The position numbers were made by a program, and so were the translations under genes. A DNA stretch of 64,000 nt from Curtobacterium sp. ISL-83. GTDB lineage: Bacteria; Actinomycetota; Actinomycetes; Actinomycetales; Microbacteriaceae. The DNA lies in the NCBI RefSeq assembly GCF_018613895.1, contig NZ_JAGGPH010000007.1, positions 496,001 through 560,000 on the forward strand. The letters are read 5' to 3'. The number at the start of each line of letters is the position of its first letter. Within the stretch, counting starts at the first letter, position 1. Below are positions 1-64,000 of this stretch, piece after piece. The notes under the pieces are model-generated. The model had not been told where the DNA came from. It saw only the letters and a program-made list of their open reading frames with translations, and made no database searches.

Positions 1-167
1 AGGGCGAACACGACGCCGATCCCGAGGTACACCCACTTCAGGACGGCACCCACACCGACCGTGCGGGCGTCACCGCCCCGAGCGCGGCGGGGCACGCGTC
101 GGGGTCTGGTCGCGGCAGGGGCGTCGTCGCCGGCCCGCGGTGCCCGGACGAGGCTCTCAGTCGACAT
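1..167 (-). CDS. Sugar ABC transporter permease 2 (partial, runs off left edge)
   Basis: The visible part encodes about 55 residues beginning MSTESLVRAP, an Arg/Pro-rich cytoplasmic N-terminus followed by the start of a first membrane segment (KWVYLGIGVVFA). The ATG at 167 overlaps the end of the preceding permease gene by 11 bases, the usual arrangement for the second (MalG/MsmG-type) permease of a CUT1 sugar importer. Identity rests on position after a binding protein and a MalF-type permease, because the diagnostic EAA loop lies outside the window. Confidence 0.75.
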   Translation of the reverse strand, partial: MSTESLVRAPRAGDDAPAATRPRRVPRRARGGDARTVGVGAVLKWVYLGIGVVFA

Positions 168-1068
168 CGTTGTACCTGAACAATCGGAGTTGGAGGAGCG
201 AGATGAGCATGATGATCGCGAACAGCACCCACGAGATGGCCGACGCGTACCCGGTCTGGTAGTCCACGAAGCCGTCCCGGTAGAGCAGGTTCACGAGGGT
301 GTCCGTGTGGAAGACCGGCCCACCACCCGTCATCACGTACACGAGGTCGAACACCTGGAACGACTGGATCGTCAGGATGAGGGACGTGAACAGGAGCGTC
401 GGCCGGATGCTCGGCAGCGTGATGAACCAGACGAGCTTGAAGCGTGCGGCACCGTCGAGCTCGGCGGCTTCGTAGCGCTCCTGTGGCACTCCCTTGAGCC
501 CGGCCACGAACAGGATCATCGCGAACCCGACGCTCTTCCACACCGAGACGAAGATCACGGTCGGCAGCGCGAGCGAGGTCGACTGCAACCAGGCGACGGA
601 GGGCAGCCCGAGCGCGTGGGTGAGGCCGCCGACGAGCCCGATGTCCGGGTCGAGCAGGAACTTCCACACCAGGCCGATGGTCACGAGCGACACGATCGTC
701 GGGAAGAAGAAGATCGATCGGACGATCCGGGTGGGCAAGCCCTCGCCCTGCAGCGCGAGCGCCGACAGGAAGCCGAAGACCAGCAGGAGCACCACGGAGA
801 CGACCGTGTACTCGAGCGTGATGCCGAGCGCGTTCCGGAACTGCGGGTCGGCGAACAGCTTGGTGTAGTTCCCCACGCCGACCCACGTCTGGGAGCTCGC
901 GCCGACGGTCCAGTCGAAGAAGCTGTAGTACAGCGACCGGAGGATCGGGAACAGCACGAACACGCCGAGGATGAGGAAGCTCGGGGCCATGAAGAGCCAG
1001 GCCGGCTGGAACCGGCGCCGGCGCCGCCCGGGAGGCCGTGCCTCCCGGGCGGCGATCGTCTGCGTCAT
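157..1068 (-). CDS. Sugar ABC transporter permease 1 (MalF/MsmF type)
   Basis: This 303-residue membrane protein is one half of the channel of a CUT1 carbohydrate importer. About six hydrophobic segments are visible, starting with WLFMAPSFLILGVFVLFP. The EAA loop that contacts the ATPase reads YEAAELDGAARFKLVWFITL. I chose the ATG at 1068 (MTQTIAAR): it lies 13 bases after the binding-protein stop, and the longer frame upstream would overlap that gene heavily. It is followed with an 11-base overlap by the second permease. No ATPase gene is seen; CUT1 systems often share one encoded elsewhere. The substrate is unknown, but the neighbouring arabinofuranosidase suggests arabinose or arabino-oligosaccharides. 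Confidence 0.92.
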   Translation of the reverse strand: MTQTIAAREARPPGRRRRRFQPAWLFMAPSFLILGVFVLFPILRSLYYSFFDWTVGASSQTWVGVGNYTKLFADPQFRNALGITLEYTVVSVVLLLVFGFLSALALQGEGLPTRIVRSIFFFPTIVSLVTIGLVWKFLLDPDIGLVGGLTHALGLPSVAWLQSTSLALPTVIFVSVWKSVGFAMILFVAGLKGVPQERYEAAELDGAARFKLVWFITLPSIRPTLLFTSLILTIQSFQVFDLVYVMTGGGPVFHTDTLVNLLYRDGFVDYQTGYASAISWVLFAIIMLISLLQLRLFRYNDVD

Positions 1069-1081
1069 GCGCGTCCCCGGC

Positions 1082-2341
1082 TCACTGGCTGCAGCCGGTG
1101 AGGCCGTTGATCGTCGTGCCCGCGTCCTTCGTGGCCGAGTCGACCGAGGTCCCACGCGTGATCTTGCCGATGAGCGGGACGTAGGCGTCGGAGTCGACCT
1201 TGGTCGCGTTCTGCAGGTGCGGCAGGTAGAGCCGGGAATCCGGCACCTGCGATGCGAAGACGGACACCGTCGGGTCGGCGGCGAGCTTCGGGTCGCTGGC
1301 CAGGTCGGTGCGGAGCGGCGGGAAGCCGGTCGTCAGCGAGAACTTCTGCTGCACCGACTTGCTCGTCCAGTACGCGAGGAACTGCTTCGCCTGGTCGGGG
1401 TACTTCGTCTTGGCCGAGATCGCGAGCGGCGCGGTGGACCCGAGGGTCACCGACTTGCCGTCGACGCCCACCGGGATCTTCGCGATGCCGAGGTCGATGC
1501 CGGCCGACTTGTAGCCGGGAGCGGCCCACGGTCCGTTCATCTCCATGGCGGCCTTGCCCGCCGAGAAGAGCGAGTCGGCCTCGGCGCCGGTGAGGCCGAC
1601 CGGGCTGATCTTGTCCTTCGCGACCAGGTCGGCCCAGGTGGACAGGCCCTGCTGCGATGCGTCCGTCTGCAGGGCGCTGCACCCCTTGCTCGTCACGATG
1701 TCGCCGCCCTCGAGCCACTGCAGGATCGGCCACATCTGGATCGTCTGGTTGTCCGCCAGGACGAGGCCGGACCTGCCACCAGACGTCAGCTTCTTCGCGT
1801 CCGCTGCCATCTCGGCCACGGTCGTCGGAGGGTTCGCGATGCCGGCCTGCTGGAAGAGCTTCTTGTTGTAGTAGAGGCTCAGCGTGGCGAAGTTGGCCGG
1901 GATCGCGTAGAGCTTCCCGTTGTACGTGAACTCCTTGACGGTGCCCGGGGCGAGCGCGGCCGTGTCGATGTCGTTCTTGCCCGTCCCCGTGTTCGTCAGG
2001 GCCATGACCGAGTTGGTCTTGACGTACTGCGCGATCGCGTTCGGGTCGGAGCTCGGCGCGGCGATGTCCGGCCCCTGCCCGGTCAGCCAGGCCGAGGGGA
2101 GTTTCTGCTGGATCGTGTCCCACGGCTGCACGGTCATGTCGACCTTGATGTTCGGGTGGGACGCTTCGAAGTCCTTGACGATCTGGGCGTAGCCGGGGCG
2201 ATCGCCCCCGGTGAAGCCGGTCCAGACCTTGAGGGTGACCGGTCCGGACGACGCCGACGAGGACGTCGAGCATCCGGACAGGGCGAGAGCCACCGTGGCG
2301 GCTCCGGCGACGACGGCGAGTGCCGCGTGACGCTTCTTCAT
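1082..2341 (-). CDS. Sugar ABC transporter substrate-binding lipoprotein
   Basis: A 419-residue extracellular solute-binding protein (family 1). It begins with a lipoprotein signal: MKKRH, a hydrophobic stretch, then the lipobox LSGC with Cys24 as the likely lipid anchor, then a Ser-rich linker. The mature protein has the family look (VWTGFTGGD near the N-terminus, AAMEMNGPWA in the middle) and a normal length. It captures sugar outside the membrane and hands it to the two permeases just downstream. An AAAGGAG ribosome site precedes the ATG. The gene lies 102 bases after lacI with no operator or terminator between them, so it is probably cotranscribed with the repressor gene. Confidence 0.93.
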   Translation of the reverse strand: MKKRHAALAVVAGAATVALALSGCSTSSSASSGPVTLKVWTGFTGGDRPGYAQIVKDFEASHPNIKVDMTVQPWDTIQQKLPSAWLTGQGPDIAAPSSDPNAIAQYVKTNSVMALTNTGTGKNDIDTAALAPGTVKEFTYNGKLYAIPANFATLSLYYNKKLFQQAGIANPPTTVAEMAADAKKLTSGGRSGLVLADNQTIQMWPILQWLEGGDIVTSKGCSALQTDASQQGLSTWADLVAKDKISPVGLTGAEADSLFSAGKAAMEMNGPWAAPGYKSAGIDLGIAKIPVGVDGKSVTLGSTAPLAISAKTKYPDQAKQFLAYWTSKSVQQKFSLTTGFPPLRTDLASDPKLAADPTVSVFASQVPDSRLYLPHLQNATKVDSDAYVPLIGKITRGTSVDSATKDAGTTINGLTGCSQ

Positions 2342-2345
2342 GAGA

Positions 2346-2359
2346 ACGCTCCTTTGCGT
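2346..2359 (-). promoter_or_regulatory. Ribosome-binding site inside a small hairpin, upstream of binding-protein gene
   Basis: On the minus strand this reads ACGCAAAGGAGCGT: a 4-bp stem (ACGC/GCGT) with the Shine-Dalgarno core AAAGGA exactly in the loop. The same 14 bases occur at 3488-3501 in front of lacI, so both genes of the presumed operon share an identical initiation signal. Confidence 0.55.
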
Positions 2360-2382
2360 TACGAGGGATGGTGGTGCGCTGT

Positions 2383-2404
2383 GGGTCGGGTCGGGTGGGG
2401 CGGG
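2383..2404 (+). other. Potential G-quadruplex motif
   Basis: Five runs of three or four G separated by one or two bases occur here on the plus strand, fitting the canonical G3N1-7 pattern. The site lies in the 102-base gap between lacI and the binding-protein gene, both on the minus strand, so the G runs are on the template strand for transcription. Folding is a prediction only. Confidence 0.4.
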
Positions 2405-2443
2405 TCGTGGTGGTCGTTGTGGTCAGGGGAGGTCTGGTGCGGG

Positions 2444-3484
2444 TCAGCGCTCGTCGGCGGCCGGCCGACAGCCGCAGGACTCGCGCACGACGAGCGTGAC
2501 GGGGAGCTCCCGCCGTGCGGGTGCTCGGTCGGTGTCCTCGATGCGGTCGAACAGCTGCTCGGTCGCGAGGCGGGCCATCTCCTCCGCGGGGACCCGCATC
2601 GTCGTGATCGCGGGCGTGGTCACCCGGGCGATCCCGAAGTCGTCGAACCCGATCACGGACACGTCCTCGGGAACGCGTCGACCCGCGTCGACCAGGACGC
2701 GCATCCCGCCGAGGGCCATGTCGTCGTTCGCGAACACCACGCCGTCGAAGTCCGCGCCCTCGGCGAGGAGCTGGCGCATCGCCGCGGCACCCGATTCCTC
2801 GCCGAGGTCTCCCTCGACGATGATCGACCGCTCCTCCACGCCGGCAGCTCGGACGGCGCGGAGGAAGCCCTCACGCCGGTCGACGCCGGTCTGGTGGTCG
2901 AGCGTGCCCGTCACGTGCACGAGGGCGGTCCGCCCGTGCACCTGGAGGAGGTGGTCCGTGGCGGTCGCGGTCGCTCCGACGTCGTCGACGCCGACGCTGA
3001 CGGCGTCGGCCAGGTAGGGGAAGTTGCCGATCAGGACGACCGGGAGGCCCGACTCGACCAGGCGCTCGACGTTGCGGTCTTCGATGGCGGCGCTCGTGAC
3101 GATGGCGCCGTCGGCGCTGCGCGAGCGCATCACCCGCTCGTAGGCGGCGACGCCGTTCTCCTGGTCGGCGTTCGTCGAGACGATGACCTGGGCGTCGTGC
3201 GCGTTCGCGGCGGTGGAGACGCCGGTCAGGACGTGCATGAAGTAGTTGTGCCCGAACACATGCTGGGAGGAGTTCGGCACGATGAGTGCGACGGCACCTG
3301 CGCGCTGGTTGCGGAGCGCCCGACCGGCGGAGCTCGGCACGTAGCCGAGTTCGTCCGCCGCACGCTGCACCGCGGATCGCGTGGAGTCGCTGATGCGCTC
3401 GTTGCCGGACAACGCCATGGAGGCGGCAGCGGCGGTGACACCGACGCGCTGCGCGACGTCCTTGAGGGTGACGACCTTGCGCAT
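2444..3484 (-). CDS. LacI-family transcriptional repressor of the arabinoside locus
   Basis: A 346-residue LacI/GalR regulator. Residues about 4-24 form the N-terminal helix-turn-helix (VTLKDVAQRVGVTAAAASMAL), followed by the hinge region and a periplasmic-binding-protein-like sugar sensor to the end, with the family signature VSVIGFDDFGIARVTTPAITT. Length is typical. It sits between the arabinofuranosidase gene and the ABC transporter genes. Two TTTATCGATT operators lie in its own promoter and a perfect TTAATCGATTAA lies upstream of the arabinofuranosidase gene, so it probably represses itself, the transporter and the enzyme until a sugar inducer binds. The ATG has an AAAGGAG ribosome site. 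The inducer is not identified. Confidence 0.93.
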   Translation of the reverse strand: MRKVVTLKDVAQRVGVTAAAASMALSGNERISDSTRSAVQRAADELGYVPSSAGRALRNQRAGAVALIVPNSSQHVFGHNYFMHVLTGVSTAANAHDAQVIVSTNADQENGVAAYERVMRSRSADGAIVTSAAIEDRNVERLVESGLPVVLIGNFPYLADAVSVGVDDVGATATATDHLLQVHGRTALVHVTGTLDHQTGVDRREGFLRAVRAAGVEERSIIVEGDLGEESGAAAMRQLLAEGADFDGVVFANDDMALGGMRVLVDAGRRVPEDVSVIGFDDFGIARVTTPAITTMRVPAEEMARLATEQLFDRIEDTDRAPARRELPVTLVVRESCGCRPAADER

Positions 3485-3487
3485 CCG

Positions 3488-3501
3488 ACGCTCCTTTGCG
3501 T
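3488..3501 (-). promoter_or_regulatory. Ribosome-binding site inside a small hairpin, upstream of lacI
   Basis: The second copy of ACGCAAAGGAGCGT (minus strand), identical to 2346-2359. The Shine-Dalgarno core occupies the loop of a 4-bp stem just ahead of the lacI start. Confidence 0.55.
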
Positions 3502-3503
3502 GC

Positions 3504-3548
3504 TTTATCGATTAACTGGTCTCACGATAGTGCTGTTTTATCGATTGA
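3504..3548. promoter_or_regulatory. Pair of LacI-type operators in the lacI promoter
   Basis: Two near-palindromes, TTTATCGATTAA (3504-3515) and TTTATCGATTGA (3537-3548), have centres 33 bp apart, about three helical turns, so two repressor dimers could bind the same face of the DNA. They match the perfect TTAATCGATTAA at 5560-5571. They lie immediately upstream of lacI, which leads into the transporter genes. Confidence 0.75.
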
Positions 3549-3552
3549 GCAA

Positions 3553-3588
3553 GAACGGCGTGTCCCCGTTTCCGAGGACACGCCGTTC
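3553..3588 (-). terminator. Terminator hairpin after the arabinofuranosidase gene
   Basis: A perfect 13-bp inverted repeat, GAACGGCGTGTCC / GGACACGCCGTTC, with a 10-base loop lies 24 bases downstream of the arabinofuranosidase stop codon. There is no long T run, but the minus strand continues TTGCTC. It separates that gene from the lacI promoter. Confidence 0.75.
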
Positions 3589-3612
3589 TCCTGCTGCGGT
3601 GAGACCAGGCGG

Positions 3613-5487
3613 TCAGTTCACCGCGAACACCTGGGCCTGGTTGCCGTTGCAGTCGTAGAGCTGCAGCGCCGTCTGGTTGGCCGTGTTCCCCGACGGGTCG
3701 TCGAGGCACCGCCCGGAGGACGGGTTCAGGATCGAACCGTTGGCCTGCGGGATCCACTGCTGGCCGCCAACGCCGTTGCACTGGTACAGCTCGACGTGGG
3801 TGCCGTTGGCGGTGGCGTTGCCGTCGGCGTCGAGGCACCGCCCGAGGGACCGGAGGGTGTGGTCCGACGGGTTGATCGTCCACTGCTGGTCGAGCGCCGC
3901 AGGCTGCGCGGTCTCGATCGTCAGGCAGTCGTAGAGCTGCACCTGCTGGCCGTTCTGCTGCAGGTCGTCACCGGCGACGTCGACGCACTTCCCGCCCGGG
4001 CCGATGATCGGGACCGCCACGGCGAACTTCTGCGGTGCCGCGCCGTTGCAGTCGTACAGCTGCAGGGCCGTGCCGTTCGCGGTGTTGCCGGACGGGTCGT
4101 CGAGGCACCGGCCGGACTGGGGGTTCTTGATCGACCCGTCGCCCTGCAGGATCCACTGCTGCGCACCGCCGCCCGTGCAGTCGTACAGCTCGAGGTGGGT
4201 GCCGTTGGCAGTGCCGTTGCCGTCTGCGTCGAGGCAACGACCGAGCGTGCCGAGGGTGCCCGTGCCGTAGGCCGTCCCTGACCAGTGCTGGTCTGCGGCG
4301 AGGACCGAGCAGTCCCAGAGCTGGACGACCGCGGTGTTCCCCCCGGTGTCGTCGCCCGCGACGTCGACGCACTTGCCGCCGGGGCCGACGATCGTCGACC
4401 CCGGTCCCCCGCCGGTGCTCACGCCCTGGTAGTTCTGCGCGACGACGTTCGCCTGCACGGCGTTGTCCGCCGCGTCGGTGCTGTAGCCGCTCGTCATGAC
4501 TCCCTCGAAGAAGGACTGCGTCCCCCGGTTCGAGTTGTCACCCCCGGCACCCAGCACGATGGAGCCCTCGAGCTGCATCGGCGAGTAGTTGCCCGCTGGT
4601 TCGGCGCCCTGGTACCACGTGGTCAGGGAACCGCTCTGGCTGTTCCCGCCCTTGAGCGCGAACTGGTTGACGCCGTTGTTCTTGAGCTCGGCGGTCACGA
4701 ACTTGCTGCCGTTGCCGGTGTTCGGCGTGTACGTGGCCGTTCCGCCCTGGAAGACGCCGTTCTCCAGGTCCGCCTGCACCCATGGTCCCTTCCCGGAACT
4801 GCCGGGGGCGTTGAGGGTGGACAGGTTGAGCGCGTCCATGTGCCCCTGGCCGGTGTCCTTCTCCTGGGTCTCGACGTTGCCGAAGTCCGAGCAGCACCCG
4901 TTGTTGCTGTTCGTCCCGCTCGCGACCTCGTACATCGACTCCGGGTTGGCCCCGCGCGCCGTCCCCTTGGCCAGCGTGCTGGAGATCCGGTACGCCACCT
5001 GGGGCGGCATGAAGATCCCGTACGCCTCGTGGCCGCCGACCGTGACCGGCAGCGCCGCTGCGTTCGCCGCGTGGTTGGCCGCTCCGGCATCGCCCGCCGG
5101 AGCGACGGTGAGGTCGTTGTGGTTCGCCGTCTGGTCGTAGATCTTCGGGATCGTGCAGGTGGTGCCCGCACAGAAGGCGTCTTGGGCCGGTGCGTTCGCG
5201 TACCCACCGGCAGCGAGCAGACCGATGTTCGTGGTCGCACCGTCCGAGGCGCGCTGCACCTGGTACAGCGGGCCGTTGTACGCCGAGAAGAGCGCACGCG
5301 TGGAGCTGTAGGCGGCGACGCACGGCGTGCTGGTGCTGCCGTAGACGTCGCACGACGACGCGGTCGCGGCGTCGGCGCTGGAAGCCCCGATGGTGGAGGC
5401 GAACAGGGAGCCGGCCACGAGCGCGAGCGCGCCTGCAGTGGCGAGGAGTTTGCTCCTCCGCCTGGCCGTTGGGTGGAGTCGATGCAT
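3613..5487 (-). CDS. Secreted GH54 alpha-L-arabinofuranosidase with two ricin-type lectin domains
   Basis: A 624-residue exported enzyme expected to cut terminal arabinofuranosyl units from plant arabinans and arabinoxylans. Residues 1-41 are a signal peptide (basic start, hydrophobic core, ASSADA). Residues about 46-352 match the GH54 (AbfB) catalytic domain: TPCVAAYSSTRALFSAYNG, the vicinal CC at 198-199, the likely nucleophile Glu206 in GNVETQ and the likely acid/base Asp317 in GGDNSN. Known fungal GH54 enzymes carry a C-terminal CBM42; here two beta-trefoil lectin (CBM13) domains take that place (about 366-490 and 495-624). They share repeats such as LGRCLDADGN and SGRCLDDPSGNTAN, which shows an internal duplication. 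It has its own LacI operator. Confidence 0.88.
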   Translation of the reverse strand: MHRLHPTARRRSKLLATAGALALVAGSLFASTIGASSADAATASSCDVYGSTSTPCVAAYSSTRALFSAYNGPLYQVQRASDGATTNIGLLAAGGYANAPAQDAFCAGTTCTIPKIYDQTANHNDLTVAPAGDAGAANHAANAAALPVTVGGHEAYGIFMPPQVAYRISSTLAKGTARGANPESMYEVASGTNSNNGCCSDFGNVETQEKDTGQGHMDALNLSTLNAPGSSGKGPWVQADLENGVFQGGTATYTPNTGNGSKFVTAELKNNGVNQFALKGGNSQSGSLTTWYQGAEPAGNYSPMQLEGSIVLGAGGDNSNRGTQSFFEGVMTSGYSTDAADNAVQANVVAQNYQGVSTGGGPGSTIVGPGGKCVDVAGDDTGGNTAVVQLWDCSVLAADQHWSGTAYGTGTLGTLGRCLDADGNGTANGTHLELYDCTGGGAQQWILQGDGSIKNPQSGRCLDDPSGNTANGTALQLYDCNGAAPQKFAVAVPIIGPGGKCVDVAGDDLQQNGQQVQLYDCLTIETAQPAALDQQWTINPSDHTLRSLGRCLDADGNATANGTHVELYQCNGVGGQQWIPQANGSILNPSSGRCLDDPSGNTANQTALQLYDCNGNQAQVFAVN

Positions 5488-5559
5488 GGTCGTTCCTCTC
5501 GAGCGTCATTGCTGGAGTTGGTCGATCGAAGCGCCGGGAGCAACACGGGTTGCCGCTGT

Positions 5560-5571
5560 TTAATCGATTAA
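5560..5571. promoter_or_regulatory. LacI operator upstream of the arabinofuranosidase gene
   Basis: A perfect 12-bp palindrome, TTAATCGATTAA, 73 bases upstream of the arabinofuranosidase start in an otherwise GC-rich sequence. It matches the two sites at the lacI promoter. The rest of the 263-base divergent gap (5488-5750) holds a short hairpin (CTGTCC/GGACAG, 5669-5685) and the ribosome site of the dehydrogenase gene. Confidence 0.78.
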
Positions 5572-5750
5572 CCACATCAAGTCTAGCCGTCAGCAGTCCT
5601 CGCCACCAGAGCCCGCTCCTGTCGGACCTGCTCCGGTCTTCGTCATCCGGCCATGCCGCCCGCGCGATCTGTCCACCCCGGACAGCCACCCAGGGCGAGC
5701 CGCCGACCATCGCACCTGAACGAGAACACAACTCGATCACAGGGAGTGAC

Positions 5751-6587
5751 ATGAGCGACCAGCAACAGCAACCCCCCGGCAGCGAGCAGGAACTGCAGCC
5801 GAAGGCGGACCACGGCGAGGAGTCCTACCGCGGCTCCGGCAAGCTCAGTGGCAAGCGCGCCGTCATCACCGGCGGCGACAGCGGCATCGGCAAGGCCGTC
5901 GCGATCGCCTTCGCCCGCGAAGGTGCCGACGTCCTGATCAGCTACCTCCCCGAAGAGGAGGACGACGCCCAGGACACGAAGCACTGGATCGAGGACGCCG
6001 GTCGGAAGGCCGTGTTGCTCCCCAGTGACGTCAGCGATCCCGCCTACTGCCGGAGCGTCATCGCGACCGCGGTGGACGAGCTCGGGGGCGTCGACGTCCT
6101 CGTGAACAACGCCGCGTACCAGATGACGCACGAGACGCTCGAGGAGATCAGCGACGAGGAGTGGGACCACACCCTCGCGACGAATCTCAGCGCGTACTTC
6201 CACCTGGTCAAGGCCGCCCTGCCGCACATGCAGGCGGGTGCCTCGATCATCGGCTCCAGCTCGGTGAACTCGGACAACCCCGTCCCGACGCTCCTGCCCT
6301 ACGACGTGACGAAGGCGGGCATCGCGAACTTCTCCGCCGCGCTCGCCGGGCTCGTCGGGTCCCGTGGCATCCGCGTCAACAGTGTCGCGCCCGGCCCGAT
6401 CTGGACGCCGCTCATCCCGTCGACGATGCCGCCCGAGCAGGTCGAGTCGTTCGGCAAGCAGACGCCGCTCGGCCGCGCCGGACAGCCCGCGGAGCTCGCC
6501 CCCGTGTACGTCCTGCTCGCGAGCGACGACGGCAGCTACGTCTCCGGAGCCCGCATCGCCGTGACCGGCGGGACGCCGATCCTCTGA
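5751..6587 (+). CDS. Short-chain dehydrogenase/reductase (YghA/GSP39-like)
   Basis: A 278-residue NAD(P)-dependent SDR oxidoreductase. It has a hydrophilic Gln-rich N-terminal extension of about 30 residues typical of the YghA and stress-protein group, then the cofactor motif TGGDSGIGKA, the NNAA motif and the catalytic YDVTK (YxxxK), with the preceding Ser-rich strand GSSSVNSD. The ATG at 5751 is chosen because AGGGAG stands 5 bases ahead and the upstream frame has no homology. It is followed 68 bases later by manganese catalase, so the two may form a stress-related pair. Substrate unknown. Confidence 0.9.
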   Translation: MSDQQQQPPGSEQELQPKADHGEESYRGSGKLSGKRAVITGGDSGIGKAVAIAFAREGADVLISYLPEEEDDAQDTKHWIEDAGRKAVLLPSDVSDPAYCRSVIATAVDELGGVDVLVNNAAYQMTHETLEEISDEEWDHTLATNLSAYFHLVKAALPHMQAGASIIGSSSVNSDNPVPTLLPYDVTKAGIANFSAALAGLVGSRGIRVNSVAPGPIWTPLIPSTMPPEQVESFGKQTPLGRAGQPAELAPVYVLLASDDGSYVSGARIAVTGGTPIL

Positions 6588-6655
6588 TCAGCACGACCTC
6601 GACGCGGCCCGCTCAGCGGTGCCGTGATCTGCACGACTGAACGAAGGAGCACGAT

Positions 6656-7537
6656 TTGTTCTTCCACAAGCAGGAACTCCAGTTCAAGTCGACGCCGGAC
6701 AAGCCCGACGCCGTCTACGCCCGCAAGCTGCAGGAGGTGCTCGGCGGCCAGTACGGCGAGATCTCGGTCGCGATGCAGTACCAGTTCCAGGCCTGGAACA
6801 TGCACATCCCGGGCAAGTACCGGGACATGGTCTTCGGCATCGGTGCCGAGGAGATGGGTCACGTCGAGATGCTCGCGACGATGATCGCCCAGCTGCTCGA
6901 GAAGGCCCCCCTCGGTGTCACCGGGGACGCGCTGCAGGACGACCCGACCGTCGCCGCGGTGATCGGCGGCACGGACATCCAGCACGCCATCGTCGCCGGT
7001 GCCGGTGCGCGCCCGGTCGACAGCATGGGCAACCCGTGGCAGGGCTCCTACATCACGGCCAGCGGCAACCTGCTCGCCGACTTCACGGCGAACGAGAACG
7101 CCGAGATGCAGGGCCGTGTCCAGGCAGCCCGTCTCTTCCACATGACGGACGACCACGGCGTGCGCGACCTGCTCTCGTTCCTGATCGCTCGGGACACCAT
7201 GCACCAGAACATGTGGGCGACTGCTGCCGCTGAGCTGCGCGAGTCCGGGCTCGAGGCGCTGCCCGTGCCGAGCAACTTCCCGCAGAAGAAAGAGAACCAG
7301 GAGGTCCACTACCAGTACCTCAACTTCTCCGACGGCGCGGAGGCGAAGAACGGTCCGTGGGCGAGCGGCCCCTCGTTCGACGGCAAGGGGGAGTACACGT
7401 ACCACGACGGCCCCACCACGACGTCGCCGATGCCGCCGCCCACCCGTCCAGACGCTCGGTACTACGGCACGACGGACATCCCGAACCGCGTCGAGAAGAT
7501 CGCGGGCACGGTGCAGGACAAGCTCAACAAGGAGTAG
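6656..7537 (+). CDS. Manganese (non-heme) catalase
   Basis: A 293-residue dimanganese catalase that breaks down hydrogen peroxide in the cytoplasm. The ferritin-like four-helix bundle holds the expected metal ligands: Glu35 (GQYGEISVAMQY), Glu66 and His69 (AEEMGHVE), Glu150 (NENAEMQGR) and His183 (RDTMHQNMW). Length is normal for the family. Translation starts at TTG, with GAAGGAG 6 bases upstream; the sequence from MFFHKQELQF on matches the family start. It follows an SDR gene and is separated from the next, convergent gene by a terminator hairpin. Confidence 0.95.
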   Translation: MFFHKQELQFKSTPDKPDAVYARKLQEVLGGQYGEISVAMQYQFQAWNMHIPGKYRDMVFGIGAEEMGHVEMLATMIAQLLEKAPLGVTGDALQDDPTVAAVIGGTDIQHAIVAGAGARPVDSMGNPWQGSYITASGNLLADFTANENAEMQGRVQAARLFHMTDDHGVRDLLSFLIARDTMHQNMWATAAAELRESGLEALPVPSNFPQKKENQEVHYQYLNFSDGAEAKNGPWASGPSFDGKGEYTYHDGPTTTSPMPPPTRPDARYYGTTDIPNRVEKIAGTVQDKLNKE

Positions 7538-7577
7538 CCATGCGGTGAGCGGCCGGATCTCGGTCGCCGTCGACGTC

Positions 7578-7615
7578 CGGCTCGGCCGCGCGGTGCATCC
7601 GCGTCGGCCGGGCCG
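7578..7615. terminator. Imperfect terminator hairpin between convergent genes
   Basis: CGGCTCGGCCGCGCGG (7578-7593) pairs with CCGCGTCGGCCGGGCCG (7599-7615) around a 5-base loop with one bulge and one G-T pair, followed by TTCTC on the plus strand. It lies between the catalase gene and the convergent ROK regulator gene. Confidence 0.6.
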
Positions 7616-7664
7616 TTCTCAGTCCGTGGCAGGTGGGCAGGCGGCTCGGCGGTCGTCGTTGCCC

Positions 7665-8876
7665 TCAGGCCGTCACGCGAGCGAGGACCTCCGTCTCGAC
7701 CGCCATCCGCGACAACTGCAGTGCTCCGGCCAGGACCGCGCCGTTGCCGAGCGTGGAGACCCGCACCTCGGGAGGGTAGAGCACGAGCTGGCTGAGGCGA
7801 TGCTCGAACGCGTCCTTCAGCACCGAGCTCTGCGACATGCCACCGCCGATGACGACCATGTCGGTGTCGAGCGTCAAAACCGACGGCGCCGTGCCGTCCG
7901 CGAGCAGCCGCCCGGTCCGACGCACCACCCGGACAGCCGCCGGCTTCCCGAGCTCGGCTGCTTGCAGGATCTCCGAGGACGAGGGCGGCCTCGACGCTTC
8001 CTCGTCGGAAGGCGCCACCCGCCCCGCTCCGGTCTCCCGCAGGTAATCGGCGACCAGTCCCGAGGCATTGACCCGCGACTCCAGCGGCCCGTAGGCAGGG
8101 CTCCGGTCACGCGTGCCTGCCGTGTTGACGTACCCGACCTCGCCCGCCGCGCCGTGCCGCCCGCGCACCAGACTGCCGTTCGCGATGACCCCTGCGCCGT
8201 AGCGCTGTCCGAGCAGCAGGAACAGGACGTCAGCTCGACCTCGGGCAACGCCGCTCGCTTGCTCGCCCACCGCCGCCAGGTTCGCATCGTTCTCGAGCGC
8301 GACCGGGCGGCGCACCAGGGTAGCGAGCGCGGCTGCTACGTCGAACTCGGTCCAACCAGGGACGCCAGGGGACTTCACGACGCGGTGTTCGCCCGGCGAC
8401 ACGGCACCGGGCGTCCCGACCGTCCAGGCCAGCGGGTCCTCGACGCGCAGCCCGACGCGTGACGTGGCGTTGCGGATGGTCTGCTCGATGACCGTGAAGC
8501 GCTCGTGCGCGACGGCCTCAGGGTCGACCGGGGTGCGGATCGTCTCGACCGTGGCGCCCCGGAGGTCGGCGAGCACGACGGTGACGGAGTGCGCGCCGAC
8601 GTCGATGCCGGCGATGTACCCGGCAGTGGCGTTGAACTCGTACCGCTTGGCCGGCCGACCAGTCGCGGGTCGTCCCAGGTCAGCGGCATGCAGCCAGCGT
8701 TGGTCGACCAACCCCTCGGCGACCGCCTCGACGGTCGGTCGGGACAGACCCGTCGCCGACACGATCTCCGTCACCCGCAGCGGCCGAGGCGAGCCGGCGA
8801 GGGTCTCGAGCACGAGGCGCGAGTTGCGCTGACGCAGCAGGACGCCAGGCGCCACTGCCTCCGTTGACAACTCCAC
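7665..8876 (-). CDS. ROK-family transcriptional repressor (NagC/XylR type)
   Basis: A 403-residue ROK regulator. Residues about 28-75 make a winged helix-turn-helix (LRVTEIVSATGLSRPTVEAV); from about residue 85 there is a ROK sugar-kinase-like domain (AGIDVGAHSVTVVLADL, VALENDANLAAVGE). It diverges from the sugar ABC operon at 8975, with a perfect 14-bp palindrome between the two, so it most likely represses that operon and itself. The pairing with a separate ROK kinase in the same operon supports a sugar or sugar-derivative inducer. The expected zinc-binding Cys cluster of ROK kinases is absent, consistent with a regulator rather than an enzyme. Confidence 0.9.
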   Translation of the reverse strand: MELSTEAVAPGVLLRQRNSRLVLETLAGSPRPLRVTEIVSATGLSRPTVEAVAEGLVDQRWLHAADLGRPATGRPAKRYEFNATAGYIAGIDVGAHSVTVVLADLRGATVETIRTPVDPEAVAHERFTVIEQTIRNATSRVGLRVEDPLAWTVGTPGAVSPGEHRVVKSPGVPGWTEFDVAAALATLVRRPVALENDANLAAVGEQASGVARGRADVLFLLLGQRYGAGVIANGSLVRGRHGAAGEVGYVNTAGTRDRSPAYGPLESRVNASGLVADYLRETGAGRVAPSDEEASRPPSSSEILQAAELGKPAAVRVVRRTGRLLADGTAPSVLTLDTDMVVIGGGMSQSSVLKDAFEHRLSQLVLYPPEVRVSTLGNGAVLAGALQLSRMAVETEVLARVTA

Positions 8877-8905
8877 GAAGCCAGCTTAGAGTGCCTCCAT
8901 TACGT

Positions 8906-8919
8906 AACGCAATTGCGTT
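8906..8919. promoter_or_regulatory. Putative ROK operator
   Basis: A perfect 14-bp palindrome, AACGCAATTGCGTT, next to a second small palindrome TACGTA (8901-8906), lies between the divergent ROK regulator and the ABC operon. Its AT-rich centre in GC-rich DNA and its position make it the best candidate binding site for the adjacent repressor. Confidence 0.65.
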
Positions 8920-8974
8920 TCATAAGTCGTCTCTCCCACATCCCATCGCACCGGACACGAGCACAGGAGCAAGA

Positions 8975-10045
8975 ATGAGCACCAGTACACCTCGGCCACC
9001 TAGCACCGTAACTGCTTCGGTTCCGCAGCGAGCACGTCTCGAGTCGAGCTCGCTGCGAGCGGTGCTCGTCCGGCGATTCGGCCTCTGGATCGTGCTCGCA
9101 GTGCTCGTCGTCGCCCTGTCGATCGCGTCCCCGTCCTTCCGGGACCCGTTCAACCTGCAGAACATCCTCGAGCAGAACTCGCTCCTCGGGATCGTCGCGT
9201 GCGGGATGACGATCATGATGATCTCGGGCGGGTTCGACCTGTCCGTCGGCGCGACCGGTGCAACGGCGGCCGTGGTCGGTGCGAGCGTCTCCACGCTGCA
9301 CCTCGGGACGACCCTGACCGTGCTCATCGCTCTCGCAGTCGGCGTGATCATCGGCCTGGTCAACGGGTACCTCATCGCGAGGGTCCGGATCAACGCGTTC
9401 GTCACGACCTTCGCGATGTCGAGCGTGGTGTCGGGCCTCCTGCTCGTCGTCACGGAGTCGCAGTCCATCACGGGCGGGACCGGTGCCCTGCAGTGGGCGG
9501 CGACGGGAACACTCGGGCCGCTCCCGGTGGTGTTCGTCGTCTTCGCGATCTGCCTCGTGGCCGTCTGGGTGCTCCTCACCAGGACGAAGTTCGGACACTA
9601 CGTCTACAGCGTCGGCGGCAACGCAGAGGCGAGCCACCTGTCCGGCGTCCCCGTTCAGCGGGTGCAGATGCTCTCCTTCGCACTCGGTGGGTTCTTCGCT
9701 GCGGGTGCGGGGGTGCTGCTCCTCGGTCAGACGAACGTGGGCCAACCCTCCGCCGCCGGTGACTGGCCGCTGCAAGCGATCGCGATCTGCGTGGTGGGAG
9801 GCGTCGCGCTGACGGGTGGCATCGGTCGGATCGAGGACGTCCTGGCGGCCACCCTCATCCTCGGGGTCATCGCGAACGGGCTGAACCAGCTCAGCGTCTC
9901 TCCGTACTGGCAGCCCGCGGTGACCGGTGTCGTGATCCTCGCTGCGGTGACCCTCGACCAGGTCAACCGGCGACGGCGCCGTGTGACCGCTCGCCTCGTT
10001 CCTGCCGCCCGGAGCGGCGCGACCGCCACCGTTTCCGCATCCTGA
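8975..10045 (+). CDS. Sugar ABC transporter permease (RbsC-like)
   Basis: A 356-residue inner-membrane permease of the BPD_transp_2 (RbsC/AraH) family that forms the channel for a monosaccharide-type importer. After an about 35-residue Thr/Pro-rich cytoplasmic start it shows 8-10 hydrophobic segments and family signatures such as GMTIMMISGGFDLSVGA, VNGYLIARVRINAFVTT and GGIGRIEDVLAA. The start MSTSTPRP at 8975 is chosen because CAGGAG lies 6 bases upstream; a longer frame would run through the operator region. It is the first gene of the operon, an unusual order since binding protein or ATPase usually comes first. Confidence 0.92.
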   Translation: MSTSTPRPPSTVTASVPQRARLESSSLRAVLVRRFGLWIVLAVLVVALSIASPSFRDPFNLQNILEQNSLLGIVACGMTIMMISGGFDLSVGATGATAAVVGASVSTLHLGTTLTVLIALAVGVIIGLVNGYLIARVRINAFVTTFAMSSVVSGLLLVVTESQSITGGTGALQWAATGTLGPLPVVFVVFAICLVAVWVLLTRTKFGHYVYSVGGNAEASHLSGVPVQRVQMLSFALGGFFAAGAGVLLLGQTNVGQPSAAGDWPLQAIAICVVGGVALTGGIGRIEDVLAATLILGVIANGLNQLSVSPYWQPAVTGVVILAAVTLDQVNRRRRRVTARLVPAARSGATATVSAS

Positions 10046-10094
10046 TCCCTCCATCCCTTTCGTACCCACCCACCCAACCGAACAGGACAGACCG

Positions 10095-11087
10095 ATGACG
10101 TTCTCAACCACCCGCCGGGCGATGACCCGAACTGCCGCCGTACTTGCTGCCAGCGCGCTCGTCGCCGCCGTCGCCGGATGCTCGACCCCGGGCGCCGCGA
10201 GCACCGGCTCGTCGAAGAAGACGCTCACGATCGGGGTCGCAGAGACCAGCACGAGCATCTCGTTCCTCGCCACCCTCGACAACGCGATCGAAAAGGAGGC
10301 CGCTCGGCTCGGGATGAAGACGATCATCCTGAACGCAAACCTCGACAACGCGACCGAGGCGAACAACATCACGACGTTGGCAGCTCGCCACGTGGACGCG
10401 ATCCTCGTGATCTCGTCCAGCCCGACGGCCGTGGTGCCGGCGATCAACCGTGCGACCGCCCAGGGCATCCCCGTGTTCGCGGTGAACGCCGCGCTCGACA
10501 AGGCGGCGAAGGTCATCACCTACGTCGGCGCGTCGGACTTCGACTACGGCGTCGCCGAGGGTGATCTCCTCGTCAAGGCCCTCCCGCACGGCGGAAAGAC
10601 CGCGATCATCCTCGGACCGCTCGGCGACACCCCGGAGGTCAAGCGCCTCGAAGGAATCAAGAGCGTGCTCCGGAAGCACCCGGCCATCGAGATCGTGGCG
10701 ACGCCGACGGACGGCTTCGACAACAGCAAGAACCTCGCCGCGACACAGGACCTCCTGTCGAAGTACCGAACGGGGTCCCTGGACGCCATCGTCGCCGAGG
10801 GGCCGCAGATGTACGTCGGCGCGGACTACGCCCACGCGCACGGCCGCGGAGAGATCAAGTTCATCGCCGGCGACTACTCGAAGCAGGTCGAAGCGTCCAT
10901 CCGGTCCGGCGCGCTGTACGGCACTGTCAACCAGAGCCCTGACCTCGAGGGCCAGCTCGCAGCTCAGTACGCCCACTCCTGGCTCACCGGCGGGAAGAAC
11001 GACGTGCCGCGGCCGGAGCACCTCATCGACCTGCCACCCGTCACGAAGGACAACGTCGACCAGCACCACTCCACCTGGAGCAGCTGA
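10095..11087 (+). CDS. Sugar ABC transporter substrate-binding lipoprotein (RbsB-like)
   Basis: A 330-residue periplasmic-binding-protein type 1 (Peripla_BP_4) lipoprotein. The signal peptide ends at a lipobox with Cys29 (AAVAGC). The mature fold shows features of ribose or galactose binding proteins: LARRHVDAILV-like segment (LAARHVDAILVISSS), AINRATAQGIPVFAVNA and GAGDxS-like VGASDFDYG. It delivers substrate to the RbsC-like permease encoded 49 bases upstream. An AGGACAG ribosome site precedes the ATG. A strong hairpin follows the gene and may stabilise the message for this abundant component. Substrate not identifiable from sequence alone. Confidence 0.9.
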   Translation: MTFSTTRRAMTRTAAVLAASALVAAVAGCSTPGAASTGSSKKTLTIGVAETSTSISFLATLDNAIEKEAARLGMKTIILNANLDNATEANNITTLAARHVDAILVISSSPTAVVPAINRATAQGIPVFAVNAALDKAAKVITYVGASDFDYGVAEGDLLVKALPHGGKTAIILGPLGDTPEVKRLEGIKSVLRKHPAIEIVATPTDGFDNSKNLAATQDLLSKYRTGSLDAIVAEGPQMYVGADYAHAHGRGEIKFIAGDYSKQVEASIRSGALYGTVNQSPDLEGQLAAQYAHSWLTGGKNDVPRPEHLIDLPPVTKDNVDQHHSTWSS

Positions 11088-11104
11088 CGCACCGTCGTCC
11101 GAAC

Positions 11105-11148
11105 GCGGTGACCGCAGACCGGCCGGTCGTGCGACCTGCGGTCACCGC
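11105..11148 (+). promoter_or_regulatory. Intercistronic hairpin after the binding-protein gene
   Basis: A perfect 13-bp stem, GCGGTGACCGCAG (11105-11117) and CTGCGGTCACCGC (11136-11148), encloses an 18-base loop that itself contains the palindrome ACCGGCCGGT. It lies between the binding-protein and ATPase genes of one operon, with no T run. The position suits a partial terminator or an mRNA-stabilising element that raises binding protein over ATPase. Confidence 0.7.
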
Positions 11149-11188
11149 ACCCCCCTTGGCACACCACGAACCGCGAGGACACTCACGC

Positions 11189-12721
11189 ATGACCCCGGCA
11201 CCCAGTCTCCAGATCCGCGGCCTGACCAAGCGGTTCGGGCCGACCACCGTCCTCCACGACGTCTCGTTCACTGTCGAACACGGCCGGATACTCGGCCTCA
11301 TCGGACAGAACGGCGCCGGCAAATCCACCATCGTCAAGACCCTGGCGGGTCTCTACCCGGACCATCAGGGCGACGTCGCGGTGGCGGGAGAGTCGGTCCA
11401 GCTGCGGAGCCCGAAAGAGTCGCGCGACGAGGGCATCGCGGTCATCTACCAAGAGTTCAGCCTGGTCTCCGAGATGACCGTCGCGGAGAACCTGCTGCTG
11501 GGTCGCGAACCCGGACGGTTCGGGTACAGCCGCGCGGGCATTCGTCGACGCGCCGAAGAACTGGTCGCACGTATCGGCATCGACTTGGGCGCTCCGGTCG
11601 GCACCACCGTCGAGGGTCTCAGCCCCGCCGTCCACCAGCGCATCGAGATCGTCAAGGCCCTCGCCGACGACGCGCGCGTGCTCGTCATGGACGAGCCGAC
11701 TGCCCGCCTGTCCGAGGCCGAGCGCGTGGCACTCTTCGCCCTGATGCGACGGCTGGCAGCGAGCGGCGTCGGCATCGTCTTCATCTCCCACTACCTCGAC
11801 GAGGTCCGGGACATCGCCGACGACATCACGGTCCTCCGGAACGGCGCCGTCGTCACCACGGCCTCCAGTGGGGATCTGCCCGTGAACCGGATGGCGTCGC
11901 TGATGCTCGGCGACGCGTTCGCCGACGACCTGCATCGTGAACGTGGCGAGAGCGCCGCACACGACGGGAACGAGGTCGTCCTCGAGGCCCGGGGCCTCAG
12001 CGACCTCGACCGGCTCCGGGACGTCGACGTCCTACTCCGCGCTGGTGAGATCCTCGGACTGGCTGGGCTCGTCGGCTCAGGGCGCACCCGGTTGGCTCGG
12101 GTGCTCGCGGGGGCGGATCTCCCGAGTTCCGGGGCACTCGTGCTCCGCGGTGAGCAAGTGCGGTTCCGTGGCCCGCGCGACGCCATCCGCAACGGGATCG
12201 TGCTCATCCCGGAGGACCGAAAGCACCAGGCTCTGAGCATGGAATCGCCGCTCACGGAGAACCTCGCGATCATGGCGGTTCAGTCCCGTATCGGTCGCGC
12301 GGGCTTCATCAGCCGGAAGGCCGTCCGGACGCTGTCCGACCGACTGATCCACGACCTCCAGGTCTCGCCCGCCGCACCGGACGCCATCGCGGCGACGCTC
12401 TCCGGCGGCAACCAGCAGAAGATCGTGCTCGGCAAGGCCCTTGCGGCGGAGCCTGAGGTACTGATCGTCGACCAGCCCACTGCCGGTGTCGACATCGGGA
12501 CGAAGGCGCAGATCCACGACCTCCTCCGAGCCCGCGCGCGTGCCGGGGCCGCGGTGTTGGTCATCTCGGACGACCTCGACGAGCTGTACGCACTCGGGGA
12601 CCGCTTCCAGGCGCTCCGGTCGGGACGGACCGTCTGGACCGGTACGGCCGCGGAGATCACCTCCGAGCAGCTCGTCGAGCTGACCGCCACGGGGACGTTC
12701 ACACCGGCCGAGGTGGGTTAG
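11189..12721 (+). CDS. Sugar ABC transporter ATPase with two ABC modules (RbsA-like)
   Basis: A 510-residue fused double ATPase of the RbsA/MglA type that powers the RbsC-like permease. Module 1 carries Walker A GQNGAGKST, a degenerate signature LSPAV and Walker B VLVMDEPT. Module 2 has a degenerate Walker A (GLVGSGRTRLAR), a canonical signature LSGGNQQK and VLIVDQPTAGVD. This asymmetry is normal in the family. The ATG at 11189 (MTPAPSLQIRGL) is chosen because the family fold starts within 8 residues and GAGGAC lies upstream. Its TAG stop directly abuts the GTG of the ROK kinase gene. Confidence 0.93.
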   Translation: MTPAPSLQIRGLTKRFGPTTVLHDVSFTVEHGRILGLIGQNGAGKSTIVKTLAGLYPDHQGDVAVAGESVQLRSPKESRDEGIAVIYQEFSLVSEMTVAENLLLGREPGRFGYSRAGIRRRAEELVARIGIDLGAPVGTTVEGLSPAVHQRIEIVKALADDARVLVMDEPTARLSEAERVALFALMRRLAASGVGIVFISHYLDEVRDIADDITVLRNGAVVTTASSGDLPVNRMASLMLGDAFADDLHRERGESAAHDGNEVVLEARGLSDLDRLRDVDVLLRAGEILGLAGLVGSGRTRLARVLAGADLPSSGALVLRGEQVRFRGPRDAIRNGIVLIPEDRKHQALSMESPLTENLAIMAVQSRIGRAGFISRKAVRTLSDRLIHDLQVSPAAPDAIAATLSGGNQQKIVLGKALAAEPEVLIVDQPTAGVDIGTKAQIHDLLRARARAGAAVLVISDDLDELYALGDRFQALRSGRTVWTGTAAEITSEQLVELTATGTFTPAEVG

Positions 12722-13753
12722 GTGTCGCGGTCTTCCCCTTCGGCCGTCCTCGCCGTCGACATCGGTGGGACCAGCGTCCGTGGCGCCGTTGTCCTCGAGG
12801 ACGGGTCTGTCCGCTGCCGCCGGACGCTCAGCACGTTCGGCACGCACCGGGACGCGCTCGCGTCGACCCGGCTCCTCGTCGCGTCCCTCCTCGAGGCGTC
12901 CGCAGACGTATACGTCCGGCGGATCGGGGTGGCCGCGCCCGGCACCGTCGACCCGGTCGCGCGGACGGTGACCCGTGCGGCGAACCTCGGGTGGCGCGAC
13001 CTGCCCCTCGGCGAGCTCCTTGATGCCGCCACCGGGGTCCCCGTCGTCCTCGACCACGACGCGCGCGCCGGGGCCCGAGCCGAACTGGCGGGCCTCCCGG
13101 TCCCGCACCCGCGCGCGCTGGTCTTCATCCCGATCGGCACGGGCATCGCGGGGACACTGGTCATCGACGGCACACCGCTCGTCGGTCAGACCAACGCTGC
13201 GGGGGAGCTCGGGCACACGATCGTGCACCCGGGCGGGCGTCTCTGTCCCTGCGGGCAACGAGGCTGCCTCGAGGCCTACTCCTCGGCGCGCAGCATCGCC
13301 GCGCGCTACCACTTCCTCTCCCCGGAGGGACCACCACGCACGACCGAGCACCTCGTGTCGCTGCTCCAGGTAGACCCGGCAGCCGGTCAGGCATGGCACG
13401 AGGGTGTGGACGCACTCGCCTTGGCGATCGTCAACCTGACAGCGATCACGGACGGTTGCGTCGTGATCGGCGGCGGGCTGGGGGAGGCCGGCGAACTGCT
13501 GCTCCGTCCGCTCCGCCACCGCGTGGGGGAGCTCCTCACCTGGCGACCGGTCCCTGACATCCGCGGGTCGGCCTCCGGGCCCCATGCCGCATTGATCGGT
13601 GCGGCCTTGCTCGCCCTCGGCGCAGACGCGGATCACGCCGCGTTCAGCGGGAGGATGCTCGAAACGCTGTCAGGCGCACCACAGCTCGACGCCGATGCCG
13701 GCATCGCGACCGCGACCGCCACCACCACTGCCACCAGATCTGGAGCATCATGA
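12722..13753 (+). CDS. ROK-family sugar kinase
   Basis: A 343-residue ROK kinase that probably phosphorylates the imported sugar with ATP. It has the phosphate-binding DIGGTSVRGA (residues 13-22), the likely catalytic Asp113 in LDHDARAGARAE, and an intact zinc site: His165 in GELGHTIVHPGG plus CPCGQRGC (Cys175, 177, 182). That distinguishes it from the ROK repressor upstream. Translation begins at GTG with no gap after the ATPase stop. The C-terminus ends in an Ala/Thr-rich tail (IATATATTTATRSGAS), probably disordered. It overlaps the next gene by ATGA. Confidence 0.9.
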   Translation: MSRSSPSAVLAVDIGGTSVRGAVVLEDGSVRCRRTLSTFGTHRDALASTRLLVASLLEASADVYVRRIGVAAPGTVDPVARTVTRAANLGWRDLPLGELLDAATGVPVVLDHDARAGARAELAGLPVPHPRALVFIPIGTGIAGTLVIDGTPLVGQTNAAGELGHTIVHPGGRLCPCGQRGCLEAYSSARSIAARYHFLSPEGPPRTTEHLVSLLQVDPAAGQAWHEGVDALALAIVNLTAITDGCVVIGGGLGEAGELLLRPLRHRVGELLTWRPVPDIRGSASGPHAALIGAALLALGADADHAAFSGRMLETLSGAPQLDADAGIATATATTTATRSGAS

Positions 13754-14757
13754 CGACGACATCCGCACTCCGAGTCGGCCTGGTCGGAGCGGGCGGGATC
13801 AGCGGCTTCCACTTGCCGCACTGGCTCCGCCTCGGCGCCGACGTCCACGTCTATTCCGACCGGGGTGCCGAGGACCTGACCGACCGGTACGGCGGCACCG
13901 TCGCCAGCTCGCTGATCGAGCTGTTCGATGCGGTCGACGTCGTGGACGTGGTCACCCCGACCCACACCCATCGCCCGATCGTCGAAGCCGCCCTGCACGC
14001 CGGCAAGGACGTCATCTCGGAGAAGCCGCTCGCGCGGAGTGTCGATGACGCCCGCGCGATGACGGAACTCGCCGCCGCGCTCGGCCGCCGCCTGTACCCG
14101 GCGCACGTCGTCCGGTACTTCCCCGAGTACCGGCGACTCCAGCAAGCCGTCGTCGCCGGGACCCTCGGCGACCTCGCCGTCCTGCGGTTCGCGCGGTCCG
14201 GTGCCGCACCCACGTCCGTGCCCTGGTTCGCGGATCGTGCGCTGTCCGGCGGGATCATCCTCGACCAGATGCTGCACGACATCGACATCGCCCGGTGGAT
14301 CGCCGGACCGGTGACGCGGGTCTCGGCGCGGTCGTCAGCGGTGACCGACCGAGACGGGCGTGTCGAGGCCGCGCACGTGCTGCTCACGCACCGAGACGGC
14401 GCGATCTCGGAGATCGCCGGAGTCTGGGGGCCACCGCACCTGCGTTTCACGACCGAGTTCTCCGTGACCGGGACCGGGGGCCGACTCGAGCACAGCTCGG
14501 CGCGCGAGCGGCCCGTGTGCGCGGACCTTCCCCCGGCCGCTGGCAGTGGTGGATTCGTCCCGGAGACCGACCCGGACAACGATCCGTACTTCCTCCAGCT
14601 CCAGGAGCTCGCTGATGCCATCCGGACCGGCTCGACCCCCCGGGTCGGTCCGTGGGACGGAGTGGAAGCCGTCCGCATCGGCAACGCCGCCATCGAATCC
14701 GTCGACCTGGGCGTCCCGGTCGACCTCGTCGACACGACAACGGGAGTCACAGCATGA
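13750..14757 (+). CDS. Gfo/Idh/MocA-family oxidoreductase 1
   Basis: A 335-residue NAD(P)-dependent sugar or inositol dehydrogenase. The N-terminal Rossmann fold begins VGLVGAGGISGFHLPHW; the cofactor and catalytic EKP motif is SEKPLARS, and the C-terminal domain contains GGIILDQMLHDIDIARW, holding the usual GG...D...H...D pattern. It overlaps the ROK kinase by ATGA and the next dehydrogenase by ATGA, so the three are translationally coupled. Together they probably oxidise and phosphorylate the sugar imported by the operon's ABC transporter. The exact substrate cannot be told. Confidence 0.9.
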   Translation: MTTTSALRVGLVGAGGISGFHLPHWLRLGADVHVYSDRGAEDLTDRYGGTVASSLIELFDAVDVVDVVTPTHTHRPIVEAALHAGKDVISEKPLARSVDDARAMTELAAALGRRLYPAHVVRYFPEYRRLQQAVVAGTLGDLAVLRFARSGAAPTSVPWFADRALSGGIILDQMLHDIDIARWIAGPVTRVSARSSAVTDRDGRVEAAHVLLTHRDGAISEIAGVWGPPHLRFTTEFSVTGTGGRLEHSSARERPVCADLPPAAGSGGFVPETDPDNDPYFLQLQELADAIRTGSTPRVGPWDGVEAVRIGNAAIESVDLGVPVDLVDTTTGVTA

Positions 14758-15764
14758 GCGCCGCCATCGCCATCGGGGTGATGTCCTTCGCCCATATCCA
14801 CGCGCGGAGCTACCTGCAGGTACTCCTCGACACCCCCGGCGTCGAGGTCCTCTCATCGGATCCGGACGGGCCAGCCGACGACCCGTCGCGAGGAGAGCGC
14901 CTCGCCTCGGCCATGGGCGTCACGTACGTCGACAGCTACGAGGAGCTGGTCGCTCGGGTGGATGCGGTGGTGATCACGGGTGAGAACAACGAGCACCGAG
15001 CCCTCGTCGAACTCGCGGCCACCGCGGGGTGCGCGATCCTCTGCGAAAAGCCGCTCGCGACGACGGAGGAGGACGCCGAAGCCATCGACAACGCCGTCAC
15101 GACCCACGGTGTCCCGTTCATGCTCGCCCTGCCGGTCCGGTTCACCAGCGCGTTCACGTCGCTCCGGAGCATGGTGGACCGGGGGGATCTCGGCCGCGTC
15201 GTCGCGTACCGCGCGGCCAACAACGGCAAGCTCGAGGCCGACTGGTTCGTCGATCCGGATCGGTCCGGGGGCGGCGCGATCATGGACCACGTCATCCACG
15301 TCGTGGACCTGATCAGCCTGCTCGTCCCCTCCGGAGTCGTGAGCGCCGCCGCCGCGACGAACCGGGTGCTGCACCGGGATGTCGCTCACGCCGAGACGGG
15401 CGCAGTGGTGAGTCTGCAGCACAGCGACGGCACGATCGGCGTGATCGACTGCTCGTTCAGCCAGCCGGAAAGCGCTCCGACCTGGGGCGGGCTCCAGCTC
15501 TCCGTCCTCGGCACCAGGGGCAGCGTCGACCTCGATGTCTTCCGGCCCCGGCTCCGCGGCCTCGACGCGAGGAGCGGTGTGCCGATCGAGTTGCCCTACG
15601 GCGCGGATGCCGACGACGTCCTCCTGCGCACGTTCATCGAGCACGTGCGAGCCGGAACCGTTCCGGTGCCGGGGATGGTCGAGGCACGTCGTCTCAACCG
15701 CACAGTCCTCGCGGCTCGCGACGCCGGGATCCGGGAAACCACGGTGGGCGTGCAGCGGGGCTGA
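14754..15764 (+). CDS. Gfo/Idh/MocA-family oxidoreductase 2
   Basis: A 336-residue second dehydrogenase of the same family, last gene of the operon. The cofactor-binding N-terminus (AIGVMSFAHIHARSY) lacks the classical GxGxxG, a noted variation. The EKP motif is CEKPLATT and the C-terminal GGGAIMDHVIHVVDLISLL keeps the catalytic Asp and His positions. The changed dinucleotide motif may mean altered cofactor affinity or a different step from its neighbour. The ATG at 14754 overlaps the preceding stop (ATGA). A perfect hairpin terminator follows. Confidence 0.88.
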   Translation: MSAAIAIGVMSFAHIHARSYLQVLLDTPGVEVLSSDPDGPADDPSRGERLASAMGVTYVDSYEELVARVDAVVITGENNEHRALVELAATAGCAILCEKPLATTEEDAEAIDNAVTTHGVPFMLALPVRFTSAFTSLRSMVDRGDLGRVVAYRAANNGKLEADWFVDPDRSGGGAIMDHVIHVVDLISLLVPSGVVSAAAATNRVLHRDVAHAETGAVVSLQHSDGTIGVIDCSFSQPESAPTWGGLQLSVLGTRGSVDLDVFRPRLRGLDARSGVPIELPYGADADDVLLRTFIEHVRAGTVPVPGMVEARRLNRTVLAARDAGIRETTVGVQRG

Positions 15765-15772
15765 GTCGGGAA

Positions 15773-15800
15773 CGGCCCGCACCGCGAACGGTGCGGGCCG
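15773..15800. terminator. Bidirectional terminator hairpin
   Basis: CGGCCCGCACCG (15773-15784) and CGGTGCGGGCCG (15789-15800) form a perfect 12-bp stem with a CGAA tetraloop. It lies between the end of the sugar operon and the convergent microprotein gene. Confidence 0.8.
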
Positions 15801-15806
15801 CCCGAC

Positions 15807-15917
15807 CTAGCCCTTCCGCCACAGATCGTGCAGGAACCGCGCCAGGGCCACGAGCAAGCTCGCGATCCCCAGCCACGGCACCTGACGTCTGCGGTCGGAC
15901 TCGTCGTCCTTGGACAT
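15807..15917 (-). CDS. 36-residue microprotein (hypothetical)
   Basis: A short frame encoding MSKDDESDRRRQVPWLGIAS followed by LLVALARFLHDLWRKG. The first 12 residues are charged; the rest form one amphipathic or membrane-associating segment ending in basic residues. A good ribosome site (GGAAGGTGG) lies 5-6 bases ahead of the ATG, and the stop sits 6 bases before a perfect bidirectional terminator, so the unit looks like a real transcript end. I do not recognise a family. It could be a small membrane regulator; function unknown. Confidence 0.55.
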   Translation of the reverse strand: MSKDDESDRRRQVPWLGIASLLVALARFLHDLWRKG

Positions 15918-15980
15918 CGAGGCCACCTTCCGTGTCAGCGCCGGCGGACACGAGGAGCGGAGGAGCCGGGGGCTGTGTCC

Positions 15981-16001
15981 GTGAGATATCTCACGTACAC
16001 T
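15981..16001 (+). promoter_or_regulatory. Palindromic operator next to a promoter-like -10 box
   Basis: A perfect 14-bp palindrome, GTGAGATATCTCAC (15981-15994), abuts a -10-like TACACT (15996-16001) on the plus strand. No convincing gene lies downstream on this strand before the hairpin at 16066-16099. On the minus strand the microprotein gene starts 64 bases away and could also be controlled from here. This and the hairpin account for the 272-base gap 15918-16189. Confidence 0.55.
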
Positions 16002-16065
16002 GGTCCCGAGCGAGAAACTCAGGGGCGCAGTGTTCGCCCTCGGCCTTCCACTCGGAGGGCAATTC

Positions 16066-16099
16066 GAAGCCCACCACCGTTGGCGCGGTGGTGGGCTTC
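16066..16099. terminator. Terminator hairpin after the aldo-keto reductase gene
   Basis: GAAGCCCACCACCG (16066-16079) pairs perfectly with CGGTGGTGGGCTTC (16086-16099) over a 6-base loop. It lies 91 bases beyond the aldo-keto reductase stop (minus strand) and about 65 bases after the plus-strand -10 box at 15996, so it may end transcripts from both sides. Confidence 0.7.
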
Positions 16100-16189
16100 A
16101 ACCTTGCCAGGGCAGCGATCCGGCGTCTCGTCACCCTGATATGTATCGTATCCGGTCGTTCGCGCTGGTCTGCGCTCGCACGTGTCTGC

Positions 16190-17233
16190 TCAGCTGACCT
16201 GGCCGCTCCGGGCCCCGGACCACAGGTCCACGTCGAGGACGCCGACGGTGTGCTCGTCGATGCGCGCCAGTTCGTCGTCGGTGAAGGACAGGTTGCCGAG
16301 CGCGGCGACGTTCTGCTCGAGTTGTTCGACCCGGGACGCGCCGATCACGAGCGAGGTCACGCGCTCGTCGCGGAGGGCCCACGAGAGCGCCAGCTGCGCG
16401 AGGGTCTGCCCGCGCTCCTCCGCGATGCCGTTCAGGGCGCGGAGGTGCTCGACGACCTCTGGCGTGATCCAGTCGGCGTCGAGCGACTTGCCCGCTGCTG
16501 CCCGGGAGTCCTCGGGCACCCCATCGAGGTACCTCCCGGCGAGGAGGCCCTGCGCGAGTGCGGTGAAGCCGATCACGCCGAAGCCCTCGTCGGCGGCGGC
16601 GTCGAGCAGCCCTTCGGTCTCGACCCAGCGGTTGAGCATCGAGTACGAGGGCTGGTGGATCAGGAGCGGGGTGCCGAGGTCCCGCAGGATGGCTGCGGCC
16701 CGGCGGGATCGCTCGGTGTCGTAGGACGAGATGCCGACGTACAGCGCCTTGCCCTGCTGGACCGCGGTGTGCAGCGCACCCATCGTCTCCTCGAGGGGCG
16801 TCGAGGCATCGAGGCGGTGCGAGTAGAAGACGTCGACGTAGTCCAGGCCCATCCGCTGGAGCGACTGGTCGAGGGACGCGAGGACGTACTTCCGGGAGCC
16901 GCCACCCTGCCCGTACGGGCCCGGCCACATGTCCCAACCCGCCTTCGTCGAGATCACCATCTCGTCCCGGTACGGGCGGAAGTCCTCGCGCATGAGGCGT
17001 CCGAAGTTCAGTTCGGCCGCTCCGTACGGCGGGCCGTAGTTGTTGGCAAGGTCGTGGTGCGTGATGCCGAGGTCGAACGCCCGTCGGCTGATGGCCCGCT
17101 GGGTCTCGAACGCCTTGTCGTCCCCGAAGTTGTGCCAGTAGCCCAGCGAGAGCAGGGGCAGGTCGAGGCCGGACCGACCGGTGCGGCGGTAGGGCATGGA
17201 GTCGTAGCGGTGCTGGTCGGCGGTGTACGCCAT
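16190..17233 (-). CDS. Aldo-keto reductase (YghZ / L-glyceraldehyde 3-phosphate reductase type)
   Basis: A 347-residue NADPH-dependent aldo-keto reductase of the AKR14 (YghZ/MgrA) group, which in known members reduces L-glyceraldehyde 3-phosphate and methylglyoxal. Visible motifs: PYRRTGRSGLDLPLLSLGYW at the start, HHDLANNYGPPYGAAE with the catalytic Asp and Tyr, ISTKAGWDMWPGPYGQGGSR-like segment with the catalytic Lys, YVDVFYSHR with the His, and VIGASRVEQLEQN near the C-terminus. The ATG at 17233 has GAGGAG upstream. It diverges from a small frame and a MarR gene, with repeated GAACTGT elements between, suggesting redox or electrophile control. Confidence 0.92.
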   Translation of the reverse strand: MAYTADQHRYDSMPYRRTGRSGLDLPLLSLGYWHNFGDDKAFETQRAISRRAFDLGITHHDLANNYGPPYGAAELNFGRLMREDFRPYRDEMVISTKAGWDMWPGPYGQGGGSRKYVLASLDQSLQRMGLDYVDVFYSHRLDASTPLEETMGALHTAVQQGKALYVGISSYDTERSRRAAAILRDLGTPLLIHQPSYSMLNRWVETEGLLDAAADEGFGVIGFTALAQGLLAGRYLDGVPEDSRAAAGKSLDADWITPEVVEHLRALNGIAEERGQTLAQLALSWALRDERVTSLVIGASRVEQLEQNVAALGNLSFTDDELARIDEHTVGVLDVDLWSGARSGQVS

Positions 17234-17301
17234 CGGGGGAGCTCCTCGTCGTTGCGGCTGGTCCCCCAATCCTGCCGTCCGGCGGGTCGGTGCACACGCA
17301 T

Positions 17302-17376
17302 GAACTGTTCGGTGCGCGAACTGTACAGAACGGAAAAGGTTCGTTGCGCTGACGATTAACTTCGTGAAACAGTTCG
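17302..17376. promoter_or_regulatory. Divergent promoter region with repeated GAACTGT half-sites
   Basis: GAACTGTTCG (17302-17311), CGAACTGTACAG (17317-17328, holding the palindrome CTGTACAG) and the inverted copy ACAGTTCG (17369-17376) lie in the gap between the aldo-keto reductase gene and the 61-residue frame. Such spaced half-sites suggest a dimeric regulator. The nearby MarR protein is a candidate; this is inference. Confidence 0.45.
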
Positions 17377-17419
17377 AGGGTCCACGGAGGACGACAGGGT
17401 ACACAAGGCGGGAGCGATC

Positions 17420-17605
17420 ATGCACAGCAGCACGTACACCGGAATGCCCCGGCACGCGAGGCTCGCCGGGAGCCACCCGCGCGTGGGCCTCACCGATCCC
17501 GCCGTCATCGATGCGTACGTCGAACGACGCATCGCGGATCCCTCGCTGCTGTCCAGCCGCTCGGAGCCGTCCTACGCCGACTTCTTCGCCTCCATCGCGT
17601 CGTAG
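17420..17605 (+). CDS. 61-residue hypothetical protein
   Basis: Encodes MHSSTYTGMPRHARLAGSHP and ends SYADFFASIAS, a soluble small protein rich in Ser, Arg and Ala without membrane segments. GCGGGAG precedes the ATG by 5 bases. It starts 44 bases downstream of the repeated half-sites and ends 46 bases before the MarR gene, so the two may be cotranscribed. I do not recognise the family. Codon use (strong third-position GC) resembles the neighbours, which supports coding. Confidence 0.5.
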   Translation: MHSSTYTGMPRHARLAGSHPRVGLTDPAVIDAYVERRIADPSLLSSRSEPSYADFFASIAS

Positions 17606-17651
17606 GATCGGGCTCGTCAGACCCGCACCACGCAGAGAGAACCGCTGAACC

Positions 17652-18209
17652 ATGCCGTTGACCGTCGTCCGCCGCGAGCACATGCACCTGTACGCCCGGG
17701 AGCCCCGCTCACGCGCTGCGAAGAACGCGGTCGACGCCCTGCTCCGCCTGCAGCACGCCGAAGAGCAGCAGCTCGAGCAGGCCCGCAACGAGAGCCAACT
17801 GACGAAGAACGAGTTCTTGGCCGTGCGGTACATGCTCCAGGCCCACCGCGACGGGCGGGCCATGGGCCCGAAGGACCTCTCGGTGATGTTGAACGTCTCG
17901 AACGCCTCCGTGACGAAGATCGTCGACGGGCTGGTGGTCAAGGGTGACTTCCGCCGCGTCCCGCACCCCACCGACCGCCGCGCCCAGGTGCTCGAGCCGA
18001 CCGTGCAGGCCGCGAAGAAGATCGACGCGTCCTACGCGCGCTTCCACGAAGCCGTGGTCGAGGTGATGGACCACCTGTCGAGCAGCGAGAACGAGATCTT
18101 GGCGCGTTGCCTCGAGCAGATCACCGACGCGCTCGCCGACGGGCGTCCGGAGCCGACGGCCGAGTACAGCGTCGATCCCGAGGGCCTGGCCGAGCCGATC
18201 GACGCCTGA
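17652..18209 (+). CDS. MarR-family transcriptional regulator
   Basis: A 185-residue winged-helix regulator of the MarR family. The DNA-binding core runs from about residue 50 to 110: LTKNEFLAVRYMLQAH, the recognition helix MLNVSNASVTKIVDGLV and the wing HPTDRRAQVLEPT (the D-R-R of the family signature). The long helix around residue 120-155 would form the dimer arm. A 20-residue acidic/Pro tail follows. It lies downstream of a small frame and opposite the aldo-keto reductase gene, whose promoter carries inverted GAACTGT elements. Ligand unknown. Confidence 0.9.
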   Translation: MPLTVVRREHMHLYAREPRSRAAKNAVDALLRLQHAEEQQLEQARNESQLTKNEFLAVRYMLQAHRDGRAMGPKDLSVMLNVSNASVTKIVDGLVVKGDFRRVPHPTDRRAQVLEPTVQAAKKIDASYARFHEAVVEVMDHLSSSENEILARCLEQITDALADGRPEPTAEYSVDPEGLAEPIDA

Positions 18210-18213
18210 TCCC

Positions 18214-18235
18214 GCCCGTGGGAGTCCGCACGGGC
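18214..18235 (+). terminator. Small terminator hairpin after marR
   Basis: GCCCGTG (18214-18220) pairs with CACGGGC (18229-18235) over an 8-base loop, 4 bases after the MarR stop codon. Confidence 0.5.
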
Positions 18236-18271
18236 CTCCCGGAAGAAACCTTCCAGCGGTAAGTTGTCTGC

Positions 18272-18886
18272 ATGACGCTGCCCGACGACGATGCGGCCGC
18301 GCCGCGACGCGGCGGGTACCGGAAGGGCACGGAGCGTCGCGCGCAGATCCTCGACGAGATGATCCGCATGGTCGCGGAGCAGGGCGTCGACGCCTCGTCG
18401 CTGCGGTCCGTCGCCGAAGCGCTCGGGATCACCCACGCCGCACTCCGTCACTACTTCCCGAGCCGCGACGACCTGCTGCTCGCGGTGTACCGGGAGCACG
18501 AGGTGCGCGAGAAGAGCGCACCCGAGCGGATGAAGTCCGCGATCGGTGACATGCGGGAGAGCGCCGCCCGCAACCGCGAGGTCCCCGGTCTGGTGCAGCT
18601 GTACACGACGCTCGCAGCAGACGCCGTCCAAGAAGGGCACCCGTCGACGCGGGACTTCATGCGCGAGCGCTTCACCCGGTTGCGCGCGGACCTGGCGGCG
18701 CTGATCGAGGCGGACCAGCGCGCGGGACGGATCGACGCCGGGCTCGATGCGGTCGACCTGGCGAGCCTGAGCATCGCGGCGTCGGACGGGCTGCAGGTGC
18801 AGTGGCTGCTCGACCCGGAGGCCGTCGACGGCGAGCGGGTGCTCCGGCTGCTGGAGCGGCTCGTCCCCGGCGCCGGGCTCGACTGA
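18272..18886 (+). CDS. TetR-family transcriptional regulator
   Basis: A 204-residue TetR regulator. The N-terminal helix-turn-helix is clear at about residues 22-66: RAQILDEMIRMVAEQG, SLRSVAEALGITHAALRHYF and PSRDDLLLAVY. The ligand-binding C-terminal domain (residues 70-204) is of the TetR_C_6/BetI-like length and ends LERLVPGAGLD. A -10-like TAAGTT box ends 6 bases before the ATG, so the transcript may be leaderless. It is followed by a convergent carboxylate-amine ligase gene; no clear target operator was found. Ligand unknown. Confidence 0.9.
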   Translation: MTLPDDDAAAPRRGGYRKGTERRAQILDEMIRMVAEQGVDASSLRSVAEALGITHAALRHYFPSRDDLLLAVYREHEVREKSAPERMKSAIGDMRESAARNREVPGLVQLYTTLAADAVQEGHPSTRDFMRERFTRLRADLAALIEADQRAGRIDAGLDAVDLASLSIAASDGLQVQWLLDPEAVDGERVLRLLERLVPGAGLD

Positions 18887-18951
18887 TCGACCGATCGACC
18901 ACTCCACCGTTCGACGACCCGCCTGACGGACGAAGGGGGCAGGGCCAGGCG

Positions 18952-20118
18952 TCAGCTCCGAGCTCTGGAGACGCGCGCCGGGTCCACACGAACGGGCATC
19001 GACGACATGGGTCGACGGCCGGTGCGGGCGTCGGCGCTGGTCACCGCAGCCGAGAGCGCGACGTGCGCCAGGTCGCCGGTCGCCTTGTAGACCCCGCGCT
19101 GGCGGGCTGCTCCCGTCCCCACGGCGAAGAGCTCGGCCAGGCCGCGCTCCACGAGCTGGTCGTCGCCGTTCGCGGTGAGGGCAGGTAGGACGTGCGCGAG
19201 GAGCATGAGCACGACATCGCGCGCGGGTGCCGGGGTGCCGGTCGTGGGGTCCACCAGCTCGCCCTCGAGTCCCTCGAGCGCCGCACGCCAGTTCGCGAGC
19301 CGGATGACCTGCGCCGGGGTGTCCTGGGCAGGGCGACCGGCTGCCCAGTCGCGTGCCGCAGTGTCCACGAGGGCGCGGATGAGTCCGGCGATGGTGACCG
19401 TCACACCCGGGTCGAGGGGGACGTCGGCGACCCGGACCTCGACGGTCGGGTGGTTCTGCGAGAGTCGGGCGTCGAGGTACAGCATCCCGGAGTCGAGCAG
19501 CGCACCGGTGGCGACCATCGCCTCGGTGATCGCCCGGTACCGTGCCGGCGATCCGAACCGCTCCACCGGCCCGGAGCTCGGCCACTGGTTCCAGGAGACG
19601 GACCGGAAGCTCGCGTGCCCCGTGTCGACGCCGTCGTGGAACGGCGAGTTCGCGCTCAGGGCGATGAGGATCGGCGTCCACGTGCGGATCCGGTCGAGGA
19701 CGGCCACGCCCTCCGCGGCCGAGTCGATCGCGACGTGCACGTGCAGTCCGCACGTCATGCTCCGCCGCGCCATGCTTCCGTACCGGTCCATCATGCGGTG
19801 GTACCGGGGCGAGTCGGTCGGGTGCGGGACGGCCGGGAGCGGGGACGCCGCCAGTGGTGCCGCACGCGCACCGAACTCCGCCGCGAGCACCGCGGCACGT
19901 GCCCGGTTGTCGAGGACCTGCGCACCGAGATCGGCGAGCGAGGTGTGCGGGCGCGTGATGACCTCGAGCATCTCGCGGTGCATCTCGCCCACAACGGCGC
20001 CGTCGTCGGACGCGCCGGTCGTCTTCGCCCGTGCCAACAGTCGGTCTGCGACCGGGACGGGGACACCCGTCGACCGGTCGATCAGGAGGAGCTCTTCCTC
20101 GACGCCCATGGTTCTCAT
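18952..20118 (-). CDS. Carboxylate-amine ligase / glutamate-cysteine ligase family 2 (YbdK type)
   Basis: A 388-residue GCS2-family enzyme. These catalyse ATP-dependent amide formation; E. coli YbdK has weak glutamate-cysteine ligase activity. The start MRTMGVEEELLLIDRSTGVP matches the family N-terminus, so I place it at the ATG at 20118, not at Met4. Other signatures: GEMHREMLEVITRP, MTCGLHVHVAID with paired His, NSPFHDG and HPTVEVRVADVPLDP. In a Microbacteriaceae, which makes mycothiol rather than glutathione, the natural substrate is unclear. It converges on the TetR gene and is single-gene in layout. Confidence 0.88.
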   Translation of the reverse strand: MRTMGVEEELLLIDRSTGVPVPVADRLLARAKTTGASDDGAVVGEMHREMLEVITRPHTSLADLGAQVLDNRARAAVLAAEFGARAAPLAASPLPAVPHPTDSPRYHRMMDRYGSMARRSMTCGLHVHVAIDSAAEGVAVLDRIRTWTPILIALSANSPFHDGVDTGHASFRSVSWNQWPSSGPVERFGSPARYRAITEAMVATGALLDSGMLYLDARLSQNHPTVEVRVADVPLDPGVTVTIAGLIRALVDTAARDWAAGRPAQDTPAQVIRLANWRAALEGLEGELVDPTTGTPAPARDVVLMLLAHVLPALTANGDDQLVERGLAELFAVGTGAARQRGVYKATGDLAHVALSAAVTSADARTGRRPMSSMPVRVDPARVSRARS

Positions 20119-20199
20119 GGACCGAGTGAATGCCGCGTCCACTGCGCCCGCTACCGGGGTGGCCGGAGGGCGCGGATGGGGAATCCGATGTGCGCGAGA

Positions 20200-20239
20200 C
20201 GTCGAACGGCCGGCCCCGTCCGGGACCGGCCGTTCGACG
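20200..20239 (-). terminator. Terminator hairpin after the Gfo/Idh gene
   Basis: CGTCGAACGGCCGG (20200-20213) pairs perfectly with CCGGCCGTTCGACG (20226-20239) over a 12-base loop whose ends can pair further. It begins 10 bases beyond the stop of the minus-strand dehydrogenase gene. Confidence 0.8.
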
Positions 20240-20249
20240 ATCGATGTGC

Positions 20250-21359
20250 CTATGCGGCTGCGGTGAGCACCGCGGCCGCGGGGTCGAAGTCCTCCGGCAG
20301 CGGCGGGATCGCCTCGACGGACGACGTGATCGTGACCGCCGACCCGGACTCCGCGGCGTCCCGGATGCCGAGCAACACGTCGAGCACGTGGAGCGCGAGG
20401 GACCCGGACGCACGCTCGGGCCGGTCCTCGGCGATCGCCCGGGCGAGTTCGACGACCCCGGTGCCCCGGCCCCAGGTCGACCCGACCGCGGTGAGCGTCT
20501 CGGGCTCGTCCTGGCCGTAGCTCCACAGCTGCGACGACCCCTCGAACGTGTTCGGGTCGGGCAGCGAGATGGTCCCGAGCGTGCCGTTGATCTCGACGAA
20601 GCCCTGTCGCGGCAGCGCGTGCTGGAACGAGAACGTCGACTGTGCGGACTGGCCGCCGGCGAACTCGATGAGCGCGGCGTGGTGCGTCGGGACCTCGACC
20701 GGGAACGACTCGCCGGCACGCGGGCCGGACGCGATCGTGCGCCGCTCGAGCGACTTCGACGACACGGCCTGCACGCGGCTGGCGCTGCCGAACGCGTGCA
20801 CCAGGGTCGTCACGTAGTACGGCCCCATGTCGAACAGCGGTCCGGCGCCCGTCGCGAACAGGAAGTCCGGGTTCGGGTGCCACGCCTCGGGTCCGGGCAC
20901 GTGGAACAGCGTCGTCGCACTGAGCGGCTCGCCGATGTCGCCCCGCGCGATGGCCCTGAGAGCCGTCTGGACGCCCGCGCCGAGCACGGTGTCCGGCGCC
21001 GTCGCGACCCGCAGGCCCTTCGCCGTCGCCGAGGCGAGCACGGCCGCGGCGGAGTCGTGGTCCGTCGCGATCGGCTTCTCGCTCCACACGTGCTTACCGG
21101 CGTCGATGATCTGCTGGTCGACCTCGGCGTGGGCGGCCGGGATCGTCAGGTTGATGACGATCTGGACGTCGTCGCGGGCCAGCAGCTCCTCGACGCTCCC
21201 CGAGGCGCCGACCCCGTAGGTGGCAGCCTGTGCGGCGGCGCGGTCGAGCAGTACGTCGGCGACGAAGCGGACCTCGACGTCGGCGAACTGCGTCAGGTTC
21301 TCCAGGTACTGCGTGGAGATGTTGCCGGCACCGATGATGCCGATCCCGACAGGGGTCAC
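20250..21359 (-). CDS. Gfo/Idh/MocA-family oxidoreductase 3
   Basis: A 369-residue NAD(P)-dependent sugar dehydrogenase. It opens with the Rossmann motif VGIGIIGAGNIS, has SEKPIATD as the EKP motif and GPLFDMGPYYVTTLVHAFG in the C-terminal domain. I place the start at GTG 21359, where GTGA overlaps the stop of the upstream isomerase gene and AAGG lies 10 bases ahead; an in-frame start at 21380 would add seven residues inside that gene. The isomerase-dehydrogenase pair is a typical catabolic module for inositol-like or glycoside sugars. A hairpin terminator follows. Confidence 0.9.
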   Translation of the reverse strand: MTPVGIGIIGAGNISTQYLENLTQFADVEVRFVADVLLDRAAAQAATYGVGASGSVEELLARDDVQIVINLTIPAAHAEVDQQIIDAGKHVWSEKPIATDHDSAAAVLASATAKGLRVATAPDTVLGAGVQTALRAIARGDIGEPLSATTLFHVPGPEAWHPNPDFLFATGAGPLFDMGPYYVTTLVHAFGSASRVQAVSSKSLERRTIASGPRAGESFPVEVPTHHAALIEFAGGQSAQSTFSFQHALPRQGFVEINGTLGTISLPDPNTFEGSSQLWSYGQDEPETLTAVGSTWGRGTGVVELARAIAEDRPERASGSLALHVLDVLLGIRDAAESGSAVTITSSVEAIPPLPEDFDPAAAVLTAAA

Positions 21360-22156
21360 TTGTCGTTCGCCTTGAGCCACTCGAGCGACTCGGTGATGCC
21401 CTCGAAGACGTCGCCCTTGTACGCGTCGAACTCGACCACGCGGATGGCCTGCGGCGCGGCGGCGAGGATCGCTGCCACGTCGACGTCGCCCTGACCGGCG
21501 GGGGTCTGGTTCTCGAAGGCGCGCTGGAGTGCCTCAGGGACGATGAGCGCGCTCTCCGACGAGGGCAGCGCGGTGCGGATGTCGCCGTCGACCTTGCCGT
21601 CCTTCACGTGGATCGCGACGACGCGGTCGCCGAGCGAACGGAGCACCGCTGGGGCGTCGGCGCCACCGACGGTCGCCCAGAAGGTGTCGACCTCGAGGAC
21701 GGTCTCCGGCGACAGCTGGGACACGAAGTGCTCGTAGACGGTCTTCCCGTCGACCTTGTTCGTGAACTCCCACTGGTGGTTGTGGTATCCGAACGTCAGC
21801 CCGCGGCTGGCGGCCTCGGCGGTGAGCACGTTGACGCGCTCGGCGATCTTCGCGACGTCGTCGGCGGTCTGCCAGCGGTCCGTCGGGATGAACGGGTCGA
21901 TGACGGTCTGGATGCCGAGACGCTCGGCGGCGTCCCAGATCGGCGTGGTGTCGTCGGCGTCGATCACGGCGACGTGACCGGAGGGGGCCTTGAGGCCGGT
22001 GGCGGCGAACGCGCGCTCGAGGTCGGCGGCCCGCTCGACGAACGCGTACGGTTCGACGTTCTCGTACCCGATCTCCCGGACCCGGGCGATGGCGGCGTCG
22101 AGGTCTTCGGCGATGGCGTCGCGCAGCGAGTAGAGCTGCACAGAGGTGATGGGCAT
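21356..22156 (-). CDS. Sugar phosphate isomerase/epimerase (xylose isomerase-like TIM barrel)
   Basis: A 266-residue AP-endonuclease-2-fold protein of the IolE/YcjR-like group. Candidate metal ligands appear in their usual order: Glu in YENVEPYAF, His in GYHNHQWEF, Glu and Asp in VLEVDTFW, His in AIHVKDGK and the final Glu in RVVEFDAYKGD. It is first in a two-gene minus-strand operon with a Gfo/Idh dehydrogenase, with which it overlaps by GTGA. AAGGAG lies 9 bases before the ATG. The 156-base gap up to the divergent MFS gene (22157-22312) holds both promoters. Substrate unknown. Confidence 0.9.
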   Translation of the reverse strand: MPITSVQLYSLRDAIAEDLDAAIARVREIGYENVEPYAFVERAADLERAFAATGLKAPSGHVAVIDADDTTPIWDAAERLGIQTVIDPFIPTDRWQTADDVAKIAERVNVLTAEAASRGLTFGYHNHQWEFTNKVDGKTVYEHFVSQLSPETVLEVDTFWATVGGADAPAVLRSLGDRVVAIHVKDGKVDGDIRTALPSSESALIVPEALQRAFENQTPAGQGDVDVAAILAAAPQAIRVVEFDAYKGDVFEGITESLEWLKANDK

Positions 22157-22312
22157 TGCGGAGGGCTCCTTCGGTCCGGTCCTGGTGCTGGTCCGTCGCG
22201 GAGCGATGCTCCACGGCGAGATCGAGGACGACGCTACCCGAGAAACCACCCGCTGTGTAGTTTTTGCGCCGGATGACGTGGCTGTGGCCCGAGGTCGTGG
22301 TTCGATTGCCGG

Positions 22313-23521
22313 ATGCACAGTGCCGTGGCTGACCTCGACCGCCGACAGCTCGCCGGGTGGCGGAACGCGATCGTCGTCGCCTTCGCGATCGGCGGCGTCA
22401 GCCTGGCCGCGTGGGGGCCGCGGCTCCCCGAGCTCCGGGCAGAGCTCGGCGTCGACGTCGGGACCATCGGCCTGATGCTCGGCGGGGTCACCGTCGGCTC
22501 GATCGGCGGTCTGCTCAGCGCGGCCCCGCTCCTCCGACGCGTCGGGGGTCGCCGCGCGCTCACGGCCGTCGTCGTGCTCGTGCCGCTCGCGATCGCGGTG
22601 ATCGGCAACGCCGCGGCCCTGCACTCCGTGCCGCTCGCCACCGTCGGCTTCGTCGTCGCCGGTGCCGGGATCGGGTCGCTCGACGTGATGGCGAACATCG
22701 AGGGCACGGCGATCGAGGCGCTCGCCGGCCGCACGCTGCTGCCGCTGATGCACGCGGCCTGGTCGGGAGGCGCGGCACTCGGCGCAGGGATCGCCGCCCT
22801 CTGCGCGTGGCTGGGCGTCACCCCGTCGGCGCAGCTGCTCGGAGAGGCCGTCGTGATCCTGGTGGTCGGCGTCCTGGCGATGCGCGCGATCCCCGACGGC
22901 ACGCGGGCCGAGGAGCACGACGCGACGCTCACCCCACGGCAGCGGATCAGCCAGTGGGCGCGCGGCTGGGCAGACGTCCGACTGCTGCTGATCGGCGTGG
23001 TCATGCTCGGCGTCGAACTCGGCGAGGGCTCGGCGAACAACTGGCTCGCCCTCGCCACCACGGACGGGCACGGCCAGTCCGCCACCGTCGGCGCCCTGTT
23101 CTTCACGGTGTTCGCCGTGTCCGAGGCCGCGACCCGGGTGCTCGCCGGACCGGTCGTGGACCGGCTCGGGCGGGTCAGCACCGTCCGCTGGACCACTGCG
23201 CTCGGCATCGTCGGCGCGGTCCTCTTCATCGTCGGCGGATCGTGGTGGCTCACCCTGATCGGCGTCGTGCTCTGGGCGGTGGGCGTCTCGATGGGGTTCC
23301 CGCTCGGCATGTCCGCCGCCGCGCAGAGCGGCTCGAACCCCGCCGCACGGGTCAGCGTCGTCGCGTCGATCGGGTACTTCGCGAACTTCGCGGGGCCGCC
23401 GGTGATCGGCGCGATCGCCGAGCGCGTCGGGGCGCTCTCCGCGCTGTGGTTGGTCGCGGTGCTGTTCGTCGCGGCGTTCGCCGCGTCCGGCTCGCTCCGC
23501 CCCGTCGAGCGACGCGACTGA
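22313..23521 (+). CDS. MFS transporter (YbjJ-like)
   Basis: A 402-residue major facilitator with 12 predicted membrane segments. Signatures: RNAIVVAFAIGGVSLAAWGPR at the start, GSIGGLLSAAPLLRRVGGRR after TM2, GEGSANNWLALATTDGHG in the second half, and GVSMGFPLGMSAAAQS. The same blocks occur in the MFS protein at 31149-32543 (AEGSANDWLPLAMVDGHG, GASLGFPMGMSAAA), so the two are paralogues. It diverges from the isomerase-dehydrogenase operon and may export or import a related compound. A member of the dispersed hairpin family follows it. Confidence 0.9.
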   Translation: MHSAVADLDRRQLAGWRNAIVVAFAIGGVSLAAWGPRLPELRAELGVDVGTIGLMLGGVTVGSIGGLLSAAPLLRRVGGRRALTAVVVLVPLAIAVIGNAAALHSVPLATVGFVVAGAGIGSLDVMANIEGTAIEALAGRTLLPLMHAAWSGGAALGAGIAALCAWLGVTPSAQLLGEAVVILVVGVLAMRAIPDGTRAEEHDATLTPRQRISQWARGWADVRLLLIGVVMLGVELGEGSANNWLALATTDGHGQSATVGALFFTVFAVSEAATRVLAGPVVDRLGRVSTVRWTTALGIVGAVLFIVGGSWWLTLIGVVLWAVGVSMGFPLGMSAAAQSGSNPAARVSVVASIGYFANFAGPPVIGAIAERVGALSALWLVAVLFVAAFAASGSLRPVERRD

Positions 23522-23541
23522 CCGCCGGACGGCAGACGTGC

Positions 23542-23585
23542 CGGACGGGAGGCGCGTGGCGGGCCCGCACCGCGCCTCCCGTCCG
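23542..23585. terminator. Terminator hairpin, member of a dispersed GC-rich hairpin family
   Basis: CGGACGGGAGGCGCG (23542-23556) pairs perfectly with CGCGCCTCCCGTCCG (23571-23585); the 14-base loop contains the palindrome GCGGGCCCGC. It lies 20 bases after the MFS stop. Related arms occur at 61423-61466, 33821-33860 and 30327-30344. Confidence 0.8.
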
Positions 23586-23616
23586 TCCTCACCGGCAGCG
23601 GCGATACCGTCGGAGG

Positions 23617-24939
23617 ATGCTCGACGCCGCCATCCGCACCTTCGACGCCCCCGCGGGGCGCGTCCTCGCGACGACCGACGACGGGGTGGTCCGCGCGCTC
23701 GGGATCCCGTACGCACGGGCGGACCGGTTCGCGCCGCCGGAGCCGATGCCGCCGGTCGACGGCGACCTGACGGCCTTCACGCCGGCCCCGGTCGCACCCC
23801 AGCCCGAGGCGCTGTTCGTCGACCAGCTGCTCGGCTCGATGGGCGACATCAGCGTGGACGAGCACTGCCAACGCCTGTCGGTCACGACCCCGGCCGACGT
23901 GGGGCCGGGCGAGGGGCTGCCCGTGATGGTCTGGATCCACGGCGGCTCGTACGTCCTCGGCGGCGGGGACATCCCGATCTACGACCCGCGGGACCTCGTC
24001 GTCGAGCAGCGGGTCATCGTCGTCTCGGTGACGTTCCGGCTCGGCGTCCTCGGGTTCCTGGGCGACGGTGAGCGGATCCCGGCGAACCTCGGACTGCTCG
24101 ACCTGATCGAGGCCCTGCGGTGGGTCCGCACGAACATCGCGGCGTTCGGCGGTGACCCGGACCTGGTGACCGTGGCCGGCCAGTCCGCCGGGGGCGACGC
24201 GGCCGCGCACCTCATGATCAGCGAGGGGACCGCCGGGCTGTTCCGCCGGGTGATCGTGCAGAGCGCCCCGCTCGGGCTGTCCCGCGGCCGTGCCCGGATG
24301 AACCGCGCCACGATGCGTGCGGTCGGTGCGATCCACGCCGACACCCCGCTCGAGGACCTGCTCGAGCGTCAGGCGATCGGCACCCGCGCGGCCGCACCGT
24401 ACGGCCTGGCCGGCGGGATGCCCTTCGGTACCCAGTACGGCTTCGCGCCGCTGCCCGCCGAGCGCGACCTGGACACCGCCTGGAGCCGGGTCGCCCCCGA
24501 CATCGACGTCCTCATCGGATCAGCGTCGGACGAGACCGGCATGTACGTGCCCCTCATCCCGGGCCTCCGCGACGTCGCACGCTGGCGGACGGTCCGGCCG
24601 CTGCTCCGCTGGCTGCTCGTGCGACCGCTGTCCGAGGTCATCTACGGGCGGGACGTCCGCCGCTTCACCGCACGGCACCGGGCAGCGGGCGGCCGTGCGG
24701 TCTCCTACCGGTTGCACCGCGGTGCCACCGCCAAACCGACCGGTGCCGTGCACATGAGCGACCTGCCGCTGCTCCTCGGTGGGCAGCGGGCGTGGGCGGG
24801 GACCCGGTTCGTGCCGGAGCGGGACTGGCCCGAGGTCGAGCGGCGCGGGCGGGCGTTCCGATCGACCTGGGCCGAGTTCGTGCGCTCCGGGCGCATCACC
24901 GCGGCGGACGACGAGACCCTGTCCTTCGACCGCGGATGA
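23617..24939 (+). CDS. Carboxylesterase, type B (para-nitrobenzyl esterase-like)
   Basis: A 440-residue alpha/beta-hydrolase of the carboxylesterase B family. The oxyanion loop IHGGSY is at 107-112; the nucleophile Ser190 lies in GQSAGG, where most members have GESAGG. NLGLLDLIEALRWVRTNIAAFGGDP is the usual stretch just before it, of which the last part is at 170-181. The third acidic residue is probably in SASDETG, the catalytic His in VHMSDLPLL. It is somewhat shorter than typical 480-550 residue members and has no signal peptide, so it is cytoplasmic. A -10-like TACCGT ends 6 bases before the ATG (leaderless). A TetR-like gene follows. Confidence 0.9.
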   Translation: MLDAAIRTFDAPAGRVLATTDDGVVRALGIPYARADRFAPPEPMPPVDGDLTAFTPAPVAPQPEALFVDQLLGSMGDISVDEHCQRLSVTTPADVGPGEGLPVMVWIHGGSYVLGGGDIPIYDPRDLVVEQRVIVVSVTFRLGVLGFLGDGERIPANLGLLDLIEALRWVRTNIAAFGGDPDLVTVAGQSAGGDAAAHLMISEGTAGLFRRVIVQSAPLGLSRGRARMNRATMRAVGAIHADTPLEDLLERQAIGTRAAAPYGLAGGMPFGTQYGFAPLPAERDLDTAWSRVAPDIDVLIGSASDETGMYVPLIPGLRDVARWRTVRPLLRWLLVRPLSEVIYGRDVRRFTARHRAAGGRAVSYRLHRGATAKPTGAVHMSDLPLLLGGQRAWAGTRFVPERDWPEVERRGRAFRSTWAEFVRSGRITAADDETLSFDRG

Positions 24940-24997
24940 CCGGCCACCCCTGAACTGGCGGTCGCGTCGAAACCATCCCGGCCCCAGACTCGAGGGC

Positions 24998-25585
24998 ATG
25001 TCCTCCGATGCCGACTTGCGCGCCCGCATCGTGACCGGCGCCATCGAGGCCTACCGGGCCCACGACTACCACTCGGTCGGGGTGGAGCAGGTCGCCGAGC
25101 AGGCGGAGCTCACCGTCGCCGAGGTGCAGCGGCTGTACCCGCTGTGGGACCTGCTCGTCGTCGCCGTCATGGACCGGTGGAACAACGGCAACCGCCGCGC
25201 CCTCTGGCACATCGCCGAGAACGAGGGTGTCGCCGCCTACCTGCGCGCACGGCTCGAGGCCGGGCTCCAGGACCCTGCGTTGGTCCGCTTGCGGTTGGCG
25301 CTGCTGAGTGCGGCGTCCAGCCCGGACCACGCGGCAGCCGGGTGGTTCCGGTCGCAGTACACCACCTCGTTCCAGGACCTCACGCTCGCCCTGGTGCGCG
25401 ACGTCGTCGCCGGTCGCGAGCCCCGCGGGGCGTCTCCGCGGCACGCGGCCGAGCAGCTCCTCGCGCTGTACGAGGGCCTGCAGCTGCAGGGGATGGTGCG
25501 CGATGGCGTGGACCTGCTGTCCGGGTACGACCGAGCCGTCGGCCGCATGCGGTCGGGGTGGACAGCGGCAGCGAACGAGATCTGA
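24998..25585 (+). CDS. TetR-like transcriptional regulator
   Basis: A 195-residue protein with a TetR-style N-terminal domain: ARIVTGAIEAYRAHDYHSVG, EQVAEQAELTVAEVQRLYP, then WDLLVVAVMDRW in the place of helix 4. The C-terminal helical domain has YTTSFQDLTLALVRD and LLALYEGLQLQGMVRDG, where TetR_C_6 proteins usually have the dimer helices. I chose the ATG at 24998, since the frame further upstream is a shadow of the esterase gene. It probably regulates the esterase gene or itself, but no palindrome was found. The gene is followed by a 15-bp tandem repeat. Confidence 0.82.
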   Translation: MSSDADLRARIVTGAIEAYRAHDYHSVGVEQVAEQAELTVAEVQRLYPLWDLLVVAVMDRWNNGNRRALWHIAENEGVAAYLRARLEAGLQDPALVRLRLALLSAASSPDHAAAGWFRSQYTTSFQDLTLALVRDVVAGREPRGASPRHAAEQLLALYEGLQLQGMVRDGVDLLSGYDRAVGRMRSGWTAAANEI

Positions 25586-25601
25586 GCCGTCCGCTCGGTC
25601 C

Positions 25602-25705
25602 GCGTCGGTTCGGCCTGCGTTGGTTGTGCCTGTGTCGGCTCGGCCTGCGATGGTTCGGCCTGGGTCGGCTCGGCCTGCGTCGGCTCGACCGGGTCGGCGC
25701 GGCCT
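25602..25705 (+). repeat. 15-bp tandem repeat (about seven units)
   Basis: Units resemble GCGTCGGCTCGGCCT, e.g. at 25602-25616, 25632-25646, 25647-25661, 25662-25676 and 25691-25705; one unit has lost a base. The array fills most of the 174-base gap between the TetR-like gene and the NUDIX gene. No spacers, so not CRISPR. On the minus strand it could read as (PTQAE)n, but that frame is only a shadow of the regulator gene. Confidence 0.8.
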
Positions 25706-25759
25706 GGAGGCGCGGCGCGGCACCCCGACGCAGGCTCGGCCACCTGGCATGGTCGGCCC

Positions 25760-26200
25760 ATGGAGTACACGGACTACGACACCCGGCTCGCCGCCTACGG
25801 CGTGATCACGGACGGCGACCGTGTGCTGCTCGCGAAGCTCCGGTTCCCGGACGCCGGCACGTGGACGCTCCCGGGCGGTGGCGTCGAGTGCGACGAGACC
25901 GTCGAGCACGCCGTCGTGCGGGAGGTCCGCGAGGAGACCGGACTCGACGCGGAGGTCGGTGCGCTCCTGGGGGTGCGGCACCACATCATCCCGCCCCAGC
26001 GACGGATCCACGCGAACGGCCGGTCGATGAAGGCGGTGCAGGTCGTGTTCCGTGCGACGGTCGTCGGCGGAGCACTCCGGGACGAGGCCGACGGCTCGAC
26101 GGACGAAGCCCGGTGGATCCCGATCGCGGAGCTCCCGCACCACCGGCACGGGTTGCTCGTGCCGATCGCGCTGGGCTGGGCGGGTGCCCTCAGCCGCTGA
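25760..26200 (+). CDS. NUDIX hydrolase
   Basis: A 146-residue NUDIX protein that hydrolyses a nucleoside-diphosphate-linked compound. The Nudix box is complete: GGGVECDETVEHAVVREVRE followed by ETGLDAEVG, giving the GX5EX7REUXEEXGU pattern. Upstream strand LAAYGVITDGDRVLLAKLRF is standard. No extra domain helps to fix the substrate. It ends 9 bases from the convergent VOC gene and starts after the tandem repeat. Confidence 0.9.
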   Translation: MEYTDYDTRLAAYGVITDGDRVLLAKLRFPDAGTWTLPGGGVECDETVEHAVVREVREETGLDAEVGALLGVRHHIIPPQRRIHANGRSMKAVQVVFRATVVGGALRDEADGSTDEARWIPIAELPHHRHGLLVPIALGWAGALSR

Positions 26201-26209
26201 TCGTCGCGT

Positions 26210-26578
26210 CTACTCCGCGAGCACGCTGAGGACGTTGCCGGACGGGTCCGTGAACCACGCGATGAGCGGACCGCCCTTCCGGTTCACGCCCTTCTCGTCG
26301 GTCATGCCCTCGTAGTGCAGGAACGTGACACCCTTCTCGGTGAGCTCGTCGACCGCGGCGTCGACGTCCGGCACCGGGAAGTTCAGCACCGTGTACGCCG
26401 CCGGCTCGTGCCCCGGGCCCTTCGGGTACACCAGGACGGCGTGCCCGCCACCGAGCTGCAGGTGGAGCATGCCGTGATCCTCGGTGACCTCGAGCCCGAG
26501 GACGTCCTGGTAGAACGCCTTCGCCTCGGGCACGTCCCGGACCGAGAACCCGCTGAACGCCTTCGTCGCATCGACCAT
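26210..26578 (-). CDS. VOC-family (glyoxalase/bleomycin-resistance fold) protein
   Basis: A 122-residue vicinal-oxygen-chelate protein with two beta-alpha-beta-beta-beta units: [20 protein letters not shown] in the first and [19 protein letters not shown] in the second. The C-terminal [15 protein letters not shown] is the common family ending with a metal-binding Glu-type position. The ATG at 26578 is chosen because the fold begins directly after it. It faces the kinase gene across a 46-base divergent gap. Enzymatic function unknown. Confidence 0.88.
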
Positions 26579-26624
26579 GCGGCAAGTGAACCACCTGCAC
26601 ACGCTGTCCGTGCCCTCTGCGAGG

Positions 26625-27332
26625 ATGACGTCCGTGACGGACGACGGCGAACGCGAACAGGTCGGCGCGGGTGACCGCCCGGGCACCACGGTCGATCAGG
26701 TGACCACCACGGTCGACCAGGCCGTCGCACGCGCGATCGAACTCGCCTGCGCCGACCGGCGCGCGGTGCTCGGCATCGCCGGAGCCCCAGGCGCGGGGAA
26801 GTCGACGTTGGCCCGCAGGGTGGTGGTCGCCGTCGACGCTGCCCTCGGTGCCGGCACGGCGGTCCAGGTCCCGATGGACGGGTTCCACCTGTCCAACGGC
26901 GCGCTCGATGCGCTCGGTCGCCGCGACCGGAAGGGCGCGATCGACACCTTCGACGCCCACGGCTACGTCGCACTCGTGCGTCGACTCGCCGCTCCGGACG
27001 ACGCCGTCATCTGGGCTCCCGACTTCGACCGACGGGTCGACGAACCCATCGCGGGCTCCATCGCCGTGCCGCCGTCCGTGCGGCTCGTGGTGTCCGAGGG
27101 GAACTACCTGCTCGACGACACCACGCCCTGGTCCGACCTGCCGGCGATGTTCACCGAGACCTGGTTCTGCGCCGTGGACGACCGGGTCCGCGTCGACCGA
27201 CTCGTCGGCCGGCACATGCGGCACGGCCGCGACCACGACGCCGCGCGGGCGTGGGCGGTGGAGGTGGACGGCGTGAACGCCGCGCGCGTCGCTGCCACGG
27301 CGACCCGCGCCTCCAGGACCGTGCAGACGTGA
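26625..27332 (+). CDS. P-loop nucleoside/nucleotide kinase-like protein (uridine kinase/PanK fold)
   Basis: A 235-residue kinase-like ATPase. The Walker A motif is [16 protein letters not shown] (about residues 63-78); [20 protein letters not shown] and SEGNYLLDD match the pantothenate kinase/uridine kinase superfamily, with the Asp in MDGFH as a likely catalytic residue. Related actinobacterial proteins are annotated only as nucleoside/nucleotide kinase family; the substrate is not established. The start at ATG 26625 (MTSVTDDG) is chosen; GTG at 26634 is possible. The following gene is 23 bases downstream. Confidence 0.82.
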
Positions 27333-27355
27333 CCACCGATGAACCAGGAGACGAC

Positions 27356-28195
27356 ATGACCATCGCGATCACCGGAGCCACCGGCAACATCGGCGGCGCC
27401 GTCGCCCGGGCGCTCGCCGCTGACGGCGTCCCGTTCCGCATGCTCGTCCGCGATCCCGCTCGCGCTCCCGAGCTGCCTGGCACCGAGGTCGCGGTGGCGT
27501 CGTTCGACGACGCCGAGGCGTGCCGAACGGCACTCGACGGCGTCGACGTGCTCCTGATGGTGTCGGCTGCGGAGGCACAGGACCGGCTCGGGCAGCACCG
27601 GACCTTCGTGGGTGCGGCTGCCGCAGCAGGTGTCCTGCACGTCGTCTACACGTCGTTCGCGGGCGCGGCGGCGGATGCGACCTTCACGCTCGGTCGCGAC
27701 CACTGGGCGACGGAGCAGGCGATCCGGGGGACCTCGATGGCACACACCTTCCTGCGCGACTGCTTCTACCTGGACTTCGTCGAGGACCTGGTCGGCGAGG
27801 ACGGTGTCATCCGCGGGCCCGCTGGAGACGGCGCGATGGCGGCGGTCGCGCGCGCGGACGTCGCCCGGGTGGCCACCGCGGTGCTGCGGGACCCGTCGGC
27901 GCACCTCGACCGGACGTACGAGCTGACCGGGCCGGTGGCGATCACGCTGGCCGAAGCGGCGGCGACCGTGTCCGAGGTCCGCGGGCGGCCTGTGAGGTAC
28001 CAGCCCGAGACGCTGGAGGAGGCCTATGCCTCTCGGGCGGTGTGGAACCCGGAACCGTGGCAGGCCGATGCGTGGGTCAGCACCTACACGGCCATCGCCG
28101 AAGGTGCGCTCGCGCACGTCTCCGGTGACGTGGAGCGGATCACCGGTCGGCGCCCGATGACGTTGCGCGAGGTGCTGGAGGCACGCACGCGCTGA
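27356..28195 (+). CDS. NAD(P)-binding protein, NmrA/QOR2-like atypical SDR
   Basis: A 279-residue atypical short-chain dehydrogenase (SDR_a5 or NmrA-like). The Rossmann motif is TGATGNIGGAVARAL at the N-terminus; VVYTSFAGAAADATFT and the HW...E stretch (GRDHWATEQAIRG) resemble NAD(P)H:quinone oxidoreductase 2 and NmrA sensors. The YxxxK of classical SDRs is missing, as usual in this group. CAGGAG lies 5 bases before the ATG. It may be cotranscribed with the kinase gene upstream. A nested hairpin terminator follows. Confidence 0.86.
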   Translation: MTIAITGATGNIGGAVARALAADGVPFRMLVRDPARAPELPGTEVAVASFDDAEACRTALDGVDVLLMVSAAEAQDRLGQHRTFVGAAAAAGVLHVVYTSFAGAAADATFTLGRDHWATEQAIRGTSMAHTFLRDCFYLDFVEDLVGEDGVIRGPAGDGAMAAVARADVARVATAVLRDPSAHLDRTYELTGPVAITLAEAAATVSEVRGRPVRYQPETLEEAYASRAVWNPEPWQADAWVSTYTAIAEGALAHVSGDVERITGRRPMTLREVLEARTR

Positions 28196-28204
28196 CGGGA
28201 ACAT

Positions 28205-28268
28205 TCGAACCACGATTCCGACATCGAACCAGTCGCGCGCGCGGTTCGATGTCGTCTTCGTGGTTCGA
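28205..28268. terminator. Nested two-stem inverted repeat between convergent genes
   Basis: Outer arms TCGAACCACGA (28205-28215) and TCGTGGTTCGA (28258-28268) and inner arms GACATCGAACC (28220-28230) and GGTTCGATGTC (28243-28253) are both perfect 11-bp stems, separated by a symmetric 4 x 4 internal loop, with a 12-base GC-alternating loop on top. It lies between the convergent NmrA-like and MFS genes, so it probably ends both transcripts. Confidence 0.75.
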
Positions 28269-28308
28269 TCCCGACGCGGAGCGCGCGCCCGACCTGACCG
28301 GCCTGCGG

Positions 28309-29595
28309 TCAGGGAACGCGGCGGGCGGCGATCGTGCCGGCGACCCCGAGCGTCAGCACCGCGACGAGCACGACCAGCAGCGGGGCGGTCCAGCTGCCGG
28401 TCGCCCCGTGCAGGGACCCGGCGACGATCGGCCCGGCGGACCCGAGCAGGTACCCGCCACCCTGCACGAACGCCGACATCCGGCGCGCGTCGGCATCGCT
28501 CGACACGATCCGGACGATCACGATGAAGATCACCGTGATGCCACCGCCCTGCGCCGCTCCGCCGAGCACCGACCACAGCAGCCAGAGCTGCGGCGCGAAC
28601 AGCAGGCCCAGCGGCATCGCGAGCCACAGGAAGGCGACGAGCGAGATGATCGCGCGCGGCCGCCACCGGGACGCCAGCAGCGGGACACCGAGCGCCCCGA
28701 CGACCGCGAGGATCTGGAACACCGACGAGCTCGCCCCGGACGACGCCTTCGAGAAGCCGATGTCGTCGTGCAGCAGGGTCGGGATCCACGCGGTGAGCGC
28801 GTAGTACGAGAACGCCTGCCCGCCGAAGGCCAGCGTCAGGCCCCACGTGATGAGCCGGCGTGCGGGACGGATCGGCTCGGCGCTCGCGGTGGTCGCCGCC
28901 GGGGTGCCGAGCCGGAGCGATCCGGTGTCCAGGACCTGGTCGATCGGCCCGGTGACGGGCAGCGGCTCCGCGGCGGACTCCCGGGAGGGCCGGAGCCACG
29001 CGGCACGGCCGCCCACCCCGTACGTCCAGGCGCACAGGGCGATCAGGCCGAGGACGCCCCAGACGGCGATCGCCACGGGCCATCCCCAGGCTGCGGCGAT
29101 CGGTGCGGTCCCGAGCGACGTGATCATCGACCCGACGTTGAGGGCCGACGTGTACACGCCGGTCACGAGCCCGACCCGTTCCGCCGAGGTGTCGCGGCGG
29201 ATCACGACGGGGATCACCACGTTGCCGATCGTGATGCCGATGCCGATGATCGCGGTCCCGATCAGGAGCGCCGGGGCGGACGGCATCGACCGGACCACGG
29301 TGCCGGCCAGGACGATGACGAGCGACAGCGACACCGCACGCTCGGGGTCGGCCTTCGCGATCACCCAGCTGGCGAGCGGTGTCGCCAGGGCGAAGCACAG
29401 CACTGGGATGGTCGTCAGCAGCCCGGCGATCGTGGCCGTGAGACCGAGGTCGAGCCGGATGTCGCTGATCACCGGCGCCGGCGCGACGATCGGGCCGCGC
29501 AGGTTCAGCGCGACGAGGACGATGGCGGCGGGCAGCAGCCATGCGGCACCGCGCAGCCCGCGGCGGACGGCCTCGGGCCGGGGAGCGCTCGTCAT
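28309..29595 (-). CDS. MFS transporter (CynX/NimT type)
   Basis: A 428-residue major facilitator of the cyanate/2-nitroimidazole group with 12 membrane segments. Signatures: ALNLRGPIVAPAPVISDI in TM1, LATPLASWVIAK after TM2, GIGITIGNVVIPVVIRRD and TGVYTSALNVGSM in the first half. A central hydrophilic loop of about 45 residues (PSRESAAEPLP on) separates the two halves. The ATG at 29595 overlaps the stop of the HAD phosphatase gene (ATGA), so the two are translationally coupled. Substrate unknown, perhaps a small acid or amide. Confidence 0.9.
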   Translation of the reverse strand: MTSAPRPEAVRRGLRGAAWLLPAAIVLVALNLRGPIVAPAPVISDIRLDLGLTATIAGLLTTIPVLCFALATPLASWVIAKADPERAVSLSLVIVLAGTVVRSMPSAPALLIGTAIIGIGITIGNVVIPVVIRRDTSAERVGLVTGVYTSALNVGSMITSLGTAPIAAAWGWPVAIAVWGVLGLIALCAWTYGVGGRAAWLRPSRESAAEPLPVTGPIDQVLDTGSLRLGTPAATTASAEPIRPARRLITWGLTLAFGGQAFSYYALTAWIPTLLHDDIGFSKASSGASSSVFQILAVVGALGVPLLASRWRPRAIISLVAFLWLAMPLGLLFAPQLWLLWSVLGGAAQGGGITVIFIVIVRIVSSDADARRMSAFVQGGGYLLGSAGPIVAGSLHGATGSWTAPLLVVLVAVLTLGVAGTIAARRVP

Positions 29596-30254
29596 GCGTC
29601 GGGCAGCAGGATCGGGAGGAGGTCGAGCGGCGTCGCCGCCCGGGCGATGGTGCCCTCGGCCTCCGCGGGGGAGCCGTAGCCCCACTCGGCGAAGACGACC
29701 GGGACGCCGTGCACCGCAGCCCCCTCGACGTCGTGCACGCGGTCGCCGACGAGCACCGGCCGGCTGGTGTCGAAGCCGTGGGCCTCGAGCCGGCGCAGTG
29801 CCTCGGCGACGACGTCGGCCTTGCTCGAACGGACCTCGTCGTCGCTCGCGCCGGTGATGATGTCGATGTCGTCGGTCAGGCCGTAGTGCTCGAGGATGTA
29901 GGTCGCCGGGGTCTCGGGCTTGCTCGTCGCCGTCGAGATCGGCAGACCGGCCGCGTGCAGGGTGTGCAGCACGACGTCGATGCCGGGGAACATCGCGGAG
30001 TCGAGGGCCCCGTGCGAGAAGTAGTGCTCGCGGTACGCGGCGAGGGTGTGCTCGGCCTGCGCCTCGTCCATCCCCATCGCGATCCGGAAGGTGTCGAGGA
30101 TCGGCGGCCCGACGAACGACATCAGGGTCGCGCGGTCCGGCACGGGGACGCCGACCTTGCGGAAGGTGTGCGTGAGGCTCTCGAGGATGCCCGGAGCGGA
30201 ATCGCTGATGGTGCCGTCGAGGTCGAAGAGGATGGCGGAGAACGGGCGCGTCAT
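29592..30254 (-). CDS. HAD-superfamily hydrolase (phosphoglycolate phosphatase-like)
   Basis: A 220-residue HAD phosphatase. Motif I is FDLDGTISD with the nucleophile Asp11 and Asp13, motif II lies in STATSKPET, and motif IV is GDRVHDVEGA; the Lys of motif III is in SSKADVV. The helical cap between residues 18 and 80 marks subfamily IA (Gph/PgmB). It starts a minus-strand operon with the MFS gene. The ATG at 30254 has AGGAC ahead and a -10-like TAGGGT about 10 bases further up. The substrate is not predictable. Confidence 0.9.
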   Translation of the reverse strand: MTRPFSAILFDLDGTISDSAPGILESLTHTFRKVGVPVPDRATLMSFVGPPILDTFRIAMGMDEAQAEHTLAAYREHYFSHGALDSAMFPGIDVVLHTLHAAGLPISTATSKPETPATYILEHYGLTDDIDIITGASDDEVRSSKADVVAEALRRLEAHGFDTSRPVLVGDRVHDVEGAAVHGVPVVFAEWGYGSPAEAEGTIARAATPLDLLPILLPDA

Positions 30255-30326
30255 GTCCTGACCACCCTAGCCGCGCGCTGCCGGGCGCGACCCATCGTCG
30301 GTCCGCCGGACGCGGGGCAGGGCCGC

Positions 30327-30407
30327 ACCGCGCCTCCCGGCCGGAGGAACCACGTTCCGGACACAGCACCGTGCCGCGCCGCGGTTCGCTGTCCGGAACC
30401 AGGTTCC
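30327..30407. repeat. Composite intergenic repeat: dispersed motif plus two-stem hairpin
   Basis: ACCGCGCCTCCCGGCCGG (30327-30344) recurs inverted at 57152-57169. Next to it GGAACC (30346-30351) pairs with GGTTCC (30402-30407) and GTTCCGGACA (30354-30363) pairs with TGTCCGGAAC (30390-30399), a two-stem hairpin with a 2 x 2 internal loop. It lies downstream of nucS (minus strand) and probably acts as its terminator. It fills most of the 189-base gap 30255-30443. Confidence 0.65.
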
Positions 30408-30443
30408 GGAGCGATCGACCCCGCCGCGCCCCGCGCCCCGCGC

Positions 30444-31139
30444 TCAGAACAGCCGCGTGTGCCCGCCCTCGATGCCCCGCATCGCGTCGTAGTCGAGCAC
30501 GAGCACGCGGATCCCGCGGTCCTCGGCCAGCGTGCGCGCCTGGGGCGCCACCGTCTGCGCGGCCAGCACACCCTGCACCGGACGGAGGTGCGGGTCGCGG
30601 TTCATCAGCTCGAGGTACCGGCTCAGCTGCTCCACCGCGTCGATGTTCGCGTTGCGCTTCATCTCCACGGCGACGCTCGCGCCCGCGTCGTCCCGCGCCA
30701 GGATGTCGACCGGCCCGATCGCCGTCATGTACTCGCGGCGGACCAGGGTGTGCCCCTCGCCGAGGAGCTCGATCTGCTCCGCGAGCAACTGCTGCAGGTG
30801 CGCTTCGACACCGTCCTTCACCAGGCCCGGATCGACACCGAGGTCGTGGGTCTGGTCGGCGATGACCTCGTGGATGGAGACGATCAGGCGGTCCTGCGTC
30901 TTCTTCTGCGTGACGGTCCACACCTGCGTGATGCCACCGGCGGCCTGTTCCTCGTCCGGCTCGGCCATCTCGATGGAGCACGGCGGGCTCATCCAGTTCA
31001 GCGGCTTGTAGCTGCCACCGTCCGAGTGGACGAGCAGCGAGCCGTCCGCCTTGAGCATGAGCAGGCGGGTCGCGAGCGGGAGGTGGGCCGACAGCCGACC
31101 GGCGTAGTCGACGGAACAGCGGGCGATGACGAGACGCAC
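30444..31139 (-). CDS. nucS: Mismatch-specific endonuclease NucS/EndoMS
   Basis: A 231-residue endonuclease that cuts both strands at mismatches and replaces MutS/MutL in most Actinobacteria. The N-terminal DNA-binding domain begins [16 protein letters not shown]. The catalytic residues of the PD-(D/E)xK core are Asp145 (GPVDILARD), Glu159 and Lys161 (VAVEMKR). The protein ends in RLF, the usual C-terminal motif for binding the sliding clamp. The start is GTG at 31139; a -10-like TAGGCT ends 6 bases before it, so the transcript is probably leaderless, and the box overlaps the stop codon of the upstream MFS gene. Confidence 0.95.
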
Positions 31140-31145
31140 CCGGGA

Positions 31146-31151
31146 AGCCTA
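31146..31151 (-). promoter_or_regulatory. Putative leaderless -10 box of nucS
   Basis: TAGGCT on the minus strand; its first three bases are the TAG stop codon of the upstream MFS gene, and 6 bases separate it from the nucS GTG. The spacing would place the transcription start at or next to the start codon. Confidence 0.5.
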
Positions 31152-32543
31152 ACGGGCGTCGTGCGACCCGTCGGACCCGGCGCGGGCCGCGTCCGCCGAC
31201 TCGTGCTCCCGCGGCGCCGTGCTGTCGGCCTGGAGGCTCGGTGCGGCCCCGCCCCGCTGGTCACCGCGGGCAGGCCGCTCGGTCTCGCGGGCGGACGGGC
31301 TGGTCTCGCGGGCGGACCGGCTGGTCTCGCGGGCGGGCCGGCTGGACTCGCGGGCGGCTCCGGACGCGAGGCCAGCGGCGATGATGAACACGAACACGAT
31401 CAGGAGCGCGTGCAGCAGCCCGATGTGCCCCCCGAGGAACCCGATGAGCGGCGGCCCGGCCAGGAACGCCACGTACCCGATGGTGGCGACGGCGCTCACC
31501 CGGGCGGCGGCGGTCCGGGGGTCGTCGGCCGCCGCGGACATGCCCATCGGGAAGCCCAGGCTGGCCCCGAGTCCCCAGAGCACGACGCCGACGATCGCGA
31601 GCGGGACGCTCGGCACGAAGATGAGCAGGCCGAGCCCGACGACGGCGACCACCGCCGTCGCCCGGAGCACCGGGACCCGTCCGAACCGGTCGACGAGCGG
31701 ACTGCCGGCCACGCGGCCGACGGTCATGGCGGCCAGGAACACGGTGAGCACCGCCGATCCGCCGGCGTTCGACAGGCCGTGGCCGTCCACCATCGCCAGG
31801 GGCAGCCAGTCGTTCGCGGAGCCCTCGGCCAGCGCCATCCCGAGCACGATCAGGCCGATGAGGAGCGTCGAGGGCTGCGCCCACACCGCCCACCGGGACA
31901 CGGGGGTCGGGACCGGGCTGGTGTCGGTCGCCACGTGGGCGGCACCGACGCGTTCGTCGCCGAAGGACCGGACGGCCACGAGCATCGCCACGCTCGCCAC
32001 GATCCCGACGACGATGAAGTGCAGCGCGACCGGCACCGCGAACCGTTCGGCGAGGGCACCGAGGCCGGCGCCGGCGAGGGTCCCGACACTGAACGCCGCG
32101 TGGAACAGGGGCATGATCGTCCGGCCGCCGAGTCGCTCGGCGGTGGCGCCCGTCACGTTCATCGACACGTCGCACAGGCCGTTGCCGAACCCGAAGGCGA
32201 TGAGCGCGATCCAGATGGCGGCGAAGCCCCAGTCCAGGGTGACCGCGATCCCGGCGAACACCATGCCCGCGGTCAGGCAGGCCGCGGCGATCTGCACCCC
32301 GCGCTTGGCCCCGAGGCGGCCGACGATGTGGCCCGCGAACGTCAGGCCGCCGATCGACCCGACCGACATGCCGAGGACCAGGAGTCCCATCTCGAACGTG
32401 GTGGCACCGAGTGCGTCCCGCACGCTCGGCACCCGTCCGAGCCAGGTCGCGATGTCCAGCCCGGAGAGCGTGAACACAACGAACACGGCGTTCCGCCAGG
32501 CGCGGGTGCTCGGGGCGTGTCCGGTCGAGGACGGCGTCGTCAT
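31149..32543 (-). CDS. MFS transporter with repetitive C-terminal tail (YbjJ-like)
   Basis: A 464-residue major facilitator, paralogue of the protein at 22313-23521 (compare AEGSANDWLPLAMVDGHG and GASLGFPMGMSAAADD). Twelve membrane segments end near residue 400. After that comes an about 60-residue hydrophilic tail with a heptad-like repeat (SRPARET, SRSARET, SPSARET, ERPAR), then an Asp/Ala-rich end. The ATG at 32543 is 114 bases from the divergent LacI gene, with a 22-bp palindrome between, so this carrier is probably the repressor's target and imports or exports a sugar-related compound. Confidence 0.9.
   Translation of the reverse strand: MTTPSSTGHAPSTRAWRNAVFVVFTLSGLDIATWLGRVPSVRDALGATTFEMGLLVLGMSVGSIGGLTFAGHIVGRLGAKRGVQIAAACLTAGMVFAGIAVTLDWGFAAIWIALIAFGFGNGLCDVSMNVTGATAERLGGRTIMPLFHAAFSVGTLAGAGLGALAERFAVPVALHFIVVGIVASVAMLVAVRSFGDERVGAAHVATDTSPVPTPVSRWAVWAQPSTLLIGLIVLGMALAEGSANDWLPLAMVDGHGLSNAGGSAVLTVFLAAMTVGRVAGSPLVDRFGRVPVLRATAVVAVVGLGLLIFVPSVPLAIVGVVLWGLGASLGFPMGMSAAADDPRTAAARVSAVATIGYVAFLAGPPLIGFLGGHIGLLHALLIVFVFIIAAGLASGAARESSRPARETSRSARETSPSARETERPARGDQRGGAAPSLQADSTAPREHESADAARAGSDGSHDAR
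31281..31364 (-). repeat. 21-bp tandem repeat in the MFS C-terminal tail
   Basis: Four in-frame units of 21 bp (31281-31301, 31302-31322, 31323-31343, 31344-31364); the first three differ at two or three positions. They encode seven-residue repeats of the type SRSARET. A repeat number that is a multiple of three bases keeps the frame, so length may vary between strains. Confidence 0.8.
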
Positions 32544-32611
32544 GGTGCTTCCGATCGTGCGGGCCGGTGCGGGGTGGGTGGACGGCGGCGGTCGGGGATG
32601 CGTGTCGCACC

Positions 32612-32649
32612 GCGGTCGAATCGATTCGACCGCCGTTTCCGGATACGCT
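32612..32649 (+). promoter_or_regulatory. LacI-type operator (22-bp perfect palindrome) and -10 box
   Basis: A perfect 22-bp palindrome at 32612-32633 centred on AATCGATT, with arms GCGGTCG/CGACCGC, lies between the divergent MFS and LacI genes. A -10-like TACGCT (32644-32649) follows, with the LacI ATG 8 bases further. The palindrome covers the -35 zone, a good place for autorepression. Confidence 0.78.
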
Positions 32650-32657
32650 AACGGGCG

Positions 32658-33788
32658 ATGGACGAACCGGCAACAGGACCCGGCGCGTCGCGGATGACCG
32701 CGGAACGCGCCGTTCCGCGGGGTCCCCGGCCGACCCTCGTCGCCGTGGCGCGGCTCGCCGGTGTGGCCCCCTCCACGGCCTCCCTCGCGTTCAGCGGCAG
32801 TGGTCCGGTGTCCGAGGACGCGAAGGCCCGGGTGCTCGCTGCCGCGGCCGAACTCGGGTACGGCGGCCCGGACCCCCGTGCACGGTCGCTGCGACGCGGG
32901 CGCTCCGGCGTCATCGGCGTGGTCATGGACGAACGGCTGAGCGACGCCTTCCGCGACCCGGTCAACGTCCTGACGCTCGACGGCATCGCCGAGGTCGCGG
33001 GCGAGGCCGGTGCCTCCCTGCTCCTCGTCCGGAGCCCCCTGGACGACGAGCAAGGTCTCGGCCCGCTCGTCGACGCCCCGATGGACGCGGTCGTCCTGGT
33101 CGGCTGCAACGTCCGGATCGACCCGGCCGTCGCCGTGCTCCGCCGCCGGAACATCCCCGTCGTCGCGATCGAGGCCGACGACATCGAGGGCGCGGTCCCG
33201 ATCCAGCTCGACAACCGCGAGGCATCCCGTCGGGCGGCCGCCTTCCTCCGTGACCTCGGGCACACCGACGTCACCATCGTCACGCTCCCCCTGGACGGCT
33301 CGCACCGACGCGGTCCGATCGACGCCGAGCGTGAGGCCGAGGGGATCGGCTTCACCTCACTCGAGCGGTTGCGCGGTGTCCGCGGTGTCTACCCCGATTC
33401 TGTCGCGATCGAGGCGGCCGGCAGCTCCGTCGAAGAAGGCCGCATCGCCGGCGTCGCCCTGTTCGGCCCCGGCGGTGCACGACCGACCGCGGTCGTCGCG
33501 CAGAGCGACGTGCTCGCCGTCGGGGTGATCTCGGCCGCGCTCGACGCCGGACTGCGGGTGCCCGAGGACGTCAGCGTCGTGGGCTTCGACGGGATCCCAC
33601 TCGACGACAGCTTGATGCACCGGTCACCGATCCGGCAGCTGACCACGCTCGTGCAGCCCTTCGTGCAGAAGGGGCAGGCCGCGGCCCGCGCCGCACTCGC
33701 GATGCTCGAGGGCGAGGCCCCGCAGCCCGCGTCCTTCCGCTCGCAACTCCGGGTCGGCGACACGACCGCCCCACCGCCCGGCGCGTAG
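32658..33788 (+). CDS. LacI-family transcriptional regulator
   Basis: A 376-residue LacI/GalR regulator with a 25-residue extension before the DNA-binding domain. The helix-turn-helix is TLVAVARLAGVAPSTASLAF (about residues 26-45), then the hinge and a sugar-sensor domain with VSVVGFDGIPLDDS near the end. Compared with the usual ALR hinge motif it has ARSLRRGRSG. The adjacent 22-bp palindrome is probably its operator, and the divergent MFS gene its target. The ATG at 32658 sits 8 bases after a -10-like TACGCT and may be leaderless; an internal ATG (Met13) is an alternative start. Confidence 0.9.
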   Translation: MDEPATGPGASRMTAERAVPRGPRPTLVAVARLAGVAPSTASLAFSGSGPVSEDAKARVLAAAAELGYGGPDPRARSLRRGRSGVIGVVMDERLSDAFRDPVNVLTLDGIAEVAGEAGASLLLVRSPLDDEQGLGPLVDAPMDAVVLVGCNVRIDPAVAVLRRRNIPVVAIEADDIEGAVPIQLDNREASRRAAAFLRDLGHTDVTIVTLPLDGSHRRGPIDAEREAEGIGFTSLERLRGVRGVYPDSVAIEAAGSSVEEGRIAGVALFGPGGARPTAVVAQSDVLAVGVISAALDAGLRVPEDVSVVGFDGIPLDDSLMHRSPIRQLTTLVQPFVQKGQAAARAALAMLEGEAPQPASFRSQLRVGDTTAPPPGA

Positions 33789-33820
33789 GCACGCCCGTCG
33801 CGTCTCGCCCCCCCCTTGCG

Positions 33821-33860
33821 GACGGGAGGCACGGTGCGGGCCTGCCCCGCGCCTCCAGGC
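33821..33860. terminator. Degenerate member of the dispersed hairpin family
   Basis: GACGGGAGGC (33821-33830) and GCCTCC (33851-33856) with GC-rich inner pairs form a weaker version of the hairpins at 23542 and 61423. It lies between the convergent LacI and MATE genes (gap 33789-33891). Confidence 0.55.
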
Positions 33861-33891
33861 CGCCAGGGGGTCGCGGCGACCGCCGCCCGCG

Positions 33892-35226
33892 TCAGTGACG
33901 TGCGAGCGCGACCTCGATCCACCCCGGGCGGTGGGCCCGGAGGCCCAGGGTGACCGCCCGGATGCCGATGTACCCGAACGTGAACGCCGCCCAGAGCCCC
34001 GCGAGCGTGCCCCCGGCCCACCAGAGCAGCGGCAGGTACACGACGAGGTTCACCCCGCCCGCGATCGCGAGGTACCGGGCATCCCCGGCGCCGATGAGCA
34101 CCCCGTCGAGCACGAACACGTAGCCCGCGACCGGCATCCCCACCGCGATCAGGAGCAGGACGCCGGGCAGCTCGGAGCGGACCGCCGCGGAGTCCGAGAA
34201 GACCGGGCCGAGCACCCCGCTCGCGAGCAGTGTCAGCAGGCCGAGCAGGACACCACCGGCGAGCCCGAGCCGTACCAGGCGCGTCGTCACGAGCCTGACG
34301 CGCGGAGCATCGCGTGCGCCGAGTCCGTGGCCGACGAGCGCCTGCCCCGCGATCGCGAGTGCGTCGAGCGCGAACGCGAGGGTGGAGAACACCGTGAGGG
34401 CGACCTGGGTCGTCGCGAGTCCCGTCGTCCCGAGACCAGCAGCGCTCGACACCGTGGCGAGCATCGCGACCCGGAGCGACGCGGTCCGGAGGAACAACCA
34501 CGCACCCGAGCGCAGCGCGCGGACCACGCCGGACGCCCCGGGGCGGAGCGGCGCACCGACCCGGCGTGCGGCGCGGACGGCGATCACCACGTAGACGGCC
34601 GCCATCGCCCACTGGACGACGACGGTGCCGGCAGCGGACCCCTCGACGCCCCAGCCGACCCCGTAGATGAGCACCGCGTTCAGCAGGCCGTTCGCGACGA
34701 ACCCGACCGTGGCGACGACGAGCGGGGTGCGGGTGTCCTGCAGACCGCGGAGGAGCCCGGTCGACGCCGTCACCACGAGGATCCCGGGCAGGCCGACGAG
34801 CGAGAGCGTCAGGTACGCGGTCGCTGCTCCGGAGACCTCGGCGGACGCGCCGAACAGGGACACCAGGGGAGCGGCGAGGGGCCACCCGACGATCGCGAGC
34901 AGGACCCCGAGGCCCAGTGCGAGCCACATGCCGTCGACACCCGCGTGCACGGCGGCCCGCCGGTCCCCGCCGCCCAGGGCCCGCGCGACCGCGGGTGTCG
35001 TCGAGTACGCCAGGAAGACCAGGAGGCCCGTGACGGTCTGCAGGACGGCGCTCGCGAGCCCCACGGCGGCGAGGGACGACGCCCCCAGGTGACCGACGAG
35101 CGCGGTGTCCGTGAGCAGGAAGAGGGGCTCGACGACCAGGGCGCCGAGCGCCGGGACCGCCAAGCGCACGATGTCCCGGTCGACACGGCGGCGCTCCTGG
35201 CGAGCGAGGACGGGGGCATCGGGCAC
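33892..35226 (-). CDS. MATE-family efflux transporter (DinF type)
   Basis: A 444-residue multidrug and toxin extrusion transporter with 12 membrane segments, using a sodium or proton gradient. Signatures: LAVPALGALVVEPLFLLTDT in TM1, ALVGHLGASSLAAVGLA in TM2, STTPAVARALGGGDRRAA, and TASTGLLRGLQDTRTPL, which marks the DinF branch. No ATG fits; translation starts at GTG 35226, where a -10-like GAGAAT ends 6 bases before. Downstream is a hairpin shared with the convergent LacI gene. Substrate unknown. Confidence 0.9.
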   Translation of the reverse strand: MPDAPVLARQERRRVDRDIVRLAVPALGALVVEPLFLLTDTALVGHLGASSLAAVGLASAVLQTVTGLLVFLAYSTTPAVARALGGGDRRAAVHAGVDGMWLALGLGVLLAIVGWPLAAPLVSLFGASAEVSGAATAYLTLSLVGLPGILVVTASTGLLRGLQDTRTPLVVATVGFVANGLLNAVLIYGVGWGVEGSAAGTVVVQWAMAAVYVVIAVRAARRVGAPLRPGASGVVRALRSGAWLFLRTASLRVAMLATVSSAAGLGTTGLATTQVALTVFSTLAFALDALAIAGQALVGHGLGARDAPRVRLVTTRLVRLGLAGGVLLGLLTLLASGVLGPVFSDSAAVRSELPGVLLLIAVGMPVAGYVFVLDGVLIGAGDARYLAIAGGVNLVVYLPLLWWAGGTLAGLWAAFTFGYIGIRAVTLGLRAHRPGWIEVALARH

Positions 35227-35276
35227 CGGACCATTCTCGCGTCGGTGGTCCTGCCCGTGCGCCGCGGGCCGGTCGG

Positions 35277-36614
35277 TCAGCGCATCCGGGGCTCGGCGGG
35301 GACCGCGGCGGTGGCGGCCCGGTCGTCCTCGGACGCCGCGGGGGTCACGGGGTCGGTGCCGCGTGCCCGGCCGACCAGGTCCATGAGGTGGTAGACCACG
35401 ATCGCCGCGACGGTGCCGACGATGATGCCGCCGAAGCTCGCACCGCCGAACGAGAACGTGAAGTCGGCGATGCCCATGATGAGCGCGATGCCCGCCGTGA
35501 GCTGGTTCTTCGGCTTCGCGAAGTCGACGCGGTTCTCCACCCAGATGCGGATGCCGATGACGCCGATCAGGCCGTAGAGCGCCGTCGTCGCACCGCCGAG
35601 CACCCCCGCCGGGACCGACGAGATGACCGCGCCGATCTTCGGCGAGAGCCCGAGCAGCACCGCGGCGAACGCGGCCACCCAGTACGCGGCCGTCGAGAAC
35701 ACGCGGGTCGCGGCCATCACGCCGATGTTCTCGCCGTAGGTCGTGGTCGCCGAGCCGCCGCCGAAACCGGCCAGCACGGTCGAGACGCCGTCGGCGAAGA
35801 GCGCGCGCCCGGTGAGCGGCGTGAGGTCCCGGCCGGTGAGCTGGCCGACGCCCTTGACGTGCCCGACGTTCTCGGCGACGAGCGCCAGCACGACGGGGAC
35901 GAACCCGAGGTAGATCGGGAGCTGCGCCGGGTCGAAGGACGGGGTGGTGAACGTCGGCAGGCCGATCCACGCGGCCTTGCTCGCCGCGGTGAAGTCCACC
36001 TGGCCCGCCAGCAGCGCCGCGAGGTACCCGACGACGACCCCGATGACGATCGAGAGCCGACCGAGCAGCCCCTTGAACAGCACCGTGACCAGGATGATCG
36101 CGGCGAGCGTGATCACCGCGATGACCGGCGACTTCGTGAAGTTGTCGCGTGCCGCCGGCGCCAGGTTGAAGCCGATCAGCGCGACGATCGCGCCGGAGAC
36201 CACCGGTGGCATCAGGCGGTCGATCCACCCGGCGCCCGCCAGGTGCACGACGAGCCCGACGACGGCCAGGAGCGCGCCGACCACGATGATCCCGGAGAGC
36301 GCGAGCGGGATGCCGCCGATCTTCGTCGCGGCACCGATCGGTGCGATGAAGGCGAACGACGACCCGAGGTAGCTCGGCAGGCGGTTCCCGGTGATCAGCA
36401 GGAAGAGGATCGTCCCGATGCCGCTGAACAGCAGGGTGGTGGACGGCGGGAAGCCCGTCAGGAGCGGCACCAGGAACGTCGCGCCGAACATCGCGACGAC
36501 GTGCTGCACGCCGAGCCCGATCGTCCGTCCCCACGTCAGCCGTTCGTCCGGCGCCACGATCGTCGTCGCGGAGACGGTCGCGCCGTCCCCGTGCAGCTTC
36601 CACGGAAGTCCCAT
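35277..36614 (-). CDS. Uracil/xanthine permease (NCS2 family)
   Basis: A 445-residue nucleobase:cation symporter-2 of the UraA type, importing uracil or a related base. After the short N-terminus with WKLHGDG, TM1 region has TWGRTIGLGVQHVVAMFGAT, where His of QHVVAMFGA is the family hallmark. The substrate motifs are ALVAENVGHVKGVGQLTGRD (TM8, Glu for base binding) and GGGSATTTYGENIGVMAATR (TM10, second Glu). Fourteen segments are expected. The C-terminal 30 residues are Ala/Asp-rich. A single-gene unit diverging from the M13 peptidase gene. Confidence 0.94.
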   Translation of the reverse strand: MGLPWKLHGDGATVSATTIVAPDERLTWGRTIGLGVQHVVAMFGATFLVPLLTGFPPSTTLLFSGIGTILFLLITGNRLPSYLGSSFAFIAPIGAATKIGGIPLALSGIIVVGALLAVVGLVVHLAGAGWIDRLMPPVVSGAIVALIGFNLAPAARDNFTKSPVIAVITLAAIILVTVLFKGLLGRLSIVIGVVVGYLAALLAGQVDFTAASKAAWIGLPTFTTPSFDPAQLPIYLGFVPVVLALVAENVGHVKGVGQLTGRDLTPLTGRALFADGVSTVLAGFGGGSATTTYGENIGVMAATRVFSTAAYWVAAFAAVLLGLSPKIGAVISSVPAGVLGGATTALYGLIGVIGIRIWVENRVDFAKPKNQLTAGIALIMGIADFTFSFGGASFGGIIVGTVAAIVVYHLMDLVGRARGTDPVTPAASEDDRAATAAVPAEPRMR

Positions 36615-36701
36615 GCGATGACCGTACCGGCAGGGATGTGCCCGTGACGGCCGCGGTCGACGCCCACCGCACCCGTGGGGACGGTGGCTATCGTGGACCG
36701 C

Positions 36702-38666
36702 ATGACCGACGTCGCGCGTCCCTCCGGCATCCACACCGACGAACTCGACGCCGCGGTGCGTCCGCAGGACGACCTGTACCAGCACGTCAACGGCTCGTGG
36801 GTCGCGGCGACGCCCATCCCCGACGACAAGGCACGGTACGGCTCCTTCACGGTGCTGGCCGAGGCTGCCGAGGTGGCCGTCCGCGACATCATCGAGCGCT
36901 CCCAGCTCGCCGAGCCGGGCACCGAGGCCCGCAAGGTCGGCGACCTGTACACGTCCTTCACCGACGAGCAGCGCCTCGAAGCCCTGGGCACCGCGCCCAT
37001 CGAGCCGCTCCTGGCCGAGATCGCCGCGATCGACTCGGTCGAGGGCGTCGTGCGGATGGTCGGACGCTTCGAGCGACTCGGGCTGCCGAGCTTCCTGCAG
37101 CTCTTCGTCGACAACGACCCGGGCGACCCGGAGTCGTACATCGTCTTCCTCGAGCAGTCCGGGCTCGGCCTGCCCGACGAGTCCTACTACCGCGAAGAGC
37201 GGTTCGCGGACATCCGGACGAAGTACCGCGAGTTCGTCGCCGCGATGTTCCCGCTCGCCGGGTTCGCCGACGCGGGTGAGCGGACCGAGCACGTCATCGC
37301 CCTCGAGACCGCGCTGGCCGAGGTGCACTGGGACAACGTGACCACCCGGGACAGCCAGAAGACCTACAACAAGCTGCCCTGGGCCGAGGTCGCCGCGCTC
37401 GCGCGGGACATCGACCTGCGCCAGTGGTGGGAAGCGATCGACGCGCCCGTCGGGGCCTTCGAGACGGTCGTCGTCCGGGAGCCGTCCTTCGTGACCGGCC
37501 TGGCGGCGCTGCTGCAGTCGCGGTCGGTGGACGTCTGGAAGGACTGGCTGCGCTGGCAGGTGATCCGCGCCTCCGCGGCGTACCTGACCAGTGCCTTCTC
37601 GGCGACCAACTTCTCGTTCTACGGCACCGCGCTCACGGGCGCACCGAAGCAGCGCGAACGGTGGAAGCGCGGCGTCTCCCTGGTCGAGGGCGCCATGGGC
37701 GAGGCCGTCGGACGCATCTACGTGCAGGAGCACTTCGACGAGACCTCGAAGGCGACGATGGACGACCTCGTGGCGAACCTGGTCGAGGCCTACCGGCAGA
37801 GCATCACCGGACTCGACTGGATGACCGACGAGACCCGCGCCCGCGCGCTCGACAAGCTGTCGAAGTTCACCCCGAAGATCGGCTACCCGGTGCGGTGGCG
37901 GGACTACTCGGCGCTCGAGGTCACGCCGGACGACCTGCTCGGCAACGTCCGGGCCGTCGCCTCGTTCCAGGTCGACCGGGAGCTCGGCAAGATCGGGAAG
38001 CCGATCGACCGCGACGAGTGGTTCATGACGCCGCAGACGATCAACGCGTACTACAACCCGGGCTTCAACGAGATCGTGTTCCCGGCCGCCATCCTGCAGT
38101 TCCCGTTCTTCGACGCCGGGCGCGACGCCGCCGCGAACTACGGCGCGATCGGCGCGGTCATCGGCCACGAGATCGGCCACGGCTTCGACGACCAGGGCTC
38201 GCAGTACGACGGCGACGGCCGCCTGCAGAACTGGTGGACCGAGGCCGACCGGACGGCGTTCGAGGAGCGGACGAAGGCACTCATCGCCCAGTACGACGCC
38301 CTGGTGCCGACCGAGGTGCCCGACGGACACGTCAACGGGGCGCTGACCATCGGCGAGAACATCGGTGACCTCGGCGGCCTGTCGATCGCGTGGAAGGCGT
38401 ACCTGCTGTCCCTCGACGGCCAGGAACCCCCGGTGATCGAGGGGATGACCGGAGCCGAGCGCTTCTTCCTCAGCTGGGCGCAGGCCTGGCGCATGGCGAT
38501 CCGCCCGGAGGAGGCAGCGCGCCTGCTGTCGATCGACCCGCACTCGCCGAACGAGTTCCGGTGCAACCAGGTCGTCCGCAACATCGACGGCTTCTACGAG
38601 ACCTTCGGCGTGACCGAGCGGGACGCGATGTACCTCGACCCCGCCGAACGCGTCGCCATCTGGTGA
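36702..38666 (+). CDS. M13-family zinc metallopeptidase (PepO/neprilysin-like)
   Basis: A 654-residue zinc endopeptidase. The zinc site is HEIGH (His489, Glu490, His493 in GHEIGHGFDDQG) with the third ligand Glu552 in GENIGDLGGL. The substrate-binding NAYYNP and the C-terminal CNxxx(W)-like FRCNQVVRNIDGFYE are present. It has no signal peptide or membrane anchor, so it is a soluble, cytoplasmic PepO, as in many actinobacteria. The ATG at 36702 follows a -10-like TATCGT by 7 bases, which suggests a leaderless message. It overlaps the next gene by one base (TGATG). Confidence 0.95.
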   Translation: MTDVARPSGIHTDELDAAVRPQDDLYQHVNGSWVAATPIPDDKARYGSFTVLAEAAEVAVRDIIERSQLAEPGTEARKVGDLYTSFTDEQRLEALGTAPIEPLLAEIAAIDSVEGVVRMVGRFERLGLPSFLQLFVDNDPGDPESYIVFLEQSGLGLPDESYYREERFADIRTKYREFVAAMFPLAGFADAGERTEHVIALETALAEVHWDNVTTRDSQKTYNKLPWAEVAALARDIDLRQWWEAIDAPVGAFETVVVREPSFVTGLAALLQSRSVDVWKDWLRWQVIRASAAYLTSAFSATNFSFYGTALTGAPKQRERWKRGVSLVEGAMGEAVGRIYVQEHFDETSKATMDDLVANLVEAYRQSITGLDWMTDETRARALDKLSKFTPKIGYPVRWRDYSALEVTPDDLLGNVRAVASFQVDRELGKIGKPIDRDEWFMTPQTINAYYNPGFNEIVFPAAILQFPFFDAGRDAAANYGAIGAVIGHEIGHGFDDQGSQYDGDGRLQNWWTEADRTAFEERTKALIAQYDALVPTEVPDGHVNGALTIGENIGDLGGLSIAWKAYLLSLDGQEPPVIEGMTGAERFFLSWAQAWRMAIRPEEAARLLSIDPHSPNEFRCNQVVRNIDGFYETFGVTERDAMYLDPAERVAIW

Positions 38667-39604
38667 TGACCGAGCCGGACGCGGCTCCGTCGTCGCGACG
38701 CAGGCGACCAGACGGCCGCGCCGGCGGAGGGGGCCGCACGCGCGGTCGTCACCGGGGCGGTGCCGAGGAACGGTTCTCGGCCACGATCGAGGCCCTCGGT
38801 GCGCTCGCGGTCGACGGCGCCGGGGTGAGTGCCTCGGTGATCGACACGTCGAGCGGGAAGGCGCTGCTCGCGGTCGACGACACCCTCGTGCAGCCCGTCG
38901 CGAGTCTCGGGCGGGTGCTGCTCCTGATCGAGGTGGCGGCGCGGCTCGAGGACGGTCGTCTGCACGGGGACCGCCTGCAGCGCATGGCACGGGACACCGC
39001 CACGGGCGCGGGGCTCTGGCAGTTCCTGCAGGAGCCGACGATGCAGGTCCCCGACCTCGCCACCCTCGTCGGCGCGAACGCTGACGCCTGGGCGATGAAC
39101 GCGCTCCTCTCGACCGTCGGGATCGACGCGGTCCGCGAGCGGGCGGAGGCCCTGGGGATCGAGCGCACCGCCCTGATCGACCGCGTCCGTGACCGCCGCG
39201 GTCCGGACGACGCCCCCGACGCCTCGGTCGCGCCGACCGGGGAGCTCAGCTGGTTGATGCGGGGACTCGCGCTCGGGGAGGTCGTCGACGAAGCCGTCTC
39301 GAACCGGGTGCTCGGCTGGTTGTCGCTCGCGAGCGACCTGAGCCTGGTCGCGGGCGCCTTCGGGTTGGACCCGCTCGCGCACCGGGCGCTCGACCACGGG
39401 TTGCAGTCCGTGGCGGTCACCGGGTCGAGCACCGGGGTCCGTGCCGAGGCCGGGATCCTGCGCGGCCCCGGTTCGTCGGTGAGCTACGCGGTGACCGTGA
39501 CGTTCGACGACGACTCGCTGCAGCGACGGCTCGCGGTCATCGAGGCCCTGCGCACCATGGGCACCGAGGTCCTCGAAGCCGTGCACGTCCCTGTTCAGCG
39601 CTGA
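38666..39604 (+). CDS. Beta-lactamase-like serine hydrolase fold lacking the SxxK lysine
   Basis: A 312-residue protein of the class A beta-lactamase-related family (PF13354-like). After an Arg/Gly-rich start (about 35 residues) it has SASVIDTSSGKALLAVDD, then LVQPVASLGRVLLLIEVAARL. In active members this segment reads SxxK; here the Ser is followed by Leu-Gly-Arg, so the general-base Lys is replaced by Arg. No signal peptide is visible, so penicillin-type substrates are unlikely. It may be inactive or have another role. It is translationally coupled to the M13 peptidase gene (TGATG) and ends in a 10-bp overlap with the convergent gene. Confidence 0.82.
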   Translation: MTEPDAAPSSRRRRPDGRAGGGGRTRGRHRGGAEERFSATIEALGALAVDGAGVSASVIDTSSGKALLAVDDTLVQPVASLGRVLLLIEVAARLEDGRLHGDRLQRMARDTATGAGLWQFLQEPTMQVPDLATLVGANADAWAMNALLSTVGIDAVRERAEALGIERTALIDRVRDRRGPDDAPDASVAPTGELSWLMRGLALGEVVDEAVSNRVLGWLSLASDLSLVAGAFGLDPLAHRALDHGLQSVAVTGSSTGVRAEAGILRGPGSSVSYAVTVTFDDDSLQRRLAVIEALRTMGTEVLEAVHVPVQR

Positions 39605-40461
39605 CCGAAGGCGACCGTGGTGCCGTCCGTCCGGCTCCCGACCAACGTGCGGACCCATTCGTCGAAGCGCTGCCGCAGCACCTGTGCCGTGATGCCGGGG
39701 TGGCCGATCCCTGCGTAGTTCTCCGCCCACGTCTCCACGTAGGTGTCCGCACGGGCTGCGGCCACGACGTCCCAGGCTCGCACGTCGGGCAGGGTGCGTC
39801 CGGCGTGCTGCTCGTAGCTCCGCAGGAACCGGTCCGCGGCGTCCGTCGAACCGAGCAGGACGAGGTCCTGCCGGCACCAGGCGACGTCCACCCCGCGCGG
39901 TGCCGATCGCGCTCCCGACCAGTCGACGATGCCGGCCAGGTGCTCGCCGGACCACACGGTGTTGCCGCTCCAGAAGTCGCCGTGGGTGAGGACCCGGTCG
40001 GTGCGCACCCCGGACCACGCCCGGTGGGCCGCCGCGGCGAGGCGCCCGGCACGCAGCGTCGGGGCGCGGACGTCGTCCGGCAGCCCGCTCGGGTCGAGTC
40101 GGTGCACGGCGGCCAGCGCGGTGCCCATCCGGAGGCCGATGGTCACCGGGTCGAGATCGGTCCCGGGCGGACCGCCGGGGAGCGCGGTGGTGACGATGAG
40201 GGGCAGTCCGTCCACGTCTCCGTGGGCGACGAGCCGTGGTGCCAGGTCGCCGAGCGGGCCGAGTCGGCGGAGGACGTCGAGCTCCCGGACGACCGCGTCG
40301 TCCCCCCGCGGGAACACCCGCACGACCAGGGAAGCGTCGGCGTCGCGCACCAGGACCGTGCGGGCGTGCTGCCCGCCGGTGAGCACCCGGTCGAGCACGA
40401 GCGGGCGCCCGACGATCCGTGCGGCGGCGTCGACGAGTCCGGGCAGCGGGATGTGGTCCAT
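39595..40461 (-). CDS. Aminoglycoside-phosphotransferase-fold kinase
   Basis: A 288-residue phosphotransferase of the APH family. The catalytic loop is THGDFWSGNTVW (HGDxxxxN, catalytic Asp) and the metal-binding motif is GIVDWSGARSAPRGVDVAW. The N-terminal lobe has TGGQHARTVLVRDADASLVV and RELDVLRRLGP. The fold serves many small-molecule kinases, so antibiotic resistance should not be assumed. The start is the ATG at 40461. Its stop codon overlaps that of the plus-strand gene in a palindrome. Confidence 0.88.
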   Translation of the reverse strand: MDHIPLPGLVDAAARIVGRPLVLDRVLTGGQHARTVLVRDADASLVVRVFPRGDDAVVRELDVLRRLGPLGDLAPRLVAHGDVDGLPLIVTTALPGGPPGTDLDPVTIGLRMGTALAAVHRLDPSGLPDDVRAPTLRAGRLAAAAHRAWSGVRTDRVLTHGDFWSGNTVWSGEHLAGIVDWSGARSAPRGVDVAWCRQDLVLLGSTDAADRFLRSYEQHAGRTLPDVRAWDVVAAARADTYVETWAENYAGIGHPGITAQVLRQRFDEWVRTLVGSRTDGTTVAFGQR

Positions 40462-40576
40462 GGCGGGCGACAGCCTACGGCGCGGTGTTGGATCGGCGGC
40501 AGGTGCCGACGACGGTCGGTCCGCCGGACCCGGACGCCCTCGCGCAGCAGACGAGGCACGATGATCGGAGGCGATC

Positions 40577-40921
40577 GTGACGAAGTACCTCATCTCGTTC
40601 GACGAGGGCACGATGGTGTTCCCGATGGCCGACCTGCCCGCGGTGGCCGAGGCGACCCACCGGGTGCTCCGCGCCGCGAAGGCCGCGGGCGTGTGGGTCT
40701 TCGGCGGCGGCCTGCTCGAGCCGTCCACCGGCGCACTGGTCGACACCGACGGCACCGTGCACGACCCGGCGACGCGGCCCGGCAAGGAGACGTTCATCGG
40801 GGGCTTCGCCATCGTCGACGTCGCCACCCGGGACGACGCACTGCACTGGGCGGCCCGGTTCGCCGAGAGCTGCCGGTGCCAGCAGGAGGTCCGGGAGTTC
40901 TTGGACGACCCCGAGTCGTGA
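40577..40921 (+). CDS. YCII-related (DGPF-like) domain protein
   Basis: A 114-residue single-domain YCII-like protein, a dimeric ferredoxin-like fold found beside ECF sigma factors and other genes. It begins TKYLISFDEGTMVFP and has ETFIGGFAIVDVATRDDAL, matching YCII proteins, including the central conserved GGF...V region. GTG start with CGGAGG 5 bases ahead. No ECF sigma gene is adjacent. Function unknown. Confidence 0.82.
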   Translation: MTKYLISFDEGTMVFPMADLPAVAEATHRVLRAAKAAGVWVFGGGLLEPSTGALVDTDGTVHDPATRPGKETFIGGFAIVDVATRDDALHWAARFAESCRCQQEVREFLDDPES

Positions 40922-40925
40922 TCAC

Positions 40926-40942
40926 CGCGCCCTGACGGCGCG
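40926..40942 (+). terminator. Short hairpin after the YCII-like gene
   Basis: CGCGCC (40926-40931) and GGCGCG (40937-40942) form a 6-bp stem with a 5-base loop, 5 bases after the stop codon; the rest of the 93-base gap to 41015 shows only the next ribosome site. Confidence 0.4.
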
Positions 40943-41014
40943 CCTCGGCCGATCCCCAGGCACCACGAGCACACTCACCAACAGTCCAGCAGACACGAGC
41001 GACGGAGGTCGGAC

Positions 41015-41290
41015 ATGGCAGGCAAGCACGAGCAGGCACGCGGCGACGAGGGTCGTTCCGACGGCGTCGAGGCGCGCGCGGGGTCCTTCACGGACAGTGA
41101 GATCCCCGGCGACGTGCCCGTGCCGAACGACGAACCGGCGGGCGAGTTCGTCTCGAGCGACATCCCGGGCGAGGTCCGCCCGACGGGTGGCGACGGCGAG
41201 GGCGAGTACGTCGAGTCCGAGATCCCCGGCGAGGTCGAGCCGACCCCGTCCGGCGAGGTCGGGCACTACACGGACCGCGACCAGGGCTGA
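41015..41290 (+). CDS. Acidic repeat protein, 91 residues (hypothetical)
   Basis: A small hydrophilic, highly acidic protein built on an exact 20-residue period: GSFTDSEIPGDVP (from residue 23), GEFVSSDIPGEVRP (43), GEYVESEIPGEVEP (63) and a degenerate GHYTDRDQG (83). The consensus is G-x-aromatic-x-x-S-(E/D)-I-P-G-(E/D)-V. There is no signal peptide or membrane helix, so it is probably disordered and cytoplasmic. A clear GGAGG lies 7 bases before the ATG. It is flanked by the YCII-like gene and a convergent NUDIX gene. No known family is recognised. Confidence 0.75.
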   Translation: MAGKHEQARGDEGRSDGVEARAGSFTDSEIPGDVPVPNDEPAGEFVSSDIPGEVRPTGGDGEGEYVESEIPGEVEPTPSGEVGHYTDRDQG

Positions 41291-41316
41291 CGGTCGGTCG
41301 ACACCGGGCCCGAGGC

Positions 41317-41757
41317 TCAGTCGATGCGCTCCGCCGCCACCAGGCGGCGGAGTGTCTCGACGCCCGCTGGCGGACACCGGCGCGCGTCGGCGGAGGTGAC
41401 CCACTCGATCTCGTCGACCTCTGCCGAGGCGACGGGCGAGGCGGAGTCGAGTGCGCCTCCCGGTCGGACCAGGAACAGGGCCATCGCGACCATGGTGCCG
41501 GGTGCCTGCCCGTGGGCGGGTTCCAGGACGGTGCCGAAGGGTTCGAGGTCGGTCTCCGTGAACACGAGGCCGGTCTCCTCGCGTGCTTCGCGGATGGCGG
41601 CCTCGGCGTCCGTCTCCTGCGGTTCGGCCTTGCCGCCCGGCAGGTAGACGACGTCGCGACCGCGCGCGCGGACCATCAGGACGCGCCGGTCGCGGACGAG
41701 CAGGACCGCGCTGACACGCAGCGTGGCTGCTGCGGTCGGACCGGACGGGAGGCTCAG
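41317..41757 (-). CDS. NUDIX hydrolase with uncertain start
   Basis: A NUDIX protein of about 146 residues. The Nudix box is GGKAEPQETDAEAAIREARE then ETGLVF. The first strand, LRVSAVLLVRDRRVLMVRAR, needs translation to start upstream of the only near ATG (41676, at MVRARG), yet no ATG, GTG or TTG exists between that ATG and the region inside hemA. The frame as given starts at CTG 41757, which overlaps the hemA stop as CTGA; this is tentative. If the ATG is used, the protein is 119 residues and lacks its first strand. It follows hemA. Confidence 0.72.
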   Translation of the reverse strand: MSLPSGPTAAATLRVSAVLLVRDRRVLMVRARGRDVVYLPGGKAEPQETDAEAAIREAREETGLVFTETDLEPFGTVLEPAHGQAPGTMVAMALFLVRPGGALDSASPVASAEVDEIEWVTSADARRCPPAGVETLRRLVAAERID

Positions 41758-43085
41758 CTCGCGTCCGCCTCGTCGGTACGGCCCGCGGTCTCCCGCTCCG
41801 ACAGGACGCGGTCGACGAAGGGCACGACGGGCGTGGGGAGCTCGGCCTCCGGTTCGGGGCGGACCCCGTAGAGGGCGTCGAGTGCCCCGATGAACTCGTC
41901 GGCGCGACCGGCACGACCGAGCTCTCGAGCCCGGACGGACGGGCGGTGCAACAACACGCCGACCAGGTGCCGGAGTGCCCGTTCGGTCTGCTCGGCGGCC
42001 TGGGGATCGCCGTCGCTCCGGCGTTTCGCCCGGTCGATCTCGTCGTCGAGGATGTCGAACACGTGCTTCCGGAACGCGACGAGCGCCGGGGTCGTGGACT
42101 GCTCGAGGGCCTGCGCGCGGAACCGGGACACCGCGTCGTCGACCATGGCGCGGGCCTCGGACTCGGCGTTCAGCTCGGCGAGCGGCGCGTGGATGCCGAT
42201 GGTCTCGAGGTCGAGCAGCTCCACGCCGTCGACGTCGGCCGCGGCGGGGTCGACGTTGCGCGGCATGCCGAGGTCGATGACGATGCGTCGAGCCCCGTCG
42301 GCCAGGTGGGACGCCGTGACGACGGGCAGCTCGGTGGAGGTGCAGGTGATGACGACGTCGCTGGTCCGGATGGCCTGGTCGAGGTCGTGCGCGGCGACGA
42401 GGTCGTGCTTCGTGGCGAACCACGCGGCCCGGCCGGAGGGCGAGAAGACCTGGATGGTCGTGGCCCCGCGGTCGCGGAGCGCGGCGATCGTGGTGGCCGC
42501 GTAGCTGCCGGTGCCGATGAGCAGCACCCGGGCGCCGGCCCAGTCGGTGATGCGGGAGGACGCCAGCTCGAGTCCGAGCCGGACCAGCGAGCGACCGGCG
42601 GCGCCGATGCGCGTCCGGGTCTTCACGCCGCGGGAGGTGTGCGCGGCCTCCTGGAAGAGCCGTTCGAGGTCGGAGGTCGTGGTGCCCTTCGAGCGGGCAT
42701 CCTCGAGCGAGCGACGGACCTGCCCGGAGATCTCGGTCTCGCCGACGACGACGGACTCGAGTCCGCTCGACACGGCGAACAGGTGCTGGACGACGTCCTT
42801 GCCACCGAGCACCTGCACGGACTCGACGACCTGGTCGGCAGCGAGGTCGCTCGCGGCGGCCACGGCCTGCACGGTCGCGGCCACGGCGGAGTCACGGTCG
42901 TCGCCCGCGATGTCGAGGTAGGCCTCGAAGCGGTTGCACGTGGCGAGGACGACGGCGCCGTCGAGGACACCGGATTCGGTGACGAGACGGCTCGCGGCAG
43001 CGGGGGCGCCGATGCTCAGTCGCTCCAGGAGGTCGAAGCTGGCGTTGCGGTGCGACGCCGTGAGACAGATGAGCACGTCTTCCAT
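41754..43085 (-). CDS. hemA: Glutamyl-tRNA reductase
   Basis: A 443-residue enzyme that reduces glutamyl-tRNA(Glu) to glutamate-1-semialdehyde with NADPH, first step of heme synthesis in bacteria using the C5 pathway. The catalytic nucleophile Cys50 is in VVLATCNRFEAYL. GLESVVVGETEISGQVR and the NADPH-binding GARVLLIGTGSYAATTI follow, then IDLGMPRNVDP and the C-terminal dimerisation helix. It diverges from hemE with 149 bases between; the other heme genes lie on the opposite strand. Its product goes directly to HemL, encoded at the far end of the cluster. Confidence 0.96.
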   Translation of the reverse strand: MEDVLICLTASHRNASFDLLERLSIGAPAAASRLVTESGVLDGAVVLATCNRFEAYLDIAGDDRDSAVAATVQAVAAASDLAADQVVESVQVLGGKDVVQHLFAVSSGLESVVVGETEISGQVRRSLEDARSKGTTTSDLERLFQEAAHTSRGVKTRTRIGAAGRSLVRLGLELASSRITDWAGARVLLIGTGSYAATTIAALRDRGATTIQVFSPSGRAAWFATKHDLVAAHDLDQAIRTSDVVITCTSTELPVVTASHLADGARRIVIDLGMPRNVDPAAADVDGVELLDLETIGIHAPLAELNAESEARAMVDDAVSRFRAQALEQSTTPALVAFRKHVFDILDDEIDRAKRRSDGDPQAAEQTERALRHLVGVLLHRPSVRARELGRAGRADEFIGALDALYGVRPEPEAELPTPVVPFVDRVLSERETAGRTDEADAS

Positions 43086-43222
43086 CGTAACTCTCGAACC
43101 ATGGAGCGGCTGTTCGCTGATCGCGTGCTCAGGACACCCGCAGCCTGCCCACTCGCGGCAGGGGCCCGGGCACCGACCCGGCCGGGGTGCCCGCGCGCGG
43201 CTGTGCCCACGGCGGCCGGTGC

Positions 43223-43228
43223 GACAAT
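43223..43228 (+). promoter_or_regulatory. Putative leaderless -10 box of hemE
   Basis: GACAAT ends 6 bases before the hemE GTG. The same GACAAT lies at 46872-46877, 7 bases before the chdC start, suggesting similar promoters for the two halves of the heme cluster. Confidence 0.5.
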
Positions 43229-43234
43229 CGTCCG

Positions 43235-44347
43235 GTGACCGACGCGCCCCCCACCGCCCTGCCCGCCACGCACCCGCTCGTCTCGGGGCGCACCAGCGGA
43301 TCGCCCCTCGTCCGGGCACTCCGGGGCGACCGGCCCGAGACCCTGCCGGTGTGGTTCATGCGGCAGGCCGGGCGCTCACTGCCCGAGTACCGCGAACTCC
43401 GCGTCGGCACCGCGATGCTCGACGCCTGCCTGGACCCGGCGCTCGCGTCCGAGATCACCCTGCAGCCGGTGCGTCGGCACGGGGTCGACGCCGGCATCTT
43501 CTTCAGCGACATCGTCGTGCCGATCAAGCTCGCGGGCGTGGACGTCGAGATCGTGCCCGGTCGTGGTCCGGTCCTCGGCTCCCCGATCCGCACCGCGTCG
43601 GACGTCGACGCGCTCGAGGCCCTGGACCCGGCGGCGCTCGCCCCGATCGAGGAGGCCGTCCGGCGCACCGTGGACGAGCTCGGGGACACCCCGCTCATCG
43701 GGTTCGCCGGCGCACCCTTCACGCTCGCCGCCTACCTGGTGGAGGGCGGGCCGTCGAAGGACCACATCCGCGCCCGCACCCTGATGCACGCGGACCCCGA
43801 GACCTGGGGCCGCCTGCTCGCCTGGGCCGCCGACGTCTCCGGCGCGTTCCTCCGGGCGCAGGTGCGCGCCGGGGCATCGGCCGCGCAGCTGTTCGACTCG
43901 TGGGTCGGCTCGCTCTCCCGCGTCGACTACGTGCGGTCCGTCGCCCCGCACTCGGCGACCGCGCTCGCTCACGTCGCGGACCTCGGCGTCCCGCGCATCC
44001 ACTTCGGTGTCGGCAGCGGCGAGGTCCTGCACGACATGACCACGCTCGGCGACCCGTCGGACGCGGTCGCCGTCGACGCGGTCGGGGTCGACTGGCGCAT
44101 CCCGCTCGACGAGGCCGTCCGCCGCGTCGGTACGGCCGTGACCGTGCAGGGCAACATCGACCCGGCGATGCTGAACGCCCCGTGGCCGGTCCTCGAGGCC
44201 CACGTGCGTGACATCGTCCGCCGCGGCGGTGCGGCACGGGCGCACGTCGTGAACCTCGGGCACGGTGTCCCGCCCGAGACCGACCCGACCGTGCTGACCC
44301 GGGTCGTCGAGCTCGTCCACGAGCTGGGTGACGGGACCGCGGCATGA
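43235..44347 (+). CDS. hemE: Uroporphyrinogen decarboxylase
   Basis: A 370-residue cytoplasmic enzyme that removes four carboxyl groups from uroporphyrinogen III to give coproporphyrinogen III. The conserved N-terminal substrate motif is VWFMRQAGRSLPEYRELR with the two active-site Arg; FFSDIVVPIKLAGVDVEI includes the catalytic Asp; GFAGAPFTLAAYLVEGG is the second signature. GTG start at 43235 right behind a GACAAT box. It overlaps cgoX by ATGA. In this coproporphyrin-dependent pathway its product is the substrate of CgoX. Confidence 0.96.
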   Translation: MTDAPPTALPATHPLVSGRTSGSPLVRALRGDRPETLPVWFMRQAGRSLPEYRELRVGTAMLDACLDPALASEITLQPVRRHGVDAGIFFSDIVVPIKLAGVDVEIVPGRGPVLGSPIRTASDVDALEALDPAALAPIEEAVRRTVDELGDTPLIGFAGAPFTLAAYLVEGGPSKDHIRARTLMHADPETWGRLLAWAADVSGAFLRAQVRAGASAAQLFDSWVGSLSRVDYVRSVAPHSATALAHVADLGVPRIHFGVGSGEVLHDMTTLGDPSDAVAVDAVGVDWRIPLDEAVRRVGTAVTVQGNIDPAMLNAPWPVLEAHVRDIVRRGGAARAHVVNLGHGVPPETDPTVLTRVVELVHELGDGTAA

Positions 44348-45723
44348 CCGACGTGGTCGTGGTCGGCGGCGGGGTCGCCGGTCTCGTCGCGGCCCGCGAC
44401 CTGGCGAAGGGCGGCGCGCACGTCGTGCTCGTCGAGGCCTCGGGTCAGCTCGGTGGCATGGTCCGTCGGCACACGGTCGGCGGCATCGACCTGGACATGG
44501 GGGCCGACTCGTTCGCGACCCGCACCGACGCCATCGCGCGGCTGGCCATCGAGCTCGGTCTCGGCAACGACGTCGTGACGCCGGACCCCCGCGGCGCGTG
44601 GTTGATGACCCGCGACGGCCGTGTGTCCCCGATCCCGGCGACCGGCCTCCTCGGGATCCCGGGCAGTCCGATGGTCGCCGACGTCATCACGGTCGTCGGG
44701 CAGAAGGGAGCGCTCCGGGCCCAGATGGACTCGCTGCTGCCGTCGCCCGTGGGTGCGAAGGCGACGTCGCTCGGCGAGCTGGTCCGCCGGCGCATGGGGG
44801 AGCGGGTACTGGACGACCTCGTCGTGCCGGTCGCCGGCGGCGTGCACTCGACCCACCCGGACAAGCTCGACCCGGACCGCGTCGCACCCGGACTCCGCGC
44901 GGCACTGCAGCGCGAGGGATCGCTCGCCCGGGCCGTGCTGGCCCTCCGGTCCCGTGCCGCAGCTGGTTCCGCAGTGCAGGGCATCCGCGGCGGGATCGTG
45001 CGGCTCGTCGACGAACTCGTGGCCGACATGGAGACGTACCGCGTCGACGTCCGGTTGCACACCCGCGCGACGGCGATCGAGTCCCACGCGGTCGAGGTCC
45101 GCTCGGCCGACGGCACGACCGAGCGCCTGGCCGCCGAGCACGTCCTCGCCTCGACGGCCGACCCGTCGCGATCGACGGCGGCGGACCGGACCGGGATCGA
45201 ACTCGTGACGCTCGTCCTCGACCAGCCCGAGCTCGACGCGGGTCCCCGGGGGACGGGCATGCTCGTGCACCCGGAAGCCGCGGGCGTGGCGGCGAAGGCC
45301 CTCACGCACGCGACCGTGAAGTGGCCGTGGTTGGCCGAGGCCGCAGGGGGGCGGCACGTCGTCCGGCTGAGCTACGCCGTCCCGCCGCACTCCGACGCAG
45401 CCGGCACGACGACAGGCGACACGTCGACGGCCGACACGACGACGGGCGTTGGCGACGCGCCGGACCTGGCCACGAGCCTCCCGGTCGACCCCGGTGACCC
45501 CGTCGGGACGCGCGCCGTCCGCGATGCCAGCACCCTGCTCGGGGTGGAGGTCCCGGCCGGTCGCGTCCTCGGCGCCGCGCGGGTCCGGTGGCACGGGCCG
45601 GACACCGTCGCGGCGGGTCTCGACGCGGGCGTCGTCGGCATCGGCGAGGCCTCGACCGGTCGTGGGCTCGCGGGCATCGTCGCGGCGTCCCGTGCCGCCG
45701 CTGAGCGCATCCTGGAATCCTGA
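44344..45723 (+). CDS. cgoX: Coproporphyrinogen III oxidase, HemY type
   Basis: A 459-residue FAD flavoprotein of the HemY family. In Gram-positive bacteria this enzyme oxidises coproporphyrinogen III to coproporphyrin III rather than acting on protoporphyrinogen. The FAD-binding motif is VVVGGGVAGLVAARDL (residues 5-20), then LVEASGQLGGMVR, DMGADSFATR and, near the end, GIGEASTGRGLAGIVAASR. An unusual low-complexity insertion rich in Thr, Gly, Asp and Ala (SDAAGTTTGDTSTADTTTG, about residues 351-370) interrupts the C-terminal half. It overlaps hemE by ATGA. Downstream come three small genes before chdC and cpfC. Confidence 0.94.
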   Translation: MTDVVVVGGGVAGLVAARDLAKGGAHVVLVEASGQLGGMVRRHTVGGIDLDMGADSFATRTDAIARLAIELGLGNDVVTPDPRGAWLMTRDGRVSPIPATGLLGIPGSPMVADVITVVGQKGALRAQMDSLLPSPVGAKATSLGELVRRRMGERVLDDLVVPVAGGVHSTHPDKLDPDRVAPGLRAALQREGSLARAVLALRSRAAAGSAVQGIRGGIVRLVDELVADMETYRVDVRLHTRATAIESHAVEVRSADGTTERLAAEHVLASTADPSRSTAADRTGIELVTLVLDQPELDAGPRGTGMLVHPEAAGVAAKALTHATVKWPWLAEAAGGRHVVRLSYAVPPHSDAAGTTTGDTSTADTTTGVGDAPDLATSLPVDPGDPVGTRAVRDASTLLGVEVPAGRVLGAARVRWHGPDTVAAGLDAGVVGIGEASTGRGLAGIVAASRAAAERILES

Positions 45724-45820
45724 GCGGACCCACCGCGTCCCGAGGGCTACTGTTGGTTGAACCGTCGGACGTATTCCGCTCGGCGCATGACCACGCACAC
45801 TGACCCTGGAGGAATCGCAC

Positions 45821-46075
45821 ATGCGAGGCAAGCTCCTTTTCGTCGCCGGCGCAGCACTCGGGTACGTCCTGGGATCGCGAGCCGGACGGGCGCGGTACGA
45901 GCAGATCAAGACCCTGAGCGGCAAGATCTGGAACAGCAACCGCGTGCAGAAGAGTGTGCACGTGGCCGAGGACTTCGTCGCGGACAAGACCCCGGACGTG
46001 GCCGAGTTCATCGGTGAGACCACGAAGAAGGCCGTCCGCAAGGTCGGCCAGAAGAAGGACTCCGCGACCTCATGA
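45821..46075 (+). CDS. Small YtxH-like membrane protein
   Basis: An 84-residue protein. The N-terminus MRGKLLFVAGAALGYVLGSRAG is a single hydrophobic segment with Gly-zipper spacing as in YtxH-domain proteins; the remainder is a charged helix (RARYEQIKTLSGKIWNS, then KKAVRKVGQKKDSATS). GGAGG lies 7 bases before the ATG. It overlaps the next gene by ATGA. Together the three genes from 45821 to 46793 look like an envelope-stress or cell-shape trio sitting inside the heme cluster. No enzymatic function is expected. Confidence 0.78.
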   Translation: MRGKLLFVAGAALGYVLGSRAGRARYEQIKTLSGKIWNSNRVQKSVHVAEDFVADKTPDVAEFIGETTKKAVRKVGQKKDSATS

Positions 46076-46530
46076 CGGACACCCGCGACCGCAAGTCGCG
46101 CTCGCTGATCGGCCTGGTCGGTGACGTCCCGAAGCTCGTCAAGAGCCTCGTCAAGGGCGAACTCGACCTCCTCAAGGCCGAGATGCTCGCGAAGGCGAAG
46201 ATCTTCGCCCTCGCCGCTGGCCTGCTGGTCGCGGCGCTCGTCATCGTGCTCTACGCCATCGGCGTGCTGCTGACGGCTGCCGTGATGGGGCTGGCGACGA
46301 TCATGCCGGCATGGCTCGCGGCGCTGCTGCTCGCCGTGCTGATGCTCATCGTCGCCGCGATCCTCGGCTTCGTGGGGTGGAAGCGCTTCAAGAAGGGCCT
46401 GCCGCTCACGCCGAAGCAGACCATCGCGAGCGTCAAGAACGACGTCAACGCCGTCAAGGGCCTGGGCAAGAAGCCGACGCCGCGGACCCAGCGCGCGTCC
46501 CGCAAGCCCGACGTCAGCGGTCGGTTCTGA
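46072..46530 (+). CDS. Putative actinobacterial holin-X / DUF1469 membrane protein
   Basis: A 152-residue membrane protein of the PF07332 family (phage holin-like in name, but chromosomal and common in Actinobacteria). After the amphipathic VPKLVKSLVKGELDLLKAEM, two strong membrane segments follow (IFALAAGLLVAALVIVLYAI and AALLLAVLMLIVAAILGFVG), then a basic tail (WKRFKKGLPLTP on). It overlaps the upstream YtxH-like gene by ATGA and is followed by a DUF3618 protein. The holin name should not be taken as evidence for a phage. Confidence 0.82.
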   Translation: MTDTRDRKSRSLIGLVGDVPKLVKSLVKGELDLLKAEMLAKAKIFALAAGLLVAALVIVLYAIGVLLTAAVMGLATIMPAWLAALLLAVLMLIVAAILGFVGWKRFKKGLPLTPKQTIASVKNDVNAVKGLGKKPTPRTQRASRKPDVSGRF

Positions 46531-46562
46531 CCATCGACACCCGACCCACCGACGGAGGAACC

Positions 46563-46793
46563 GTGACCGATCAGCACGACGACCTGGCGGACCGCGTCGC
46601 AGCGACCCGCGCGCAGCTCTTCGACACCCTCGACGCGATCGAGGACAAGCTCAACCTGCCGAAGCAGCTCGGGATCGCGGCCTCGAAGGTGCAGCGCGGG
46701 ATCGACGAGAACCCCGTGCCGTACCTGGCCGGGCTCGCAGCCGGAGTGGCAGTGGTCGGGGGTATCGTCATAGCGGTGCTCCGACGGCGGTAG
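46563..46793 (+). CDS. DUF3618 family protein
   Basis: A 76-residue protein matching DUF3618: RVAATRAQLFDTLDAIEDKL forms the conserved helix, followed by QRGIDENPVPYLAGLAAGVA and a single C-terminal membrane segment ending RRR. This tail-anchored arrangement is usual for the family. GTG start with GGAGGAA 2-3 bases ahead. Found in many actinobacteria next to YtxH-like and DUF1469 proteins, as here. Function unknown. Confidence 0.8.
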   Translation: MTDQHDDLADRVAATRAQLFDTLDAIEDKLNLPKQLGIAASKVQRGIDENPVPYLAGLAAGVAVVGGIVIAVLRRR

Positions 46794-46884
46794 ACCGCCC
46801 GATCGGTGGTCTTCGGGATCGAGGCGCCCGCCCGGCAAGGGGGCCGGCGACCATTCCCTGGCAACCGATAGGACAATGGATTCC

Positions 46885-47661
46885 ATGAGCTCCACCGCGC
46901 CCGCGAACTCGGCGCCCGCACCAACCCCCCACTCGAACACGACGCCGGATGCCGCTCCGCACGACAGCGTCGACCCGGCGAGCGGGATCGACCCGAACCT
47001 GCTGACCGCCTACGCGCTCTGGGCCGTGTTCCGTCGGCCCCTCGGCCCGATCCACCGGCCGGGTGACGACGCCGTCGCGGAGCTCGACGCGGTGGTGGCC
47101 TCCGCAGCCGAGCGTGGCGTGACGATCCGCGGCTTCTACGACGTGTCGGCCTTCCGCGCCGACGCCGACGTCATGGTCTGGCTGCACGGCGACGACGCGC
47201 AGGCGATCCAGGCCGTGCTCCGCGAGATCCGGCGCACCGGGCTGTTCCAGGACGCCGAACCCGTGTGGCACGTCATGGCGATGCACCGAGAAGCCGAGTT
47301 CAACAAGCGGCACACCCCCGCGTTCCTCCGCGGCAAGGACCCCGAGGCGTGGATCACGGTCTACCCGTTCGTCCGCTCCTACGAGTGGTACCTCCTGCCC
47401 GAGGAAGAGCGCTCGACGATGCTCCGCGACCACGGCATCGCCGGCGCGAAGTACCGCCGCGTGCTGACGAACACCATCGCCACCTTCGCCCTGAGCGACT
47501 ACGAGTGGATCCTGCCGCTCGAGAGCCCGGACCTCGTCGACCTCGTCGACCTGATGCGCGACCTGCGCTACACCGAGGCGCGCATGCACGTGCGCGAAGA
47601 GGTGCCCTTCTTCACCGGTCGTCGCGTGACGACCGCCGAGCTGCCGGAGGTGCTGTCGTGA
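46885..47661 (+). CDS. chdC: Coproheme decarboxylase (HemQ/ChdC)
   Basis: A 258-residue enzyme of the chlorite-dismutase fold that decarboxylates coproheme III to protoheme IX with hydrogen peroxide, last step of the coproporphyrin-dependent pathway. After an about 35-residue Pro/Ala-rich, disordered start come YALWAVFRRPLGP, RGFYDVSAFRADADVMVWLH, then VYPFVRSYEWYLLPEEER, which carries the reactive Tyr (first Tyr of YPF), and RDHGIAGAKYRRVL, whose His is the probable proximal heme ligand. I chose ATG 46885, placed 7 bases after GACAAT as in hemE; ATG 46876 is possible. It overlaps cpfC by GTGA. Confidence 0.94.
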   Translation: MSSTAPANSAPAPTPHSNTTPDAAPHDSVDPASGIDPNLLTAYALWAVFRRPLGPIHRPGDDAVAELDAVVASAAERGVTIRGFYDVSAFRADADVMVWLHGDDAQAIQAVLREIRRTGLFQDAEPVWHVMAMHREAEFNKRHTPAFLRGKDPEAWITVYPFVRSYEWYLLPEEERSTMLRDHGIAGAKYRRVLTNTIATFALSDYEWILPLESPDLVDLVDLMRDLRYTEARMHVREEVPFFTGRRVTTAELPEVLS

Positions 47662-48893
47662 CCGACACCAGCCACATCACGAACGGGCACCCCGTCCTCG
47701 CCGCGACCGCCGGTGCGGCCGACGGTCCCGAGCACGTCGAGGTCCCCACCGCGTACGACGCCATCCTGCTCGCCGGGTTCGGCGGCCCCGAGGGCCAGGA
47801 CGACGTCATCCCGTTCCTCCGGAACGTCACGCGTGGCCGCGGGATCCCGGACGAACGTCTCGAAGAGGTCGCGCACCACTACCGGCACTTCGGCGGTGTC
47901 AGCCCGATCAACGCGCAGAACCGTGCGCTGAAGGCGGCGCTCGAGGCCGAGCTGGCGTCGCGTGGCATCGACATGCCCGTGCTCTGGGGCAACCGCAACT
48001 GGGACCCCTACCTCAAGGACGCCTTCCTCGAAGCGGCCGACAAGGGCTACGGCAAGCTCATCGCCATCGCGACGAGCGCCTACTCGTCGTTCTCGTCCTG
48101 CCGGCAGTACCGCGAGGACTACGCGCGCGTCCTCGACGAGACCGGCCTGATCGACACGATCCAGATCGACAAGGTCCGGCAGTTCTTCGACCACCCGGGC
48201 TTCGTCCGCCCGTTCGTGGACGGCGTGCGTGACGGTCTGGCGCAGGCCATCGCCGAGAACGACGGGCTCGACCTCGCGACCGAACTGCACGTGCTGTTCT
48301 CGACCCACTCGATCCCGTCGTCCGACGCCGCCAAGTCGGGCCCGGACTACCGCGGCTTCGACGATCACGGCGCGTACGAGGCCCAGCACGAGGCCGTCGC
48401 CCAGGTCGTCCTCGACCAGGCGTGGGCCGAGCTCCTCGAGCAGCCCGAGCACGCCGCCCTCCGCGGCACGAGCACGCCCCCGTGGAAGCTCGTCTACCAG
48501 TCGCGCTCCGGCCCGCCGACGCAGCCGTGGCTCGAGCCGGACATCAACGACTACATGAACGAGACGCTCAAGGGCGGCCCGACGCGTGCCGTGCTGATCG
48601 TCCCGCTCGGGTTCGTGAGCGACCACATGGAGGTCATGTGGGACCTCGACGAGGAAGCCACCGAGACCGCGCAGGAACTCGGCTTCTGGTCGCTCCGCAC
48701 GCAGACGCCCGGTGTCGACCCGGCGTACGTCGCGGGCCTCGTGGACCTCGTCCTCGAGCGCGTCAACGGCACCCCGACGGCGGAGCGCCCGCACCTGACC
48801 GACCTCGGTCCCTGGTACGACGTCTGCCGCCCGGGCTGCTGCGAGAACGTGCGCGCCGGGTTCAAGCCGGCTGCGGCCGGACTCGCACCGTGA
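47658..48893 (+). CDS. cpfC: Coproporphyrin ferrochelatase
   Basis: A 411-residue ferrochelatase (HemH) which inserts iron into coproporphyrin III in Gram-positive bacteria. Conserved features: AILLAGFGGPEGQDDVIPFL, HHYRHFGGVSPIN, the catalytic His in LFSTHSIPSS and the Glu in EVMWDLDEEA. A C-terminal CRPGCCEN motif, with another Cys in SSFSSCRQYRED, suggests the [2Fe-2S] cluster known from actinobacterial ferrochelatases. The about 30-residue N-terminal extension (TDTSHITNGHPVL) is not part of the fold. GTG start overlapping the chdC stop, and its own stop overlaps hemC (GTGA). Confidence 0.95.
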   Translation: MTDTSHITNGHPVLAATAGAADGPEHVEVPTAYDAILLAGFGGPEGQDDVIPFLRNVTRGRGIPDERLEEVAHHYRHFGGVSPINAQNRALKAALEAELASRGIDMPVLWGNRNWDPYLKDAFLEAADKGYGKLIAIATSAYSSFSSCRQYREDYARVLDETGLIDTIQIDKVRQFFDHPGFVRPFVDGVRDGLAQAIAENDGLDLATELHVLFSTHSIPSSDAAKSGPDYRGFDDHGAYEAQHEAVAQVVLDQAWAELLEQPEHAALRGTSTPPWKLVYQSRSGPPTQPWLEPDINDYMNETLKGGPTRAVLIVPLGFVSDHMEVMWDLDEEATETAQELGFWSLRTQTPGVDPAYVAGLVDLVLERVNGTPTAERPHLTDLGPWYDVCRPGCCENVRAGFKPAAAGLAP

Positions 48894-49975
48894 CCGGAGG
48901 CGACACCGACCCGGCTGCGACGAACGGGACCGACACCGCGGCTGCCGACCCCGCAGCTGCCGACACCGCGACCGCCGGCCCCCGCCCCATCCGTCTCGGC
49001 ACCCGCGCCAGCCGGCTCGCCGTCGCGCAGTCGCAGGCGGTGGCCGACCGTCTGGCTGCGGCGGCCGGGCGACCGGTCGAACTCGTCACCGTGACGAGCG
49101 AGGGCGACACCAACCGTGCCTCCCTGGCGTCGCTCGGCGGGACCGGCGTGTTCGCCAGCGCCCTCCGCGAGGCCCTGGTCGCGGGCGAGGTCGACGTCCT
49201 GGTGCACTCGCTCAAGGACCTCCCGACCGCGCCGTACCCCGGTCTGACGATCGCGGCGGTCCCCAAGCGCGAGGACCCGCGTGACGTCCTGGTCGCCCGC
49301 AACGGTGCGACCATCGACACGCTCCCCGAGGGCGCGAAGGTCGGTACCGGGTCACCGCGTCGCGTCGCACAGCTCCGGGCGAAGCGTCCGGACCTCACGG
49401 TCGTGGACATCCGCGGCAACATCGACACCCGGCTCGGACGGGTGGACGACGACCTCGACGCCGTGGTGCTCGCCGCCGCCGGCCTGACCCGCATCGACCG
49501 ACTCGACGCCGCGACCGAGCTGCTCGACCTCGGCTTCTGGCCGAGCGCTCCCGGTCAGGGGGCGCTCGCGGTCGAGACCCGTTCGGGCGAGACCGACCGG
49601 AACCTGCTGGCCGCGCTCCGCAAGATCGAGCACGCGCCGACCCGGCTCACCGTGACCGCCGAACGAGAGGTCCTCGCGAAGCTCGAGGCCGGCTGTTCGG
49701 CACCGATCGGCGCCACCGCGGTGGTCGACGCGGAACTCCTGCTCGTCTCCGCGACGGTGTACCGCCCCGACGGCACCGAGTACCGGACCGCCTCGCACGC
49801 CGCACACCTGGACGGCTCGCCGCAGGACCGGCTCGACGAGGCCCTCGACGTCGGCCGCCGGGTCGCCGCCGAACTCCTCGAGAACGGTGCGGCGGATCTC
49901 GCCGACCTCGCGAGCGCGGACGGTGTCGAGGGGTCGCACACCGCCGGCCCCGGTCTCGCCACCCCGGCGGAGTAG
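48890..49975 (+). CDS. hemC: Hydroxymethylbilane synthase (porphobilinogen deaminase)
   Basis: A 361-residue enzyme that joins four porphobilinogen units into hydroxymethylbilane. It begins with about 32 residues rich in Ala, Thr and Asp (an extension without homology), then RPIRLGTRASRLAVAQSQAV. Substrate-binding motifs: VHSLKDLPT with catalytic Asp, GTGSPRRVAQL and DIRGNIDTRL. The dipyrromethane cofactor Cys269 is in LEAGCSAPIGA. GTG at 48890 overlaps the cpfC stop. The stop is followed closely by hemD, whose start codon is problematic. Confidence 0.95.
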   Translation: MTGGDTDPAATNGTDTAAADPAAADTATAGPRPIRLGTRASRLAVAQSQAVADRLAAAAGRPVELVTVTSEGDTNRASLASLGGTGVFASALREALVAGEVDVLVHSLKDLPTAPYPGLTIAAVPKREDPRDVLVARNGATIDTLPEGAKVGTGSPRRVAQLRAKRPDLTVVDIRGNIDTRLGRVDDDLDAVVLAAAGLTRIDRLDAATELLDLGFWPSAPGQGALAVETRSGETDRNLLAALRKIEHAPTRLTVTAEREVLAKLEAGCSAPIGATAVVDAELLLVSATVYRPDGTEYRTASHAAHLDGSPQDRLDEALDVGRRVAAELLENGAADLADLASADGVEGSHTAGPGLATPAE

Positions 49976-50816
49976 GACGGCGACCACGGACGACACCGCT
50001 CGCAACGCGGCCGGAGCGCGGCCACCGGTCGTCCTCGTCCCGCGCGGCGGCGCGTGGGGCGAGGAGGTCGCTGCCGCAGCCCGGGCGCGTGGGTTCGACC
50101 CGCGGATCGTCCCGCTCATCACGGACGCCCCCGCGGCCGACTCCGACGCACTCGACGCGGCGCTCGCTCGCCTCGGCCACCCCGGTGGTGCGGACGGGAG
50201 GCCCGCCCCACCTGCCGCCGACGGCTCCGTCCCCGACGTGGTCGGGTACCGCTGGGTGGTGGTGACCAGTGCGACGGCGGTGCGCGCGCTCGCCGGACGC
50301 GTTTCGAGCCTCCCGTCCGACGTCCGCGTGGCCACCGTCGGCGACGCGACCGCTCGCGCCGCTCGCGCGGCGGGGTGGCGGGTCGACCTGGTGCCTTCCG
50401 AGCACTCGGCAGCCGGGTTGGTCCAGGCGATGCCCGACGACGCCGGACCCGTCCTGTTCCCCCGCTCGGAGATCGCCGCGCCGACGCTCGTGAACGGGTT
50501 GCGCGGCCGCGGCATCGACGTCGACGACGTCGTCGCGTACCGTACCGTGGGGACGGGCAGCGACCCGATCGCCCTCGATCCGCCGGCCGACGCCGTGCTC
50601 GTCACGAGCGGGAGCGTCGCCCGTCAGGTCGCGGTACGGCTGACCCCGCTCGACCCCCGCACCCGGATCGCCTGCATCGGCCCGGGCACTGCCGACGCCA
50701 CCCGCGCGGCCGGGCTGCCCGTGCACGTCGTCGCACGCAGCCGTTCCACCGAAGCCCTGCTCGACGCCGTGGTCGAGACCCTCCACCTCACCCCCCGACC
50801 AGGAAGGTCATCGTGA
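49923..50816 (+). CDS. hemD: Uroporphyrinogen-III synthase (start codon uncertain)
   Basis: About 280-297 residues; closes hydroxymethylbilane with ring-D inversion. The two-domain fold starts [20 protein letters not shown], has [51 protein letters not shown] and [12 protein letters not shown]. The natural start would be at 49980, right after GGAGTAGGA, where the sequence reads GCGACC; five neighbouring heme genes start GTGACC. So either a T to C change removed the start, or translation begins at an upstream GTG (49923, used here, or 49887) overlapping hemC, or initiation is at GCG. A copy of the dispersed motif CGGACGGGAGGC lies within the gene (50191-50202). It overlaps hemB by GTGA. Confidence 0.85.
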
Positions 50817-51868
50817 CCGGACAGTTCCCCCAGGTCCGCCCCCGCCGACTCCGTGCGACCCCGGCCATGCGCCGGCTCGTCGCCGAGACGCGCCTGCACC
50901 CCGCCGAGCTGGTGCTGCCGATGTTCATCCGCGAGGGTGCGACCGAGGCGGTCGACATCTCGAGCATGCCGGGCGTGCAGCAGCACTCCCTCGACTCGTT
51001 CCGACGGGCCCTCGTCGAGGCCGCCGCGCAGGGCATCGGCGGCGTCAACCTGTTCGGCGTCCCGGTCAGCAAGGACGCGACGGGCACGGGCGCGACCGAC
51101 CCCGACGGCATCCTCAACGTGGCGATCCGCGTGGCACGGGAAGAGGTCGGCGACGCGCTCGTCGTGCAGTCCGACCTGTGCCTCGACGAGTTCACGGACC
51201 ACGGGCACTGCGGTGTGCTCGCGGGCGACGGCTCCGTCGACAACGACGCGACCCTGCTGCGCTACCGCGACATGGCCGTGGTCCAGGCCGAGGCCGGCGC
51301 CGAGCTCGTCTGCATGAGCGGGATGATGGACGGTCAGATCGCGGCAGCCCGCGACGCCCTCGACACGGCCGGGCACTCCGGGACGGCACTGCTCGCGTAC
51401 GCCGCGAAGTACGCCTCGGCGTTCTACGGGCCCTTCCGCGAAGCCGTCTCGTCCTCGCTCGTCGGCGACCGTCGGACCTACCAGATCGACTCCGCGAACG
51501 GGCGGCAGGGGCTCTGGGAGGTCGATCAGGACATCGCCGAGGGCGCCGACATCGTGATGGTGAAGCCCGCGATGAGCTACCTCGACGTCCTCGCGCGCAC
51601 GGCCGACACCTCGCCGGTGCCGGTGTGGGCGTACCAGATCTCGGGCGAGTACGCGATGATCACCGCGGCCGCCCAGAACGGGTGGATCGACCGCGACGCG
51701 GCTGCGATGGAGTCCCTCGTGGGCATCAAGCGCGCCGGCGCCGACGCGATCCTGACCTACTTCGCGGTCGACATCGCCCGCAAGCTCAACGACGAAGCCG
51801 GGCTCCGGACGTCCGGCAGCACCGCCGACGTCGCCGGCATCGCCTCGACCGGGAAGGCCCCCGAGTGA
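50813..51868 (+). CDS. hemB: Delta-aminolevulinic acid dehydratase (porphobilinogen synthase)
   Basis: A 351-residue enzyme that condenses two 5-aminolevulinate molecules to porphobilinogen. The two active-site lysines are Lys199 ([14 protein letters not shown]) and Lys251 ([10 protein letters not shown]), matching Lys194 and Lys246 of E. coli. The metal region is [14 protein letters not shown]: one of the zinc cysteines of CxCxxxxxHGHC is replaced by Asp, so this may be a magnesium-dependent or mixed type. GTG start with AGGAAGG 5 bases ahead; overlaps hemD and hemL by GTGA. Confidence 0.95.
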
Positions 51869-53199
51869 CCACCACGAACGACCAGCTGTTCGGTCGCGCG
51901 AAGAACAGCATCCCCGGCGGCGTGAACTCGCCCGTCCGCGCGTACGGCTCCGTCGGCGGGACCCCGCGGTTCCTGGTGTCCGCGAAGGGCGCATACGTCA
52001 CGGACGCCGAGGGCCGCGAGTACGTCGACCTCGTCGCCTCGTGGGGCCCCGCGATCCTCGGGCACGCCCACCCCGGCACGGTCGAGGCGGTGCAGCAGGC
52101 CGCTGCCCGTGGGCTCTCCTTCGGGGCGTCGACCCCCGGCGAGACCGAGCTCGCCGAACTCGTGAAGCAGCGGGTGTCGGTGGACGGTGACGGTCCGATC
52201 GAGAAGATCCGCATGGTGTCGACCGGCACCGAGGCCACGATGACGGCGATCCGCCTGGCCCGCGGCTACACGGGGCGGGACCTCCTGGTGAAGTTCGCCG
52301 GGCACTACCACGGGCACTCCGACTCGCTGCTGGCCGAGGCCGGCTCGGGCGTCGCGACGCTCGCGCTCCCCGGCAGTGCGGGCATCACCGCCGAGACCGC
52401 AGCGCAGACCCTGGTCCTGCCGTACAACGACCTCGAGGCCGTCCGGCGCGCGTTCGACGAGCACTCCGAGCGCATCGCCGCCGTGATCGTCGAGGCGGCG
52501 GCGGCGAACATGGGCGTGCTCGCGCCGGAGCGCGGCTTCAACCGCGCCCTCGCGCAGATCGTGCAGGGGCACGGTGCGCTGCTCATCGTCGACGAGGTCC
52601 TCACCGGCTTCCGGGTCGGCCCCGCCGGGTGGTGGGGGCTCGAGGCCTCGAAGGTGGTGCCGGACGGTGCCGGGTGGAAGCCCGACCTCATCACGTTCGG
52701 CAAGGTCATCGGCGGCGGGATGCCGCTCGCTGCCCTCGGCGGTCGGCGTGAGGTCATGGACTACCTCGCCCCGCTCGGACCCGTGTACCAGGCCGGCACC
52801 CTGTCGGGGAACCCGCTCGCGGTGGCGGCCGGCATCGCCACGCTCCGTGCCGCGACCCCCGAGGTGTACGAACGGCTGAACGCCACGGCGTCGACGATCG
52901 CCACGGCGACGAGCCAGGCGCTCACGGCCGAGGGCGTCGCGCACACGGTGCAGCACGCCGGCAACCTGTTCTCGTTCGCGTTCCTCGAGCAGGCGCCGCG
53001 GAACTACGACGACGTCCGCGCGCAGGACACCTTCCGGTACCCGCCGTTCTTCCACGCGATGCTCGACGCGGGCGTGACCCTGCCGCCGAGCGTGTTCGAG
53101 GCGTGGTTCGTCACAGCGGCGCACGACGACCGGGCCGTCGGGCGCATCCTGGACGCGCTGCCCGCTGCCGCGAGGGCCGCTGCCGCCGCGACCGCCTGA
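51865..53199 (+). CDS. hemL: Glutamate-1-semialdehyde 2,1-aminomutase
   Basis: A 444-residue PLP enzyme that turns the HemA product into 5-aminolevulinate. The PLP Lys280 is in [18 protein letters not shown]. Other signatures: [47 protein letters not shown] and [14 protein letters not shown] with the PLP-binding Asp. GTG start overlapping hemB. The last gene of the heme cluster although its reaction is the second; with hemA at the opposite end, the two early enzymes bracket the locus. The next gene is convergent, 48 bases away. Confidence 0.96.
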
Positions 53200-53247
53200 C
53201 GCCGTCCGTCGCGTTGCTCCGCTGACCGGCCCGGAGGCGCGGGGCGG

Positions 53248-54033
53248 CTAGACCGCGCGACGTGCGTGCCAGCGACCCTCTGCACGAACGATGGCGAGGG
53301 GGAAGTCGAACGCGTGCGAGACCGCCGACGAGGTGATGACCTCGTCGGCGGTGCCCTGTGCGACCGCCACCCCGTCCCGCAGCAGCATCGCGTGCGAGGT
53401 CGAGATCGGCAGGTCCTCCAGGTGGTGCGTCACCATCACGCTGCCGAGCTCCGGGTGGCGGTGGCGCAGGGCGTCGACCGTCTCGAGCAGGTGTTCCCGC
53501 GCGGCGACGTCGAGTCCGGTGGCCGGTTCGTCGAGCAACAGCAGCTGCGGCTCGGACATGAGTGCCCGGGCGATGAGCGCACGGCCCCGTTCGCCCTGCG
53601 ACAGCACCGGCCAGCGGGCGTCCCGGCGTGCGGACAACCCGACGTCGGCGATGTGTCGCTCCGCCGCGGCGACGTCGTCGTCCGTCGGGGTCCAGCGCAT
53701 CATGAGGTCGGTCGTCCCGGTCCGCCCGGTCAGCACCGTCTCGAGCACGGTGAGTGGGGAGAGCATCCGGTGCCGGGGGTCGACGTGCCCGATGTGTTCC
53801 CGGAGCTCGCGGACGTCCACGCGTCCGAGCTGCCGACCGAGGACCTCCACGACGCCCGCGGTCGGGTGCGCGTTCGCGCCGAGCACCGACAGCAGCGTGG
53901 ACTTGCCGGCGCCGTTCGGCCCGAGCAACGCCCAGTGCTCGCCGCGTCGGACGGTCAGGTCGATGTCGTGCAGCAGGTCGCGTCCGGACCGGGTCACGCG
54001 GACGCCGGTGGCACGGATGAGGAGGTCGGTCAC
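53248..54033 (-). CDS. ABC transporter ATP-binding protein (ModF/YfjA-like, soluble)
   Basis: A 261-residue single ABC ATPase. Walker A is GPNGAGKSTLLSVLG, the signature is SQGERGRALIARAL, Walker B LLLLDEPATGLD, and the switch His is in VMVTHHLEDLP. LSQGE with GERGR is typical of the YlmA/ModF branch, where the ATPase often lacks a partner permease, as here. GTG at 54033 is chosen because GAAGGG precedes it; GTG at 54051 is possible. It is convergent with hemL and followed upstream by a GntR gene. Its partner and cargo are unknown. Confidence 0.88.
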   Translation of the reverse strand: MTDLLIRATGVRVTRSGRDLLHDIDLTVRRGEHWALLGPNGAGKSTLLSVLGANAHPTAGVVEVLGRQLGRVDVRELREHIGHVDPRHRMLSPLTVLETVLTGRTGTTDLMMRWTPTDDDVAAAERHIADVGLSARRDARWPVLSQGERGRALIARALMSEPQLLLLDEPATGLDVAAREHLLETVDALRHRHPELGSVMVTHHLEDLPISTSHAMLLRDGVAVAQGTADEVITSSAVSHAFDFPLAIVRAEGRWHARRAV

Positions 54034-54076
54034 CCCTTCATCGTGCCGCACCGGCGCTGTCCGCCGCGTCGGGTGG

Positions 54077-54760
54077 TCAGCTTGCGGCTGCTGCGGCTGC
54101 AGCGGCGCGCGCGGTGCCGAGGTGTTCGGCCATCGCGCGGCTCAGTGCGCGGACCACGGCCCCACCGGCCTCACCGTCACGGCCCTTCGCCGCGGCCCGG
54201 AACGCGTCGAGGGAGTCCTTGACGTCCCAGAAGACGAACTCGGGGGCGCCGATGCGCACGAACTTCGCGCGGTTGACGATGCCCTCGGCGGTCTTGATGA
54301 GCAGCTCGTTGCCGGAGTGGGCCACGAGGAACCCGATCAGGGCGTCGATGTCGTCGTTGATCGCACGGTCCTCGGCGTCGGCGTGCGCACGGATGGTGTC
54401 GAGGATGGACCCGAGCGTGCGGACCTCGTCGTCGTCGAGGCGCGGCATCGACCACCGCGCCGCCAGCTCGGCGAGACCGAAGAGCATCTGGAACGCGTCG
54501 TCGTACTGCTCGAGCGTGGGGGAGGCGACGCGGGTGTACCGGTTGGCCTCCATCTCGACCAGCCCGTAGTCGACCAGCTTCGCGATGGCCTCACGGATGG
54601 GCGTGCGACTGACCCCGAGCCACTGCACGAGCTCGTCGTCGTTGAGGCGTTCGCCCGCCTGCAGCGTGCCGTCCTGGATCGCGACGAGCATCTTCTCGAG
54701 GACGACGTCCCGCAGGAGCTTCCGGGGCGAGTTCTCGACGGTCGACTTGGGCACCGGCAT
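54077..54760 (-). CDS. GntR-family transcriptional regulator (FadR/FCD type)
   Basis: A 227-residue GntR regulator. Residues about 10-75 are the winged helix-turn-helix (LLRDVVLEKMLVAIQDG, GERLNDDELVQWLGVSRTPI, REAIAKLVDYGLVEM). The rest is a helical FCD-like effector domain with FGLAELAARWSMPRLDDDEV. The end is a poly-Ala tract (ARAAAAAAAAS). ATG 54760 is preceded by GAGGAG 8 bases ahead. The AT-rich 67-base region 54781-54847 contains its promoter (-10-like TAGGAT) and a terminator hairpin. Ligand unknown. Confidence 0.9.
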   Translation of the reverse strand: MPVPKSTVENSPRKLLRDVVLEKMLVAIQDGTLQAGERLNDDELVQWLGVSRTPIREAIAKLVDYGLVEMEANRYTRVASPTLEQYDDAFQMLFGLAELAARWSMPRLDDDEVRTLGSILDTIRAHADAEDRAINDDIDALIGFLVAHSGNELLIKTAEGIVNRAKFVRIGAPEFVFWDVKDSLDAFRAAAKGRDGEAGGAVVRALSRAMAEHLGTARAAAAAAAAS

Positions 54761-54821
54761 CGGTGGGCTCCTCACGCGTTCGGGTGTGCTGTACTGCAAT
54801 CCTAACGTGCCAATATGCAAA

Positions 54822-54841
54822 CGGTTGCTAAATAACAACCG
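54822..54841 (-). terminator. Terminator after the YhdH-like gene
   Basis: CGGTTG and CAACCG form a 6-bp stem with an AT-rich 8-base loop 6 bases beyond the stop codon; on the minus strand the stem is followed by TTTGC, close to a classic intrinsic terminator. Confidence 0.6.
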
Positions 54842-54847
54842 CCCGTG

Positions 54848-55840
54848 TCAGCGCCCCAGACTGCCCGCGACGTCGACGACGGTCCGGCCGTGCACGGCGC
54901 CCGCGACGACCTCGGCCCCGACGGTGATCGCGTCCCGCAGGCCCACCGTGCGCGTCACACCGGCGAGGAGCGCCGGATCGAGGTCGGTGGCGAGCCGCTG
55001 CCACGCCCGCTGCCGGAGCTCCTGCGGGGCGTTCACCGAGTCGATGCCGAGCAACGAGACCGCGCGCAGGATGAACGGCAGCACCGTCGTCGGCAGTGCC
55101 GAGTCCTGTGCCAGCCCGCACGCGGTGACGGCACCGCCCCACTGCGTCGAGGCGAGGACGTTCGCGAGCGTGCCACCCCCGACGCTGTCCACCGCTCCGG
55201 CCCACGTCGCACGCTGCATCGGCTTGCCGACCTCGGACAGCGTGTCGCGGTCGATCAAGTCGACGGCCCCGAGCGCACGGAGCGATGCCTCGTTCGCGGC
55301 CCGCCGGCCCGACGAGGCGGTCACCGCGTACCCGCGTGCGGTGAGCAGGGCGATCGCGACCGTGCCGACGCCGCCGGACGCGCCGGTCACCAGGACGGGG
55401 CCTGCGGCGGGGTCCACGAAGCGTTCGAGCGCCAGCACGCTGAGCATCGCGGTGAACCCGGCGGTGCCGATCGCCGCCGCGAACGAGTCGTCCATGTCGT
55501 CCGGCAGGACCACGAGGGCAGCGGACGGTGCGACCACGTGCGCGGCCCACCCCCCGTACCGGTTCTCGCCGAGGCCGCCACCGGTGCACACGACCCGGTC
55601 GCCGATCGCGACGCCGTGCACGCCCGGTCCGACTGCGGAGACCGTCCCGACGGCGTCGATCCCCGGTACGAGCGGATCGAGCCTGGCCACGCCGGGGTTC
55701 CGCGCGAGCGCCAACCCGTCCTTGTAGTTGACGCTCGAGTACGTCACGTCGACGAGCACCTCGCCCTCGGTGGGGTCGGGGACGTCGACCTCGGTGACGG
55801 CGGGGGCTGCGGAACTGGAGACGAGGACTGCGCGGGTCAC
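54848..55840 (-). CDS. YhdH/YhfP-type quinone oxidoreductase (acrylyl-CoA reductase AcuI family)
   Basis: A 330-residue zinc-free medium-chain dehydrogenase; the E. coli YhdH homologue AcuI reduces acryloyl-CoA to propionyl-CoA with NADPH. Family features: SSVNYKDGLALARNPGVAR at residues 35-53, VPGIDAVGTV, RYGGWAAHVVAPS and the NADPH motif VTGASGGVGTVAIALL. Zinc ligands are missing as expected. GTG start at 55840, placed 7 bases after a -10-like TAGCGT, so probably leaderless. A terminator follows; the GntR gene lies downstream on the same strand. Confidence 0.92.
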   Translation of the reverse strand: MTRAVLVSSSAAPAVTEVDVPDPTEGEVLVDVTYSSVNYKDGLALARNPGVARLDPLVPGIDAVGTVSAVGPGVHGVAIGDRVVCTGGGLGENRYGGWAAHVVAPSAALVVLPDDMDDSFAAAIGTAGFTAMLSVLALERFVDPAAGPVLVTGASGGVGTVAIALLTARGYAVTASSGRRAANEASLRALGAVDLIDRDTLSEVGKPMQRATWAGAVDSVGGGTLANVLASTQWGGAVTACGLAQDSALPTTVLPFILRAVSLLGIDSVNAPQELRQRAWQRLATDLDPALLAGVTRTVGLRDAITVGAEVVAGAVHGRTVVDVAGSLGR

Positions 55841-55935
55841 GTGACGGACGCTACCCGTGCCTCCCGGCCGACGCCGCAGCGACGTGCGCGCCTAACGCGC
55901 CGCGCGTGACCGCGACGGCCGCGACTTCGCTCGTC

Positions 55936-56964
55936 TCAGCCGAACATGATGGCGGCCTCGTCGAAGCGCGCCTGCGGCACCGTCTTCAACTCGCCGAGCG
56001 CGTCCGCGAAGGACACGTGCACGATCTCGGTCCCGCGGAGCGCGACCATCCGGCCCCACCGCTCCTCGATCACCGCGTCGATCGCCGCGAGCCCGAGCCG
56101 CGTCGACAGCACCCGGTCGTACGCGGTGGGGGTGCCGCCGCGCTGGATGTGGCCGAGCGTGGTCGCGCGCGTCTCGATCCCGGTCATCTCCTCGATGAGC
56201 GGTGCGAGCCGTTCGCCGATCCCGCCGAGTCGCGGTCGCCCGAAGGCGTCGAGTCCGCGTTCGGTGTGCGCGTTGTCCTCGTGGTCCGGCACGAAGCCCT
56301 CGGCCACGACCACGAGCGGGGCGCGCCCACGGTCGTACGCCGACCGCACCCAGGCGGCGATCTGCTCCATGCTCGTCTTCTGCTCGGGGATCAGGATCGC
56401 GTGGGCGCCCGCGGCCATCCCCGAGTGCAGGGCGATCCACCCCACGTGTCGGCCCATCACCTCGGCGACCATGCACCGCGAGTGCGACTCACCGGTGGTC
56501 CGGAGTCGGTCCATGGCCTCGGTCGCGATGGCGACGGCGGTGTCGAACCCGAACGTGTAGTCGGTGGCGCCCAGGTCGTTGTCGACCGTCTTGGGCACGC
56601 CGACGATCTTCATCCCGGCGTCCGTCAGGCGCTTCGCGGCTGCCAACGTGCCCTCGCCGCCGATCGCGACGATGGCGTCGATGCCGTGCCGCTCGAGGAC
56701 CTTCTCGATGTTCTCGACCCCGCCGTTCGGCCCCTCGAACGGGTTCGTCCGACTGGTGCCGAGGATCGTGCCGCCCTGCTTCGCGATGCCCTGGATGTCC
56801 TTGCGGCCGAGGGGCACGATGTCCCCGTCGACGACCCCGCGCCAGCCGTCCCGGAACCCGACGAAGTCGTGCCCGTAGATGGCGATGCCCTTCAGCACGA
56901 TGCCGCGGATGACCGCGTTGAGGCCGGGGCAGTCGCCTCCGGAGGTGAGGATGCCGATGCGCAT
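55936..56964 (-). CDS. pfkA: 6-phosphofructokinase
   Basis: A 342-residue phosphofructokinase that commits fructose-6-phosphate to glycolysis. It starts MRIGILTSGGDCPGLNAVIR, an exact PFK signature. The phosphoryl-donor site reads GGEGTLAAA, with Gly at the position where PPi-using enzymes have Asp, which points to ATP. Substrate motifs PKTVDNDLGATDYTFGFDTA and GRHVGWIALHSGMAAGAH follow, the former with the catalytic Asp. ATG 56964 has GGAG 6 bases ahead. It diverges from the glycosylase gene. The length fits the single-domain bacterial type. Confidence 0.95.
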   Translation of the reverse strand: MRIGILTSGGDCPGLNAVIRGIVLKGIAIYGHDFVGFRDGWRGVVDGDIVPLGRKDIQGIAKQGGTILGTSRTNPFEGPNGGVENIEKVLERHGIDAIVAIGGEGTLAAAKRLTDAGMKIVGVPKTVDNDLGATDYTFGFDTAVAIATEAMDRLRTTGESHSRCMVAEVMGRHVGWIALHSGMAAGAHAILIPEQKTSMEQIAAWVRSAYDRGRAPLVVVAEGFVPDHEDNAHTERGLDAFGRPRLGGIGERLAPLIEEMTGIETRATTLGHIQRGGTPTAYDRVLSTRLGLAAIDAVIEERWGRMVALRGTEIVHVSFADALGELKTVPQARFDEAAIMFG

Positions 56965-57035
56965 GGGAACTCCGTCGTCGCAGGTGGTGGGTGCCCCCAT
57001 CATGACTGACGGTGGTTCCGCATTACCATCCCGGT

Positions 57036-58043
57036 GTGTCCCTGCTCGCTTACGTCGATCCCGCCGACGCCCCCGCCGGCGACTCGGCCGACGACCCGGC
57101 CGACGCCTCTGCCGAAGCGTCGGCTGACGTTCGGCGCGTGGAGACCGAGTACCGGCCGGGAGGCGCGGTGGACGTGACCGCGACGCTCCGGCCCCTGCAG
57201 CGCGGCTCCGGCGACCCCGCCTTCCGCGTGGTCGGCTCCGATACGTGGCTCGGGCTGCGGACGCCCTGCGGACCCGCCTCGGTCGTCATCCGTCGCGTCG
57301 GGTCGTCGATCGCGGTGTCGGCGTGGGGAGCGGGCGCGGAGTGGGCCGTCGAGCACGCCCCGGACCTGCTCGGCCGCGGCGACGACTGGTCCGGGTTCGA
57401 CGCCTCCGGGCACCCGTTCCTGGCCGACGCCCGGCACCGGCAGCCCGGGCTCCGACTGCTGCGCACGAACACCGTGGTCGCGATGCTCGTGCCGGCGATC
57501 CTGGAGCAGAAGATCACGTCGCAGCAGGCCTGGCGTGCGTGGCGGTACCTGCTGCGGCGGTTCGGGACGCCTGCACCCGGTCCGGCCCCGGTCGACATGG
57601 TCGTCCCGCCCGCGGCCGACGAGTGGGCGCGGATCCCGAGCTGGGAGTGGCACCGGGCCGGCATCGAACCGGGGCGCTCGGCGACGGTGATGCGTGCGGT
57701 GCAGGTGGCGCCGGCGCTCGAGCGGACGCTCGGGCTCGGGCGGGGCGGCTCGGTCGTCAGCGCCCGGCTGCAGTCGATCCCGGGCGTCGGGAAGTGGACA
57801 GCGGCCGAGACGGCCCAGCGCGCGCACGGGGACCCGGACTCGCCGAGCGTGGGGGACTTCCACGTGCCCGCGCTCGTCGGGTGGGCGCTGACCGGCGGAC
57901 CGGTCGACGACGACGGGATGCTCGAGCTCCTCGAGCCCTGGCGGGGGCACCGGGAGCGGGTCGTGCGGCTGATCGGGGGCTCGGGCTTCCGGAAGCCGTC
58001 GTTCGGACCGCGGATGACGATCCAGGACCACCGCGGTCACTGA
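57036..58043 (+). CDS. DNA-3-methyladenine glycosylase-like protein (HhH-GPD, AlkA type)
   Basis: A 335-residue base-excision glycosylase. The N-terminal part has an unusual Ala/Asp/Pro repeat (GDSADDPADASAEASADV, residues about 15-32). The AlkA-like region includes MLVPAILEQKITSQQAWRAW, then the helix-hairpin-helix LQSIPGVGKWTAAETAQRA and the catalytic Asp in PSVGDFHVPAL. So it should remove alkylated purines. The GTG at 57036 follows a TACCAT box by 6 bases (leaderless). A copy of the dispersed motif (57152-57169) lies within the gene. It is single-gene in layout. Confidence 0.88.
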   Translation: MSLLAYVDPADAPAGDSADDPADASAEASADVRRVETEYRPGGAVDVTATLRPLQRGSGDPAFRVVGSDTWLGLRTPCGPASVVIRRVGSSIAVSAWGAGAEWAVEHAPDLLGRGDDWSGFDASGHPFLADARHRQPGLRLLRTNTVVAMLVPAILEQKITSQQAWRAWRYLLRRFGTPAPGPAPVDMVVPPAADEWARIPSWEWHRAGIEPGRSATVMRAVQVAPALERTLGLGRGGSVVSARLQSIPGVGKWTAAETAQRAHGDPDSPSVGDFHVPALVGWALTGGPVDDDGMLELLEPWRGHRERVVRLIGGSGFRKPSFGPRMTIQDHRGH

Positions 58044-58093
58044 AGCCGCCGGGCACTGAACCCGCCGGTCACCGACCGCGTTGCGTCGCGCTC

Positions 58094-58108
58094 CGGAACC
58101 AGGTTCCG
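58094..58108. repeat. Short inverted repeat shared with 30392-30408
   Basis: CGGAACC-A-GGTTCCG is a hyphenated palindrome; the surrounding 17 bases TCCGGAACCAGGTTCCG are identical to those downstream of nucS. It lies between the glycosylase and sugar-transporter genes, whose 183-base gap (58044-58226) otherwise holds the promoter of the transporter. Confidence 0.55.
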
Positions 58109-58226
58109 CACGCACCGGCGACCGGCGTCCGCGCGCGGTGCACATCCTCCGCCGTCACTTGCCGACGCTCGCATACCGTCTCCAACCGGCTCGGGACCCG
58201 CCCGGCACGGAGAGGACGACGCACCG

Positions 58227-59687
58227 ATGACGACCACCACCACCGACGACGACCACGTCGCCGGCGTCCCGACCGCGATCCCCGACGACACCGGAGCGGC
58301 CGAGACGGCGCAGCGAGCGAAGCGGCACGTCACGCGGGTGGCGTTCGTGGCGGCGCTCGGCGGGCTGCTCTACGGCTACGACACCGGTGTGATCTCCGGC
58401 ACCCTGATCGAGATCGGCAAGGAGTTCTCGATCAACTCCGGCGTGCAGGAACTCATCACGGCGTCGATCCTCGTCGGCGCGATCCTCGGCGCCTTCCTGA
58501 CCGGCCCCGTGTCCGCCAGGATCGGTCGGCGACGCGCGATCCTCATCATCGCCGGGGTGTTCGCCCTCGGGGTGCTGTTCGCCGCCCTCTCGCCGAGCCC
58601 GCTGTTCCTGATCCTCAGCCGGCTGTTCCTCGGGCTCGCGGTGGGCGGGTCGACCCAGACGATCCCCACGTACATCGCCGAGATCGCCCCGGGACCCCGC
58701 CGTGGCAGCCTCGTCACGGTCTTCAACTGCGCGATCGGTGTCGGCATCCTCGCCGCCGCCCTGGTCGGGGTGACCCTGAACGGCGCGGTGTCCTGGCGGT
58801 TCATGATCGGCGTCGCTGTTGTCCCGGCGATCGTGCTGCTGCTCGGGATGCTGCGGCTGCCGGAGAGTCCTCGCTGGTTCGTCGCGCAGGACCGCATCGG
58901 CCCGGCACGGCGGGTGCTCCGCTGGCTGCGCCCCGACGACCGCACGGCGGAGGACGAGCTCGACGAGATCCGGGAGCTCGACGACGCCGAGCCGCACGGC
59001 GGTGCCGGGCAGTGGGCGCAGCTCCGGAAGCCCTGGGTGCGGCCGGCGCTCATCGCCGGGCTGATCGTCGCCGCGTTCACGCAGCTGACCGGCCTCGAGA
59101 TGATGATCTACTACACGCCGACGATCCTGACCACGGCCGGGTTCCCGCACGTGTACTCCCTGTGGGCGAACGTCGGCGTCGGGGTCGTCTACCTGGTGAT
59201 GACGTTCGTCGGGTCACGGATGGTCGACCGGATCGGTCGGCGTCGCCTGACCCTCGTGATGCTGCCCGGCGCTGCGGTGAGCATCGGGCTGTTCGGAGCG
59301 CTGTTCGCGGCCAACGGCGGCAAGCTGTCGCCCGTCGTGACGATCGTGCTCATCCTGGCGTTCATGTTCTTCCAGGCCGGCGGGATCCAGGTCGTCGGAT
59401 GGCTGGTCGGCTCCGAGATGTACCCGCTCCGCATCCGTGCCGCGGCCACCAGCCTGCACGCCATGGTCCTGTGGGGCGCTGACCTGCTCGTCACCTCGAC
59501 CGCGCTGTCCCTGACGGGGTGGATCGGCCTCGGCGGCACGATGCTGCTCTACGCGGCCCTCAACATCGTCGCCTGGATCCTGGTGTTCCGCCGCGTGCCC
59601 GAGACGAAGGGGAAGTCCCTGGAGCAGATCGAGAAGTCGCTCCGCAACGGGACCTTCCTGCCGCACCGCACTCGCAGCGAGGGCTGA
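58227..59687 (+). CDS. Sugar MFS transporter (sugar porter family)
   Basis: A 486-residue sugar:proton symporter of the SP family with 12 membrane segments. Diagnostic motifs: GGLLYGYDTGVISG in TM1, ARIGRRRAILI after TM2, RLFLGLAVGGSTQTIPTYIA, PESPRWFVAQDR before the central loop, QLTGLEMMIYYTPTIL in TM7, and PETKGKSLEQIE at the end. The about 30-residue Thr/Asp-rich start is cytoplasmic. A ribosome-site-like GGAGAGGA lies upstream. Substrate probably a monosaccharide such as xylose, arabinose or glucose; not resolvable here. Confidence 0.93.
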   Translation: MTTTTTDDDHVAGVPTAIPDDTGAAETAQRAKRHVTRVAFVAALGGLLYGYDTGVISGTLIEIGKEFSINSGVQELITASILVGAILGAFLTGPVSARIGRRRAILIIAGVFALGVLFAALSPSPLFLILSRLFLGLAVGGSTQTIPTYIAEIAPGPRRGSLVTVFNCAIGVGILAAALVGVTLNGAVSWRFMIGVAVVPAIVLLLGMLRLPESPRWFVAQDRIGPARRVLRWLRPDDRTAEDELDEIRELDDAEPHGGAGQWAQLRKPWVRPALIAGLIVAAFTQLTGLEMMIYYTPTILTTAGFPHVYSLWANVGVGVVYLVMTFVGSRMVDRIGRRRLTLVMLPGAAVSIGLFGALFAANGGKLSPVVTIVLILAFMFFQAGGIQVVGWLVGSEMYPLRIRAAATSLHAMVLWGADLLVTSTALSLTGWIGLGGTMLLYAALNIVAWILVFRRVPETKGKSLEQIEKSLRNGTFLPHRTRSEG

Positions 59688-59714
59688 CACCTGCGGGGGC
59701 TACCCTCGACGATC

Positions 59715-60095
59715 GTGAGTTCTCATCGGAATCGTCGTCGTGCCTCCCGGGTCGTCTCGATCGGGGTGGTCGCCGCGCTCGCCGCGTCCCTGACCGGCTG
59801 CGGCGAAGGAGCCGGCGTCGGCGCGGACTACGCGAAGATCTGCCGCGACAACTCCACCCAGAAGCGGCTGCCCGACAACGACTGCAACAACCACGGTGGC
59901 CACGCGGGCTGGTACTACCTGCACGTCGGCGGCAACCGCTCGACGAAGATCCCCGCGGTCGGCCGAACGGTCTCGGGCGGCGTGACGACGCTGCCGTCCG
60001 GCAAGACCGCGAAGTCGGGCATCTCGTCGCGGGGGAGCTCGGTGTCGAAGGGCGGCTTCGGCGGTTCCGGCGAGCACGGCGGGTTCGGCGGCTGA
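59715..60095 (+). CDS. Small lipoprotein with Gly-rich tail (YgiB-like)
   Basis: A 126-residue probable lipoprotein: basic start, hydrophobic core VVSIGVVAALAASL and lipobox LTGC (Cys29). The mature part has CRDNSTQKRLPDNDCNNHGG (two Cys that could form a disulfide), GWYYLHVGG, then a Ser/Gly-rich C-terminus ending SVSKGGFGGSGEHGGFGG. The KGGFG-type tail and the partnership with a YgiC-type ligase recall the E. coli YgiB-YgiC pair; full homology is not shown. GTG start behind TACCCT (leaderless-like). Its TGA overlaps the ligase ATG by one base, so the two are tightly coupled. It may be the ligase's substrate. Confidence 0.72.
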   Translation: MSSHRNRRRASRVVSIGVVAALAASLTGCGEGAGVGADYAKICRDNSTQKRLPDNDCNNHGGHAGWYYLHVGGNRSTKIPAVGRTVSGGVTTLPSGKTAKSGISSRGSSVSKGGFGGSGEHGGFGG

Positions 60096-61396
60096 TGGAG
60101 CGCGTCGCCTTCACCGAGCGCCCCGACTGGGAACGACTGATCCAGCAGACCGGACTCATCTACTCCCGGTCCGTGCGTGACGACGGCACGACCGTCGACT
60201 ACTGGAACGACCGTGCCGCGTACGTCTTCACCCTGCCGGAGGTCGAGGCCCTCGAACAGCAGACGGAGGAGCTGCACCGGATGTGCCTGGAGGCCGCCCG
60301 GTACCTCGCGAGCGGTGCGCTCGGCACGCTCGGGCTCACCCGCGAGGGGTTCGACCTCGCCGCGTGGTCGCTCGAGCAGCACGAACCCGACGTGTACGCG
60401 CGGTTCGACCTGGCGTACGCCGGGGACGGTTCGCCCGCGAAGCTCCTCGAGTACAACGGCGACACCCCGACAGGCCTGATCGAGGCCTCCGTCACGCAGT
60501 GGCACTGGCTGCAGGACCGGATCCGGTCCGGGGAGCTGCCCGCCGACGCCGACCAGTGGAACGGCATCCACGAGGCGATGGTCGCCCGCTGGCGCACCCT
60601 GTTGCACGAGTCGCTCCGCGCCGAGGAGGGCGGTCGTCTCTTCGTCGCGCACTCGGACCTGGACACCGCGGGCGAGGACTGGGACACCGTCGCGTACATG
60701 CGGGACCTCGCCGCCGAGGCCGGGTGGGAGCACACCGGCATCGAGATGAAGGACATCGGGTGGCACGCCGGTGCGCGACAGTTCGTCGGGAACCCCGAAC
60801 CCGCCGGGTCGTCCCGCAGTATCGCCGCACTGCCCGGCGACGAACCCGGCACCCAGTACCCCGTGATCCGGAACATCTTCAAGCTCTACCCGTGGGAGGA
60901 CCTGGTCTCCGGCGAGGACCGGGCGCAGGGCGACCAGGAGTTCGGCGCGTTCCTTGTCCGCGACCGGGGGCGGCTCGGCCACTGGTACGAGCCCGCGTGG
61001 AAGATGTTCCTGTCGAACAAGCTGCTGCTCGTGGCGCTCTGGCGGCTGTTCCCCGGGCACGACAACCTGCTGCCCTCGTACGCCGACGGACCGCACGGCA
61101 TGACGGACTTCGTCGTGAAGCCGGTGTTCGGGCGCGAGGGTGACGGCATCCAGGTCCACCGTGCGGACGGCTCGGTGACGTCCAACGGGCGCGAGTACCG
61201 GCGTCCGGGGACCGGCGGCGAACGGGTCTGGCAGCAGTACCACGAGTTGCCGGACTTCCCGGGACCGGACGGCCACAACCACCCGGTGCTCGGGTCCTGG
61301 GTGGTCGACGGCGAGTCGTGGGGCGTGGGCATCCGCGAATCCGACGGCCCGATCACCGACTACTGGTGCCGGTTCGTGCCGAACCTCATCCGCTGA
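60095..61396 (+). CDS. Glutathionylspermidine synthase family ATP-grasp ligase (YgiC type)
   Basis: A 433-residue ATP-grasp amide ligase related to the synthetase domain of glutathionylspermidine synthase and to E. coli YgiC/YjfC. Motifs: DLAYAGDGSPAKLLEYNGDT (metal and substrate Glu), IRNIFKLYPWEDLV, SNKLLLVALWRLFPGHDNLL, and VVKPVFGREGDGI (phosphate-binding Lys and Gly-rich loop). The C-terminal GSWVVDGESWGVGIRESDG completes the family profile. It lacks the amidase domain. Actinomycetes of this type do not make glutathione, so the true substrate is unlikely to be glutathionylspermidine. It follows the small lipoprotein gene with a TGATG overlap. Confidence 0.9.
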   Translation: MERVAFTERPDWERLIQQTGLIYSRSVRDDGTTVDYWNDRAAYVFTLPEVEALEQQTEELHRMCLEAARYLASGALGTLGLTREGFDLAAWSLEQHEPDVYARFDLAYAGDGSPAKLLEYNGDTPTGLIEASVTQWHWLQDRIRSGELPADADQWNGIHEAMVARWRTLLHESLRAEEGGRLFVAHSDLDTAGEDWDTVAYMRDLAAEAGWEHTGIEMKDIGWHAGARQFVGNPEPAGSSRSIAALPGDEPGTQYPVIRNIFKLYPWEDLVSGEDRAQGDQEFGAFLVRDRGRLGHWYEPAWKMFLSNKLLLVALWRLFPGHDNLLPSYADGPHGMTDFVVKPVFGREGDGIQVHRADGSVTSNGREYRRPGTGGERVWQQYHELPDFPGPDGHNHPVLGSWVVDGESWGVGIRESDGPITDYWCRFVPNLIR

Positions 61397-61422
61397 GACA
61401 GGTCGCTGAAGCGACCCACCGA

Positions 61423-61466
61423 CGGACGGGAGGCGCGTGGCGGCGCCGCCACGCGCCTCCCGTCCG
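61423..61466. terminator. Perfect 44-bp palindrome between convergent genes
   Basis: The left arm (61423-61444, beginning CGGACGGGAGGCGCGTGG) and the right arm (61445-61466) are exact reverse complements with no spacer, a 22-bp perfect inverted repeat. A smaller hairpin, GGTCGC-TGAA-GCGACC, lies just before at 61401-61416. It shares its arms with 23542-23585 and lies between the ATP-grasp ligase and the convergent Rossmann gene. Confidence 0.85.
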
Positions 61467-61494
61467 GCACCTGGTCCGGACGCGGACGCCGCGG

Positions 61495-62346
61495 CTACGC
61501 GTGTCGGACGCCCGTGCCCGCCAGCACCGCGCGGTAGCCCTCACGGAACGTCGGGTACCGCGGTGCCCAGCCGGTGGACCGCAGCAGCGCGTTCGACAGT
61601 CGTTTGTCCCCGCCGGTCTGTCGTCCGCTGGCGGCTGCCCGGGCGGGGACCGGCACGTCGAGCGCGTCGGCGAGGAACCGGAGCACGTCGTCGAGTCGTG
61701 CCGGTTCGTCATCGGTCCCGAGGTACAGCGGTGCGGGGTCGGGCGTCGTGGCGAGGTGCACGAGGGCCTGGGCGGCATCGTCCCGGTGGATCCGGTTCGT
61801 GTGCGGGGAACGGTCCGGTTCCGGAGCGAGTCGGGCGCTGCCGGATCGCACCTGCTCGATCAGGCGCTCGCGTCCGGGGCCGTAGATGCCGGACAACCGG
61901 ACCAGCACGGCCCCCGGGGCGCGGTGGCGGAGGAGCTGCTCGGCCTCGAGGAGGACGTCCGCCGTCGGTGTCCCGCCCCGGGCCGCGGTGCCCTCGGTGA
62001 CGGTACTGCCGTCGTCGGCGTCGTAGACCGCGGTCGACGAGACGACCAGCACGCGCGGGTCGGACCCAGACGCGGCGATGCCGTCGAGCACGTTCCGCAG
62101 CCCGTCGACGTACGTCGCCCGGTACTCGTCGACGTCACGACTGCCGGCGGCGAACGCCACCACGACGACGGCCGTGTCCGGGTCGATCGTCGGGACCTCA
62201 CGCCGGAGGTCGATGCTCCGGCCGGTGATCGGGGCAGGGATCAGCTCCGCGCGTCGGCGGAGTCCGACGACGTGGTGGCCGGCGGCGGCGAAGCGGAGGC
62301 CGGTCTCGATCCCGAGGTCGCCGCAGCCGGCGATGACGATGCGCAT
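61495..62346 (-). CDS. NAD-dependent epimerase/dehydratase-like protein
   Basis: A 283-residue extended-SDR-like protein. It starts MRIVIAGCGDLGIETGLRFA (GxGxxG-type motif), then LVVSSTAVYDADDG in the place of the catalytic Ser/Thr segment, VRLSGIYGPGRERLIEQ, and NRIHRDDAAQALVHLA, a common C-terminal signature. The YxxxK motif is missing, as in YeeZ-like members. Start ATG 62346 is chosen; a CACGAT box ends 6 bases before. It converges on the ATP-grasp ligase gene with the palindrome between. Confidence 0.86.
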   Translation of the reverse strand: MRIVIAGCGDLGIETGLRFAAAGHHVVGLRRRAELIPAPITGRSIDLRREVPTIDPDTAVVVVAFAAGSRDVDEYRATYVDGLRNVLDGIAASGSDPRVLVVSSTAVYDADDGSTVTEGTAARGGTPTADVLLEAEQLLRHRAPGAVLVRLSGIYGPGRERLIEQVRSGSARLAPEPDRSPHTNRIHRDDAAQALVHLATTPDPAPLYLGTDDEPARLDDVLRFLADALDVPVPARAAASGRQTGGDKRLSNALLRSTGWAPRYPTFREGYRAVLAGTGVRHA

Positions 62347-62450
62347 CCCGTCATCGTGCCAGCCGGCGCCGTGGTGAGGCTGCGGGCCCTCGCGGTGCCG
62401 GAAGCGGCCTGTCACGGTGCCGAAATAGGACGAAATGCGCGGAACGGACA

Positions 62451-62465
62451 GTTCACGGCGTGAAC
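62451..62465. promoter_or_regulatory. Hyphenated palindrome upstream of the small membrane protein
   Basis: GTTCAC-GGC-GTGAAC, next to an AT-rich TATTAAC, lies about 77 bases upstream of the 56-residue protein gene. It is a candidate operator in the 195-base divergent gap 62347-62541, which also contains a short hairpin (ACCAAG/CTTGGT). Confidence 0.45.
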
Positions 62466-62541
62466 TATTAACCAAGGCAACGACTTGGTGCCACGGTGGT
62501 GGGAGGGCTGCACATCCGCAGCCACGTGAAAGGACATCGTC

Positions 62542-62712
62542 ATGAACCACGCACTCTGGGTCACCCTCGCCATCATCGGCATCGTCCTGCTCCTCATCGG
62601 AGCGTTCGTCACCACGCTGAAGTTCCTGATCACCGTCGGGATCATCGTCCTCGTGGTCGCAGCGATCCTGCTCGTCCTCCGTCTCGTCCGTGGCGGGGCA
62701 TCGCGCGTCTGA
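62542..62712 (+). CDS. 56-residue membrane protein (hypothetical)
   Basis: Encodes MNHALWVTLAIIGIVLLLIG and a second hydrophobic segment LITVGIIVLVVAAILLVLRL, ending VRGGASRV: two membrane helices with a short turn, a positive C-terminus inside. AAAGGA lies 8 bases before the ATG. The size and composition resemble small hydrophobic proteins common in Microbacteriaceae, with no known function. It lies 79 bases upstream of the protein-kinase gene and may be cotranscribed with it. Confidence 0.75.
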   Translation: MNHALWVTLAIIGIVLLLIGAFVTTLKFLITVGIIVLVVAAILLVLRLVRGGASRV

Positions 62713-62791
62713 GCGCGACCCCGGCTCGCGTCGCCGTCGCGCGCCTGCGCGTGACCGCGGCCTGAGCCGCAGTGATCTGAAGGAGCTCCAC

Positions 62792-64000
62792 GTGGTGGAA
62801 GAGCAGCAGAGCCCGACGCTGCTCGCTGGGCGGTACCGCCTCGGTGCGGTCATCGGCACGGGTGGCATGTCCACCGTGCACCGTGCCCACGACGTGCAGC
62901 TCGGGCGCGACGTCGCCGTGAAGATCCTCCGCGCGGGGACCGGTCAGGACATCGACCGGACCCGCGCGGAACAAGAAGTGCGACTGCTCGCGCGGGTGAA
63001 CCACCCCGGGTTGGTCGCGCTCTACGACGCCACCATCACCGCGGACCCGTCCGAGGGTCCGTCGTTCCTCGTGACGGAACTGGTCCGCGGGTACAGCCTC
63101 GGGCGCCACCTGCAGCAGGGCCCGTTCCCGCTCGACGCGGTGCGGTGGATCGGCCAGCGGTTGGCCGCGGCGCTCGCTGCCGTCCACCAGAGCGGCATCG
63201 TGCACCGGGACGTCAAGCCCGGCAACGTGCTCGTCGAGGGCGACCCGCGCCAGGCCGGCAGCACCGTCAAGCTCACCGACTTCGGCATCGCCCTGACCGG
63301 GGGCACGACGCGTCGGACCGAGGTCGGCACGATCATCGGGACCGCGGCGTACCTCAGCCCCGAGCAGGTACTCGGCCTCCCGATCACCGGGGCGGCCGAC
63401 GTCTACTCGCTCGGACTGCTCCTGCTCGAACTCGCGACCGGGCGCCAGGCGTACCCGGGCAACCCCGTGGAATCTGCCATCGCGCGGTTGAACGCCCCCG
63501 TCCCGATCGACTCGTCACTCGACCCCGCGCTCACGGACCTGATCCGCAGGATGACCGCGAAGGACGCGGACGGGCGGCCCTCCATCGAGGCCGTCGAGAG
63601 CAAGCTCCGTGCGATGGAGTTCACTTCCGCTGCCGCATCCTCCGTCGGTGCTCCGACGGAGCGCATCGTCGACCCGCTGCCGCTCGCGGAGACCCGGGCG
63701 ATGCGGGCTGCGGTGCCCGTCGGTGCGGCGGCCGGTGTCGCTGCTGCTGATGACGGAGCCGCGCCGGTGTTCGTCCGTCGTCGCTTCGCGGTCAGCGGCC
63801 GCAAGGGTCTGGCCGTGGTGGCGGGCGCCGTCGTCGTCGCCGGTCTGACCATCGGTGCTGCGCTCGCGCCGCACCACGGCTCCGCTCCGTCGAGCTCGCC
63901 CTCGAGCTCCGTAGCGACACCGTCAGTCTCGCCGTCGCCGTCGCCGTCGCCGACGCACTCGCCGTCCCCGACGGGCTCGGCATCGCCGTCCCCCTCGCCG
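62792..64000 (+). CDS. Ser/Thr protein kinase, PknB/Hanks type (partial, cut by right edge)
   Basis: At least 403 residues, no stop before the window ends. The N-terminal kinase domain has all Hanks motifs: glycine loop IGTGGMSTVHRA, ATP Lys in DVAVKILRAG, catalytic loop VHRDVKPGNVLV, DFG (LTDFGIALTGG), and the APE-like position YLSPEQVLG. A linker follows, then a membrane helix (GLAVVAGAVVVAGLTIGAAL, about residues 350-369) and an extracellular Ser/Pro-rich stretch of SPSP type, cut at the end. GTG start with AAGGAG 6 bases ahead. No PASTA domain is visible within the window. Confidence 0.95.
   Translation, partial: MVEEQQSPTLLAGRYRLGAVIGTGGMSTVHRAHDVQLGRDVAVKILRAGTGQDIDRTRAEQEVRLLARVNHPGLVALYDATITADPSEGPSFLVTELVRGYSLGRHLQQGPFPLDAVRWIGQRLAAALAAVHQSGIVHRDVKPGNVLVEGDPRQAGSTVKLTDFGIALTGGTTRRTEVGTIIGTAAYLSPEQVLGLPITGAADVYSLGLLLLELATGRQAYPGNPVESAIARLNAPVPIDSSLDPALTDLIRRMTAKDADGRPSIEAVESKLRAMEFTSAAASSVGAPTERIVDPLPLAETRAMRAAVPVGAAAGVAAADDGAAPVFVRRRFAVSGRKGLAVVAGAVVVAGLTIGAALAPHHGSAPSSSPSSSVATPSVSPSPSPSPTHSPSPTGSASPSPSP

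Follow-up and report, generated by a model that had tools for sequence, protein, structure and literature searches.

The closest described counterparts of the gene pair considered here are found in E. coli, where YgiB adjoins YgiC and YjfM adjoins YjfC. YgiC and YjfC carry the RefSeq product name peptide--spermidine ligase, and the title of a 2023 paper by Pederick et al. (doi 10.1021/acs.biochem.2c00592) names spermidine for these enzymes. In the related glutathionylspermidine synthetase (Gss) an acyl phosphate is formed and then passed to the amine. At their C-termini, the lipoproteins read RGGFG…MGG (YgiB) and RGGYG…WGG (YjfM; full end TVSRGGYGRSSSARGHWGG). YgiC and YjfC are termed peptidylpolyamine synthetases in the passages seen of one paper (PMC12568646), and YgiC is described as lacking Gsp activity in those of another (PMC12506659). 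Passages of a further paper describe PSP-linked operons that combine an ATP-grasp ligase, DUF350, DUF1190 and polyamine genes and have links to PspA; there, DUF1190 is described as a metal-chelating lipoprotein (PMC11237479).

In the window, the 64,000-nucleotide stretch of Curtobacterium sp. ISL-83 DNA that was analysed, two forward-strand genes form a similar pair. The first (P0001, 59715..60095) has a GTG start and encodes a membrane lipoprotein precursor of 126 amino acids with the lipobox LTGC and Cys29. Its C-terminal end is VSKGGFGGSGEHGGFGG, or over a longer stretch SKGGFGGSGEHGGFGG, and the conserved tail SVSKGGFGGSGEHGGFGG (residues 109-126; 60039..60092, forward strand) is the proposed acceptor peptide. 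The second (P0002, 60095..61396) encodes a YgiC/YjfC-type ATP-grasp amine ligase of 433 amino acids without an amidase domain. The two reading frames share one base in a TGATG overlap (60093..60097, forward strand), with the TGA at 60093-60095 and the ATG at 60095-60097, an arrangement that suggests translational coupling of lipoprotein and ligase. The junction, GGCTGATGGAGC, is identical in the 13 genus relatives that were read. An earlier note on this DNA had described a lipoprotein starting at GTG 59715, with a GGFG tail and overlapping the ligase gene, and the open reading frames confirm this; the E. coli layout and the tail of YgiB, to which the note had pointed, are likewise as it described them.

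The window pair resembles the E. coli pairs in gene order, in the lipoprotein nature of the first product, in the RGG[FY]G…GG tail and in the family and fold of the ligase; P0001, YgiB and YjfM all bear a [RK]GG[FY]G…GG tail beside a PF03738 ligase. It differs from them in a lipoprotein body that Pfam does not assign to DUF1190. With the PSP-linked operons it shares the ligase, the lipoprotein and a proposed envelope role, but it stands alone, and the passages seen on those operons make no mention of the shared tail (PMC11237479). A sugar transporter gene lies upstream of the pair, and its other neighbour, on the opposite strand, encodes an NAD-dependent epimerase-type protein (both by Pfam); no DUF350 or PspA gene adjoining the pair was seen by inspection. 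P0002 was the only PF03738 gene found in the 3.6-Mb genome, which is 88.8% complete.

P0002 matched the Pfam family PF03738 (GSP_synth) over its full length (E 9.1e-114, profile positions 1-371 of 371). Its best solved relatives by sequence are YgiC (7uk8, 6e-65) and YjfC (7uk6, 6.1e-58), and the predicted model (pLDDT 86.6, pTM 0.88) found the same structures by fold, with YjfC best at E 3.0e-33, followed by YgiC at 6.9e-32 and then Gss. Residues R103, D105, E119, N121, K309, K342, R347, Q380 and R414 align with those of E. coli Gss, YgiC and YjfC, and we take these to be the conserved ATP, Mg and acyl-phosphate residues. The ATP-grasp synthetase fold and the aligned active-site residues are shared with Gss and with trypanothione synthetase. 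Identity to Gss is 24%, however, and the fused N-terminal amidase domain of that bifunctional enzyme is absent, so that the 433 residues represent the synthetase part only; they exceed the 386 of the E. coli ligases, and P0002 has one insert of 21 residues besides some shorter inserts. The nearest named relatives among the matches listed are from Curtobacterium, at 90% ligase identity. No signal peptide is visible in P0002 by inspection. Profile, fold and aligned residues together place P0002 as a predicted YgiC/YjfC-type ligase, which would be expected to ligate an amine to a peptide carboxylate.

The lipoprotein body is less easily placed. By inspection its signal, RRRASRVVSIGVVAALAASLTGC, has a basic n-region, a hydrophobic stretch and a lipobox with its cysteine, and the Cys29 column is invariant in an alignment of 26 partners, made up of P0001 and 25 from the ligase scan described below. 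The earlier note had looked to the DUF1190/YgiB family for this protein, an assignment that Pfam did not bear out; P0001 had no match to any Pfam family at E<=1, and none of the 26 partners matched DUF1190 (PF06693) at E<=0.1. Three NCBIfam matches to P0001 all fell below their cut-offs, and none of the 26 matched NCBIfam at E<=0.001. The body had no PDB fold match at E<=0.001; at 1.2e-6, P0001 matched phrog_24063, a phage family that carries no name. In the predicted model (mean pLDDT 64.6) residues 39-101 are mostly above 80 and both ends are below 50; the low values include residues 108-122 of the tail region, as would be expected for an accessible peptide.

Among nine Proteobacteria/phage partners run against Pfam, seven passed the DUF1190 cut-off and two (L157 and L158) fell short, and three further bodies, P0008 from a downstream Microbacteriaceae gene, P0009 (L108) and P0010 (L110), had no Pfam match. 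The partner bodies differ by Pfam, then, while the tail persists. When the two partner alignments were compared by profile, the probability was 97.1 (E 5.3e-11), but over only 36 columns, comprising the signal region and the first cysteine; the bodies may thus be remotely related. Only two cysteines and the tail's GG-G are invariant throughout the 26 aligned partners, and only one cysteine and two tail glycines in 13 Proteobacteria/phage partners; the tail is the most conserved part of both alignments. Among 14 aligned genus copies two GGFGG blocks are identical and the linker between them varies; a 15th copy (L169) is present in the genus but lies outside this alignment.

To see how general the pair is, four ligases (P0002, L013, YgiC and YjfC) were aligned and the alignment was used to scan genome contigs. 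The best 80 of at least 583 confirmed relatives were kept, of which 79 are actinobacterial and one acidobacterial. In all 80 loci the gene directly upstream bears a tail that is rich in Gly and Ser and contains a G[FIL]G core, and ends no more than 114 bases before the ligase match (median gap 7 bases, at most 20 in 64 of the 80, overlap in five). A strict rule, [RKQ]GG[FYILW]G, holds for 73 of these partners, the other seven reading RDGFG (three), RNGFG (two), RAGFG (one) and SGGFG (one); the tails end in GG in 69, GS in nine, and SS and AS in one each. By comparison, the strict rule held for 3 of 9998 other stop-to-stop ORFs from 159 loci, most of which are not genes, and for none of the 841 further coding-like ORFs that the 80 loci contain. 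These controls rule out chance or composition as the origin of the tail. It is clear that the tail is conserved across pairs, as the earlier note had anticipated, both by the strict rule and in the invariant GG-G.

A pattern search found a lipobox in 66 of the 80 partners, with a false positive in at least one case (L028). Arthrobacter-type partners mostly show a hydrophobic segment but no lipobox; membrane anchoring, rather than lipidation, therefore seems to be the common feature. In the partners of loci L016-L095, a loose and uncontrolled pattern, basic-(A/V)-Ser-x-x-[VIT], precedes the hydrophobic stretch in 56 of the 65 with an assigned start. In one Actinomadura locus (L080) two adjoining frames (3697-4407 and 4314-4994), both with RGGFG tails, stand before a single ligase and are possibly two substrates.

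In samples defined by taxonomy, the ligase was present in 13 of 199 Microbacteriaceae genomes, the window's included, each time with a tail gene beside it; this gene lies upstream in two loci (L001, L013) and downstream in the other eleven. Loci L002-L012 form a second Microbacteriaceae ligase clade with the tail gene downstream, in which the one body tested (P0008) is that without a Pfam match. Across Actinomycetota, 26 of 396 genomes matched the ligase, 25 of them over the cut-off; the match below it is without a tail gene. With the window's genome set aside, 23 of 24 loci over the cut-off passed a looser tail rule, and the 24th (L137) carries the variant TRGGFFSGKSSFGG at its C-terminus. 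The ligase was matched in 20 of 199 Acidobacteriota genomes, 16 over the cut-off. The strong matches there (L096-L107) have an RGGFG tail in 11 of 12, ending in GE in eight and in AS, GS or GG in the others, and in L107 the tail is degenerate; L094 and L096 represent a single genomic site that appears in two samples. Nine weaker matches (L108-L116) include two, L108 and L110, with Gly-rich tails on a downstream protein, and one, L111, with a similar downstream tail that the rule does not pass; the rule found no tail in the remaining six. L108 and L110 are distant PF03738 relatives near secreted or lipoprotein-like ORFs with such tails, and L108 has by eye a DUF350-like ORF upstream. In a hand-picked set of the two E. 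coli loci and 18 plasmid or phage records, 15 of 20 passed the loose rule and 12 the strict one. The tail gene lies farther upstream, with other genes in between, in L145 and L156, and L159 has the variant SRSFGA at its C-terminus; no tail gene was found at L153 (Azospirillum) or at L144 (phage DSS3_VP1), where the record ends soon after the ligase.

Residues of the tail were tabulated for the 144 of 159 loci with a motif-bearing neighbour, a set that includes relatives and one duplicate. An R or K stands two positions before the core glycine in 133 of 141; G occupies the penultimate position in 138 of 144, and the last residue is G in 115, S in 21 and E in eight; the core, the richness in Gly, Ser and Ala and, in part, the R/K position were themselves criteria of selection or anchoring. 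Since the last residue varies in this way, a strict requirement for a C-terminal glycine as acceptor is excluded.

Within the genus, the ligase was found over its cut-off in 15 of 66 genomes, the window's included, and the lipoprotein (E<1e-50) in the same 15; neither gene was above threshold in the other 51. Weak single matches occurred in two different genomes (ligase at 4.4e-5 in G841, lipoprotein at 5.4e-4 in G809). The naive probability of such a coincidence is 3.7e-15, uncorrected for adjacency and ancestry. Here too, as in the 80 best loci, the co-occurrence in related genomes that the earlier note had expected holds. The pair lies beside a homologue of the window's epimerase gene in three genomes (G000, G799, G849), about 27-31 kb from it in three (G791, G793, G836) and 1.5-1.8 Mb from it in three more (G795, G802, G815); in the remaining six the two are on different contigs or the homologue was not found. 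Given that both genes occur in the same 15 genomes and at several chromosomal places, it appears that the lipoprotein and ligase genes change place, or disappear, together. At 59688-61497 of the window the pair sits between the sugar transporter and the epimerase-type gene, and elsewhere in the genus it is found at other sites; in five of 30 loci (L196, L200, L208, L215, L216) the transporter and epimerase genes are directly adjacent without the pair between them.

Phages carry both genes, or the lipoprotein gene without a ligase nearby. In Sinorhizobium phage Phosso and in Aeromonas phage phiAS4, a ligase accompanies a DUF1190 lipoprotein with the tail. Achromobacter phage Motura (L157 1303-4896) has, in order, an annotated homospermidine synthase (saccharopine-dehydrogenase domains in Pfam), a lipoprotein with the tail, the ligase, one small gene and DUF350, and thus what looks like a polyamine cassette in a phage. 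One record filed as phage (L158) has bacterial-looking neighbours. P0001 matched four Arthrobacter phage records and YgiB matched 133 phage records, mostly enterobacterial; of the 113 phage records matched by P0002 at E<=1e-5, none is named for Arthrobacter, Klebsiella, Erwinia, Cronobacter or Citrobacter. Two of the four Arthrobacter records and five of 30 listed YgiB records were read, with 1.5-2 kb of surroundings where the record allowed. All seven lipoproteins (L229 1998-2372, L230 1998-2372, L231 1501-2118, L232 1501-2124, L233 1501-2070, L234 1501-2079 and L235 1501-2115) lie in stretches without a ligase, and all seven keep the RGGFG…GG tail. This would be expected if a host ligase modifies them, though it is not proof, and phages may in this way supply tail-bearing substrates to the enzyme of the host. 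Phage Moon encodes a YgiB-like lipoprotein whose role is given as unknown in the part of the source that was seen (PMC4319498).

The reading that we favour, with moderate confidence, is that lipoprotein and ligase are substrate and enzyme, and that the tail would be capped at its C-terminus by a small amine, most likely a polyamine. The ligase, presumably cytoplasmic, would bind the flexible RGGFG-type tail of a lipoprotein not yet exported, phosphorylate its C-terminal carboxylate (mostly of a GG end, also of GS or GE) with ATP, and pass the resulting acyl phosphate to the amine. As the ligase has no visible signal peptide, this reaction should precede export of the lipoprotein, which would then display, outside the membrane, a C-terminal cap with positive charge; such a cap could bind anionic envelope polymers. 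The links of similar operons elsewhere to PspA, DUF350 and polyamine genes, as described in the passages seen of PMC11237479, suggest a role in envelope stress. In favour of a substrate pair are the tail partner at all 80 best loci and at nearly all strong loci of the taxonomic samples, the persistence of the tail on bodies that differ by Pfam, the shared presence of both genes in 15 genomes of the genus, the active-site residues aligned with Gss, the naming of the E. coli relatives for spermidine, the row of homospermidine synthase, tail lipoprotein and ligase in Motura, and the tail kept by the seven phage lipoproteins. Counted against it are the placement of a ligase that is cytoplasmic by inspection with an exported lipoprotein, for which the timing must fit, the two loci without a tail gene (L153, L144), the degenerate tail of L107, the variable last residue and the metal-chelating role given for DUF1190 (PMC11237479, passages seen). 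The idea of an uncharacterised lipoprotein-tagging system, with which the earlier note ended, appears from these comparisons largely supported. "Uncharacterised" holds with a reservation, for the ligase family is known and its E. coli members have been named for a reaction; that the lipoprotein tail is the substrate is our inference. Neither the shared tail nor the lipoprotein as a ligase substrate is described among the literature matches listed, and a prior proposal is possible.

The identity of the amine is a further question. The window's genome, at its stated completeness, has no match to PF01564 (spermidine synthase) or PF02675 (AdoMet decarboxylase), and PF01564 is missing from 10 of 15 further hand-picked ligase genomes, among them three of Curtobacterium. 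Endogenous spermidine is therefore doubtful as the donor and is not supported in the window's host. Of the 190 ligase loci that were searched, none had a match to E. coli SpeD or SpeE at 1e-4, and nothing useful on Curtobacterium polyamines was found among the literature matches listed. A PotA-like importer ATPase in the window's genome narrowly passes its curated cut-off (357.8 against 355.6 bits), so an imported polyamine is possible. Alternatively, an amine other than spermidine could be the donor, and this must be regarded as a serious alternative.

Another explanation, possible although we think it unlikely, is that the tail is only a docking element, or one that binds membrane, wall or metal, and that the ligase makes a small peptide-amine metabolite which the lipoprotein senses or handles. 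The action of the E. coli enzymes on peptides is known here at the level of a title, DUF1190 has been termed metal-chelating (PMC11237479, passages seen), and the DUF350 and PspA neighbours, together with polyamine synthesis in one phage, would suit a wider envelope circuit. Yet it is the tail that is most conserved in both alignments, it recurs on bodies that are not DUF1190 by Pfam, and lipoproteins from phages keep it where no ligase accompanies them.

A broader proposal, that in a widespread system an ATP-grasp enzyme joins a ubiquitin- or Pup-like Gly tail of membrane lipoproteins to amines, these being non-spermidine or macromolecular in hosts without spermidine synthase, and that tail-bearing lipoproteins of phages are modified by the host enzyme, seems to us decidedly improbable as a whole. 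Very improbable is also a rival in which the C-terminus of the lipoprotein is linked by the ligase to a macromolecule (at a lysine of another protein, an amine of the wall or an amino sugar) and not to a free polyamine, in an envelope conjugation of the ubiquitin or Pup kind. The GG, GS and GE ends do resemble those of ubiquitin and Pup, and spermidine synthase is missing overall from 11 of the 16 ligase genomes tested; against this, the nearest characterised relatives are named for spermidine, and the pair's own neighbours, the transporter and the epimerase-type protein, include no obvious target or deconjugase. Finally, it is scarcely credible that the Gly-rich tails are noise of composition next to an enzyme that is conserved, for although the loose rule is met by 190 of the 9998 background and 21 of the 841 coding-like ORFs, the strict rule separates partners from coding-like ORFs and the tail is kept across phyla and phages.

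The tail, which occurs on membrane-anchored proteins with differing bodies, offers one candidate class of physiological substrates for YgiC/YjfC-type ligases that is testable in E. coli K-12; its gene adjoins the ligase at almost every strong ligase locus that was examined, and phages carry it too. If capping of the tail is indeed the function of the pair, then envelope proteins would be widely modified by an amine cap at the C-terminus, a modification not described in the literature searched, and phages would exploit it.
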